Source: Archaeoglobaceae archaeon (GTDB lineage Archaea > Halobacteriota > Archaeoglobi > Archaeoglobales > Archaeoglobaceae). From it: 37,081 nucleotides of DNA. The translations under genes were made by a program, and so were the position numbers. The notes under the pieces were generated by a model that was not told the origin of the DNA, searched no databases, and worked only from the letters and a program-made list of their open reading frames with translations. The stretch's first letter is position 1; every line of letters begins with the position of its first letter. The stretch covers positions 1-37,081 of the forward strand of contig JALSOQ010000018.1 in NCBI GenBank assembly GCA_026986375.1. The letters run 5' to 3'. This document shows positions 1 through 37,081 of the stretch, one piece after another.

Positions 1-467
1 ATGATCAAGATTTCGACTGGTATAGAGGGTTTGGATAGAATGCTGAAAGGCGGTCTTATAAGGGGAAGGTGGATACTCAGGGTTTTAAGTCCATGCTCGA
101 AGCTAAGTTCGATAAATCCGTTCCGAACAGACTCGTAATAGATCCGATATCCATGCTCAGGGCATCGGCGAAGAGTGACGTCGAATACAAGAGGGATCTG
201 TTGCTTCTCATAGGACTGCTGAGGAAACACGGAGTTACGACCTTACTTACTTCGGACGTTTACGAAAACGGAATGGAGGATTACTTGGTGAGCGGGGTTA
301 TAGAATTGCACGTTATGGACGTTAGGGGGAAGATCGTTAGGGGGATGAGGGTATCGAAGATGAGGGGAAGCGATTTCGACGAGGTCATGAGGCCTTACAG
401 GATAGTTAGAGGGGGTATTGTCGTTTACGACGATTTGAACATATTCGAGGATGTAATGCGGAAGTGA
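1..467 (+). pseudogene. KaiC/RecA-like ATPase remnant, internal deletion plus frameshift
   Basis: The first 23 codons, in the frame of base 1, read as a classic KaiC-family start (MIKISTGIEGLDRMLKGGLIRG), which normally runs straight into the Walker A loop. No Walker A follows. This frame stops at 136-138, and a second frame, open from GTG 69 to 467, encodes the family's C-terminal half: a Walker B-like strand (RLVIDPIS), the LLTSD strand and the KMRGS segment near the end. The middle of the protein, roughly 80-110 residues including the P-loop, is absent, and the two parts are out of frame. It cannot be an active ATPase. It overlaps the next gene by 4 bp, so it headed the operon before decay. 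The C-terminal part could still be made from GTG 69 or ATG 93. Confidence 0.75.
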
Positions 468-1153
468 GTATGAAGGTGGAATTAAAAGGAATGAGGTTGA
501 TAGAGTTGCCTAAGCCTTTGAGTCTGATATTGGAAAGGATCGTGGAAGGTGAGGTAGTTTTAGTGGAATACAACACTCTATCGAACGTCGAACTGCTTCC
601 GCTAAAGCTTACGGCGATAGGCAATTCCGTTCTGGTGGAGATAGGGGATAAGTTGCACGTAAAGCTATACGCACTCGTAAACGCATTAAAGAACATGGAT
701 CCCAAACTACTCGATGCCATAAAGAAAACCCCGATTCTGAGCGTTTCCAACTTCTCGGTATCTTTCCCCGGTTTCAACATAATAAACGTTCCACTGAACG
801 AGATTACGAAGATGATTTCGAAGTTCTACTCGTTCATGAAAGACAGCCGTGAGAACTACTTTCTCATAATATCGGGGATAGAAAATATATCAATATATTT
901 TGACATAAACTGCTTCCTGAGGGAGTTCGCGGGCTTAAAGGTCGCGTTGCCCAGCGTAACTTTCATAGGCTTTTTGAACTACGATGCCGTGGATAGAAAG
1001 GTGTTGGCGATGTTCGAAAGCCTATCGACAACTGTCGTTAGAATTGAAGGGATAGTGAACGTGGATAGGAAGGAAATAAAGAAATATTTATATCCTGTAA
1101 AGTCTATAAATCCGGTAAAATTTGAAGTTGTGGAACTGGACCATGAAATTTGA
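464..1153 (+). CDS. KaiC-like fold protein without Walker A, unknown function
   Basis: A 229-residue protein starting at GTG 464; a second ATG lies two codons in (MSMKVEL). I recognise no named family with certainty. The layout resembles a decayed RecA/KaiC domain: a hydrophobic strand where the P-loop should be (EGEVVLVEYN, around residues 28-37) with no GxxxxGKT, a central strand FLIISGIENI in the Walker B place, and a late segment (TFIGFLNYDA then VVRIEG) like the KaiC strand before the DGVI turn. There is no signal peptide or membrane segment. It overlaps the upstream KaiC remnant by 4 bp and the next gene by 11 bp, so the three were co-transcribed. A regulatory or scaffold partner of a KaiC-like ATPase is inference. 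Confidence 0.7.
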   Translation: MSMKVELKGMRLIELPKPLSLILERIVEGEVVLVEYNTLSNVELLPLKLTAIGNSVLVEIGDKLHVKLYALVNALKNMDPKLLDAIKKTPILSVSNFSVSFPGFNIINVPLNEITKMISKFYSFMKDSRENYFLIISGIENISIYFDINCFLREFAGLKVALPSVTFIGFLNYDAVDRKVLAMFESLSTTVVRIEGIVNVDRKEIKKYLYPVKSINPVKFEVVELDHEI

Positions 1154-1748
1154 CGTCGAGAAATTTAACGAAATCATAGGAGAAGTTGGGAAGGGAAGGG
1201 TAATTCTCATAGAGTCCATAGGAGATTTAGGATTGAGGTTAGCTTTGGGTTTTCTCAAGAACGCGATTAGGGAAGGATACGACGTATACGCTCTGGTTCC
1301 GAAAAGACTTAAAAACTATCTAAAAAGAGAGCTCGGCGACGCGAACATACTGATTCCGAACAGGGAATACACCCTCCACGAGCTTTTCACGATATCCTTG
1401 GTAATGAGGAGAATGGAAGAAAAGATCGGTCTGATCGACATACTTCAACCTCTACTGATAATACACTCGCCGGAGAAGATCTACCAACTCTTTCAAGAGA
1501 TATGCGATGTGGTTAGAGATAAGGAAGGGATTCTGCTTGTCATAATAGATAAGAAGATAGTGAGTTCGAGGATTCTTGCTATGTTCGAAGGGGAGGCAGA
1601 CTACGTGATAGAGATAGAGGAGATAGTCGACGGGCTGAGGATAAGGAGGGGAATAAGGGTCAAGAAGAGTCCGGAAAATCTGCCCACGAACTTCTACGAG
1701 CTAATAATAAACGGGAAATTCATGAAGCTGGGTGATAGGATTGATTGA
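1143..1748 (+). CDS. KaiC-like fold protein with ruined P-loop, unknown function
   Basis: A 201-residue protein starting at ATG 1143, inside the end of the upstream gene; a TTG at 1122 would add seven residues. After a first strand (GRVILIES) the P-loop position reads IGDLGLRLALGF, where the family has GxGKT followed by a helix, so the catalytic Lys and Thr are gone while the shape is kept. ILLVIIDKK stands in for Walker B, and ADYVIEIEEIVDG resembles the KaiC DGVI strand. It is probably a pseudo-ATPase related to the protein before it. Together with the KaiC remnant it suggests an operon of one active and two inactive RecA-fold subunits, of which the active one is now broken. The function is unknown. 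Confidence 0.7.
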   Translation: MKFDVEKFNEIIGEVGKGRVILIESIGDLGLRLALGFLKNAIREGYDVYALVPKRLKNYLKRELGDANILIPNREYTLHELFTISLVMRRMEEKIGLIDILQPLLIIHSPEKIYQLFQEICDVVRDKEGILLVIIDKKIVSSRILAMFEGEADYVIEIEEIVDGLRIRRGIRVKKSPENLPTNFYELIINGKFMKLGDRID

Positions 1749-1853
1749 AGTGGAGTTAGTTTTTACGACCGTATTCGCAATGCATATTCGACTCTCCTTA
1801 TAGTGGTGGTCCCACTTTGATCGCATCAGCCGTTGAAATTTGGAGTAAAAGCG
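1749..1853. other. intergenic gap between convergent genes
   Basis: This 105-bp gap separates the KaiC-like cluster from the thiL operon, whose ends face each other. It holds a short hairpin, AGTGG (1802-1806) and CCACT (1812-1816) with a 5-nt loop, and TTTTT near 1758 that could end plus-strand transcription. I see no gene. Confidence 0.4.
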
Positions 1854-2750
1854 CTAGTGGGAGTATCCTCTGAATTCTATCTTCTCTCTCCTACCATTCC
1901 TTACGAGCCAGACCCCCCTCCCTTCCACGACTTTCCCTATTTCTATATGTTCGCATTTCTTGGAAGTATAAACGAGCTCGTAATCCCCTCCAGAATACAG
2001 AAAAAGCTCCAGAGCCTTATCGTAATCTACGTAGTCGAGCAGGTGATCCAAAGGAATTCTATCCTCGTAGATTTCTATTCCAACACCGCTACTTTCCGCT
2101 ATCTGGTTTAAGGATATGGCGAGGCTGTCGCTTACATCGGTCATCGCGTTAGCGTGCTTCGCGAGTTCTATTCCTTCATTCACCCTCGGCTCAGGTTTGA
2201 AAAGAGCTTCGGGGTAAGCTATTTCGTCTCTGTCCATTCCAGAAAACAGCTGGTCCAAGCTCAGCTGAGCTTTTCCGAGCAATCCGGTGATGCACACCCT
2301 ATCTCCAACTTTCGCTCCGCTCCTCGTCACGAACCTCTTTACTTCTCCAACTGCAAAACCTGAGATGTGTAGCTCGTCTCCGAAGTCTGTATCTCCTCCG
2401 ATTACCGCCACTCCGTATCTGTTGGCGAGCTCCTTCATTCCTTGAAGTATCCTTCTGAAGAATTCATCATCATCGTCCGTTAGTGTGATCGTGTATAGGA
2501 AGAACAACGGCTTGGCTCCGCAAGATGCTAAATCGCTCAAATTCACGGCCAAAGCCAGATGGCCTATTTCTTCTGGCTTTATTCCACGGGGAAAGTCCGT
2601 CTTTTCGTGAAGGCAGTCGGTCGTAAGAGCTAAATCCCTTCCCCCACATCTCACGATCGCACAATCGTCTTCGCAAACACCAACCACTATGTCTTCCCTT
2701 TCAACTCTTAGAATCTCCTTGGCGATCTCGATCAGACAGAACTCTCTCAT
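1854..2750 (-). CDS. thiL: thiamine-monophosphate kinase ThiL
   Basis: ThiL phosphorylates thiamine monophosphate to thiamine diphosphate with ATP, the last step of cofactor synthesis, in the cytoplasm. The 298-residue protein has the PurM/ThiL layout: an acidic DDCAIV stretch near residue 28, LTTDCLHEKTDF, the helix ALAVNLSDLASCGAKP, GGDTDFGDELHISG for Mg-ATP binding, and C-terminal MTDVSDSLA and SGGDYELV motifs. Length is normal. The start ATG lies 50 bp inside the end of nep1, pointing to translational coupling. It is the last gene of a minus-strand operon that also holds yjbQ, whose homologues can make thiamine phosphate, so the two may act in sequence. Confidence 0.95.
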   Translation of the reverse strand: MREFCLIEIAKEILRVEREDIVVGVCEDDCAIVRCGGRDLALTTDCLHEKTDFPRGIKPEEIGHLALAVNLSDLASCGAKPLFFLYTITLTDDDDEFFRRILQGMKELANRYGVAVIGGDTDFGDELHISGFAVGEVKRFVTRSGAKVGDRVCITGLLGKAQLSLDQLFSGMDRDEIAYPEALFKPEPRVNEGIELAKHANAMTDVSDSLAISLNQIAESSGVGIEIYEDRIPLDHLLDYVDYDKALELFLYSGGDYELVYTSKKCEHIEIGKVVEGRGVWLVRNGRREKIEFRGYSH

Positions 2751-3399
2751 CCTCGTAGATACAGATCACTCTATTCGTTATATAAAGACTCGTTAGGGGT
2801 TCGTCCGCTATAGACACGAATTCGACCTCTCCCAAAGATTCTATGGTATCTTCATCAAAGTCCCCGTGAGGAAACGCCCCGATGCATATAGCTACTCTAC
2901 TCTCTCCACCAAAAGCCTCTCTCAAAAATTCCTCTCCCTTTTCACCCCTCTCACTCAAAACGATTACGAGATCGACATCCTCAACCAGATCTTCGAGCTC
3001 TAAATCAAGGATCTTAAGCAGAACTTTTTCTCCAGCTTTTATCTCCTCCTTTTCGAACAGATCCTCCATCAAACCTATGAATCGGTTGTAGTTTCTCGGC
3101 AATCTCGTTTCGTTGTTTATCCATATTATTCTATCGTCTATCGTGTGGACGTATATTTCCAGAAACCTCGAAGCCCTTGAATCTAAAACCGAAAGGAGGC
3201 ACTGATGAATTATGTCCGGCCTTCCTCTCTTCTCCTTTTCATCCAAATCCCTCATCGCAGAATGGTGCTTAGAATCGTCGAGCACTATGGAAGTCGGTTT
3301 CTTCTTCCTTCTCCTCGCGTCCTTTACAATTGCAGGATGACGGGCGATCTGAGGGGGAACCAATTCGAGAGAGGATTCCAGAAATATTATCCTGTCCAT
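2701..3399 (-). CDS. nep1: rRNA pseudouridine N1-methyltransferase Nep1 (Emg1)
   Basis: Nep1 is a SPOUT-class enzyme that methylates N1 of a pseudouridine in helix 35 of 16S rRNA and helps small-subunit assembly. The 232-residue protein carries the family start (IIFLESSLELVPPQI), the conserved VLDDSKHHSAM and RGRPDIIHQCLL segments that bind RNA, the TRLPRNYNRF motif, and a C-terminal SAM-binding trefoil region with CIGAFPHGDF. It starts 2 bp after the end of yjbQ and its last 50 bp overlap thiL. The final residues after IYEDER are hydrophilic and poorly family-like, perhaps shaped by that overlap. The assignment is firm. Confidence 0.94.
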   Translation of the reverse strand: MDRIIFLESSLELVPPQIARHPAIVKDARRRKKKPTSIVLDDSKHHSAMRDLDEKEKRGRPDIIHQCLLSVLDSRASRFLEIYVHTIDDRIIWINNETRLPRNYNRFIGLMEDLFEKEEIKAGEKVLLKILDLELEDLVEDVDLVIVLSERGEKGEEFLREAFGGESRVAICIGAFPHGDFDEDTIESLGEVEFVSIADEPLTSLYITNRVICIYEDERVLSDRDRQGDSKS

Positions 3400-3401
3400 G
3401 C

Positions 3402-3833
3402 TCAGCCCTCTATAACCTTAACGATAACTCTCCTACTCCTCGGCCCGTCCAACTCTAAGAACATTATTCTCTGCCAAGTTCCGAGTTCGAGCTTTCCGTT
3501 CGTTACCGGTATGACTACGCTGTTACCCAACAGCATAGCTCTTAAGTGAGAATCGGCGTTGTTGTCTATTTCGTCGTGCATGTATCCGGCACCCCTCGGA
3601 ACGAGCTTGTCGAGAACGAACACTATGTCCTCTATAAGTCCCGGCTCGTTTTCGTTAATTACGATTGCGGTCGTCGTATGGGGTGTATAAACTACCGCCA
3701 ACCCATCCTTAATTCCGGACTTCTCCACTTCCTTCTGAACGTCTGGAGTTATGTCAACGACTTCTACCCTTCTACTCGTGTTTATCTGTATCATGTAGAA
3801 CCGGTTGTATTCGAGTTTAGAAAAATTTTTCAT
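3402..3833 (-). CDS. YjbQ family protein (UPF0047), possible secondary thiamine-phosphate synthase
   Basis: A small YjbQ/UPF0047 protein. The hallmark motifs are present: YTPHTTTAIVINENEPG, HDEIDNNADSHLRAML and the C-terminal GTWQRIMFLELDGPRSR. The conserved His, Asn and Asp residues form a metal pocket in known structures. Members from bacteria and archaea can complement thiamine phosphate synthase mutants, but the physiological reaction is unsettled. I chose ATG 3833 because it forms an ATGA overlap with the upstream kinase gene; the alternative ATG at 3794 (MIQINTSRR) matches the usual family start better and gives 130 residues. Lying in one operon with thiL, it is a reasonable candidate for the preceding step. 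Confidence 0.9.
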   Translation of the reverse strand: MKNFSKLEYNRFYMIQINTSRRVEVVDITPDVQKEVEKSGIKDGLAVVYTPHTTTAIVINENEPGLIEDIVFVLDKLVPRGAGYMHDEIDNNADSHLRAMLLGNSVVIPVTNGKLELGTWQRIMFLELDGPRSRRVIVKVIEG

Positions 3834-5023
3834 GGGACTCTGACGATCTCTTCCCTAAGCTCTTCGTTGAGCCTGACCTCTCCGAACTCGACGATTTCTA
3901 CATCATCCTTTACGGACGTTAGGACTTCTATGGTCTTGTTTTCGAAATTCAAACCCTTGAGAAGTCCGAACCCCAGATACCTCCCGTTCCCATTGTATAG
4001 TCCGACCATGAGACCTTCCAACTGCTTTGGTGAGAATATGCAGATGTCCTTTACATCGTAAACCTCAAGCAGAGCCTTTATAAGCTCACCTCCGACTTCG
4101 ACCTCCTTTTCCACGCAGACGTTCAGGAAATCCGGTCCTTTTTCGGAAAAAAGAACCTTGGCATCCAAAACGCCCTCCAAGAACTCCACAGGATCACCTT
4201 TGAAGAGTGTCGAATTCTCGATTTTTTCTGCATCGAACTTTCTCAATTCCGCGTTTTCGAGCCATTTAGCGTATATGTTGCTCCTTATAGAACTCCTGAC
4301 TTCCCTACTCCTCTTCTTAAGAACGAATGAATCCACCTCGAACGTGTTGAATCTCTTTAAATAATACGGCGTTTTTTCGAAACATACTATCAAATCCGGT
4401 TTTATTATCTCGATCTTCGCCAGCTTGTAATCCCTCGCCCTCTTCCCTTTAGTCCATCCCGTAGTGTCCACTATTACTCTGTCCTCATCCCTCGACAAGT
4501 CTTTAACCTTCTCGAAAACCTTAGTAACACCTCTCAAACACCTCGCTTCCCTTCCCGTTGGGGAAATCGTTCCGATGAAACTTCCGTCCACCATATGAAC
4601 TTCGGATATAGAAATTATCCCTCCCTCCGTAAATCCTATTCCCATCGCACACGGATGCGCTATGTCGGACTGCCCTATGTCCAAATCTACGATCCACTTC
4701 CTTCCCTCCAATTTGTTCGCCAGAAACGTGGCCAAACTGCTCTTACCGGAATCGGTATCTCCAAAAAGCACTATCCTCGAATAGTTCTCCTTTTCAATCA
4801 GATCTACGAGTTCGTTCCAGCTTTTCGGTATGGTAGAACCCTTTACCGCTATGTAGTTGCCCTCGACTTCAACTTCCGAATCTTCCACAACGTATACGGG
4901 CAGTATCTTGCCCTCGCTTACGACTAAGCTTTCGACCGGACAGCCGAATATCTCAGCCTTTCCCTCTATCCTAACGCTCGCCCTTCCTTCGACGAGCAGA
5001 GTCGTGTCTTTCTCCACCCTCAT
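3830..5023 (-). CDS. Clp1/Grc3-type polyribonucleotide 5'-hydroxyl kinase
   Basis: A 397-residue archaeal member of the Clp1/Grc3 family, which phosphorylates 5'-OH ends of RNA using ATP. An N-terminal beta-rich domain (about residues 1-75) is followed by a P-loop kinase domain with Walker A GDTDSGKSS at about 88-96, the family signature VDLDIGQSDIAHPC around 109-122, and VIVDTTGWTKG, the region where Clp1 proteins have a TTGW-type motif. A C-terminal beta domain follows (about 300-397). It follows the membrane-anchored gene with only 1 bp between, and its stop overlaps the yjbQ start by 4 bp. Possible roles are tRNA or rRNA end repair; adjacency to nep1 supports an RNA-processing context. 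Confidence 0.9.
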   Translation of the reverse strand: MRVEKDTTLLVEGRASVRIEGKAEIFGCPVESLVVSEGKILPVYVVEDSEVEVEGNYIAVKGSTIPKSWNELVDLIEKENYSRIVLFGDTDSGKSSLATFLANKLEGRKWIVDLDIGQSDIAHPCAMGIGFTEGGIISISEVHMVDGSFIGTISPTGREARCLRGVTKVFEKVKDLSRDEDRVIVDTTGWTKGKRARDYKLAKIEIIKPDLIVCFEKTPYYLKRFNTFEVDSFVLKKRSREVRSSIRSNIYAKWLENAELRKFDAEKIENSTLFKGDPVEFLEGVLDAKVLFSEKGPDFLNVCVEKEVEVGGELIKALLEVYDVKDICIFSPKQLEGLMVGLYNGNGRYLGFGLLKGLNFENKTIEVLTSVKDDVEIVEFGEVRLNEELREEIVRVP

Positions 5024-5024
5024 G

Positions 5025-5903
5025 CTACTTTCCGATCTTTATTATCACCGCCCTTATCTCAGGAGTGGTGTTGATAAGCTTTGTCAGGTTGTAGTCGTCC
5101 ATAACCGCAATGCTGAAACCGTCCGGATAATTCTTACAGTAATAGTATTCGGTCTTGTTGGATTTTACGATGAAGTAGTTGCCCAAGAAGTGTATTCCTA
5201 CGACCTTCTCGAACATGCTACCGTTCATCCTGTATCCTTCGAAGTAAAAGTCCGCCATAGGCGTTCCGTTGTTCTGAATCGTTTTCATCGCCATCCTTCC
5301 TACGACCATTATCGCGTAATCGAAGCTACCGTTTATCCTTTTGGTGTAATTTCCGTATTCGTCGGCTATGCTCGTTCCGTTTCCGGCTATGACGTTAAGG
5401 ACACCCAAAACGCTGTTGAGATAACCGTAAACTACGGGATGTATTTCGGAAGCCAAGGCGTAAACCGCTCCGGCATATTTTCTCATCTCAACAGTGTATC
5501 CGAGGTAATCCTGCTTAGTTTTAAAGGCGAAGTATACCTTCCTCATGCCCAAGTCAATTAGGTAGAGTTCGGGATATCCCACGACCATCTGCCTATACAT
5601 CCCTATGTAGCTCGGCTTGAACAGGAGGAATGCGTAGGGATCTAGATTCTTCAGCGTCGAGTTGTATATCAGATTGAGCAGAGTCTTGTTTTTAGCGCTG
5701 TAGTTGAAGTATATCAGGTATTCAGTCGTGTTTGGAATGTATTTCAGCCAGTCCTTAAAGCTATTTCCCATGTCGAACTTGATACCCCTTTCCTCCGGTT
5801 TCGAAGGGCCACGAAAGGCGTATGCCAGAACCGAACCGATCATTATGAGCGCGAGGATTAGAGCTAAGATTCTCGCCGATTTTTTTTCCATCACTTTGGC
5901 CAT
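5025..5903 (-). CDS. membrane-anchored extracellular protein, unknown function
   Basis: A 292-residue protein with a basic N-terminus and one hydrophobic helix (about residues 10-29, ARILALILALIMIGSVLAYA), then a polar domain rich in Tyr, Asn and Thr with many N-x-S/T sequons. It is most likely anchored by its N-terminus and exposed outside the cell, where the sequons could be glycosylated. I recognise no domain. It is the first gene of the minus-strand operon leading into the Clp1-type kinase, an odd pairing of a surface protein with RNA enzymes. A T-rich TATA-like stretch near 5923 lies about 20 bp upstream. A run of eight A residues early in the gene (near 5880-5890) is a possible slippage site. 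ATG 5891 is an alternative start. Confidence 0.75.
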   Translation of the reverse strand: MAKVMEKKSARILALILALIMIGSVLAYAFRGPSKPEERGIKFDMGNSFKDWLKYIPNTTEYLIYFNYSAKNKTLLNLIYNSTLKNLDPYAFLLFKPSYIGMYRQMVVGYPELYLIDLGMRKVYFAFKTKQDYLGYTVEMRKYAGAVYALASEIHPVVYGYLNSVLGVLNVIAGNGTSIADEYGNYTKRINGSFDYAIMVVGRMAMKTIQNNGTPMADFYFEGYRMNGSMFEKVVGIHFLGNYFIVKSNKTEYYYCKNYPDGFSIAVMDDYNLTKLINTTPEIRAVIIKIGK

Positions 5904-5936
5904 AACACTCGGTCTTCCGAATGAAGATAAAATTTG

Positions 5937-6593
5937 CTATAGCACCCTTATGAAGTCCCTTCTCATCAGCCTCAGAACTCTTTCCTCGCTCTCACATATC
6001 TCCTCCGCAACTCTTTTGGCATCCCTAATCCCCGTCATCGCTATGTAGTTCGTTATGAAGTCCTCAGCCACCTCATCATCGTCCAAATCCCACATTCCAG
6101 AAAACATCGGATGGGAGTCGTGCAGGAAGTCTATCACCCCGTCCAGATTTACACCGCTTAAGAGATCACTTACGTAGTCGTGTTCGAAGAAGAGACAGTC
6201 CCTAAGTATTTCGAGCACCGCATCTCTCAGCTTCATAGCGTTGTATTTTCTTTTAGCCGGTGAATACTTCTCGACTATTCTATCCATCTCCTCTCTGGTG
6301 TAATCGAATATCCTCTGCTTTCCACCCTTATCTTTGCATATCTCCATTGCTATTTCGTAAGTCCTTCCGTCTATCGGTGCTACTCTCGTCTTTCCACCGG
6401 AGTTTAGCCTAACCGTATAAACTGGTTCACCGTTTCTGTTCATTACTCTGAAGTCCCTCTTCACCAAATTTTCGAGCTCCATGGGGGTGGCTAAGGCCGA
6501 AATTATCAGCCTTATCAGGCAGTGCTCCTTTAGATCCTTCCTCGATACGGCGTTTATGTATCTAATGTCGAACTCAAGCTGAAGCAGATCCAT
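5937..6593 (-). CDS. tyrosine-recombinase-like protein lacking catalytic residues
   Basis: A 218-residue protein taken from ATG 6593, because a TATA-like box at 6614-6622 lies just upstream; the frame is open to 6635. The order of elements follows a tyrosine recombinase catalytic domain: a helix LIISALATPMELENL where box I (TGLRxxEL) sits, a beta-turn VRLNSGGKTRVAPI like the GKGxKxRxVPI hairpin, then NAMKLRDAVLEIL in the place of the HxLRHTFAT box, followed by SDLLSGVNL like LLGHSxI. Box I Arg is replaced, both box II His are absent, and I see no C-terminal nucleophilic Tyr motif. It would be a non-cutting DNA-binding relative. This is inference from pattern only; no gene name is offered. Confidence 0.6.
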   Translation of the reverse strand: MDLLQLEFDIRYINAVSRKDLKEHCLIRLIISALATPMELENLVKRDFRVMNRNGEPVYTVRLNSGGKTRVAPIDGRTYEIAMEICKDKGGKQRIFDYTREEMDRIVEKYSPAKRKYNAMKLRDAVLEILRDCLFFEHDYVSDLLSGVNLDGVIDFLHDSHPMFSGMWDLDDDEVAEDFITNYIAMTGIRDAKRVAEEICESEERVLRLMRRDFIRVL

Positions 6594-6613
6594 CACAACT
6601 GGCTGTGTAAACG

Positions 6614-6622
6614 GATATATAA
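6614..6622 (-). promoter_or_regulatory. TATA-like box for the recombinase-like gene
   Basis: ATATATAAA lies between two divergent genes. Read on the minus strand as TTTATATAT it is about 25 nt from ATG 6593, the usual archaeal TATA distance for a leaderless message. It directly abuts ATG 6623 of the plus-strand gene, so it cannot serve that start. Confidence 0.5.
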
Positions 6623-6913
6623 ATGTTTGATCCAATGCGGTTCGTGAAACATCCGGCGATAGTTCAGATTAGGGGAAACTTAGAGAGGGAAGAGGAGATG
6701 ATTAAGGTGATTGAAAGGCATGGAGAGGAATTCGAAGTTGAGAGGGTTAGGGAGGGATTGAACATATACTTTTCAGACGTTAACGTTGCGAGAAGGGTCG
6801 TTTCAAAGCTTAACAGGATTTTTAATGCAAACGTCAAGATGAGCACGAAATACGCCGGACTGAGGGGAGGGAAGGTTAGAGTTCTGTTCGTATACAGGTT
6901 GAAAATCGACTAA
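6623..6913 (+). CDS. small protein resembling one domain of archaeal NMD3
   Basis: A 96-residue protein; a second ATG at 6635 would drop four residues. The core, EGLNIYFSDVNVARRVVSKLNRI then a Val-rich strand KVRVLFVYRLKI, matches the pattern of the beta-alpha-beta region of archaeal NMD3 (a strand reading IYF or VYF, a helix of AR-x-V residues, KES-type linker, GK-x-VYRVTYR strand). The zinc-binding CxxC pairs of full NMD3 are absent, so it would be a stand-alone domain, possibly ribosome- or RNA-binding. This resemblance is by eye. It is transcribed away from the recombinase-like gene. The next gene follows after 43 bp of AT-rich sequence with its own TATA-like box. Confidence 0.6.
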   Translation: MFDPMRFVKHPAIVQIRGNLEREEEMIKVIERHGEEFEVERVREGLNIYFSDVNVARRVVSKLNRIFNANVKMSTKYAGLRGGKVRVLFVYRLKID

Positions 6914-6956
6914 ATTTTTAAATATTGCGAATGTATATTATTTATCGGTGGTAAAC

Positions 6957-7301
6957 ATGTGCGTGGAGTTGGGTGAGGTTTATAGGTTCTCAATCTGCGA
7001 CGCTGGAGATGCAATCGAACTGAGGCTTTACGAGAACAGAGAGGGCAAGGAGAAGGACTTCGAGTGGGGGATCGCCGGGGAGGTCATAGCGAAGAGGGTG
7101 AAGAACTTGGGTGGTGTCGTGTGCGCATGCTACTCCCCGACGATGAAAAGGCTCTGCGTCAAGATCTGCAAGAAGACGGAAGCCTTGGATTCTACGGTTA
7201 GGGCGATCCTGGACATAGCCGGAGAGGTCTTAGCGAAATACATGACTCCAATAGGTAAGGCGAAGTTGTCTCTCGAAGATTACGGAATTCAGCCCCTATA
7301 A
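6957..7301 (+). CDS. small Cys-containing protein, unknown function
   Basis: A 114-residue soluble protein starting at ATG 6957, preceded by GGTGG at 6946-6950; GTG 6948 is the alternative. I recognise no family. Visible features are an N-terminal CVELG, a central CACYSPTMKRLCVKICKK with four cysteines inside about 15 residues, and a predicted C-terminal helix. The Cys pattern is not a standard zinc ribbon. A TATA-like AT-rich run (TTTTTAAATATT, about 6915-6928) lies upstream, and a T8 tract follows the stop directly, suggesting a single-gene transcript. Confidence 0.7.
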   Translation: MCVELGEVYRFSICDAGDAIELRLYENREGKEKDFEWGIAGEVIAKRVKNLGGVVCACYSPTMKRLCVKICKKTEALDSTVRAILDIAGEVLAKYMTPIGKAKLSLEDYGIQPL

Positions 7302-7309
7302 TTTTTTTT
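7302..7309 (+). terminator. T8 tract terminator
   Basis: Eight T residues follow directly after the stop codon of the preceding gene. Archaeal RNA polymerase terminates at such T runs without needing a hairpin. The alaS promoter starts just after it, so the two transcription units are separated here. Confidence 0.6.
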
Positions 7310-7312
7310 GCG

Positions 7313-7325
7313 AAAGTATTAAAAG
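7313..7325 (+). promoter_or_regulatory. BRE/TATA-like promoter of alaS
   Basis: A purine-rich BRE-like GAAAG followed by TATTAAAAG is centred about 27 nt before ATG 7348, the distance expected for a leaderless archaeal transcript. No Shine-Dalgarno sequence is seen before the start, which agrees. Confidence 0.5.
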
Positions 7326-7347
7326 TTGCATTTCTTCAGATGGCTTG

Positions 7348-10071
7348 ATGCTGGAAGAGGAGTATTTGGACATCACGTTTCTCAAGGAAAACGGTTTCGT
7401 CAGAAAGAAATGTCCTATTTGCGGTAAGCACTTCTGGACGGCAGACGAGAGCAGAGAGGTCTGCGGGGACCCCCCCTGCGGAGAATACGAGTTCATAGGA
7501 AATCCGATCTTCAAGCGGAAGTTCACGCTGGATGAGATGAGGGAATTCTACCTTAGCTTCTTCGAGAAGAGGGGGCACGAGAGGATAGAAAGGTATCCCG
7601 TGGTTGCGAGGTGGAGGGACGACATATACCTTACCATCGCATCGATAGCGGATTTCCAGCCGTTCGTAACATCAGGAGTGGCTCCTCCTCCGGCAAATCC
7701 CCTCACAATTTCCCAGCCGTGCATAAGGCTCGACGACTTGGATTCCGTCGGAAGGACGGGGAGACACCTCACCCTCTTCGAGATGATGGCACACCACGCC
7801 TTCAATTACCCGAATAAGCATATATACTGGAAAAACGAAACGGTTCGGTTCTGCACCGAGCTTCTGAGTGAGCTGGGGGTTCCGAAGGAAAGGATAGTTT
7901 ACAAGGAGGAGCCTTGGGTCGGCGGAGGGAACGCCGGGCCGTGCTTGGAGGCGATAGTCGGAGGAATAGAGCTTGCAACTCTCGTCTTCATGAACCTCGT
8001 GGAAGACGAAAACGGGGATATCGAGCTTAAAGGTTTGAAGTTCAGGAAGATGGAGAACTACATCGTCGATACCGGATACGGGTTGGAGAGGTTCGTCTGG
8101 GCGAGTCAGGGAACTCCAACGGTTTACGACGCTATATTTCCGAACGTGGTGGAAGCTATACTCGAAAACTCGAACGCTCCGGAGATGGACGAGAAAGCCA
8201 GAGATATCATCGCAGAAAGCTCGAAGTTGGCGGGAGTAATGGGAGAACTGAGGGGCGAGAAGCTTTTGGAGATGCGTAAAAAGGTTGCGGACAAGTTGGG
8301 AATAAGCTTGGAGGAGCTCGAAAGAGTCGTAGTGCCGATGGAGAAGGTTTACGCTTTGGCGGATCACACGAGATGCATACTCTTCATGCTCGGAGACGGC
8401 TTGGTTCCTTCGAATGCCGGAGCGGGATACTTGGCGAGGTTGATGATAAGAAGGAGCTTAAGGCTCGCGGAGGAGTTACAGCTCAGCTTAACTCTTTTCG
8501 ACCTCGTGGAGATGCACAGGAGGAATCTGAAAGTTTTCGAGTTCGACGTTCCGATGGAGATAATTCAGGAGATCCTGGAGCTTGAGGAGGACAGATACAG
8601 GAAGACGATATCCAAGGGAGTCAAGCTCGTGGAAAGGGTGATCCAGAAAAAGAAGAAGATAGGAAAGAGCGACCTCGTGGAGTTCTACGATTCCCACGGA
8701 ATCCCACCGGAGCTCGTAGTTAAGATTGCGGAAGAGAGGGGCGTTGAGGTGGAGATGCCGAAAGACTTCTACGCCGAGCTCGCGAGCAGACATGCCAGAG
8801 CGGAGAGGAGAAAGAGGGAGAAGAGGCTTAAGGGGGACTATCTAAAAACGGAGAAGTTATACTACGACAACCCCAAGCTCTTCGAATTCGAGGCGAGAGT
8901 CGTCGGGGTTGAGGGGAACTTCGTAATCCTCGACAGGACGGCATTCTATCCGGAAAGTGGAGGTCAGGATTACGATACCGGATATTTAATAGTGAACGGT
9001 GAGAAAGTGGAAGTTAAGGCGGTTTTTGAGGAGGATGGAGTGGTTCTGCACGAAGTAGCGAATCCGGAAAGGTTCAGGGTTGGGATGAAAGTTAGGGGCG
9101 TGATAGACTCCGAAAGGAGGTTAAGACACACGAGACACCACTCCGCGACCCACATACTGCTGAACGTTCTGAGAAAGAAGTTAGGAGCTCACGTGTGGCA
9201 GGCCGGAGCTAAGAAGGAGTTCTCGAAGGCGAGGCTCGACGTGACCCACTACAAGAGGCCGAGCGAGAAGGAAGTTAGGGAGATAGAGAGGTTGGTGAAC
9301 GCCGAAGTTCTGGCGAACAAGCCCGTAAGCTGGGAGTGGATGGACAGAATAGAGGCGGAAAGGAGATACGGGTTCAGGCTTTATCAGGGAGGAGTTCCGC
9401 CAGGGAAGGAGATAAGGATAGTCAGGGTTGGAGATGACGTTCAGGCTTGTGGAGGAACCCACTGCAGTTCTACTGGGGAGATTGGACTGGTCAAGATAAC
9501 GAAGGTCGAATCGATTCAGGATGGAGTGATAAGGTTCGAGTTCTGTGCCGGGGAAGCGGCTCTCGACTACATAACACAGCAGGAAAACCTGCTGAGGAGG
9601 GCGAGCGAAATACTAAGGATAGAACCGGCTAAGCTTCCTCAGACGGTTGAGAGGTTCTTCGAGGAGTGGAAGGAGAGGGGCAAGGAGATAGAGAGGCTTA
9701 AGGAGGAAATCGCCAAGCTTAAAGCCGAAAATCTAATGTCCAAAGCCGAGGAGTTCGACTCGATAAAGGTCGTCGCCGAAATTCTAAACGTTGACATGAG
9801 GGAAATGATAAAGATAGCGGAAGCTCTGGCCGATAAGGGATGCGTGGGCTGTCTGATGAGTTCTGAGGGAAAGGTTAGGGTCGTTACGTTCAGCGGAGTT
9901 GAAGGGATAGACGCGAGGGATCTGATGAGGGAGATAGGGAGGCGCATAAAGGGGAGCGGGGGTGGAAGGAAGAAAATAGCTCAGGGAGCGGGACAGATTC
10001 CTCTAAGTAGAGATGAGCTTATGAATGCGATTTTCGAGTTCTTGGCGAGACATGAAGGCGGTCGAGCTTGA
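7348..10071 (+). CDS. alaS: alanyl-tRNA synthetase, archaeal type
   Basis: AlaRS charges tRNA-Ala. The 907-residue protein has the archaeal N-terminal zinc-type extension (CPICGKHFWT ... CGDPPCG), the class II core (RWRDDIYLTIASIADFQP and ETVRFCTELL), a tRNA-recognition helical domain, an editing domain with HTRHHSATHIL and CGGTHCSSTGEIG as the zinc-binding sites that clear mischarged Ser/Gly, and a C-terminal coiled coil followed by a glycine-rich C-Ala domain (GSGGGRKKIAQGAGQ). Length and order are normal for archaea. ATG 7348 was preferred to the TTG at 7345. Its 3' end overlaps ccmA by 20 bp in another frame. Confidence 0.98.
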   Translation: MLEEEYLDITFLKENGFVRKKCPICGKHFWTADESREVCGDPPCGEYEFIGNPIFKRKFTLDEMREFYLSFFEKRGHERIERYPVVARWRDDIYLTIASIADFQPFVTSGVAPPPANPLTISQPCIRLDDLDSVGRTGRHLTLFEMMAHHAFNYPNKHIYWKNETVRFCTELLSELGVPKERIVYKEEPWVGGGNAGPCLEAIVGGIELATLVFMNLVEDENGDIELKGLKFRKMENYIVDTGYGLERFVWASQGTPTVYDAIFPNVVEAILENSNAPEMDEKARDIIAESSKLAGVMGELRGEKLLEMRKKVADKLGISLEELERVVVPMEKVYALADHTRCILFMLGDGLVPSNAGAGYLARLMIRRSLRLAEELQLSLTLFDLVEMHRRNLKVFEFDVPMEIIQEILELEEDRYRKTISKGVKLVERVIQKKKKIGKSDLVEFYDSHGIPPELVVKIAEERGVEVEMPKDFYAELASRHARAERRKREKRLKGDYLKTEKLYYDNPKLFEFEARVVGVEGNFVILDRTAFYPESGGQDYDTGYLIVNGEKVEVKAVFEEDGVVLHEVANPERFRVGMKVRGVIDSERRLRHTRHHSATHILLNVLRKKLGAHVWQAGAKKEFSKARLDVTHYKRPSEKEVREIERLVNAEVLANKPVSWEWMDRIEAERRYGFRLYQGGVPPGKEIRIVRVGDDVQACGGTHCSSTGEIGLVKITKVESIQDGVIRFEFCAGEAALDYITQQENLLRRASEILRIEPAKLPQTVERFFEEWKERGKEIERLKEEIAKLKAENLMSKAEEFDSIKVVAEILNVDMREMIKIAEALADKGCVGCLMSSEGKVRVVTFSGVEGIDARDLMREIGRRIKGSGGGRKKIAQGAGQIPLSRDELMNAIFEFLARHEGGRA

Positions 10072-10738
10072 GAACGTTGTGAAGAGGTTCGGAAACATCG
10101 TGGCACTTAGGGGAATCACACTAACGGTCGAGGAGGGGGAATCGATCGCCCTTCTCGGCCCGAACGGGGCTGGGAAGACCACGGTGGTCAAGCTGATAGC
10201 CGGTCTCCTAAAACCCAGCAGAGGAACGGTGAGGGTTTTTGGGGAGGTTCCGTGGAAGAACTACGGGGTCAGGAAAAGGATAGGAGTGGTCTCCCACAAC
10301 ACCTTTTTATACGAAGATCTGACCGCATACGAAAACCTCCTTTTCTACTGCAGGCTTTACGATGCCGAAGAGGGGAGGATAGACGAGTTGCTCGAATTCT
10401 TCGGTTTGAAGGGTAGAAAGCACGATTTGGTAAGGGGATTTTCGAGGGGCATGAAGCAGAGGCTTTCGATAGCGAGGGCGCTTCTGCACGACCCTCCCCT
10501 TTTAATTTTGGACGAACCCACGACCGGACTGGACATCGAGGGGAGAAGGGAGTTGCTCGAACTTCTGACGGAGGTGGGAGAGGAGAAGACTGTGATCTTC
10601 ACGACGCACGACGTTAGAGAGGTGGAAGGGATATGTGGGAGGGTCGCGATAATCAAGGACGGCAGAGTGGTTTACTGCGGGGTGGTGGAGGAGGATCTTG
10701 AGGAGCTCTACATGAGGGCGATTTATGAAGGCGCTTGA
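10052..10738 (+). CDS. ccmA: ABC transporter ATPase, probable haem exporter subunit CcmA
   Basis: A 228-residue ATPase taken from ATG 10052 (MKAVELENVVKRFG), inside the alaS end. Walker A GPNGAGKT is at 36-43, the signature is the variant FSRGMKQRLSIARALL, and Walker B LLILDEPTTGLD and the switch His (TTHD) follow. By itself it would only be an ABC-2/CcmA-type ATPase; the call rests on the next gene, a CcmB family permease that overlaps it by 14 bp. CcmAB uses ATP to release haem-loaded CcmE during cytochrome c maturation. No ccmC, ccmE or ccmF is in the window. Confidence 0.85.
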   Translation: MKAVELENVVKRFGNIVALRGITLTVEEGESIALLGPNGAGKTTVVKLIAGLLKPSRGTVRVFGEVPWKNYGVRKRIGVVSHNTFLYEDLTAYENLLFYCRLYDAEEGRIDELLEFFGLKGRKHDLVRGFSRGMKQRLSIARALLHDPPLLILDEPTTGLDIEGRRELLELLTEVGEEKTVIFTTHDVREVEGICGRVAIIKDGRVVYCGVVEEDLEELYMRAIYEGA

Positions 10739-11378
10739 GGTTGCAAAGAAGGATCTCCGGATAGAGTTCAGGACTAAGGGGACGCTAAATCTGATGATTC
10801 TCTTCGCCTTGGTAACCTCGATGATGTTTTCGGTATCGATTCCGATGAGCGTCGCGGAAAGAGTTGCTCCATCCCTGATGTGGCTCGTGTTTCTATTCGT
10901 CGGGATGCTCGGATACGGTAGGGCGTTTCTGAGGGAGGCGGAAACTGGAACGCTCGAAGGGCTTAAAATGGCTCCGATTTCGCCAGTAAGCGTTCTGGTC
11001 GGGAAAGTCCTCTACAACATCGTCCTAATGCTTCTGATGGAGGCGATAGTTCTGCCGATATTCGTCGGACTCTTCGATCTGAGCGTTTCGAAACCCCTCC
11101 TCATGCTCCTTTCCGTAACGTTAGGAAACGTCGGATTCGTCGTCGTAGTTTCTTCCCTATCGATTTTGGTTATAAAGTCGAAAACGAGGGAGATGCTCTT
11201 GCCGATTCTGATCTTTCCCGTCGTTTTTCCGGTAATAACCTCTACGATTGTCGCGATAAGGATGTCCATCTCTGGAGATATTTCCGGAATCGTAAGCCCT
11301 CTCTCTCTGATATGCGGGTTCGCGATTCTGATGTTCGTAGTTTCTTGCCTTACGTTCGAGCACGCTTTTACGGATTGA
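10725..11378 (+). CDS. ccmB: CcmB family haem exporter permease
   Basis: A 217-residue integral membrane protein with about six hydrophobic helices, including LNLMILFALVTSMMFSV, PSLMWLVFLFVGMLGYG, a central VLYNIVLMLLMEAIVLPIFVG, GFVVVVSSLSILV and LPILIFPVVFPVITSTIVA. The N-terminal KKDLRIEFRTKGTL and the EAETGTLEGLKMAPISP loop match the CcmB family. It is the membrane partner of the ATPase directly upstream, with start and stop overlapping by 14 bp. It implies that the host makes c-type cytochromes. A perfect inverted repeat begins at the base after its stop codon. Confidence 0.9.
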   Translation: MKALEVAKKDLRIEFRTKGTLNLMILFALVTSMMFSVSIPMSVAERVAPSLMWLVFLFVGMLGYGRAFLREAETGTLEGLKMAPISPVSVLVGKVLYNIVLMLLMEAIVLPIFVGLFDLSVSKPLLMLLSVTLGNVGFVVVVSSLSILVIKSKTREMLLPILIFPVVFPVITSTIVAIRMSISGDISGIVSPLSLICGFAILMFVVSCLTFEHAFTD

Positions 11379-11397
11379 GTAATACGAAACGTATTAC
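11379..11397. repeat. perfect 8-bp inverted repeat after ccmB
   Basis: GTAATACG, a 3-nt AAA spacer, then CGTATTAC: a perfect dyad starting directly after the ccmB stop codon. No T tract follows closely, so a regulator site is as likely as a terminator hairpin. It lies about 70 bp upstream of the next gene's start. Confidence 0.6.
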
Positions 11398-11430
11398 GAA
11401 ATGAAATACAAAAATTATCACGTAAGAAAT

Positions 11431-11440
11431 TTTTATAAAC
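11431..11440 (+). promoter_or_regulatory. TATA box of the KaiC-like gene
   Basis: TTTTATAAAC lies about 30 bp before ATG 11466. An ATGAAATACA copy at 11401-11410 and the dyad at 11379-11397 sit just upstream, where an operator could act. Confidence 0.5.
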
Positions 11441-11465
11441 ACGTTTCTCGAATGTTCGAGTTGAG

Positions 11466-12116
11466 ATGGTTGTGGTGTTCGAGGAGATAATTCCGACGTT
11501 GGAGGGTAGGTGGACGAGGTTCATCTGCGAGCAACCCTTCGTAAGGGATGCCATTCTTACGCAGGTAGTTCTGCCTCACTTTTCTGATAAGAGATCTTTT
11601 GTGGTCGTGTATTCCGAGGCGATGTTCAGGAAGTTCGCGAAGTTTTTGGAGATCTCGGTTTCAAAGTTTCCGGAACTGGAGCGTGTCTTTGAAAGGATAA
11701 ACTTCATAAAGATCGGAAAGAGGGCGGAATGTAAATTCGGAGATTTATACGCCTTCGTTGAGCAGGGAAGTCCAAACTTAGTGACCGAACTCGTTCAAAG
11801 ATTCGAAGATTTGAAGGATAACGATGTTCTGATACTGCACGAGAGCTTCGGACTCTTGCTCGAACTTTTAGATTTGAAAGATATACTCGAAATTTTCAGC
11901 GTTTTGCCGGATGACATAACTCTGTTCGGTTTCAGGGGATACGAGAGTCATGTGGATCGTGTCGTAAACGAAGTGTATGACGTGGTCGTGAGGGTCGAGC
12001 CGGACGACATGATAGACGAGACTCACTACATAGTCAGCGTCGAGGACTTTTCGGACTGTTCGAAGGAGTTCGGAAGATTTAGAGTTAAGGAAGGAAAGCT
12101 CGTCGATTTAGAATAG
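11466..12116 (+). CDS. KaiC/DUF257-like protein without Walker A, unknown function
   Basis: A 216-residue soluble protein. It has the alternating strand-helix layout of a RecA/KaiC domain but no P-loop: the region after the N-terminus reads RFICEQPFVRDAILTQVVLPHF, a helix where GKT would be expected. SFVVVYSE is the next strand, VLILHESFGLLLELL stands for Walker B, and VYDVVVRVEPDDM resembles the late KaiC strand. It shares this design with the two genes at 464-1748, so the window holds three Walker-less KaiC-like proteins. It overlaps the end of vapC on the other strand by 9 bp. The function is unknown. Confidence 0.7.
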   Translation: MVVVFEEIIPTLEGRWTRFICEQPFVRDAILTQVVLPHFSDKRSFVVVYSEAMFRKFAKFLEISVSKFPELERVFERINFIKIGKRAECKFGDLYAFVEQGSPNLVTELVQRFEDLKDNDVLILHESFGLLLELLDLKDILEIFSVLPDDITLFGFRGYESHVDRVVNEVYDVVVRVEPDDMIDETHYIVSVEDFSDCSKEFGRFRVKEGKLVDLE

Positions 12117-12524
12117 ATCCTTAACGTGGGTAACTTTTACACCGGCCTTGGATAGAATGTCGTAAACTTCATCGTCCGCCGTTACGTATATGTCTCCCGA
12201 TCTCTTGGAGAGAACGACGCACGAAGCTACGTTGAAATCTACTCCGTATTTTCTGTAAATCTTAACAGCCTCGTCGAGCATGTCTCCTTCCAGCTTAACT
12301 GCGAAGTAGCTCATGTATTCGTAAGCTAAGTGGGCGAGCTTCGATGCCGTATCTATCGGAATGTCGCTTTCGGCGAGCTTAATGCATACATCATATACTA
12401 CGAATTCGGGCACTCTAAGTCTTACGCTACCGTTCTCGAAAGCCTTCCTCAACTTGAGACACTCCTCTTCGAACTTCCCGCCCTTTAAGAGCCAGTTTAG
12501 AATTATAGAGGAGTCCACTATCAT
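12108..12524 (-). CDS. vapC: VapC-type PIN domain toxin with an altered active site
   Basis: A 138-residue PIN domain protein, the toxin half of a VapBC pair; such toxins are metal-dependent RNases. The first acid is present (MIVDSSIILNWLL, Asp4) and the last is present in YVTADDEVYDIL. The second position reads VPEFVVYDV, Asp in place of the usual Glu. The third acid, normally in a YDASY-type motif before the long helix, reads FNVASCVVLS, so Asp is replaced by Val, with an Asp two residues earlier. Activity may be reduced or the site rearranged. Its start overlaps the vapB stop by 4 bp (ATGA). Confidence 0.85.
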   Translation of the reverse strand: MIVDSSIILNWLLKGGKFEEECLKLRKAFENGSVRLRVPEFVVYDVCIKLAESDIPIDTASKLAHLAYEYMSYFAVKLEGDMLDEAVKIYRKYGVDFNVASCVVLSKRSGDIYVTADDEVYDILSKAGVKVTHVKDLF

Positions 12525-12706
12525 ACACTACTCTCCTTCAAATCTTCGATTTTGCTCCATATCATTTTCATCTTCTCCCTGCATATCTTATCCTCGATGG
12601 CCTTTCTGAGGTATTCGCTCCAATTGATGTTCAACTTGCTCATCTCGTCCTTCAACTTTTCTGGAATTCTCAAAGATATAATCACGTCCTTCTTCTCTTT
12701 ACCCAT
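12521..12706 (-). CDS. vapB: VapB-type ribbon-helix-helix antitoxin
   Basis: A 61-residue protein: an N-terminal strand DVIISLRIPEKLKDEM, then helix-turn-helix segments NINWSEYLRKAIEDKI, the pattern of a ribbon-helix-helix DNA-binding dimer, followed by a charged C-terminal tail that would wrap the toxin. It would neutralise the downstream PIN toxin and repress its own promoter. The AT-rich region upstream (12707-12810) holds repeated TACATT elements that could be its operator. Confidence 0.8.
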   Translation of the reverse strand: MGKEKKDVIISLRIPEKLKDEMSKLNINWSEYLRKAIEDKICREKMKMIWSKIEDLKESSV

Positions 12707-12739
12707 ATTTTAGGGCGGGGAAGCAGAAATATTTATAAG

Positions 12740-12810
12740 TTATGAAATACATTTTAAATATTATTTGTAATACATTAAGTATTTTATATTTATTTTACGT
12801 AATGTAAATC
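12740..12810. promoter_or_regulatory. AT-rich repeat-bearing region upstream of vapBC, possible operator
   Basis: Within this gap, TGAAATACATT (12743-12753) and TGTAATACATT (12766-12776) form a near-direct repeat 23 bp apart. TACATTA (12771-12777) is mirrored by TAATGTA (12800-12806), and AATACATTAAGTATT (about 12769-12783) is a 5-bp-arm dyad. The 10-mer ATGAAATACA at 12742-12751 recurs at 11401-11410. Repression by VapB is inference; low base complexity weakens the case. Nothing coding is seen between 12707 and 12869. Confidence 0.4.
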
Positions 12811-12869
12811 TCGAAAATAGTTTGAACCAACCCCCGAAACATTATTATATAACCGCGAGGATGGTATTC

Positions 12870-13163
12870 ATGCAAATCAGAATTTCCGATTTCGTTCTAT
12901 TTCAGAAAGACGGAAGCGAACACTACACCGGATATGCAAATTATTTTGGAATCGAAAGGCGTAGTTGCATAATAAGGAAGACGGGAAAGAGTTTCGTCGT
13001 TTTGGTTGAAGACCGTGGAAGATGGGTTCAGATAGGACTTTTCTATCCAAAGAAATCAGAAAAGGTAGTGGGAGCGAAAGTTTACGACTTAGTCGGGTTA
13101 ATATGGACCCCCGAACACACCTTCCACCTCGTCAGAGACGGAAACAGGTTCTTGGGACTATGA
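12870..13163 (+). CDS. small protein, unknown function
   Basis: A 97-residue soluble protein (MQIRISDFVLFQKDGSEHYTG onward) rich in beta-strand patterns such as SFVVLVEDRGRWVQIGLFY. I recognise no family. ATG 12870 was chosen because GAGG (12857-12860) lies nine bases before it and a TATTATATAA box lies at about 12843-12852; ATG 12861 is also possible. The last 6 bp overlap the livM stop on the other strand. Its place beside vapBC in an AT-rich patch suggests an accessory gene. Confidence 0.6.
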   Translation: MQIRISDFVLFQKDGSEHYTGYANYFGIERRSCIIRKTGKSFVVLVEDRGRWVQIGLFYPKKSEKVVGAKVYDLVGLIWTPEHTFHLVRDGNRFLGL

Positions 13164-14192
13164 CTTCTTTCTCTTTATCGGCTCAGTTACGATCGGTTTC
13201 TCCGGTATAAGTCCTTCAGGCTTGTAGAAGAGTATCAGTAGCATCAGAACTCCGAACAGAATGTATTCGAGCCACACGGCCTCTACGGGAAGGTGTAGCG
13301 CGGAGACTATGTTATCCTTGTAGAAGTCCACGAGCTCCCAGAGGGTTGCGAAGATTAAAGATCCGAGCACCACTCCCCTGTTGTTTCCTGCTCCTCCGAG
13401 CAGAATTATCAGGAACGGGAAGAAAGTCCAGAAAGTTCTTCCGTAGTTCATGAAGGAATCCGGCTGAACTCTAAGGGTGTAGAACGTCAGAAGAACTCCT
13501 GCTATTGCGGCTATTCCCGATCCCAAGGCCATAGTCTTAATTCTTATGTTCATGACGTTTCTTCCGTATGCCTTCATCACGTCCTCGTTCTCCCTCACAC
13601 CCCTCAGCAGTCTTCCGTATGGAGATTCGACTATCCTTTCGAGAACTATGTATACGACGAACGCGGTGATCAGGATTATACCGACTATTGTCTGATACCT
13701 CACAGATGCGGGAATGAATGCGAATAAGTTCGGCACCGAAACACCGTAGTAGCTACCAACTATTACAGGATTGTAGTAGCAGACCATCGTAAACGTTTCC
13801 GCTATTGCAAGCAGTGTTATTGCCAGGTAGTCCTCCTTAAGCCTCGCGCTCGGAAGTATGAACACCGCTCCGACCACCGCACCGATTATTAAGGCAAGGA
13901 TAATGTAGACTAAGAACAGCACTATTCCGTAGAGGGGGTTGCTCTTAACGAGGGTCGTCACTTCTCCGCTAACCGCGGAGCTTCCAGTAATTATGTCGCC
14001 GTGAACACCCATAGCAACCATTAGAATCCTCGTCATCAGTCCTCCCGCGACGACCGCTCCTACTATTACCGAAAGAGCCTTTCCGAAGTTGGGAATTCCG
14101 CAGTATCCGTATTCGACGTTTAAACTCAGTGAAACTATGACGTATAATCCGAACCAGAGGAGTATGTTCGTTATCAGCGACCAGATCTCCAT
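13158..14192 (-). CDS. livM: branched-chain amino acid type ABC permease LivM
   Basis: One of two permeases of a Liv-type importer. The 344-residue protein has about nine hydrophobic helices and the family motifs GYCGIPNFGKALSVIVGAVVAG near the N-terminus, EDYLAITLLAIAETF, and the cytoplasmic loop ESPYGRLLRGVRENEDVMKAYGRNV, which contacts the ATPase. ATG 14192 was chosen because AGGTGAT lies just upstream; GTG 14210 is open but would place that Shine-Dalgarno inside the gene. It overlaps livH by 19 bp. The substrate cannot be read from sequence; in this family it may be Leu/Ile/Val, urea or aromatic acids. Confidence 0.93.
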   Translation of the reverse strand: MEIWSLITNILLWFGLYVIVSLSLNVEYGYCGIPNFGKALSVIVGAVVAGGLMTRILMVAMGVHGDIITGSSAVSGEVTTLVKSNPLYGIVLFLVYIILALIIGAVVGAVFILPSARLKEDYLAITLLAIAETFTMVCYYNPVIVGSYYGVSVPNLFAFIPASVRYQTIVGIILITAFVVYIVLERIVESPYGRLLRGVRENEDVMKAYGRNVMNIRIKTMALGSGIAAIAGVLLTFYTLRVQPDSFMNYGRTFWTFFPFLIILLGGAGNNRGVVLGSLIFATLWELVDFYKDNIVSALHLPVEAVWLEYILFGVLMLLILFYKPEGLIPEKPIVTEPIKRKKS

Positions 14193-15094
14193 CTTATCAC
14201 CTTCCTCCACCTAATTCCGGCCAAACCCCTGGGAGCTACGAGAAGCGTTACGACTATTATTACGAGGGACACGACTTTACCGTAAACCAAAAGCCCCGCG
14301 TTTCCGGTTACAACGGATAGGTAATAAGTTATCAGAGATTCCGACATCCCGACTATGTATCCTCCGAGTATCGCACCGGCTATGCTACTCAACCCACCAA
14401 CTATGCTCGAAGCGAATATCGAAACTATCACGAGTTCGGCGGTGGCCGGAACTATTTCCTGCTTGAAGGGCAGAAGAACGCCAGCCATAGATGCGAGAGC
14501 CCCGGATAGAAACCATGAGAATAGCCTCGTCTTCTCCACATCTACACCCATTATCTCCGAGAGCATCGGATTTTCGACCGAAGCTCTCAGAGCTATCCCA
14601 AACTTGGTCTTGTATAGGAGAAAGAAAAGACCCAAAAGCGTAAGAACGATTACTAAAGACGATACCAGGAGTATGTCGGGAACACCGAAAACGGGCTTGA
14701 CGAGGTATGAGAACATGAACATCTCACAGGGTTGTCTCGTGATCTTACCCAAAATCCCCGCGTATATCCCTCTGAATCCCAACAAGATTAAGTCCAAAGC
14801 CAGAGTCGCTATCATCAGCGTTACTACATTCGCTCCTCTCCTTATTAGAGGCTTCAGAATTAACAGATAGGACCCCGCACCGAGCAAACCTCCCAAGACG
14901 AAGGCTATCGGAAGGGATTTGTAGGGGTGTATTCCAAAGAGTCTCAGCAACGTCAACGCGATGTAGGATCCGAAAACGGCGAAAGATCCCTGAGCGAAGT
15001 TGGGGACGGCTGTGGTCATGTATGTAAGCGTTAGCCCTAAGGCGAGCAGGGCCAGTAAGTTCGAGTATATAAGCGCTCCCTCTACTACGCCCAT
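14174..15094 (-). CDS. livH: branched-chain amino acid type ABC permease LivH
   Basis: The second permease, 306 residues, with about eight hydrophobic helices. Family motifs are TAVPNFAQGSFAVFGSYIAL near the N-terminus, the coupling loop YKTKFGIALRASVENPMLSEIMGVDVEKTR, and SIVGGLSSIAGAILGGYIVG near the C-terminus. It is the first gene of the minus-strand livHM unit, divergent from livKGF across a 52-bp gap. The region before its ATG has no Shine-Dalgarno, in line with a leaderless start. Confidence 0.94.
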   Translation of the reverse strand: MGVVEGALIYSNLLALLALGLTLTYMTTAVPNFAQGSFAVFGSYIALTLLRLFGIHPYKSLPIAFVLGGLLGAGSYLLILKPLIRRGANVVTLMIATLALDLILLGFRGIYAGILGKITRQPCEMFMFSYLVKPVFGVPDILLVSSLVIVLTLLGLFFLLYKTKFGIALRASVENPMLSEIMGVDVEKTRLFSWFLSGALASMAGVLLPFKQEIVPATAELVIVSIFASSIVGGLSSIAGAILGGYIVGMSESLITYYLSVVTGNAGLLVYGKVVSLVIIVVTLLVAPRGLAGIRWRKVIRWRSGR

Positions 15095-15117
15095 GCTGGG
15101 GAGGTGTTAAGGAAAAG

Positions 15118-15131
15118 CTTTAAAATTTTAA
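15118..15131. promoter_or_regulatory. shared AT-rich promoter between livHM and livKGF
   Basis: CTTTAAAATTTTAA is nearly symmetric and lies centred about 23 bp before livK ATG 15147 and about 30 bp before livH ATG 15094 on the other strand. A single AT-rich box may serve both halves of the importer, so that both are made together. Confidence 0.5.
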
Positions 15132-15146
15132 TGGTATCAAGCAGAT

Positions 15147-16547
15147 ATGCGCGGTATAGTTGGTATAGTTTTATGTGTATTGTTAGCAGTTAGCTTATGC
15201 GGAGTTGCATCCGCGAAGGATGTAAAGACTATAAAGATAGGAGTTCTCTGCGATCTCTCTGGACCGCTTTCGACTTACGGAAACGACATAAAGAAGACCT
15301 TGACCATAGCCCAGAAGAACATAGACGAATACTTCAAGAAGCACGGACTGCCTTACAAGGTGGAGTTCTACTTTGAAGATACGCAGGTGAACCCGACAAT
15401 AGCTCTGCAGAAGATCCAGACGCTATACTCCAAAGGAATTAGACTTATAATTGGGCCAATGGGAAGTGGAGAAGTTGCCAACATAAAGGACTTCGTTAAC
15501 TCCAACAAGATAATTATAATCTCGCCATCGTCGACGGCCATTCCGAAGCTGATCGGTTGCACGAAGCCTTCCGACAAGAAGTTCATATTCAGGTTCGTAG
15601 CTACCGACGACTTCCAGACGAAGGCGATAGCGGATGAACTGAAGGACGTCGGAATAAAGGCTGTTGTGATACTTTACGTCGGCAACGCTTGGGGTAAGGG
15701 GCTTTACGAGTGCATAAAGCCGAGGCTCGAGAAGTATGGAATAGAGATAAAGGACGTAATACCATACGATCAGAACACCGCCGACTTTACTCCATACATA
15801 CAGAAGATGACGAACGACGTTAACGACTTGCTTAAGAAGTTCAAGCCCAACGAAATAGGAATAGTCGCCTTCAGCTACGAAGAAGTGGCCAACCTCCTCG
15901 CCCAAATTCCTGACAACTCAATACTGTTCAAGGTTCTCTGGTTCGGTTGCGACGGATGTGCCAAGAGCGATCAGGTGATTAACGTCGCTAAGAAGAAGCC
16001 TCAGGTAATAAACATCGGTCTCTACAGCACGCTCTTCGATTCAAAGGGTCCAGCTTACGCGGAATTGAAGAAGGAGTATCAGGAGATGGGCTACGGTGAG
16101 ACTCCATACCAATACGCCCTCAACGCTTACGATGCCGCGTGGGTTCTCTGCCTTGCTTACGTCGAACTGATGAACAAGACCGGCGGAAAGTATGATCCGG
16201 ATCTAATGGCCGAACTCATTCCGAAGGTCACCGAGAACTACAGCAAGGGAGTTTACGGAGTGGAGCCTGTCACGGGATACATAAAGCTCAACAAGTGGAA
16301 TGACAGGGCGAGCGGAGATTACGCCATATGGTTCGTTTCAGAGAAGTGCGAGTGGGAGAAGGCGGGAGTCTGGCACTACAAGAACGAGACCATAACTTGG
16401 ATCCACAAGCCCTCCCTGCCTAAGCAGGTAACGACTCCGGCAACGACACCTCAGAAGACGCCCACCAAGAAGGGACCGGGATTCGAGATAGTTCCGGCCG
16501 TCTTGGGTCTGATCGGAGTTGCGTATCTGCTCAGAAGGAGAGCATGA
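15147..16547 (+). CDS. livK: Liv-type substrate-binding protein with PGF-CTERM anchor
   Basis: A 466-residue extracellular binding protein. An N-terminal signal peptide (about residues 1-23) ends at ASA-KD. The type 1 periplasmic-binding fold follows, with TIKIGVLCDLSGPLSTYGND at its start and GPMGSGEVANIKDFVN further on. The tail has a Thr/Pro-rich linker (about 421-440), then PGF at 444-446, a hydrophobic helix (IVPAVLGLIGVAYLL) and RRRA. That is the PGF-CTERM signal, cut by archaeosortase A and replaced by a lipid anchor in studied archaea. It delivers ligand to LivHM. The ATGA at its end overlaps the livG start. Confidence 0.94.
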   Translation: MRGIVGIVLCVLLAVSLCGVASAKDVKTIKIGVLCDLSGPLSTYGNDIKKTLTIAQKNIDEYFKKHGLPYKVEFYFEDTQVNPTIALQKIQTLYSKGIRLIIGPMGSGEVANIKDFVNSNKIIIISPSSTAIPKLIGCTKPSDKKFIFRFVATDDFQTKAIADELKDVGIKAVVILYVGNAWGKGLYECIKPRLEKYGIEIKDVIPYDQNTADFTPYIQKMTNDVNDLLKKFKPNEIGIVAFSYEEVANLLAQIPDNSILFKVLWFGCDGCAKSDQVINVAKKKPQVINIGLYSTLFDSKGPAYAELKKEYQEMGYGETPYQYALNAYDAAWVLCLAYVELMNKTGGKYDPDLMAELIPKVTENYSKGVYGVEPVTGYIKLNKWNDRASGDYAIWFVSEKCEWEKAGVWHYKNETITWIHKPSLPKQVTTPATTPQKTPTKKGPGFEIVPAVLGLIGVAYLLRRRA

Positions 16548-17299
16548 TCGTCCTCGAAACTCAAAACCTTTCCAAATTTTTTGACGGACTGAGGGCATTG
16601 GACGGAGTGAACGTAAAGGTCAAGAAGAAGACCATAACTCTGATAATCGGCCCTAACGGTAGCGGAAAGTCCACGCTGATAAACGTAATATCGGGATTTT
16701 ACAAAGCTACTTCCGGCAGGGTTATTTTCGAAGGGGAGGACATAACGAACAAGCCACCATACGAGATCTACGAACTGGGCATAGTCCGAACTTTCCAGAC
16801 TCCACAGCCGTTGAAGAAGCTTACAGTTCTTGAAAACCTTCTGATAGCGGAGAGGCACGTTGGAGAGGGGGTTCTCAGCGCTCTGAGGCATTCGAAGTGG
16901 CTCAAGCACGAGGAGGAGCTCGTGGAGAAGGCCTTCAAGATACTCGAATTCCTCAAGATAGACCACCTATGGGACAGAGAGTCCTACAAGCTCAGCGGAG
17001 GGCAGTTGAAGCTCGTAGAGATAGGTAGGGCTCTTATGACGAATCCGAAGCTAATAATCATGGACGAGCCGATAGCCGGAGTTGCTCCAGCGTTGGCACA
17101 CGACATCCTATCAAGACTTACGGAGTTGAAGGAGAGGGGCGTAACGTTTCTGATAGTCGAACACAGACTCGACATAATTCTAAAATACGTCGATTACGTT
17201 TACGCGATGGCGAACGGGAAGGTGATAGCGGAGGGTTTGGGTGAGGAAATAGTTAAGAATCCGAAGGTAATCGAGGTGTATCTGGGTGCTACGCACTGA
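16544..17299 (+). CDS. livG: branched-chain amino acid type ABC ATPase LivG
   Basis: A 251-residue cytoplasmic ATPase of the importer. Walker [10 protein letters not shown] begins at residue 36; the family-specific [21 protein letters not shown] covers the Q-loop; the signature is [16 protein letters not shown]; Walker B is [15 protein letters not shown], where the usual AGLNP reads AGVAP; the switch His is in IVEHRLD. The insert [25 protein letters not shown] is typical of LivG. Its start overlaps livK by 4 bp and its end overlaps livF by 14 bp. Confidence 0.95.
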
Positions 17300-17993
17300 G
17301 AAGCTCAACGCCGGATACGGGGAGTTGCACATACTCTTCGATGTGGACGCGAAGGTCAACGAGAAGGAGATAACGTGCGTAGTCGGGCCTAACGGTAGCG
17401 GAAAGTCCACACTGCTCAAGGCAATATTCGGACTGGCTACGATTTACTCAGGGAAGGTCGTTTTCAGAAACGAAGACATAACGAAAACACCCCCTCACGA
17501 GAAGACGAAGATGGGAATAGCCTATCTCCCCCAGACTGACAACGTCTTCGTTAATCTCACGGTAGAAGAGAATCTGAAGATTGCCGGCTACACTCTCGAT
17601 AAAGAAGAACTGAAGGACAGAATAGACTTCGCCTTAGAGGTATTTCCGGAGCTCAAGTATCAGATGAAGAGGAAAGCCGGAACGTTGAGCGGTGGAGAGA
17701 GGCAGTTTCTGGCGATAGCTACTGCATTGGTCAGGAAGGCGGAACTCCTGATGCTCGACGAGCCGACCGCTCAACTCTCTCCGAAGTTCGCGGAGGTAAT
17801 ATTCCAGAAGGTGGTTGATCTCAGGGACAAATACGGACTTACGATTCTGCTCGTCGAACAGAACGTCAAGAGAGCTTTGGAGATAAGCGATAGGGCATAC
17901 ATGCTGATAAGCGGTAGGGTGGTTTTCGAGGGGAAGGCCGAAGATCTGATGCACCACGAGAAGTTCGAGCGGTTCTGCATAGGGTTACAGTAA
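17286..17993 (+). CDS. livF: branched-chain amino acid type ABC ATPase LivF
   Basis: The second ATPase, 235 residues, starting at GTG 17286 inside the livG end. Walker [10 protein letters not shown] begins at residue 34, [22 protein letters not shown] covers the Q-loop, the signature is [16 protein letters not shown], Walker B is [13 protein letters not shown] and the switch is LVEQN. It lacks the LivG insert, as expected. It ends the livKGF unit; the next gene starts 17 bp later and could be read through. Confidence 0.95.
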
Positions 17994-18010
17994 CGAATTT
18001 TAACAGTGCC

Positions 18011-19060
18011 GTGGCAGTGGACACGATGCTCCTCGTCAAAACACTCAGAGAACTCGAATATGTTGCGGCGGATCACATAAGGGAAAGATTGGGTGACGTA
18101 AAGCTTGAGATTAGGCCTTCAGGTTACTTGGGACTGATAATAGTCCATTCCGACGAAATCGACAAGATAAAGGATATTCCGGAGATAGAAACGATAATAC
18201 CGATAAGCATCGTCTGCAAGGCGGATCCGGACGAGATTGCTTCTCATGCAGAGGAGATAGTAAAAGTGGCCGGAGATTTCAAGACGTTTGCGATAAGAAC
18301 CAAGAGAAGGGGAAGGAAACACGACTTCACGAGCACAGATGTGAACGTCAAGCTGGGGGCGAGGATAAAGGAGATCACCAACGCGGACGTCGACTTGAAT
18401 TTTCCGGAAAAAGCGATATACGTCGAAATAATAGGAGACAAGGCGTATATAGGGGTAATAGACGGAAAGGAGGAAAGAAAGAAGTATACGCCGGAAAAGG
18501 TAGACGTAAGAAAGCTCTTGGAAAAGATCTCTATAGTTCAGATACCTTACTTGGAGGACATAAGCGCCGCTAAGGAGATGGGTGAAAGGATAGGAAGAGC
18601 CGCTCAATCGTTCGAAGTCAAGGAGCTGATAATAGCTCCGTTCGGATACGTCGATGCTTTCGAGCTCGAAGCTTTTCTCAAAGGTGTCAGGAAGGGTAGA
18701 TGGACGAGGCTCGAAATTCAGAAGAAAGCCTACGCGAGGGATGTGAGAGAAGTGCCCGTTTACGTTCAGGACCTCTACCAGACCGCAAGGGACAAGAGAC
18801 GGAAGAATTACGTCTTAATCGTCACGGATCCTACGGGAAAGCAGTTGTCAGACGTTAAAGATGATTTGAAGAGAGATCTAAAGTATGCAAAGGAGGTCGT
18901 CGTTTTCGTGGGGAGCAGAGTCGGAATACCGAAAGGCGTATTCAGACTCGCGGACTACGTGATAGACTTGGCACCATACATAACGTTCGCGACCGAGCAA
19001 GCTATTCCAGCGGCTTTGATAGCGTTGATAGGTGTTTACGAGGAAGCGGAGCTCGAGTGA
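18011..19060 (+). CDS. THUMP domain protein with SPOUT-like methylase domain
   Basis: A 349-residue archaeal protein of the COG1818 type. The N-terminal half (about residues 40-160) looks like a THUMP RNA-binding domain (FKTFAIRTKRRGRKHDFTS, then ADVDLNFPEKAIYVEIIGDKAYIG). The C-terminal part has a SPOUT-like pattern: YVLIVTDPTGKQLSDV, VVVFVGSRVGIPKGVFRLADY and VIDLAPYITFATEQAIPAAL. A tRNA or rRNA methyltransferase role is expected, but target and chemistry are not known to me. GTG 18011 is used; ATG 18026 (MLLVKTLREL) is equally possible, and no Shine-Dalgarno decides. Its stop TGA abuts the herA stop TCA, forming TGATCA. Confidence 0.85.
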   Translation: MAVDTMLLVKTLRELEYVAADHIRERLGDVKLEIRPSGYLGLIIVHSDEIDKIKDIPEIETIIPISIVCKADPDEIASHAEEIVKVAGDFKTFAIRTKRRGRKHDFTSTDVNVKLGARIKEITNADVDLNFPEKAIYVEIIGDKAYIGVIDGKEERKKYTPEKVDVRKLLEKISIVQIPYLEDISAAKEMGERIGRAAQSFEVKELIIAPFGYVDAFELEAFLKGVRKGRWTRLEIQKKAYARDVREVPVYVQDLYQTARDKRRKNYVLIVTDPTGKQLSDVKDDLKRDLKYAKEVVVFVGSRVGIPKGVFRLADYVIDLAPYITFATEQAIPAALIALIGVYEEAELE

Positions 19061-20629
19061 TCACTCCTCCCAGAAAAGCCTCCTCTGCCTTGCCTTTAAA
19101 ACGGGCTTTTCCTCCTTATTTCTTTCCCTCCAAGATATCCACTCCATCGGAGCGTCCTTGCTCGTTCCTCCGTGACTCGTAAGCCTCTTTCGAACCCTGA
19201 TCAGCACGGGCGCGTTTATCGAAACTCCAGCAACAAGAGCCTGCCCCTTCGTAAGCCCGGGTAACTCCTCTATCATCTCCTTTCCCAAGCTCTCTATGCT
19301 GTTCCTTATGTTCTCCTGATCCGCTGGATTTACTATTCTCATGATTATATGCGTCATGCACTGACTTAAGATGTCGGAATCTATCTTGGCCGGTCTCTGG
19401 CTTATGAGGCAAACTCCGACTCCGAACTTCCTCCCCTCCGCGAGTATGGTTTTTAGCACCGGATAGCTCCTCGCATCCCTCGAAGCGAAGCGATGTGCCT
19501 CCTCTATTATTACGAACACCGGATATTCGAGTTTCTCTCCGTTCCTACCTTTCTCGTAGTTTATCCTCGCGTTCAGAATTCTCTTAAGAAGAACACATGC
19601 CAAGATCTGCTGTTCTATTTCCTCCATCTCGGTAAGCTGTAAAACCGTAGCTTGGCCGGGTTTCAGTATCTCCTTAAGTTCGATGTGCTCGTAGTCGTCC
19701 AGAACGCTCGTGCTCTGAACGAACCTCCTTATCCTCCATATCAACCCGTATGCGGAGGATCTGTAGTTTGAATCCTCCTGAGCTATCTCCTCAAGCTTTT
19801 CTATCAGATCCTCGCTTGTCCACAGCTTTCCCGAAAGCTCTCTGTAAACCTCGTTCAGCAAAGCCTCCATCTTGTCCGTAAGCCTCGGAAGTAGCGTTAC
19901 GAGCTCGTCGTAGTCGAGTTCGCAGACCCTTATCTTTATCTCCCCTTTTCCCAAAACCTTAACCTTTGGAGAGTAATCTCCACGCCTGAACTCCTCCAAT
20001 CCTTCCAGTTCCTTTAAAGTGTGGTATTCCCCGTGCGGATCCAGTATTAACACCGCTCCGCAGTTGTATGGCTTTAATAGCTCTTCAACTACAACTCCGG
20101 CTAAGTAGCTCTTACCGCTCCCCGTAGATGCGAGAATGCACATGTGCTCGCTCGTAACCAAAGCGGCATCGAGGACGACCGGGACGTCTTCATCTCTGTT
20201 CAAAAGGTAGCCTATGTGCATCGAACCTATTTCTCCCGGTCTTTTCTTCATCAAAGCTTCTTGAATCGTCTCAGCTTCCGCCAAGTATATCGGCTGACCC
20301 GGTTTTGGAGGGATTCTCGGATTGACGAAACCCAAGTTCGGATCGTAGTATCCCATTATCGTCGCCCTAACTTCGAAAAGCTCGAACTCCTTCGCGTTGA
20401 TTCCCAAAGCGTTGACTATCCTTTCGGGACTGACCGTAGGCTTGGAAAGATAGAGGTCGGGATAGAGGCGGAGAGGATATCTTTTAACCACTCTGCAGAG
20501 AACCTTTTTGCCGTTCAAATCGTAGTAAACGAACTCTCCGACTTTGAGCTTAGTCTTGTCGGGAGTTATGAACTTGAAATCCAAGGGGGTTTCCGCCGGC
20601 CCCTTTACGAGTCCTATGGGTGTAGGCAT
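19061..20629 (-). CDS. herA: HerA DNA helicase/translocase
   Basis: HerA is a hexameric bipolar DNA helicase that works with NurA, Mre11 and Rad50 on broken DNA ends. The 522-residue protein (from ATG 20629) has an N-terminal HAS-barrel (about 1-100), Walker A ASTGSGKS at 167-174, [12 protein letters not shown], a helical insert, Walker [13 protein letters not shown], the [19 protein letters not shown] segment with its Arg finger region, and a C-terminal basic tail. Unlike the common archaeal arrangement, nurA, mre11 and rad50 are not beside it; it faces metG across a shared promoter. Confidence 0.93.
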
Positions 20630-20650
20630 CCGATATCGATTTGTCGGTAT

Positions 20651-20660
20651 CTTTATATTA
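20651..20660. promoter_or_regulatory. shared TATA region of herA and metG
   Basis: CTTTATATTA is centred about 27 nt from the metG ATG (20683) on the plus strand. Its complement TAATATAAAG is centred about 27 nt from the herA ATG (20629) on the minus strand. Both genes would be leaderless from a single AT-rich core. An 8-bp palindrome CGATATCG lies at 20630-20637. Confidence 0.6.
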
Positions 20661-20682
20661 CTTCTGCCAGCGTTGCTTAGAG

Positions 20683-22647
20683 ATGAAACTCGTAACCTGC
20701 GGTCTGCCATACGCGAACGGAAAGGCTCACATAGGTCATCTAAGAACCTACGTTCCCGCGGACGTTTACGTTCGCTACCTCAGGATGATGGGTGAAGAAG
20801 TTCTCTTTATATGCGGGAGCGACTGCCACGGAACTCCGATAGTCGTAAACGCGGAAAAGGAGGGAATTAGTCCGAAGGAACTCGTCGATAGATACCACGA
20901 GCACTTCCAGAGAATTTTCAAAAAGCTATGCGTAGAGTTCGACTTTTACGGGAGGACTGATGCCGATTACAACCACCGCAGAACTCAGGAGATCGTTAAA
21001 AAGCTCATAGAGAACGGATACGTTTACGCGAAGGAGATCGAACTGGCATACTGTCCGAAGTGCGACAGATTTTTGCCGGACAGATACGTGGAAGGAATTT
21101 GTCCATACTGTGGAGCCATTGCGAGGGGTGATGAATGCGATCAGGGTTGCGGAAGGCACTTGGAGCCGGGGGAGATAAAGGAGCCGAAGTGCAAGATATG
21201 CGGTAGCAGGGCGGAGTTCAGAAAGCAGAAGCACTACTTCTTCAAGCTGACGGCTTTCAGGGATTTCTTGATTGATTACTTGGAGAACAAACTGCAGGGA
21301 ACGGAAAACGCTCTGAACTACGCGAGGCAGTGGGTCAGGTCGGAGCTCAGGGACTGGTGCATAACCAGAAACTTGGAGTGGGGGGTAAAGTTTCCGGGGG
21401 AGGATCTGGTCGTTTACGTGTGGGTGGATGCCCCCATAGGATACATATCCTTTACGGAGCAAGCGTGTAGGCTTAAGGGGCTGGACTGGAAGGAGATATG
21501 GCAGAACGGAGAGATCAGCGATATAACGCACTTCATAGGCCTCGACATAGTTTACCACCACTGCATATTCTGGCCTGCGATGTTGAAGGGGGCAGGATAT
21601 TCGTTGCCAAAAGCGGTGGTCGCGAGCGGGATGGTTAAGGTGGAGGGAAAGACGTTTTCGAAGAGCAGGGGTTACGTCGTATGGGTTGAGGACGACTACT
21701 TAAGGGCGGGATTCAATCCGGACTACCTGCGTTACTACATAGTAAACTACACGTCCCACGAGAAGGATCTGAACTTCTCTTGGCGTGTTTTCATGGAAAA
21801 GGTCAACAAGGAAGTTATCGGGACTCTGGGCAACTTCATATACAGGGTTCTCCACTTCGCATGGAAGAACTTCGGAACCCTCGCCGGGGAAGTGGATGGA
21901 GTAGTCATGGAGAAGATAGCGGAGGTTAAGGAGAAGATAGTTTCCGCAATAAGGAGATGGGAGTTCAAGGAGGCGAGCGACGCTTTCATGGAACTGGCGA
22001 AGTTCGGAAACGAGTATTTCCAGTCGAAGGCTCCTTGGGATCTTATAAAGGAGGATAGGAAGGCATGCGAGAAAGTTTTAATATCGTGCGTTCAGATCGT
22101 GAAAGCGCTTGTGATTTTCTCCTACCCGGTCATGCCGAAGACGATGAAGAAACTTGCCGAACTGCTCAGCATCGAATTGAAGAGTTTGGATGAGGCTTTA
22201 GAGCCTATTGAAAGGATAGAGTTGAAAAAGCCGTTCATTCCGTTCGAGAAGGTGGATGAGAAGAAGATAGAGGAGATGGAGAGGATCATGATGGAGAGGA
22301 TAAGGAGGGCGGAGAGGGCGGAGGTCGAAATAGACATAAAGGATTTCTCGAAGCTCGACATAAGGATAGGCAAGATAGTTAAGGCGGAAAAGATAAAGGG
22401 AAGCAGAAAGCTGATGAAACTCGAAGTCGATGTGGGTGGGGAGGTTAGGCAGATAGTGGCGGGAATAGCGGAAGTTTACGAACCGGAAGAAGTCGTAGGA
22501 AAGCTCGTTCCCGTTTTGGTCAACATAAAGCCCGCGAAGCTCATGGGCGTCGAGAGTATGGGGATGGTGCTCGCCGCGGATGTGGACGGAAAGCCGGTTC
22601 TGCTCCATCCGGATAGGGAAGTCCCTCCGGGTTCGAAGGTGAGATGA
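20683..22647 (+). CDS. metG: methionyl-tRNA synthetase
   Basis: MetRS charges initiator and elongator tRNA-Met. The 654-residue protein begins at ATG 20683 ([20 protein letters not shown]), with HIGH at 16-19. Zinc knuckles follow ([21 protein letters not shown] and CDQGCG ... CKICG), then the catalytic [19 protein letters not shown] as the KMSKS loop, an anticodon-binding helical domain, and a C-terminal OB-fold tRNA-binding domain of the EMAPII/Trbp111 type ([17 protein letters not shown] onward). Some archaea encode that last domain separately; here it is fused. The stop codon lies inside the C box of a guide RNA candidate. Confidence 0.97.
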
Positions 22648-22696
22648 TGAGGAATCCACGTTCTGATTAGATGATGAAAAAACGGGGGCTGATCAT
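22641..22696 (+). ncRNA. C/D box guide sRNA candidate
   Basis: All four boxes are perfect: C ATGATGA (22644-22650), 12-nt guide GGAATCCACGTT, D' CTGA (22663-22666), 4-nt spacer TTAG, C' ATGATGA (22671-22677), 11-nt guide AAAAACGGGGG, D CTGA (22689-22692). TGA before the C box and TCA after the D box can pair as a short stem. Spacings are those of archaeal 2'-O-methylation guides. By the box-plus-five rule it would methylate the U opposite A22658 (target AACGU...) and the C opposite G22684. The metG stop TGA is inside the C box, and the convergent lysA stop begins right after the D box. Targets were not searched. Confidence 0.85.
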
Positions 22697-23952
22697 AGAA
22701 GGAAGTCGGGAATTATCTGCTTGTTTATCAGATCGTAGTAGCTCTCCCTTTCCCTTATAACGAACCACCTATCTCCGTCCACCAAAACCTCCGCACATCT
22801 CGGCCTACCGTTGTATTGACTGCTCATAACGAATCCGTATGCTCCGGCGTCGAAGATCGCTATTATATCCCCCTTTTCGACCTTCGGAAGCCTTCTGTCC
22901 TCCGCGAGAACGTCTCCGCTCTCGCAAATAGGTCCGACGATTGTGTATGTCTCTTCCTCGGGCTCGTCCATCTTGTTTGCTACGGCAACCCGATGGTATG
23001 CCCCATACATCGCCGGTCTTATCAGAAGGTTGAAGCCAGCATCAACCGCTACGAAGTTCTTATATGATTTCTTGACGGCGTTTACCTTAGTCAGAAGGAT
23101 CGTGGTGTTCCCGACTATGCTCCTCCCCGGTTCGAGCCAGAGTTCGGGTTCGGATTTTAACTCCCTGCAACGCCTTTCGAACACCGGCAGTATGGCGTTC
23201 GCAAAGTCCTTCGGAGTCGGAGCTCCCCTTCCTTCGTAATCTATTCCCAATCCACCTCCCAAATCCAAGAACTTAACTTCCACACCCATCCCCTCAAGCT
23301 TTAAAGCTACGTCGAAGAGCCTGTTCAGAGCTTCTACGAAAGGACTCAGTTCGGTTATCTGACTTCCTATGTGGCAGTGAACTCCTACGGGGACGACGTT
23401 CGGTAGTTCCAGAGCTTTTCTGTATGCGTCGATGACGTTCTCCCAAGGAATTCCGAACTTGGAAGTCCTTAGGCCGGTAGCTATCTTCGGATGGGTTTTC
23501 GGATCTATGGAGGGATTAATTCTGAAGGCTATCTCAACTTCCCTCCCCTCCCCCACGGCTATTTCCGAAATCGAGTGTAGCTCGTCCAAACTGTCCACGC
23601 TGAACTTAACTCCCGTCCTAATTCCCATCCTTATCTCCTCGTCGCTCTTCGAATTTCCGTTGAATAGGATTCTTTCCGGCTTAAATCCGGACAACAACGC
23701 CATGTAAAGCTCTCCTCCGCTAAAAACGTCCGCACCGAATCCGTGCTTCGCCACGATCCTCATGATGGAAAGGTTGTTGTTCGCCTTAACCGCGTAAAGC
23801 AGTCCGGCGTCGGGAAAAGCATCTTTATAAGCTCTAAGGTTCTCTTCGAGCTTGGCCTTGGAAGTGACGTATAGGGGAGTTCCCAACTCATCGACGAGTT
23901 CGACGCAACTCACATTTTCGACGTGCAACACACCACCTACACTCCTGAACAT
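22693..23952 (-). CDS. lysA: diaminopimelate decarboxylase
   Basis: LysA decarboxylates meso-diaminopimelate to lysine with pyridoxal phosphate. The 419-residue fold-type III protein has AVKANNN with the PLP Lys near residue 56, GADVFSGGEL, VGVHCHIGSQI, FLDLGGGLGIDYEG, EPGRSIVG for phosphate binding, and GPICESGD, whose Cys completes the active site from the partner subunit. The C-terminal GAYGFVMSSQYNGRPR is also conserved. A TTAATAAG box about 25 bp upstream and GGAGGA before the ATG lie in the gap shared with the divergent radical SAM gene. No other lysine genes are nearby. Confidence 0.96.
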   Translation of the reverse strand: MFRSVGGVLHVENVSCVELVDELGTPLYVTSKAKLEENLRAYKDAFPDAGLLYAVKANNNLSIMRIVAKHGFGADVFSGGELYMALLSGFKPERILFNGNSKSDEEIRMGIRTGVKFSVDSLDELHSISEIAVGEGREVEIAFRINPSIDPKTHPKIATGLRTSKFGIPWENVIDAYRKALELPNVVPVGVHCHIGSQITELSPFVEALNRLFDVALKLEGMGVEVKFLDLGGGLGIDYEGRGAPTPKDFANAILPVFERRCRELKSEPELWLEPGRSIVGNTTILLTKVNAVKKSYKNFVAVDAGFNLLIRPAMYGAYHRVAVANKMDEPEEETYTIVGPICESGDVLAEDRRLPKVEKGDIIAIFDAGAYGFVMSSQYNGRPRCAEVLVDGDRWFVIRERESYYDLINKQIIPDFLL

Positions 23953-23997
23953 GCCCGAACGTTCTCCTCCAACTTATTAACCCTTTTGTCGGAATCG

Positions 23998-24005
23998 AAA
24001 TATAG
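23998..24005 (+). promoter_or_regulatory. TATA box of the radical SAM gene
   Basis: AAATATAG is centred about 26 nt before ATG 24028, which fits a leaderless transcript. A separate TTAATAAG element closer to lysA would serve the opposite direction. Confidence 0.45.
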
Positions 24006-24027
24006 TTTTGGTGTAGAGATGTTATAG

Positions 24028-25110
24028 ATGTTGAGGCCGGATTCGATATTCGTCTGGGACGATCCGGAAGTTCGCAGGAGGCTCAGCTGGTATAGGGCGG
24101 TTATGAACGACGAAAAACCGGCGAAGTTCAGAATATGCAAGAGTATTCAGGCGAGGGATCCTTCCAAGCTCGGAACGAAGGAGCTATGGGAGTTGCACGA
24201 CAGACTTTCCAAGGAGTTCGATGCCGTATTCAGCAAGGTGAAGGCCGAAGATGTCGATTTGGATGAGGCGGAACCGAACTTTCTCGACGTTAAGATAGAG
24301 ATAGCGAATAGGATCTACGAGAGGTGCGAGTTCTGCGAGAGGAGGTGCGGAGTGAATAGGAAGGAGAAGGAGGGGGTTTGCGGGGTGGATAAGGCTTACG
24401 TTCACAGCTACTTCCTTCACTACGGCGAGGAAGCTCCTTTGGTTCCGAGTGGGACGATATTTTACGGAGGGTGCAACTTCAAGTGCGTCTTCTGCCAGAA
24501 CTACGATATAAGTCAGGAGTATCCCAAGGATGGCGTGGAGGTTGACGCCTTAAGACTCGCTCTGATTCAAAAGGAACTCAGGGAGGACGGGGCAAGGAAC
24601 ATAAACCACGTCGGAGGAGATCCCACTCCAAATTTAAACGTGATACTCGAAAGCTTCAGGTATCTTGAGGTGAACGTCCCTCAGTTATGGAACAGCAACA
24701 TGTTCTGCAGCGAGGAGACAATGAAACTTCTGAGGGAGGTAATAGATATATGGCTTCCCGACTTCAAATACGGGAACGACAGATGTGCTGAGAGGCTGAG
24801 TCTCGTCAAAAACTACTGGAAGGTGGTTACGAGGAACGTGAAGTGGGCTCACGACTGGGCGGACATAATAATAAGGCACCTCGTCTTGCCTAACCACTTG
24901 GAGTGCTGCACCAAACCAATTCTTAAATGGATAGCCGAAAACTGCCCAAGAGCCCTCGTCAACATAATGGAGCAGTATAGGCCCGAGTATCTGGTAGCGA
25001 GGTATCCGGAGAGGTGGAGGGAAATAGCAAGGAGGCCATCCTTCAACGAGATGAGAGAGGCATACGAATACGCCAAAAGGTTGGGAATAGTCTTCGAACC
25101 AGTATCATGA
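24028..25110 (+). CDS. radical SAM protein of the PflX/COG1313 type
   Basis: A 360-residue protein with an N-terminal Cys cluster CEFCERRCGVNRKEKEGVCG (C100, C103, C107, C118) and then the radical SAM motif CNFKCVFC (C149, C153, C156), preceded by GTIFYGG. This two-cluster arrangement is typical of COG1313 proteins, related to pyruvate formate-lyase activases. HVGGDPTPNLNVIL is the GGEPT-like strand. Compared with many relatives it carries about 90 extra N-terminal residues. The substrate is unknown. Its stop overlaps the next start (ATGA). Confidence 0.88.
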   Translation: MLRPDSIFVWDDPEVRRRLSWYRAVMNDEKPAKFRICKSIQARDPSKLGTKELWELHDRLSKEFDAVFSKVKAEDVDLDEAEPNFLDVKIEIANRIYERCEFCERRCGVNRKEKEGVCGVDKAYVHSYFLHYGEEAPLVPSGTIFYGGCNFKCVFCQNYDISQEYPKDGVEVDALRLALIQKELREDGARNINHVGGDPTPNLNVILESFRYLEVNVPQLWNSNMFCSEETMKLLREVIDIWLPDFKYGNDRCAERLSLVKNYWKVVTRNVKWAHDWADIIIRHLVLPNHLECCTKPILKWIAENCPRALVNIMEQYRPEYLVARYPERWREIARRPSFNEMREAYEYAKRLGIVFEPVS

Positions 25111-25394
25111 GACTCGTCATATTGGCGAACGTTTTGAACGTTATAGACATTGCTACGACACTGTACGGAATGAGCATAGGGTTGCAGGAGGCGAACGAAC
25201 TCGTCAGAAGCATGAGTCCGATGGAATACGTAGCTATCAAGATAACGTCCATGCTCATTCTATCGCTCGTATACGTTCTTTCTCCGAGAGAATCCATCCT
25301 ATATGCGGTAAGGTTCATCAGTGGATTTCTCCTGATCTGCGTAACCGTTCTGCTTGCCGTAGTGATTTGCTGGAATCTCGCGATGATTATTTAA
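25107..25394 (+). CDS. DUF5658-like small membrane protein
   Basis: A 95-residue membrane protein with an ATGA overlap to the radical SAM gene. Three hydrophobic helices are visible: VILANVLNVIDIATTLYGMSI, VAIKITSMLILSLVYVL and FLLICVTVLLAVVICW. The first has the N-x-x-D-x-x-T-T-x-x-G pattern followed by EANELVR, the mark of DUF5658. The role is unknown. Coupling to a radical SAM gene may be chance or may tie them together in a membrane-linked modification. Confidence 0.75.
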   Translation: MRLVILANVLNVIDIATTLYGMSIGLQEANELVRSMSPMEYVAIKITSMLILSLVYVLSPRESILYAVRFISGFLLICVTVLLAVVICWNLAMII

Positions 25395-25416
25395 GACGGC
25401 GGGGGGTGCTCGAAGC

Positions 25417-26388
25417 ATGGACTTGGAGGAAAAGGTGGCCCTCGTCAAGAGGAACGCTGAAGAGGTGGTTACGGAGGATGAATTGAGAGAACTCTTGGAA
25501 ACAAACGAAAAGCCCACCGCTTACGTCGGCTACGAGCCAAGCGGTGAGATTCATCTCGGCCACATGATGACCGTTCAAAAGCTGATGGACTTACAACGGG
25601 TCGGATTCAGGATAATAGTCCTGCTCGCAGACGTTCACGCGTATCTGAACGAGAAGGGAAACTTCGACGAAATAAGGAGGATAGCGGAGTTCAACAAAAA
25701 GGCGTTCATAGCCTTGGGTTTGGACGAAACCAAGGCAAAATTCGTTTTGGGGAGCGAATACCAGCTTAGCAGGGATTACGTTTTGGACGTTCTCAGGATG
25801 GCCAGAATAACTACCCTGAACAGGGCGAGGAGGAGCATGGATGAGGTGAGCAGGAGGAAGGAGGATCCTATGGTATCGCAGATGATCTATCCTCTCATGC
25901 AGGCCTTGGACATAGCCCACCTGGGAGTGGATTTAGCCGTTGGGGGGATGGATCAGAGGAAGATACACATGCTCGCGAGGGAGAATCTGCCCAAGCTTGG
26001 TTACAAAGCTCCGGTCTGTCTGCACACTCCAATTCTCGTAGGACTGGACGGGGAGAAGATGAGCTCTTCTAAGGGCAACTACATATCCGTGAGGGATTCG
26101 GAGGAGGAAGTTGAGAGGAAGATACTGAAGGCTTACTGTCCCAAGGGTCAGATAGAGGACAACCCGATAATCCAGATAGTCCGTTATTACATATTCCCGA
26201 GGTTCGGTAGGATTCTGATCGAGAGGGAGGAGAAGTTCGGCGGAGATGTTGAATACGTATCGTTCGAGGAGCTCGCTTCCGACTTCAAATCCGGTAATCT
26301 CCATCCTTTGGACTTGAAAAAGGCGGTAGCAAAGTATTTAAACAAAATCTTAGAAAATGTTAGAGAAAAATTAAGGGGAGGTGATTGA
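25417..26388 (+). CDS. tyrS: tyrosyl-tRNA synthetase, archaeal type
   Basis: TyrRS charges tRNA-Tyr. The 323-residue length is usual for the compact archaeal form. HLGH is at 46-49 after YVGYEPSGEI, the Tyr-binding region includes PLMQALDIAHLGVDLAVGGMDQRKIHMLAREN, and KMSSS is at 214-218. A short C-terminal anticodon-binding domain completes it. It follows DUF5658 by 22 bp and ends 0 bp before aIF1A, with an ideal Shine-Dalgarno for that gene inside its end, so tyrS and aIF1A form a translation operon. Confidence 0.97.
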   Translation: MDLEEKVALVKRNAEEVVTEDELRELLETNEKPTAYVGYEPSGEIHLGHMMTVQKLMDLQRVGFRIIVLLADVHAYLNEKGNFDEIRRIAEFNKKAFIALGLDETKAKFVLGSEYQLSRDYVLDVLRMARITTLNRARRSMDEVSRRKEDPMVSQMIYPLMQALDIAHLGVDLAVGGMDQRKIHMLARENLPKLGYKAPVCLHTPILVGLDGEKMSSSKGNYISVRDSEEEVERKILKAYCPKGQIEDNPIIQIVRYYIFPRFGRILIEREEKFGGDVEYVSFEELASDFKSGNLHPLDLKKAVAKYLNKILENVREKLRGGD

Positions 26389-26676
26389 ATGGAGGAGGAG
26401 GTAGTTAGGGTTAAACTGCCGGATAAAAGTAAAGGGGAACTGCTCGCAATAGTTACGACGATGCTCGGTGCGGGACACGTTAAGGTTAGGTGTGAGGATG
26501 GTGTTGAGAGGTTGGCGAGGATACCGGGCAAGATGAGGAAGAGAGTCTGGATTAGGGAAGGAGACGTCGTGATCGTAGTTCCTTGGCCTTTCAAGAAGGA
26601 CAGAGCGGATATAGTCTGGAGATACACGAATCCTCAGGTGGAATGGCTCGAAAGGCACGGCTATCTGAACTTTTAG
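26389..26676 (+). CDS. eif1A: translation initiation factor aIF1A
   Basis: A 95-residue OB-fold factor that binds the A site of the small subunit during start-codon selection. The family motifs [38 protein letters not shown] and ADIVWRYT are all present. GGAGGTGAT at 26377-26385, a full match to the 16S rRNA tail, lies 3 nt before the ATG and overlaps the tyrS stop. The last 34 bp overlap the next gene in another frame. Confidence 0.97.
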
Positions 26677-27536
26677 GTTTGAACATCAACGGGGATCTGC
26701 CCGATTCGGAATTGGTGGATGTGGCGGTTAAGGCGGATAAGGCCGGAGTAGTAATCTGGATCGGCGAAAATCCCCTTTTCAAAGATCCGTTTTACGTTGC
26801 GGACTTGATTTCCGACCACGTTTCCGTTCCAATCGGTTTTGGAATAGTCTCTCCTTTGAGGAGGAGTTGTTCGGAGATAATTCGTAAAATCAAAAAGTTA
26901 GAGAAAAGGCATGAAGTTATTTTGGGAATAGCTCCGGGGAGCTTCGAAGATCCGAAAAAAGCACTCGAAATAACGCTCAAGTGCTTGGAAAGGGCGAAGA
27001 GGGATTTGGATGTTCCGGTGTTCTGCGGGTGTTCGAGTCCGATAATAACGGCCAGAGCTTCCGAAATTGCCGACGGAATTCTGTTCAACTACTGTTATCC
27101 CGAATTTCTGAGGTGGATATTCTCCTTTTTAAGGAGAGATGTCGTGAAGGTGGCGTATGCTCCTTCCCTAATCCTTCCGAGCGAGTTCGAGCAGGATTTA
27201 CTGCTGGCTACCGCCATAGTTTCGTGCAGCAGTAAGAGGTTCGTCGAAACTTTCGGATTCTTAGAGATGTGTCGCGAATTTTCTAAAATCGATTTCATGA
27301 GGTTGATTTCGGTAAGGCAGAGAGGAGGAAATCTCTTCGAATTCGACGAGTTCGGTAAAATCTTGAAGTTCAGGGATGTCCTTATGGAAAAGTTCGCCAT
27401 ATGCGGGAGTTTGAGGGAGGTTAAAGAGAGTATAGAAGAGATACTAAAAACGTGCGATCACGTCGTTTTAGGCGATCCCTTCTTCAGAGATAGTGGGGCG
27501 GTCGATTCCTTACCAAAAATTCAGTCACCCCTCTGA
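26643..27536 (+). CDS. luciferase-like F420-dependent protein, Mer-like
   Basis: A 297-residue TIM-barrel protein of the bacterial luciferase family. ATG 26643 follows GGTGG (26636-26640) and lies 34 bp inside aIF1A. Like methylenetetrahydromethanopterin reductase it has [17 protein letters not shown] near the N-terminus, [22 protein letters not shown], and [13 protein letters not shown], the counterpart of the GIGPGD strand that holds F420 in Mer. It is shorter and more divergent than true Mer, so another F420-dependent oxidoreductase is as likely. Its stop runs 16 bp into the convergent nucleotidyltransferase gene. Confidence 0.75.
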
Positions 27537-28516
27537 ATCTTCGCGTGTCCTCCTATTATTGAACCGCTTAGCTCTAGATTCCTTATCTCGCAATCCTCAT
27601 CTATGATGCTCCTCCAGATCCTCGCCCTCCTCAAAATTACCCTATCGAATATCACGCAGTCGCTGACGTCCGAGCTCTCTATTATGCAGTTCCTTCCGAT
27701 GTAGGCGTATGGACCGACTATCGACCTTCCCCTAATCTCCACACCCTCTTCTATGACTACGGGCGGGATTATCTTGGCAGCTTTGTCTACCTTTACACTC
27801 TCATCCACGAACTCGTCCATGTAGAACTTAAAAGCCTCTATGTAAGAGTCCGGGTTACCTACATCATACCATATTCCGTTAAATGGATAACCATAAACCT
27901 CGCTTCTTTCGCACAGCCAACTTAAGAAATCACCCAAGTTGTCCGGCTTCTCGTTAGTCCTGACGAATTCCCAAAGTAGTTCTATAGTATCCTTTGGTAG
28001 CGCGTAAATACCTACACCCACAAGCGTCGATTTCGGCTTTTCTGGCTTTTCATAAAACTTCACCACTCTCTCCCCGTTTACGTCCGCGACACCGTATCTC
28101 TTCGCGAGCTCGTAATCTCCTACGTCGTATAGAGCAACTACCGCTCTCCTCTTCTCTTCGTAATACTTAACGAATCCGTCCAAGTCGAAGGAGAACAGGT
28201 TATCTCCGGCGACGACCAAAAGATCGTCGTCTATGACTTTGGCAACCTCCGCCAGAGCTCTCACGGCACCGAGCTTCTCTTCCTCCCTCGTCGTATTTTC
28301 CACTATGAGTTCGACATCCTTTCCTTCGGCCCATCTCCTGAAGTCCTCTTCGAACCTTTTATTAGTCGAAATGTAAACATCCCCGAACTTGGAAACCTTC
28401 TCGTATACGTGGTCTATTATCCTCTTCTTGCCTATCGGTAGGAGGGGCTTAGCCTTAGTCTTGGTTATCGGCCAGAGCCTCGTCGCGTAACCACCGGCCA
28501 TTATGACTACCTTCAT
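27521..28516 (-). CDS. sugar-1-phosphate nucleotidyltransferase
   Basis: A 331-residue enzyme that joins a sugar-1-phosphate to a nucleotide. The N-terminal domain has the signature MAGGYATRLWPITKTKAKPLLPI, VVAGDNLFSFDL with the metal Asp, YEKPEKP and WYDVGNPDSYIEA. The C-terminal part (from about residue 245) is a left-handed beta-helix of hexapeptide repeats (VVIEEGVEIRGRSIVGPYAYIG onward). Glucose-1-phosphate thymidylyl- or uridylyl-transferase is the nearest match; acceptor and base cannot be settled. It is a single gene, divergent from the SAM hydrolase across an 83-bp AT-rich gap. Confidence 0.9.
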   Translation of the reverse strand: MKVVIMAGGYATRLWPITKTKAKPLLPIGKKRIIDHVYEKVSKFGDVYISTNKRFEEDFRRWAEGKDVELIVENTTREEEKLGAVRALAEVAKVIDDDLLVVAGDNLFSFDLDGFVKYYEEKRRAVVALYDVGDYELAKRYGVADVNGERVVKFYEKPEKPKSTLVGVGIYALPKDTIELLWEFVRTNEKPDNLGDFLSWLCERSEVYGYPFNGIWYDVGNPDSYIEAFKFYMDEFVDESVKVDKAAKIIPPVVIEEGVEIRGRSIVGPYAYIGRNCIIESSDVSDCVIFDRVILRRARIWRSIIDEDCEIRNLELSGSIIGGHAKIQRGD

Positions 28517-28599
28517 CGAAATGACTCGTTTGTATAGATTAAAAATCGTTTTCGGTTAAATACGCAAACGTTTTTTCCGCTCGAAGAAAACTTTCCCCG
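28517..28599. promoter_or_regulatory. divergent promoter gap, nucleotidyltransferase and SAM hydrolase
   Basis: An 83-bp gap with A/T runs: TTAAAAATC near 28541, TTAAATAC near 28556 and TTTTTT near 28570. Both genes must start here. No clear operator is seen. Confidence 0.4.
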
Positions 28600-29361
28600 A
28601 TGATAGTAACACTACTCACGGACTTCGGAGACTTCTATCCCGGAGTTATGAAGGGCGTAATACTGAAGATAAATCCAAACGCTAAAATAATAGACATAAC
28701 GCACTCCATAGAGCCTCAGAACGTTTATCAGGGTGCGTTTTTGCTGTTTCACTCCTACAGGTTTTTCCCGAAAGCTGTGCATGTTGCGGTAGTCGATCCG
28801 GGTGTTGGGTGCGACAGATTAGCTTTGGCTTTGGAATGCGAGAATTACGTGTTCATAGGACCGGACAACGGAATTCTCTATCCTTCGGCCAAAGAGGACG
28901 GCATAAAAAGGGTTTGGGTGATAAATGAGGATAAGACGTCGAAGTTAACTGGAGAGCTTTCTGCAACGTTTCACGGAAGGGACGTCTTTGCTCCGGCCTC
29001 AGCCTACGCTTCATTAGGAAGGCTCGAGGAAATCGCTGAGCCCTACGATGGAGATATAGCGGAGCTTGAATTGGACGATTACGATATCGTGGAAAACGAA
29101 TTGAAATGTAGGATAGTATTCATCGACAGATTCGGAAACGCGATAACGAACGTCAAGGCAGAGGATATAAGGAGAGCAAAAGGCTTTTACTTTAGGGGAG
29201 AACACATCCCCATGGTCAGAACGTATTCGGATGTCGAGTTGGGCGAGCCTCTGGCGTTGATAGGGAGCTTCGGAACGTTAGAGCTTAGCGTCAGAAACGG
29301 AAACTTTGCCGAGGAATTTGGAGTTAAATCTGGTGATATTAAGTTGGAGGTGATTTGGTGA
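28600..29361 (+). CDS. S-adenosylmethionine hydrolase (adenosine-forming), DUF62 family
   Basis: A 253-residue protein of the SAM hydroxide adenosyltransferase family, which splits SAM with water into adenosine and methionine and is related to fluorinases. Motifs are LLTDFGDFYPGVMKG at the start, IDITHSIEPQNVYQGAFLL, VVDPGVGCDR, IGPDNGILYP, ATFHGRDVFAPASAY, and the C-terminal FIDRFGNAITNV. Its stop shares a base with the next gene's ATG, with GGAGGTGAT just before, so the two are translated together. Confidence 0.92.
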   Translation: MIVTLLTDFGDFYPGVMKGVILKINPNAKIIDITHSIEPQNVYQGAFLLFHSYRFFPKAVHVAVVDPGVGCDRLALALECENYVFIGPDNGILYPSAKEDGIKRVWVINEDKTSKLTGELSATFHGRDVFAPASAYASLGRLEEIAEPYDGDIAELELDDYDIVENELKCRIVFIDRFGNAITNVKAEDIRRAKGFYFRGEHIPMVRTYSDVELGEPLALIGSFGTLELSVRNGNFAEEFGVKSGDIKLEVIW

Positions 29362-29768
29362 TGGAAATATCCGAAAGGGCTCTGGCGAGGATGATAGAAG
29401 CCGTAAACAAACACCTTCCGCAGAGGAGCAGAACTCTCGCCGAAATGCTTAAGGAGAAGTATCCGACGATAAGGGCGAGGGATGGAAACGAATACCTCAT
29501 AGAAAGAAAGGAACTCGAATTCATAGCCCAATACGTGGACGAGTTGGACTGGAACAAATTCAAAATCCCGATAATATTGGAGATGTGCAGTATCGGCAAC
29601 GACACGCTCGTATACGTTAGGGACAGGCTCCATGCGGAATTCATAAAAAGGGCGTTCGGATACGACAGATTCGTCGAGGACGTCATGGTTCTCCACATGT
29701 ATGAAATCGCCCCGATTAGGAGAAAGCTTAGAACCGCCACTCAGGTTATGTTTACAGTTCCGTATTAG
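29361..29768 (+). CDS. UPF0216 (DUF61) family protein
   Basis: A 135-residue archaeal protein of unknown function. The family pattern RALARMIEAVNKHLPQRSRTL followed by YLIERKELEFIAQYV and IPIILEMCSIGNDTLVYVRDR is visible. ATG 29361 is set by GGAGGTGAT at 29346-29354, 6 nt before it; the TTG at 29355 is unlikely. It overlaps the SAM hydrolase stop by one base. A small zinc-ribbon gene follows after 28 bp. Confidence 0.88.
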   Translation: MEISERALARMIEAVNKHLPQRSRTLAEMLKEKYPTIRARDGNEYLIERKELEFIAQYVDELDWNKFKIPIILEMCSIGNDTLVYVRDRLHAEFIKRAFGYDRFVEDVMVLHMYEIAPIRRKLRTATQVMFTVPY

Positions 29769-29796
29769 TTATTAATCCTCCCATCTTCCTGACATC

Positions 29797-29970
29797 ATGG
29801 AATCCAGAATAGAGAACCTATACTGCACGAGATGTGGCTCGGAGTTCGACATAATAGTAAGGCGGGTTACAGGTTATTCCGGCCCTCTCCACATACCAAA
29901 CCTCTACTGTCCTTTCTGCGGTAGCAGAAGGCTTATAAAGAAGCAGGGACTGTTTTTCAATCGCCGATGA
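29797..29970 (+). CDS. 57-residue zinc-ribbon protein
   Basis: A short gene starting MESRIENLYCTRCGSEF. Two CxxC knuckles, C10/C13 and C38/C41 (YCTRCG and YCPFCG), are 24 residues apart, the spacing of a zinc ribbon, with a basic tail ending FNRR. Such small ribbons often bind nucleic acid or ribosomal partners. It sits between UPF0216 and the helicase and has normal archaeal codon use. Its stop TGA (29968-29970) is inside the C box of a guide RNA candidate. Confidence 0.75.
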   Translation: MESRIENLYCTRCGSEFDIIVRRVTGYSGPLHIPNLYCPFCGSRRLIKKQGLFFNRR

Positions 29971-30015
29971 TGAGTTTCGGTCGCTCTGAGTGGTGATGAA
30001 ATTTCCTGCGACTGA
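29967..30015 (+). ncRNA. C/D box guide sRNA candidate overlapping the helicase gene start
   Basis: All four boxes are perfect: C ATGATGA (29967-29973), 12-nt guide GTTTCGGTCGCT, D' CTGA (29986-29989), 3-nt spacer GTG, C' GTGATGA (29993-29999), 12-nt guide AATTTCCTGCGA, D CTGA (30012-30015). Both guides have the 12-nt length preferred in archaea. Box-plus-five predicts methylation of the A opposite T29981 (target AGCGA...) and the A opposite T30007 (target UCGCA...). No strong terminal stem is seen. It overlaps ATG 29996 of the helicase gene, though a GTG start at 30023 lies just past the D box. Targets were not searched. Confidence 0.85.
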
Positions 30016-31938
30016 GAAGTTCGTGAGGAAACTCATAGAGCTCGTTGAAATTGAGAGGGAAGCGGAAATATCCGCGATGAGAGAAGAGATGCGAAGGCTC
30101 AGCGGTGAGCAGAGGGAAAGACTGGGTAGGGCTATTTTGGGTTTGAACGGCAAGGTAATAGGGGAGGAGTTTGGATACAAGCTCGTGAAGTTCGGGAGGA
30201 GCAGGAAGATAAGGACAGACATAGCCGTTGGTGATTCGGTAATAGTTAGCTACGGGAATCCTTTGAAGAGCGATTACGTGGGTGTGGTTGTTGAGAAGGG
30301 AAGCAGATACGTTGTGGTAGCGCTCGAATCCGTTCCCAAGAACTTGAGAAACGTCAGAATAGATCTGTTCGTAAGCGAGATAACGTTCAAGAGGATGATC
30401 GAAAATCTGAGGAATCTGAACGAGAACGGAGTTAGAGCTTTGGAATTCGCTTTGGGATTGAGAGCTCCCGAAAAGCCCGAGCCGGAGGAATTCCACTCCT
30501 CGAAATTAAACGAAAGTCAGAGGAAGGCGGTTAGCTTGGCTTTGGGGAGCAAAGATTTCTTCCTAATCCACGGCCCGTTCGGAACCGGAAAGACCAAAAC
30601 GCTCGTCGAGTTCGTAGTGGAGGAGGTTAGGAGGGGAAATAGGGTCCTCGCCACCGCGGAAAGCAACGTTGCCGTGGACAATCTCGTAGAAAGGTTGAAG
30701 GGAAGGGTGGAGTTGGTTAGACTGGGTCATCCGGCGAGAGTTTCGAAGGATCTGAAGGAAACCACTCTCTTTTCTAAGATCGAGAGGCATCCGAAGTTTT
30801 CGGAGGTTTTGAAGCTTAGGAGGATTGCGGAAGATATAATCGCAAAGCGCGATTCCTACAGGAAACCTGTTCCCCAGCTGAGAAGGGGTTTGAGCGATGA
30901 AGAGATACTGGAGCTTGCTAAAAAGCGAAGGGGAGCGAGGGGTTTGAGTGCTAAAGTGATAGAATCCATGGCGAGGTGGATAGAGTTCAACAGAAGGGCA
31001 GGAGAGCTTTTGGAAAAGGCCAAGGAGTTGGAGGAGGAGATAGAGAAGGAGTTGATCGAAAGCGCGGAAGTGGTCTTAAGCACGAACTCCACGGCGTTCC
31101 TTCTTGAGAACGATTTCGACGTCGTGGTCGTGGATGAAGCTACTCAGGCTACGATTCCGAGCGTTCTGATTCCGATCTCTAAATCTCTAAGGCTGAGAGG
31201 TTCGTGATGGCTGGAGATCACAAACAGCTACCTCCGACGGTTTTGAAGGCTAAGGAGTTGAGCAGGACGTTATTCGAGATGCTGATTTCCAAACATCCTC
31301 AGAATTCTGCAATGCTCGAAGTTCAGTATAGGATGAACTCCTGGCTGATGAAGTTCCCGAACGAGGAATTCTACGGCGGAAGGATAAAGGCGGACGAGAG
31401 CGTTAGGAACATAACTCTCAGGGATTTGGGCGTTAAACCTCCTGAATTCGGAGAGCCTTGGGACGAAATACTAAGGCCGGAGAACGTTCTGGTCTTCGTG
31501 GACACGTCCAAATGTCCAGACAGGTGGGAAAGGCGGAGGAGGGGATCGACATCGAGGGAAAATCCATTGGAGGCAAAAATAGTCGTGAACATAGTAGAAA
31601 GGTTGCTCGAAATTGGTGTTAGGGAGGAATGGGTGGGTGTAATAACGCCATACGAGGATCAGGTGGATCTCCTCCGCTCGAAGCTCGATGTTGAGGTGAA
31701 TACAGTCGACGGCTATCAGGGGAGGGAGAAGGAAGTGGTAATAATTTCGTTCGTCAGGAGCAACAGAAAAGGAGATTTGGGGTTTCTCGCGGATCTCAGA
31801 AGGCTTAACACCGCGTTAACGAGGGCTAAGAGGAAGCTGATATGCGTCGGGGATGGTGAAACCCTAAACTCGCACGAAACTTACAGGAGGTTTCTGGAGT
31901 TCGTCAAAAGGGAGGGTAAGTTCATTCCCTTCTGCTGA
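29996..31938 (+). pseudogene. DNA2/UPF1-type superfamily 1 helicase, frameshifted
   Basis: One helicase gene is split in two frames: ATG 29996 to TGA 31207, and about 31183 to 31938. The first part has an N-terminal beta domain, Walker A GPFGTGKT (193-200), motif Ia ATAESNVAVDNL and motif II VVVDEATQA. The second has motif III AGDHKQLPPTV, QYRM, VDGYQGREKEVVIIS and LNTALTRAKRKL. Together they give about 645 residues, normal for this family. The break is an exact 8-bp tandem duplication at 31175-31190; without one copy the frame runs through as ISKAERFVMAGDHK. All other motifs are intact, so the event is recent or a sequencing artefact. GTG 30023 is an alternative start. Confidence 0.85.
31175..31190. 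repeat. 8-bp tandem duplication breaking the helicase frame
   Basis: ATCTCTAA occurs twice back to back. Removing either copy joins codons for PIS to KAERFVMAGD and restores the helicase motif III region. The event fits slipped-strand replication. Confidence 0.9.
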
Positions 31939-32644
31939 GCTCTTCCTTAAGCTTTTCCACGTAGGTTACGGTTTTCGTGACTATGCCGTGGAGGACCGTA
32001 AGCTCCCTCTTCGTTATCACCGCCCTCCCCAAGATCCTCCTCAGAGCTATTTTCGTCCTCTCTATCCTGTGCTTGGGATACCACACCGCCCGCATCAGCC
32101 TTTCGAAGTTTTCTACGAGGTTCTCGATGTCCTTTGCGGTGGCGTAGATTTTCCTCTCAACCTCGAATTTACCCTTGCTGAGCTCGTATAGAACTATTGC
32201 AGCTGCGTGACTGACGTTCATAACCGGATACTCGGGATTCGTGGGAATCGTTACTATCGCGTGGCATAGCTTCAACTCCTCGTCGAAGAGCCCGTAATCC
32301 TCCCTTCCGAAAGCTACGACGATCTTTCCCTCCTTTCCCTCCAAAAACATCCTCAACTCTTCCGGGCTGAATACGGGTCTCCTTATGTATCTCTCCTGAG
32401 CTTTCGCGGTAACGCCGGTCGTTCCAACTAAAACGTTCGTGTATTCGAGGACTTCCTCGAAATCTTTCAAAATCTTGGCATTTCTTAGGAGATCTTTGGC
32501 GTGGGATGCGGTCATGAAGGACTTCTTCGTAACCCTGCAGTCGCATAAATACAGTTCCTCGAATCCGAAGTTCTTCATCACCCTCGCTATAAATCCTACG
32601 TTCTCGGGAATCTTAAGCCCGACGAGTAAAACTCCCACTTTCAT
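31922..32644 (-). CDS. trmJ: SpoU/TrmJ-type RNA 2'-O-methyltransferase
   Basis: A 240-residue SPOUT enzyme that adds 2'-O-methyl groups to RNA. The three family motifs are present: NVGFIARVMKNFGF near residue 15, VVAFGREDYGL in the middle, and IPTNPEYPVMNVSHAAAIVLYEL, which forms the SAM-binding knot. A C-terminal helical extension (about 165-240) is as in TrmJ, which methylates position 32 of tRNA. The exact target is inferred. Its start overlaps the upstream ATPase gene by 4 bp, and its end overlaps the helicase end by 17 bp. Confidence 0.87.
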   Translation of the reverse strand: MKVGVLLVGLKIPENVGFIARVMKNFGFEELYLCDCRVTKKSFMTASHAKDLLRNAKILKDFEEVLEYTNVLVGTTGVTAKAQERYIRRPVFSPEELRMFLEGKEGKIVVAFGREDYGLFDEELKLCHAIVTIPTNPEYPVMNVSHAAAIVLYELSKGKFEVERKIYATAKDIENLVENFERLMRAVWYPKHRIERTKIALRRILGRAVITKRELTVLHGIVTKTVTYVEKLKEELSRRE

Positions 32645-33921
32645 GCTTTCAAACCCCGAACAAGCTCCAGAACATCCTCAACATCCCACATGTCTATTCC
32701 TTCCGGTTCTCTTTCGACACAATTCTTATCCGGAACTATCAAAACCCTCCTGCATTTGAACTTTCCGAGGGAATCTTCGATCTTTCTGATTTCACTTCTG
32801 CTGACGAAGTTCTTCCACTTAACTTCTCCGACGAGCTTGATTTTCTTAAACTCAAACAGAGCTACGTCTATATCAAAATCTCTTTCTTCGATTCTCTGAT
32901 GCGTCAATCCTAAAACTTTAGAGAGAAGGTTTCTGAAGAACTGTTCGACGTGAAACGGAATCTTCGCATTTATCACTTTCCTTATGAAATCGACGCTGAC
33001 ATCTATCTCTGTGTAGGAATACTTTTCCTCCAAGTAATAGTGCAGATCGATTAGAGGGGAGGCATGGTAGTATCTGAACCTCTTTTTTCCGTAAACTATT
33101 ACCCGTTCGAGAACACCCATTTCCGTTAGAACGTTTAGATACTTCTGAAGGACTCCGGGGTTATCTTTCGCCAGCAGACCTCTCGAAAAAAGTAAACTCG
33201 AAATTTCGGTGCTGACGTTTCTGCCATCCGCGACCGCCTTCATTACTCCCTCGTATACGTTTGTGAGCTCCCTCCGCTCTTCGTCGAATATCTCCCCTAT
33301 CAGCTCTTTAATCATCAATCGAGCTTCGTATAGGTAGCTCGCCAAGAAATCTCTAATCGGAGGTTTGTAGTATGGAATTAAGAACGGCTCCCTTAGATAC
33401 ACAGCCGTTTCGATAAGTTCTTTTCCCGACAAGTCCTTAGAAAGTTCAAGTAAGATGTCCCTTTCGTCTATCAACCCTATTCTCACAGGATAGACCAGTC
33501 CCAGGAGAGGACTTCTCCCGCTCAGAAGTTTTTTCGAAAGCCAGAGGGTAGAAGTTATCAACGTTAGCTCCCCCTTCTTACCGATCGAATGCAGAAAGTC
33601 CAAGAAGTCCTCCGGCAACCTGTGAAATTCGTCTATTACGATCCGATTACCCATTAAAGCTCTCAGAATTGTCAAAAATTCCTTGTAGTTGTATTTTTCA
33701 CCGGTTTTCTTATCCAAAACTGTGGTATCACGATTTACGAAAAAGAAGTAATCGTAATCCGTGAAGTTTTCGATCAGGAACGTTTTTCCGGTCTTCCTTC
33801 TCCCGTATATCATTCTCCAAGGCTTTGCCTTTTCCACCCTTTCGATATCTATTCTTCGAGGAATAATTCTCATAGGAATAATTCTTGATGGAATAGATGT
33901 TAACACTTTCGCTTTTCCCAT
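32641..33921 (-). CDS. archaeal P-loop ATPase with nuclease-like C-terminus
   Basis: A 426-residue member of the archaeal STAND/AAA-like ATPase group. Walker A is YGRRKTGKTFLIENF, Walker B is NRIVIDEFHRLP, and a sensor-like TLITSTLWLSKKLL follows. A winged-helix region comes next (about 230-300), and the C-terminus has a PD-(D/E)XK-like run (FDIDVALFEFKKIKLVGEVKWKN), as in DUF234 proteins. Biological roles of this group are mostly unknown; defence or mobile-element links have been suggested. The N-terminus holds a 15-bp duplication (RIIPMRIIP), so ATG 33873 (MRIIPRRID) may be the original start. It overlaps trmJ by 4 bp. Confidence 0.85.
   Translation of the reverse strand: MGKAKVLTSIPSRIIPMRIIPRRIDIERVEKAKPWRMIYGRRKTGKTFLIENFTDYDYFFFVNRDTTVLDKKTGEKYNYKEFLTILRALMGNRIVIDEFHRLPEDFLDFLHSIGKKGELTLITSTLWLSKKLLSGRSPLLGLVYPVRIGLIDERDILLELSKDLSGKELIETAVYLREPFLIPYYKPPIRDFLASYLYEARLMIKELIGEIFDEERRELTNVYEGVMKAVADGRNVSTEISSLLFSRGLLAKDNPGVLQKYLNVLTEMGVLERVIVYGKKRFRYYHASPLIDLHYYLEEKYSYTEIDVSVDFIRKVINAKIPFHVEQFFRNLLSKVLGLTHQRIEERDFDIDVALFEFKKIKLVGEVKWKNFVSRSEIRKIEDSLGKFKCRRVLIVPDKNCVEREPEGIDMWDVEDVLELVRGLKA
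33859..33885. repeat. 15-bp-period direct repeat in the ATPase gene start
   Basis: AGGAATAATTCT occurs at 33859-33870 and again at 33874-33885, a period of 15 bp that keeps frame and duplicates the residues RIIP on the minus strand. Confidence 0.75.
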
Positions 33922-33939
33922 TGGTCGTAAGCTCGTTCA

Positions 33940-34560
33940 TTACAGGATAGTCTTAGCTATTTCGAGTGCCTTGAGGATGTGCATTCTGGCGTTCTCCACC
34001 GGTTCCTCGTGTCCGGGGTAGAGCTTTTCCACGTCGAGCTTCGAAAGCTTTTCAAGCGATTTTATGAGCTCCGAGGAGTTTCCGCCGGGCAAGTCGGTTC
34101 TCCCGAACGCTCCGTGTGAGAACACCGTATCCCCGCTGAACAGCCACTTCCTGTTTGGCTCGTAATAGCAGACGCTTCCGGGAGTGTGGCCGGGAGTGTG
34201 GATTACCCTGAGCTCTATCTCCCCCAACTCAAAAACGTCCCCATCTTTAACGAGAAAGTCCGGCTCGACGTAAAAGCGGTAGCCGAACAGCGAGTAGCCG
34301 GACTTCAGGAGCTCGAACTCCATCTCGTGCATGACCACCTTGCATTCGAACCACCTCTTCAAATCCGGAGACGCCATCGCGTGGTCGAAGTGGGAGTGCG
34401 TCAGGAATACGAACTCTATCTCCTTCGGATTCAGGTATCTGCTCAAAGCCTTTACGATGAACGAAGAGTCACCTCCGCAGTCTATGATGGCGGGTCTTTC
34501 GTCCGCCAGAAGGTAGCAGTTCGCCATCAGAGGTGGAGTTACGATTCTTATCGGCTCCAT
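33940..34560 (-). CDS. metallo-beta-lactamase fold hydrolase, glyoxalase II-like
   Basis: A 206-residue MBL-fold enzyme with the metal motif THSHFDH (H55, H57, D59, H60), HTPGHTPGS, FSGDTVF and YPGHEEP, the full set for two zinc or iron ions. Glyoxalase II-type thioesterase or a related hydrolase is the best class call; the substrate is unknown. No flavodiiron or rhodanese domain is attached. It lies between the ATPase gene (18 bp) and the ABC-2 permease (28 bp), all on the minus strand, and may share their transcript. Confidence 0.88.
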   Translation of the reverse strand: MEPIRIVTPPLMANCYLLADERPAIIDCGGDSSFIVKALSRYLNPKEIEFVFLTHSHFDHAMASPDLKRWFECKVVMHEMEFELLKSGYSLFGYRFYVEPDFLVKDGDVFELGEIELRVIHTPGHTPGSVCYYEPNRKWLFSGDTVFSHGAFGRTDLPGGNSSELIKSLEKLSKLDVEKLYPGHEEPVENARMHILKALEIAKTIL

Positions 34561-34588
34561 GCCGTTAATTGATCTAACCGTATAATAA

Positions 34589-35317
34589 TCATTCCAAACC
34601 CGTTCTCTCGAAGGATATCGTTGCGAGCAAAATCGAAACGACAGAAACTATTGAAATTGCCAGAAAGTCGAAAGTCGCTCCTATTTCACCAATTCCGGTG
34701 AGGAAAAACCTCGCCCCATCCACGGCGTATGTCATCGGATTCAGGTAGGCGATAACTCTCATCCAAGCGGGCATGTATTTGATGGGAAACAAAGCCCCGC
34801 TGAGGAATATCGTTGGCAGGATTAAAACGCTCATTATCGCGTGAAATCCCTCCATACTTTTCATTTTCAAGGCTATTACTACACCCATGCTGGAAAAGCA
34901 CAAGGCCACGGCAAAACCGAAAAACGTTGCGGGAGGTATTCCGAGCGGATTCATTCTCACCAGTCCGAAGGATAGAATAAGAATCAGCAGACCCTGTGCT
35001 ATTGAGACGAGGGAATCTCCGAATATCCTTCCCGCAATCACTTCCTTCCTTGAGGAAGGAGCTACCAAAACCTCCTTGAGAAATCCGAACTCCTTATCCC
35101 ATATAACGCTCATCCCGCTGAAAACGCTATAATTGAAGACTGCCATGATGAATATTCCGGGGGCGAGGAAGCTCAGGTAGTTTTTTACGAATCCGCTGAA
35201 ACCCACTCCGAAGAAAACGAGCCATACGACGGAGTTGGCGATCGATCCGATTAATCTCGACCTCGCCCTAACGAATCTCTTAAGCTGTCTGTAAACCATC
35301 GTGGTGAACGGTCTCAT
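34589..35317 (-). CDS. ABC-2 type exporter permease
   Basis: A 242-residue membrane protein with about six hydrophobic helices, for example SIANSVVWLVFFGVGFSGFV, FLAPGIFIMAVFNYSVF and ILPTIFLSGALFPIKYMP. It has the ABC-2 hallmarks: a FLKEVLVAPSSRKEVIAGR loop and the LSGALFPI..MP..M....NPMTY segment near the C-terminus. It pairs with the ATPase whose stop overlaps its start by 4 bp. DrrB-like drug or lipid export is usual for this family; the substrate is unknown. Confidence 0.9.
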   Translation of the reverse strand: MRPFTTMVYRQLKRFVRARSRLIGSIANSVVWLVFFGVGFSGFVKNYLSFLAPGIFIMAVFNYSVFSGMSVIWDKEFGFLKEVLVAPSSRKEVIAGRIFGDSLVSIAQGLLILILSFGLVRMNPLGIPPATFFGFAVALCFSSMGVVIALKMKSMEGFHAIMSVLILPTIFLSGALFPIKYMPAWMRVIAYLNPMTYAVDGARFFLTGIGEIGATFDFLAISIVSVVSILLATISFERTGLE

Positions 35318-36237
35318 CTTCTAAACCTCCTCGCGATTGCGAACTTGAGCGAATCATCCTCTCCATTCCTGATCTCCCTCCCCGTCAGCTGAAGGAAAAC
35401 ATCGTTGAGAGTCGGTCTTCTGTATTCTATTTCGACTATCCTAAATCCCTTGGCCTTTGCAAGTTCGAACAGTTCCGGTATGAACTCCGTGGCATTCTTA
35501 ACTTCGATCATTATCCTCCCGTCGGGCAAAACGACGTGCTCGATTCCTTCGAATTTCCCTTCGACCCTAAGGAATATCAGATCCCCACCCACCATCCTCT
35601 TCAACTCCTCTACACTTCCGATCGCTATTATCCTTCCCCTATCTATTATCGCAACCCTGTCCGCGAGTCTCTCGGCCTCATCCATGTAGTGTGTGGTCAG
35701 GAAAACGGTAACGTCGAGGGAATCTATCAGCTCCCATATCTTGGCCCTCGTTTGAGGATCGAGTCCGAGGGTGGGTTCGTCCAAGAACAGGACTTCGGGT
35801 TCGTGCAACAGCGCTCTCGCGATTTCAAGTCTTCTCTGCATACCTCCGCTAAAAAACCTCACAACCTTGTTCCTGAACTCCCAAAGTCCGACGAACTCGA
35901 GTGCCCATTTTATGTCCGGCTTTTCTATTCCGTAAACTCCCGCGTGAATCAGCAGGTTTTCGTATGCCGTCAGATCCCTGTCAAGGCTCGGATCCTGAAA
36001 GACTACACCTATCTTCCTCCTGACATCCTTAGCGTTTCGGACGACATCGTATCCGGCAACGTATGCCCTTCCGCTCGTCGGCTTTAACAACGTCGTGAGG
36101 ATGTTTACGGTCGTTGTCTTTCCGGCTCCGTTGGGTCCTAAGAAGGCAAAAACTTCACCTTCATTCACTTTAAAGCTGATACCGTTCAGAGCTCTGAATC
36201 CGTCGAACTCTTTAACGAGATCCTCCACCTCTATCAT
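35314..36237 (-). CDS. ABC-2 type exporter ATPase, DrrA-like
   Basis: A 307-residue ATPase from ATG 36237 (MIEVEDLVKEFDGF). Walker A GPNGAGKTT begins at residue 34, FQDPSLDRDLTAYENL covers the Q-loop, the signature is FSGGMQRRLEIARALL, Walker B is VLFLDEPTLGLDPQT, and the switch is LTTHYMDEAERL. A C-terminal extension (about 215-307) with RRPTLNDVFLQLTGREI is typical of DrrA proteins. It is the first gene of the exporter pair. The 51-bp gap upstream is shared with the divergent carbonic anhydrase gene. Confidence 0.93.
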   Translation of the reverse strand: MIEVEDLVKEFDGFRALNGISFKVNEGEVFAFLGPNGAGKTTTVNILTTLLKPTSGRAYVAGYDVVRNAKDVRRKIGVVFQDPSLDRDLTAYENLLIHAGVYGIEKPDIKWALEFVGLWEFRNKVVRFFSGGMQRRLEIARALLHEPEVLFLDEPTLGLDPQTRAKIWELIDSLDVTVFLTTHYMDEAERLADRVAIIDRGRIIAIGSVEELKRMVGGDLIFLRVEGKFEGIEHVVLPDGRIMIEVKNATEFIPELFELAKAKGFRIVEIEYRRPTLNDVFLQLTGREIRNGEDDSLKFAIARRFRR

Positions 36238-36263
36238 ATTTCGGCACACCTAATTCATAATTA

Positions 36264-36274
36264 TTATATATTTT
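36264..36274 (+). promoter_or_regulatory. TATA box of the carbonic anhydrase gene
   Basis: TTATATATTTT lies 15-25 nt before ATG 36289 with no Shine-Dalgarno in between, suggesting a leaderless start. AT-rich sequence nearer to 36245-36260 could serve the divergent ABC ATPase gene. Confidence 0.45.
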
Positions 36275-36288
36275 CTTTAGCGGTATAT

Positions 36289-37047
36289 ATGATGATGAGG
36301 TGGAAATACATTCTGCCCCTGCTTTTGGTGGCGTTGGTATTGGCCGGATGTTCTACGCAGGAGGAAACGAAGACTGCTGAGAAGACCGAACAAACCGATA
36401 AAACCATCCCGCCGAACGTTCACCCGAATCCGATAACTGAGTGGAATAAGAAGCACACGATGCCGGACATAGATCCCACGGCCTTCGTCCATCCCTATGC
36501 TACCGTAATAGGAGCGGTTCACATAGGAAAGTTCGTCTGCGTATCGCCTCATGCTTCGATTAGGGGAGACGAGGGTATGCCGATATACATCGGAGATTAC
36601 TCGAACGTGCAGGATGGTGTCGTAATTCACGCCCTCGAAACTTACGATAAGGAAGGAAAACCGATCGAGAAGAATCTTATAGAGGTCAACGGTAAGAAGT
36701 ATGCCGTTTACATCGGCAACAACGTTTCGCTTGCCCATCAGTGCCAGATCCACGGTCCGGCTTACGTCGGAGATCACACCTTCGTAGGAATGCAGGCTCT
36801 AATTTTCAGGGCTAAGGTGGGTAGCAACTGCGTAATAGAGCCGGGTGCCAAAGTTATAGGAAGGAACGGAATAATAACGATTCCCGACGGAAAGTTCGTC
36901 CCGGCCGGAGCGGTCATTACCACCCAAGAACAGGCGGACAACCTGCCAGACATAACGGAAGACTACCCGTTCAAGAACACGAACAAGGCGGTAGTTCACG
37001 TCAACGTAGAACTCGCTGAGGGCTACAACGAGATGTTCAAGGGTTAA
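36289..37047 (+). CDS. cam: gamma-class carbonic anhydrase lipoprotein (Cam)
   Basis: Cam hydrates CO2 to bicarbonate outside the cell membrane. The 252-residue protein starts with a lipoprotein signal (hydrophobic residues 8-18, lipobox LAGC, Cys21), then a charged linker and a left-handed beta-helix. Metal ligands H114, H150 and H155, and R92, D94, N106 and Q108, all sit at a constant offset of 33 from the Methanosarcina thermophila numbering. The proton-shuttle acids are kept too: E95 (Cam Glu62) and E117 (Cam Glu84) in the acidic loop, which shorter CamH forms lack. It is transcribed alone, away from the ABC exporter. Confidence 0.95.
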   Translation: MMMRWKYILPLLLVALVLAGCSTQEETKTAEKTEQTDKTIPPNVHPNPITEWNKKHTMPDIDPTAFVHPYATVIGAVHIGKFVCVSPHASIRGDEGMPIYIGDYSNVQDGVVIHALETYDKEGKPIEKNLIEVNGKKYAVYIGNNVSLAHQCQIHGPAYVGDHTFVGMQALIFRAKVGSNCVIEPGAKVIGRNGIITIPDGKFVPAGAVITTQEQADNLPDITEDYPFKNTNKAVVHVNVELAEGYNEMFKG

Positions 37048-37074
37048 TTATTTTTATATATTTTTCTAAATCCG
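37048..37074 (+). terminator. T-rich terminator after cam
   Basis: The sequence after the stop codon holds TTATTTTTATATATTTTT, with two T5 runs within about 20 bp, as in archaeal U-tract termination. Confidence 0.5.
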
Positions 37075-37081
37075 ATTTGAG

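Follow-up and report, generated by a model that had tools for sequence, protein, structure and literature searches.

Archaeal XerA recombines dif sites, according to PMC2958812, where the catalytic set is given as R-K-H-R-[H/W]-Y; for the P. abyssi enzyme, PMC3646895 names residues R135, K160, H226 and Y261. Two described proteins carry this fold in inactivated form. MrpR, according to PMC10516654, has a recombinase fold without most of the catalytic residues and acts as a repressor through DNA binding, and TnsF of the Tn6022-like transposons has, according to PMC10293859, an inactivated tyrosine recombinase domain that chooses the DNA site. In a review of archaeal tyrosine recombinases, Archaeoglobales come up twice, in connection with an integrase and its tRNA sites, and the word does not occur in the main texts of PMC2958812 and PMC5357621. 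Among the matches listed for titles and abstract openings in the open-licence PMC literature, no description was found of the inactivated recombinase family that is presented here.

The window, that is, the whole stretch of 37,081 nucleotides of Archaeoglobaceae DNA that was analysed, encodes a 218-aa protein with an ATG start at 5937-6593 on the minus strand, exactly as the sequence-only reading had placed it. A longer ORF that starts with TTG (5937-6635) was judged unlikely because four relatives from the same genus share the N-terminus MDLLQLEF and every one of the five sequences from the genus has a TATA-like box about 25 nt 5' of the ATG. A box at about this distance before the start codon is the expectation for a leaderless archaeal transcript, and its position in the sequence suggests one here. 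No tRNA gene was found in the window.

5937..6593, minus strand: inactivated tyrosine-recombinase-fold gene, 218 aa plus stop (ORF, translation, family alignment A1 and predicted model)
6615..6623, minus strand: TATA-like box upstream of the ATG (from sequence)
6087..6593, minus strand: predicted recombinase catalytic-domain fold, residues 1-169 (VIA-align to 4a8e, hhalign to XerA)
5940..6086, minus strand: C-terminal acidic stretch and three-helix HTH-like part, residues 170-218 (separate model, fold look-ups)

The model of the 218-aa protein, made from 49 aligned sequences, has a mean pLDDT of 93.7 and a pTM of 0.91. Its top VIA-align match is the archaeal Xer 4a8e (Z 18.4, rmsd 2.6, 158 of 218 residues aligned), with model residues 1-169 pairing with residues 102-279 of the 4a8e chain; XerA 5hxy (Z 14.7) and a mycobacteriophage integrase (14.6) are the runners-up among the matches listed, which also include the SSV1 integrase (11.3) and XerD 1a0p (11.1). 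The comparison with Xer and SSV integrase that had been proposed from the sequence accordingly returns a fold of the recombinase type. We take 4a8e to be the P. abyssi XerA of PMC3646895. All 50 matches listed are recombinases or integrases, one topoisomerase IB and recombinase-fold repressors. In Foldseek against the PDB, the list is headed by rows for XerH, human topoisomerase I, XerA and Cre, of which seven reach E<=0.001, and the whole-model TM-scores among the 50 matches listed are modest (0.37-0.54 by query).

Profile comparison points in the same direction. The family scored 96.3% (E 2e-9) in hhalign against 16 archaeal XerA and 95.6% against an 18-row alignment of short recombinases, a ‘catalytic-domain-only' set, also used in the tree, that includes two perhaps split full-length genes (L162 and L169); this signal is more than chance because 60 column-shuffled controls stayed at or below 4.2% (30 based on XerA) and 0.9% (30 based on the short recombinases). 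Against 15 archaeal integrases, the score was 30.1% (E 5.5e-4). The NCBIfam model XerA_Arch (NF040815) is matched by 32 of the 49 members at E<=1 (best 8.8e-7), the Pfam model Phage_integrase (PF00589) by 15 (best 4.8e-4) and a PHROG integrase family by eight (best 2.1e-5). The NF040815 cut-off of 220 bits is not reached by any of these, and the window protein alone has no NCBIfam match at E<=1 and no significant match in Pfam, NCBIfam or PHROG; the family profile has no match at E<=10 among the PDB sequences. In a tree of recombinases, the family forms its own fully supported group, from which the nearest relative cannot be told because the branch is long and the root arbitrary. By its predicted fold and its profile matches, the 218-aa protein is a member of the tyrosine recombinase, or DNA breaking-rejoining, fold superfamily. 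The recombinase-like order of helices, the GGKTRVAPI hairpin and the LRDA and LLSGV segments that the sequence-only reading had picked out do correspond to recombinase elements in the predicted fold: the hairpin is covered by hhalign, LRDA is added by the catalytic-domain alignment and LLSGV was placed by hand.

The four segments in which the active site would lie are the following.

6471..6500, minus strand: former box I, SALATPMELE, residues 32-41, with Thr36 at the position of the catalytic Arg and Glu39 kept (hhalign and column counts)
6369..6407, minus strand: beta hairpin, residues 63-75 (LNSGGKTRVAPID), with the catalytic Lys position at about Ser65 (alignments and column counts)
6219..6245, minus strand: former box II, YNAMKLRDA, residues 117-125, with Met120 in place of the His and Arg123 retained in 42 of 49 members (alignments)
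6111..6152, minus strand: former His III/Tyr region, residues 148-161, with Val148 in the His column and Phe156 in the Tyr column (by hand from secondary structure)

The active site is broken in all 49 aligned members. The box I Arg and the first His are lost in 48 members each and the second His/Trp in all 49, and the Tyr is replaced in 48; the box I Glu is retained in all 49 and the box II Arg in 42, including the window protein, for which this is the only one kept of the six catalytic residues. Across the family, one or none of the six is kept in 42 members (Arg II alone in 35, Lys alone in four, none in three), two in six members and three in a single one, with no member keeping more. The XerA box I TGVRVSEL aligns with ALATPMEL, where position 36 is Thr in 36 members, Ser in six, Asp in six and Arg in one, and position 39 is always Glu. 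The hairpin GGKTRVAPID aligns with the KGxKxR hairpin, with an invariant Arg70 and mostly Lys or Arg at position 68; the column taken for the catalytic Lys, at about Ser65, has Lys in nine of the 49, and its placement is uncertain because of gaps in the hairpin alignment. The HxLRH of box II aligns with MKLRD, and the Met120 column has His in one member. The remaining two columns are placed less certainly than boxes I and II: that of the third His (Val148) has His or Trp in none of the 49 members, and that of the Tyr (Phe156) has Phe in 42 and Tyr in one. When the latter is loosened to positions 152-160, Tyr appears in 18 members, none of which combines it with an Arg or His when the other columns are loosened likewise; in the window protein, this range is free of Tyr and position 164 is Phe. 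The loss of the box I Arg, both His and the Tyr, claimed for the one protein, therefore extends to the whole family, and the search for a Tyr in the correct geometry yields the single member with an aligned Tyr, which otherwise keeps only Arg II. Judged by its residues, the 218-aa protein is not an active recombinase.

Nor, by the layout of the predicted model, is it XerA. The archaeal XerA (4a8e, 5hxy; NF040815) provides the best structural and profile match, sharing the catalytic-domain fold, the box I Glu and mostly Arg II. However, the 218-aa protein has lost Arg I, the Lys, both His and the Tyr, has an additional C-terminal part and does not have the N-terminal core-binding domain, the model beginning at residue 102 of the 4a8e chain. 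The C-terminal part, when modelled apart (pLDDT 81.0), consists of an acidic stretch and three helices after residue 169. The fold ranking among the matches listed includes LsrR, Lrp-type, Z-alpha, DeoR, sigma region 4 and FtsK-gamma, so that the best-ranked rows are mostly HTH or winged-helix DNA-binding domains, with Z up to 7.1, a level that the tool calls common. Foldseek gave no match with E below 1 for this part, and its Pfam matches are weak and mixed (HTH_23 at 0.0028 in two of the 49 fragments, with non-HTH families matching equally many fragments); the HTH identity is a lead from the model, not a finding. Charge is an argument against DNA binding: from residue 170 onward, the proteins are acidic (pI 4.05-5.34 in the 49 members), although the last helix is positive (median +2), and the net charge of the recombinase-like part lies close to zero, with a median of 0 and -2 in the window protein, although ten XerA comparators are similarly low at -1 to +3.

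MrpR/YopR of the SP-beta prophage (8a0a, 8bpz) resembles the 218-aa protein in having the recombinase fold with most catalytic residues lost (Z 10.1 for 8bpz), but is phage-encoded, has a core-binding domain and retains the Lys and the Tyr. Two family members weakly match the Pfam model of the MrpR core-binding domain (0.0092), which is the closest link found between the two. SroF of phi3T (9rgl, 9rd5) scores higher, with Z 12.1 and 11.2; it too is phage-encoded and has about 310 residues, and its function is taken from the titles of the structure entries, which name a DNA-bound repressor. We take SroF to be non-catalytic; no paper on it was found in the open-licence PMC literature. TnsF, compared with the 218-aa protein by its published description, differs in being transposon-encoded and in its N-terminal zinc fingers. 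Outside the family, the A1 profile matches best (E 4e-10) to the short tyrosine recombinases of family f4 of the same phylum (L150-L154), which are likewise open frames without the core-binding part; in contrast to the family, they keep the box I Arg and the Lys and do not have the HTH-like tail. The box III His and the Tyr are kept in the five of these that are not cut off (L152 is), and one L154 copy has Ser at Arg II. The family is a new chromosomal archaeal one, of a known kind (MrpR, TnsF, SroF) but with a different layout.

In a protein search that covered 59 genomes of the class, with the source genome among them, the gene turned up in 52 of the 55 Archaeoglobaceae genomes, across 13 genera, and in none of the four others; the three Archaeoglobaceae genomes without it are 79, 54 and 78% complete. 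The question of whether the gene is conserved in all Archaeoglobales is thus answered positively for its own family and negatively for the order, given that it was not found in either of the two genomes from another family. Each of these genomes has a single listed match, except for second partial copies in G030 and G044, which sit at contig ends of genomes in many contigs, and for a weak, unrelated-looking second match in the source genome (C13:84870, E 2.7e-4), where the long frame reads by eye as a Hel308-type helicase, so that this match was treated as chance. The nine named records matched in the genome collection are Archaeoglobaceae, Archaeoglobales or Archaeoglobus MAGs. At E<=0.01, the family profile matches 54 of 294 genomes of the phylum, 49 of them Archaeoglobaceae and five from elsewhere, whose matches are partial (best E 2e-8); among the latter, those in f4 and G226 are recombinases with catalytic motifs (one short copy is cut off and one has Ser at Arg II), and the G118 match falls inside a XerA over the cut-off. 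No relative was found among viral contigs with either the window protein or the family profile, or in plasmid and phage collections with the window protein. Within the genus (five genomes), dN/dS is 0.039-0.087 in nine of the ten pairs, three of which have a dS of about 2 or more, near saturation; for the tenth pair, dS could not be computed. The L007/L008 value was excluded because of its saturated dS of 5.0. Domestication of a recombinase, as suggested from the sequence, is well supported inside the family by this wide presence, the low dN/dS and the absence of relatives in the viral, plasmid and phage sets.

Taken together, the predicted fold, homology, active-site loss, family conservation and purifying selection support the reading, to which we assign a probability of about 0.6, that the gene encodes a vertically kept, chromosomal, non-catalytic, putative DNA-binding protein that descends from a XerA-like recombinase. 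That the dead enzyme turned into a DNA binder is what we infer, and the working mode likely resembles that of MrpR and TnsF. A XerA-like catalytic domain would have lost its chemistry by the time of the Archaeoglobaceae ancestor and would have been kept ever since. Duplex DNA could then be held uncut in the recombinase cleft via Arg II, the Lys or Arg at position 68 and the hairpin Arg70, and the HTH-like C-terminal part might add a second contact or a surface for a partner. The most likely use would be to mark or shape particular sites on the chromosome, either as a regulator or as an architectural factor, with a possible tie to DNA processing by HerA, Mre11 and Rad50 in the genera in which these genes are adjacent. 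If so, a cellular, vertically inherited archaeal family joins the recombinase-fold proteins that have seemingly turned into plain DNA binders, the others named here (MrpR, TnsF and SroF) being phage or transposon proteins.

A different function, which we consider rather unlikely but the one that fares best among the alternatives, is that of a protein-protein adaptor, with the fold serving as a scaffold for HerA, Mre11-Rad50 or another replication or repair factor and not binding DNA alone. The acidic C-terminal part is compatible with such a role, and of the eleven positions that are invariant in the 49 members, those outside the former active site (Ser17, His24, Ser111, Asp132, Pro162 and Trp168, among others) point to a new constraint. 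Genomic context also speaks for an adaptor in part of the family. In 11 of the 52 genomes (G002, G003, G005, G033, G045, G046, G049, G051, G052, G053 and G054), from the genera g2, g10 and g13, herA is the next downstream gene on the same strand. At the nine loci that were read, the first possible herA start lies -47 to 85 nt from the end of the gene, and mre11 comes after herA at seven of them and rad50 at six, the rest of the loci stopping short of it; the gene families were assigned for L057, and by similarity for the other loci. A complex of a recombinase with a translocase is known for XerD and FtsK gamma (title of 5dcf), and the link to HerA, which covers three genera, is suggestive because HerA is named as a possible FtsK analogue in PMC2958812. 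On the other hand, herA is non-adjacent in 41 of the 52 genomes, and Arg70, which is invariant, and Arg123, present in 42 of the 49 members, occupy the recombinase hairpin and box II positions. In 18 genomes there is a herA with at least 61% identity to the one in L057; seven of these have it apart from the gene, at a distance of 28 kb in G001 and 15.6 kb in G004, and the linkage may be a single inherited arrangement. Within the window, an own HerA-like ATPase is encoded at 19061-20710 on the minus strand, 12.5 kb from the gene, and is about 30% identical to the family-adjacent HerA; no match to Mre11 or Rad50 was found within the window.

A bolder and doubtful version combines these elements: without a conserved canonical XerA, the Archaeoglobaceae might have replaced the recombinase with the dead Xer domain, which would partner the FtsK-superfamily HerA, with Mre11-Rad50 in addition. 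If true, this would be a Xer-FtsK-like coupling for DNA-end processing or for marking chromosomal sites, without recombination.

It is very unlikely that the protein is an active recombinase that uses other residues or acts in trans with an intact one, even though Arg II is present in 42 of the 49 members, a Tyr lies within 152-160 in 18 and at 164 in 22, and a PF00589 match over the cut-off is available as a potential partner in 43 of the 59 genomes of the class. The catalytic Arg I, His II and His III are gone, and neither the 152-160 range nor position 164 of the window protein offers a Tyr. Furthermore, G033 (96% complete) and G048 (99%) have the gene and no PF00589 or NF040815 match at E<=0.01, so that an active partner recombinase of either kind is not needed there for the gene to persist. 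How chromosome dimers are resolved in genomes such as these two thereby becomes a testable question. Among well-sequenced genomes of the class, eight of 43 have no PF00589 match at E<=0.01; seven of these are Archaeoglobaceae, all with the gene. Counting these seven as recombinase-free was dropped, given that five have NF040815 matches at E<=0.01, namely G037 (4.3e-17, in a 384-codon frame), G027 (3e-12, with stops), G024 (4.5e-5) and G041 and G035 (about 1e-3), some of which may be the inactivated recombinase gene itself. The NF040815 cut-off is reached in one of the 59 genomes of the class (G007, at a place other than that of the gene) and, with G007 included, in 43 of the 156 genomes sampled from the phylum. 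Because only this minority exceeds the cut-off, a missing scoring XerA is common and is not claimed as a peculiarity of Archaeoglobaceae.

The other recombinase-like genes encountered are varied. The source genome has a single one over the PF00589 cut-off (L088, C5:101298-101687), which is divergent and lies in a 424-codon frame. Several families of the phylum have frames of about 160-240 codons that match the catalytic part of XerA only (L150-L168), mostly with catalytic motifs where read, and L162 and L169 look like split full-length genes, with an N-terminal match in the neighbouring frame.

That the gene is a decaying remnant of an old mobile element with no present function is highly improbable: the recombinase fold is common in mobile elements and, in L013, an ORF close to the gene resembles a transposase by eye, but no mobile-element family was identified among the neighbours by family search, and neither the presence in 52 of 55 family genomes and 13 genera, nor the dN/dS of 0.04-0.09, nor the eleven invariant positions fit decay. 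Just as improbable is an unrelated helical protein with a chance likeness to recombinases, which would suit the window protein's want of significant family matches, the failure of the profile to match PDB sequences at E<=10 and the predicted nature of the structure, but not the Z of 18.4 to an archaeal Xer, the hhalign E of 2e-9 with clean shuffled controls or the alignment of the invariant Glu and Arg with recombinase positions.

The gene upstream is divergently oriented.

6623..6913, plus strand: divergent 96-aa protein like the C-terminal part of NMD3 (family search and neighbour profile)

This NMD3-like neighbour is present at 24 of 49 loci by profile and at 25 of 50 by tblastn; the 41 loci of a first clustering were put down to overlapping reading frames. 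A stand-alone NMD3-C-like protein occurs in 10 of the 11 Archaeoglobaceae genomes checked, away from the gene in five of the ten, and the linkage was rejected as a clue to function on these counts. At other loci, the neighbours are OB-fold, Sir2, topoisomerase VI-A, NIF3, TctA or eIF2-gamma genes. In the window, alaS (by eye) lies beyond the NMD3-C-like gene, and behind the gene come a 292-aa protein without a Pfam family, a CLP1-like kinase, UPF0047 and EMG1. Farther along, at 29990-31938 on the plus strand, a superfamily I helicase-like gene (by eye) is present as two overlapping ORFs of 405 and 244 codons, which has the look of a frameshift.
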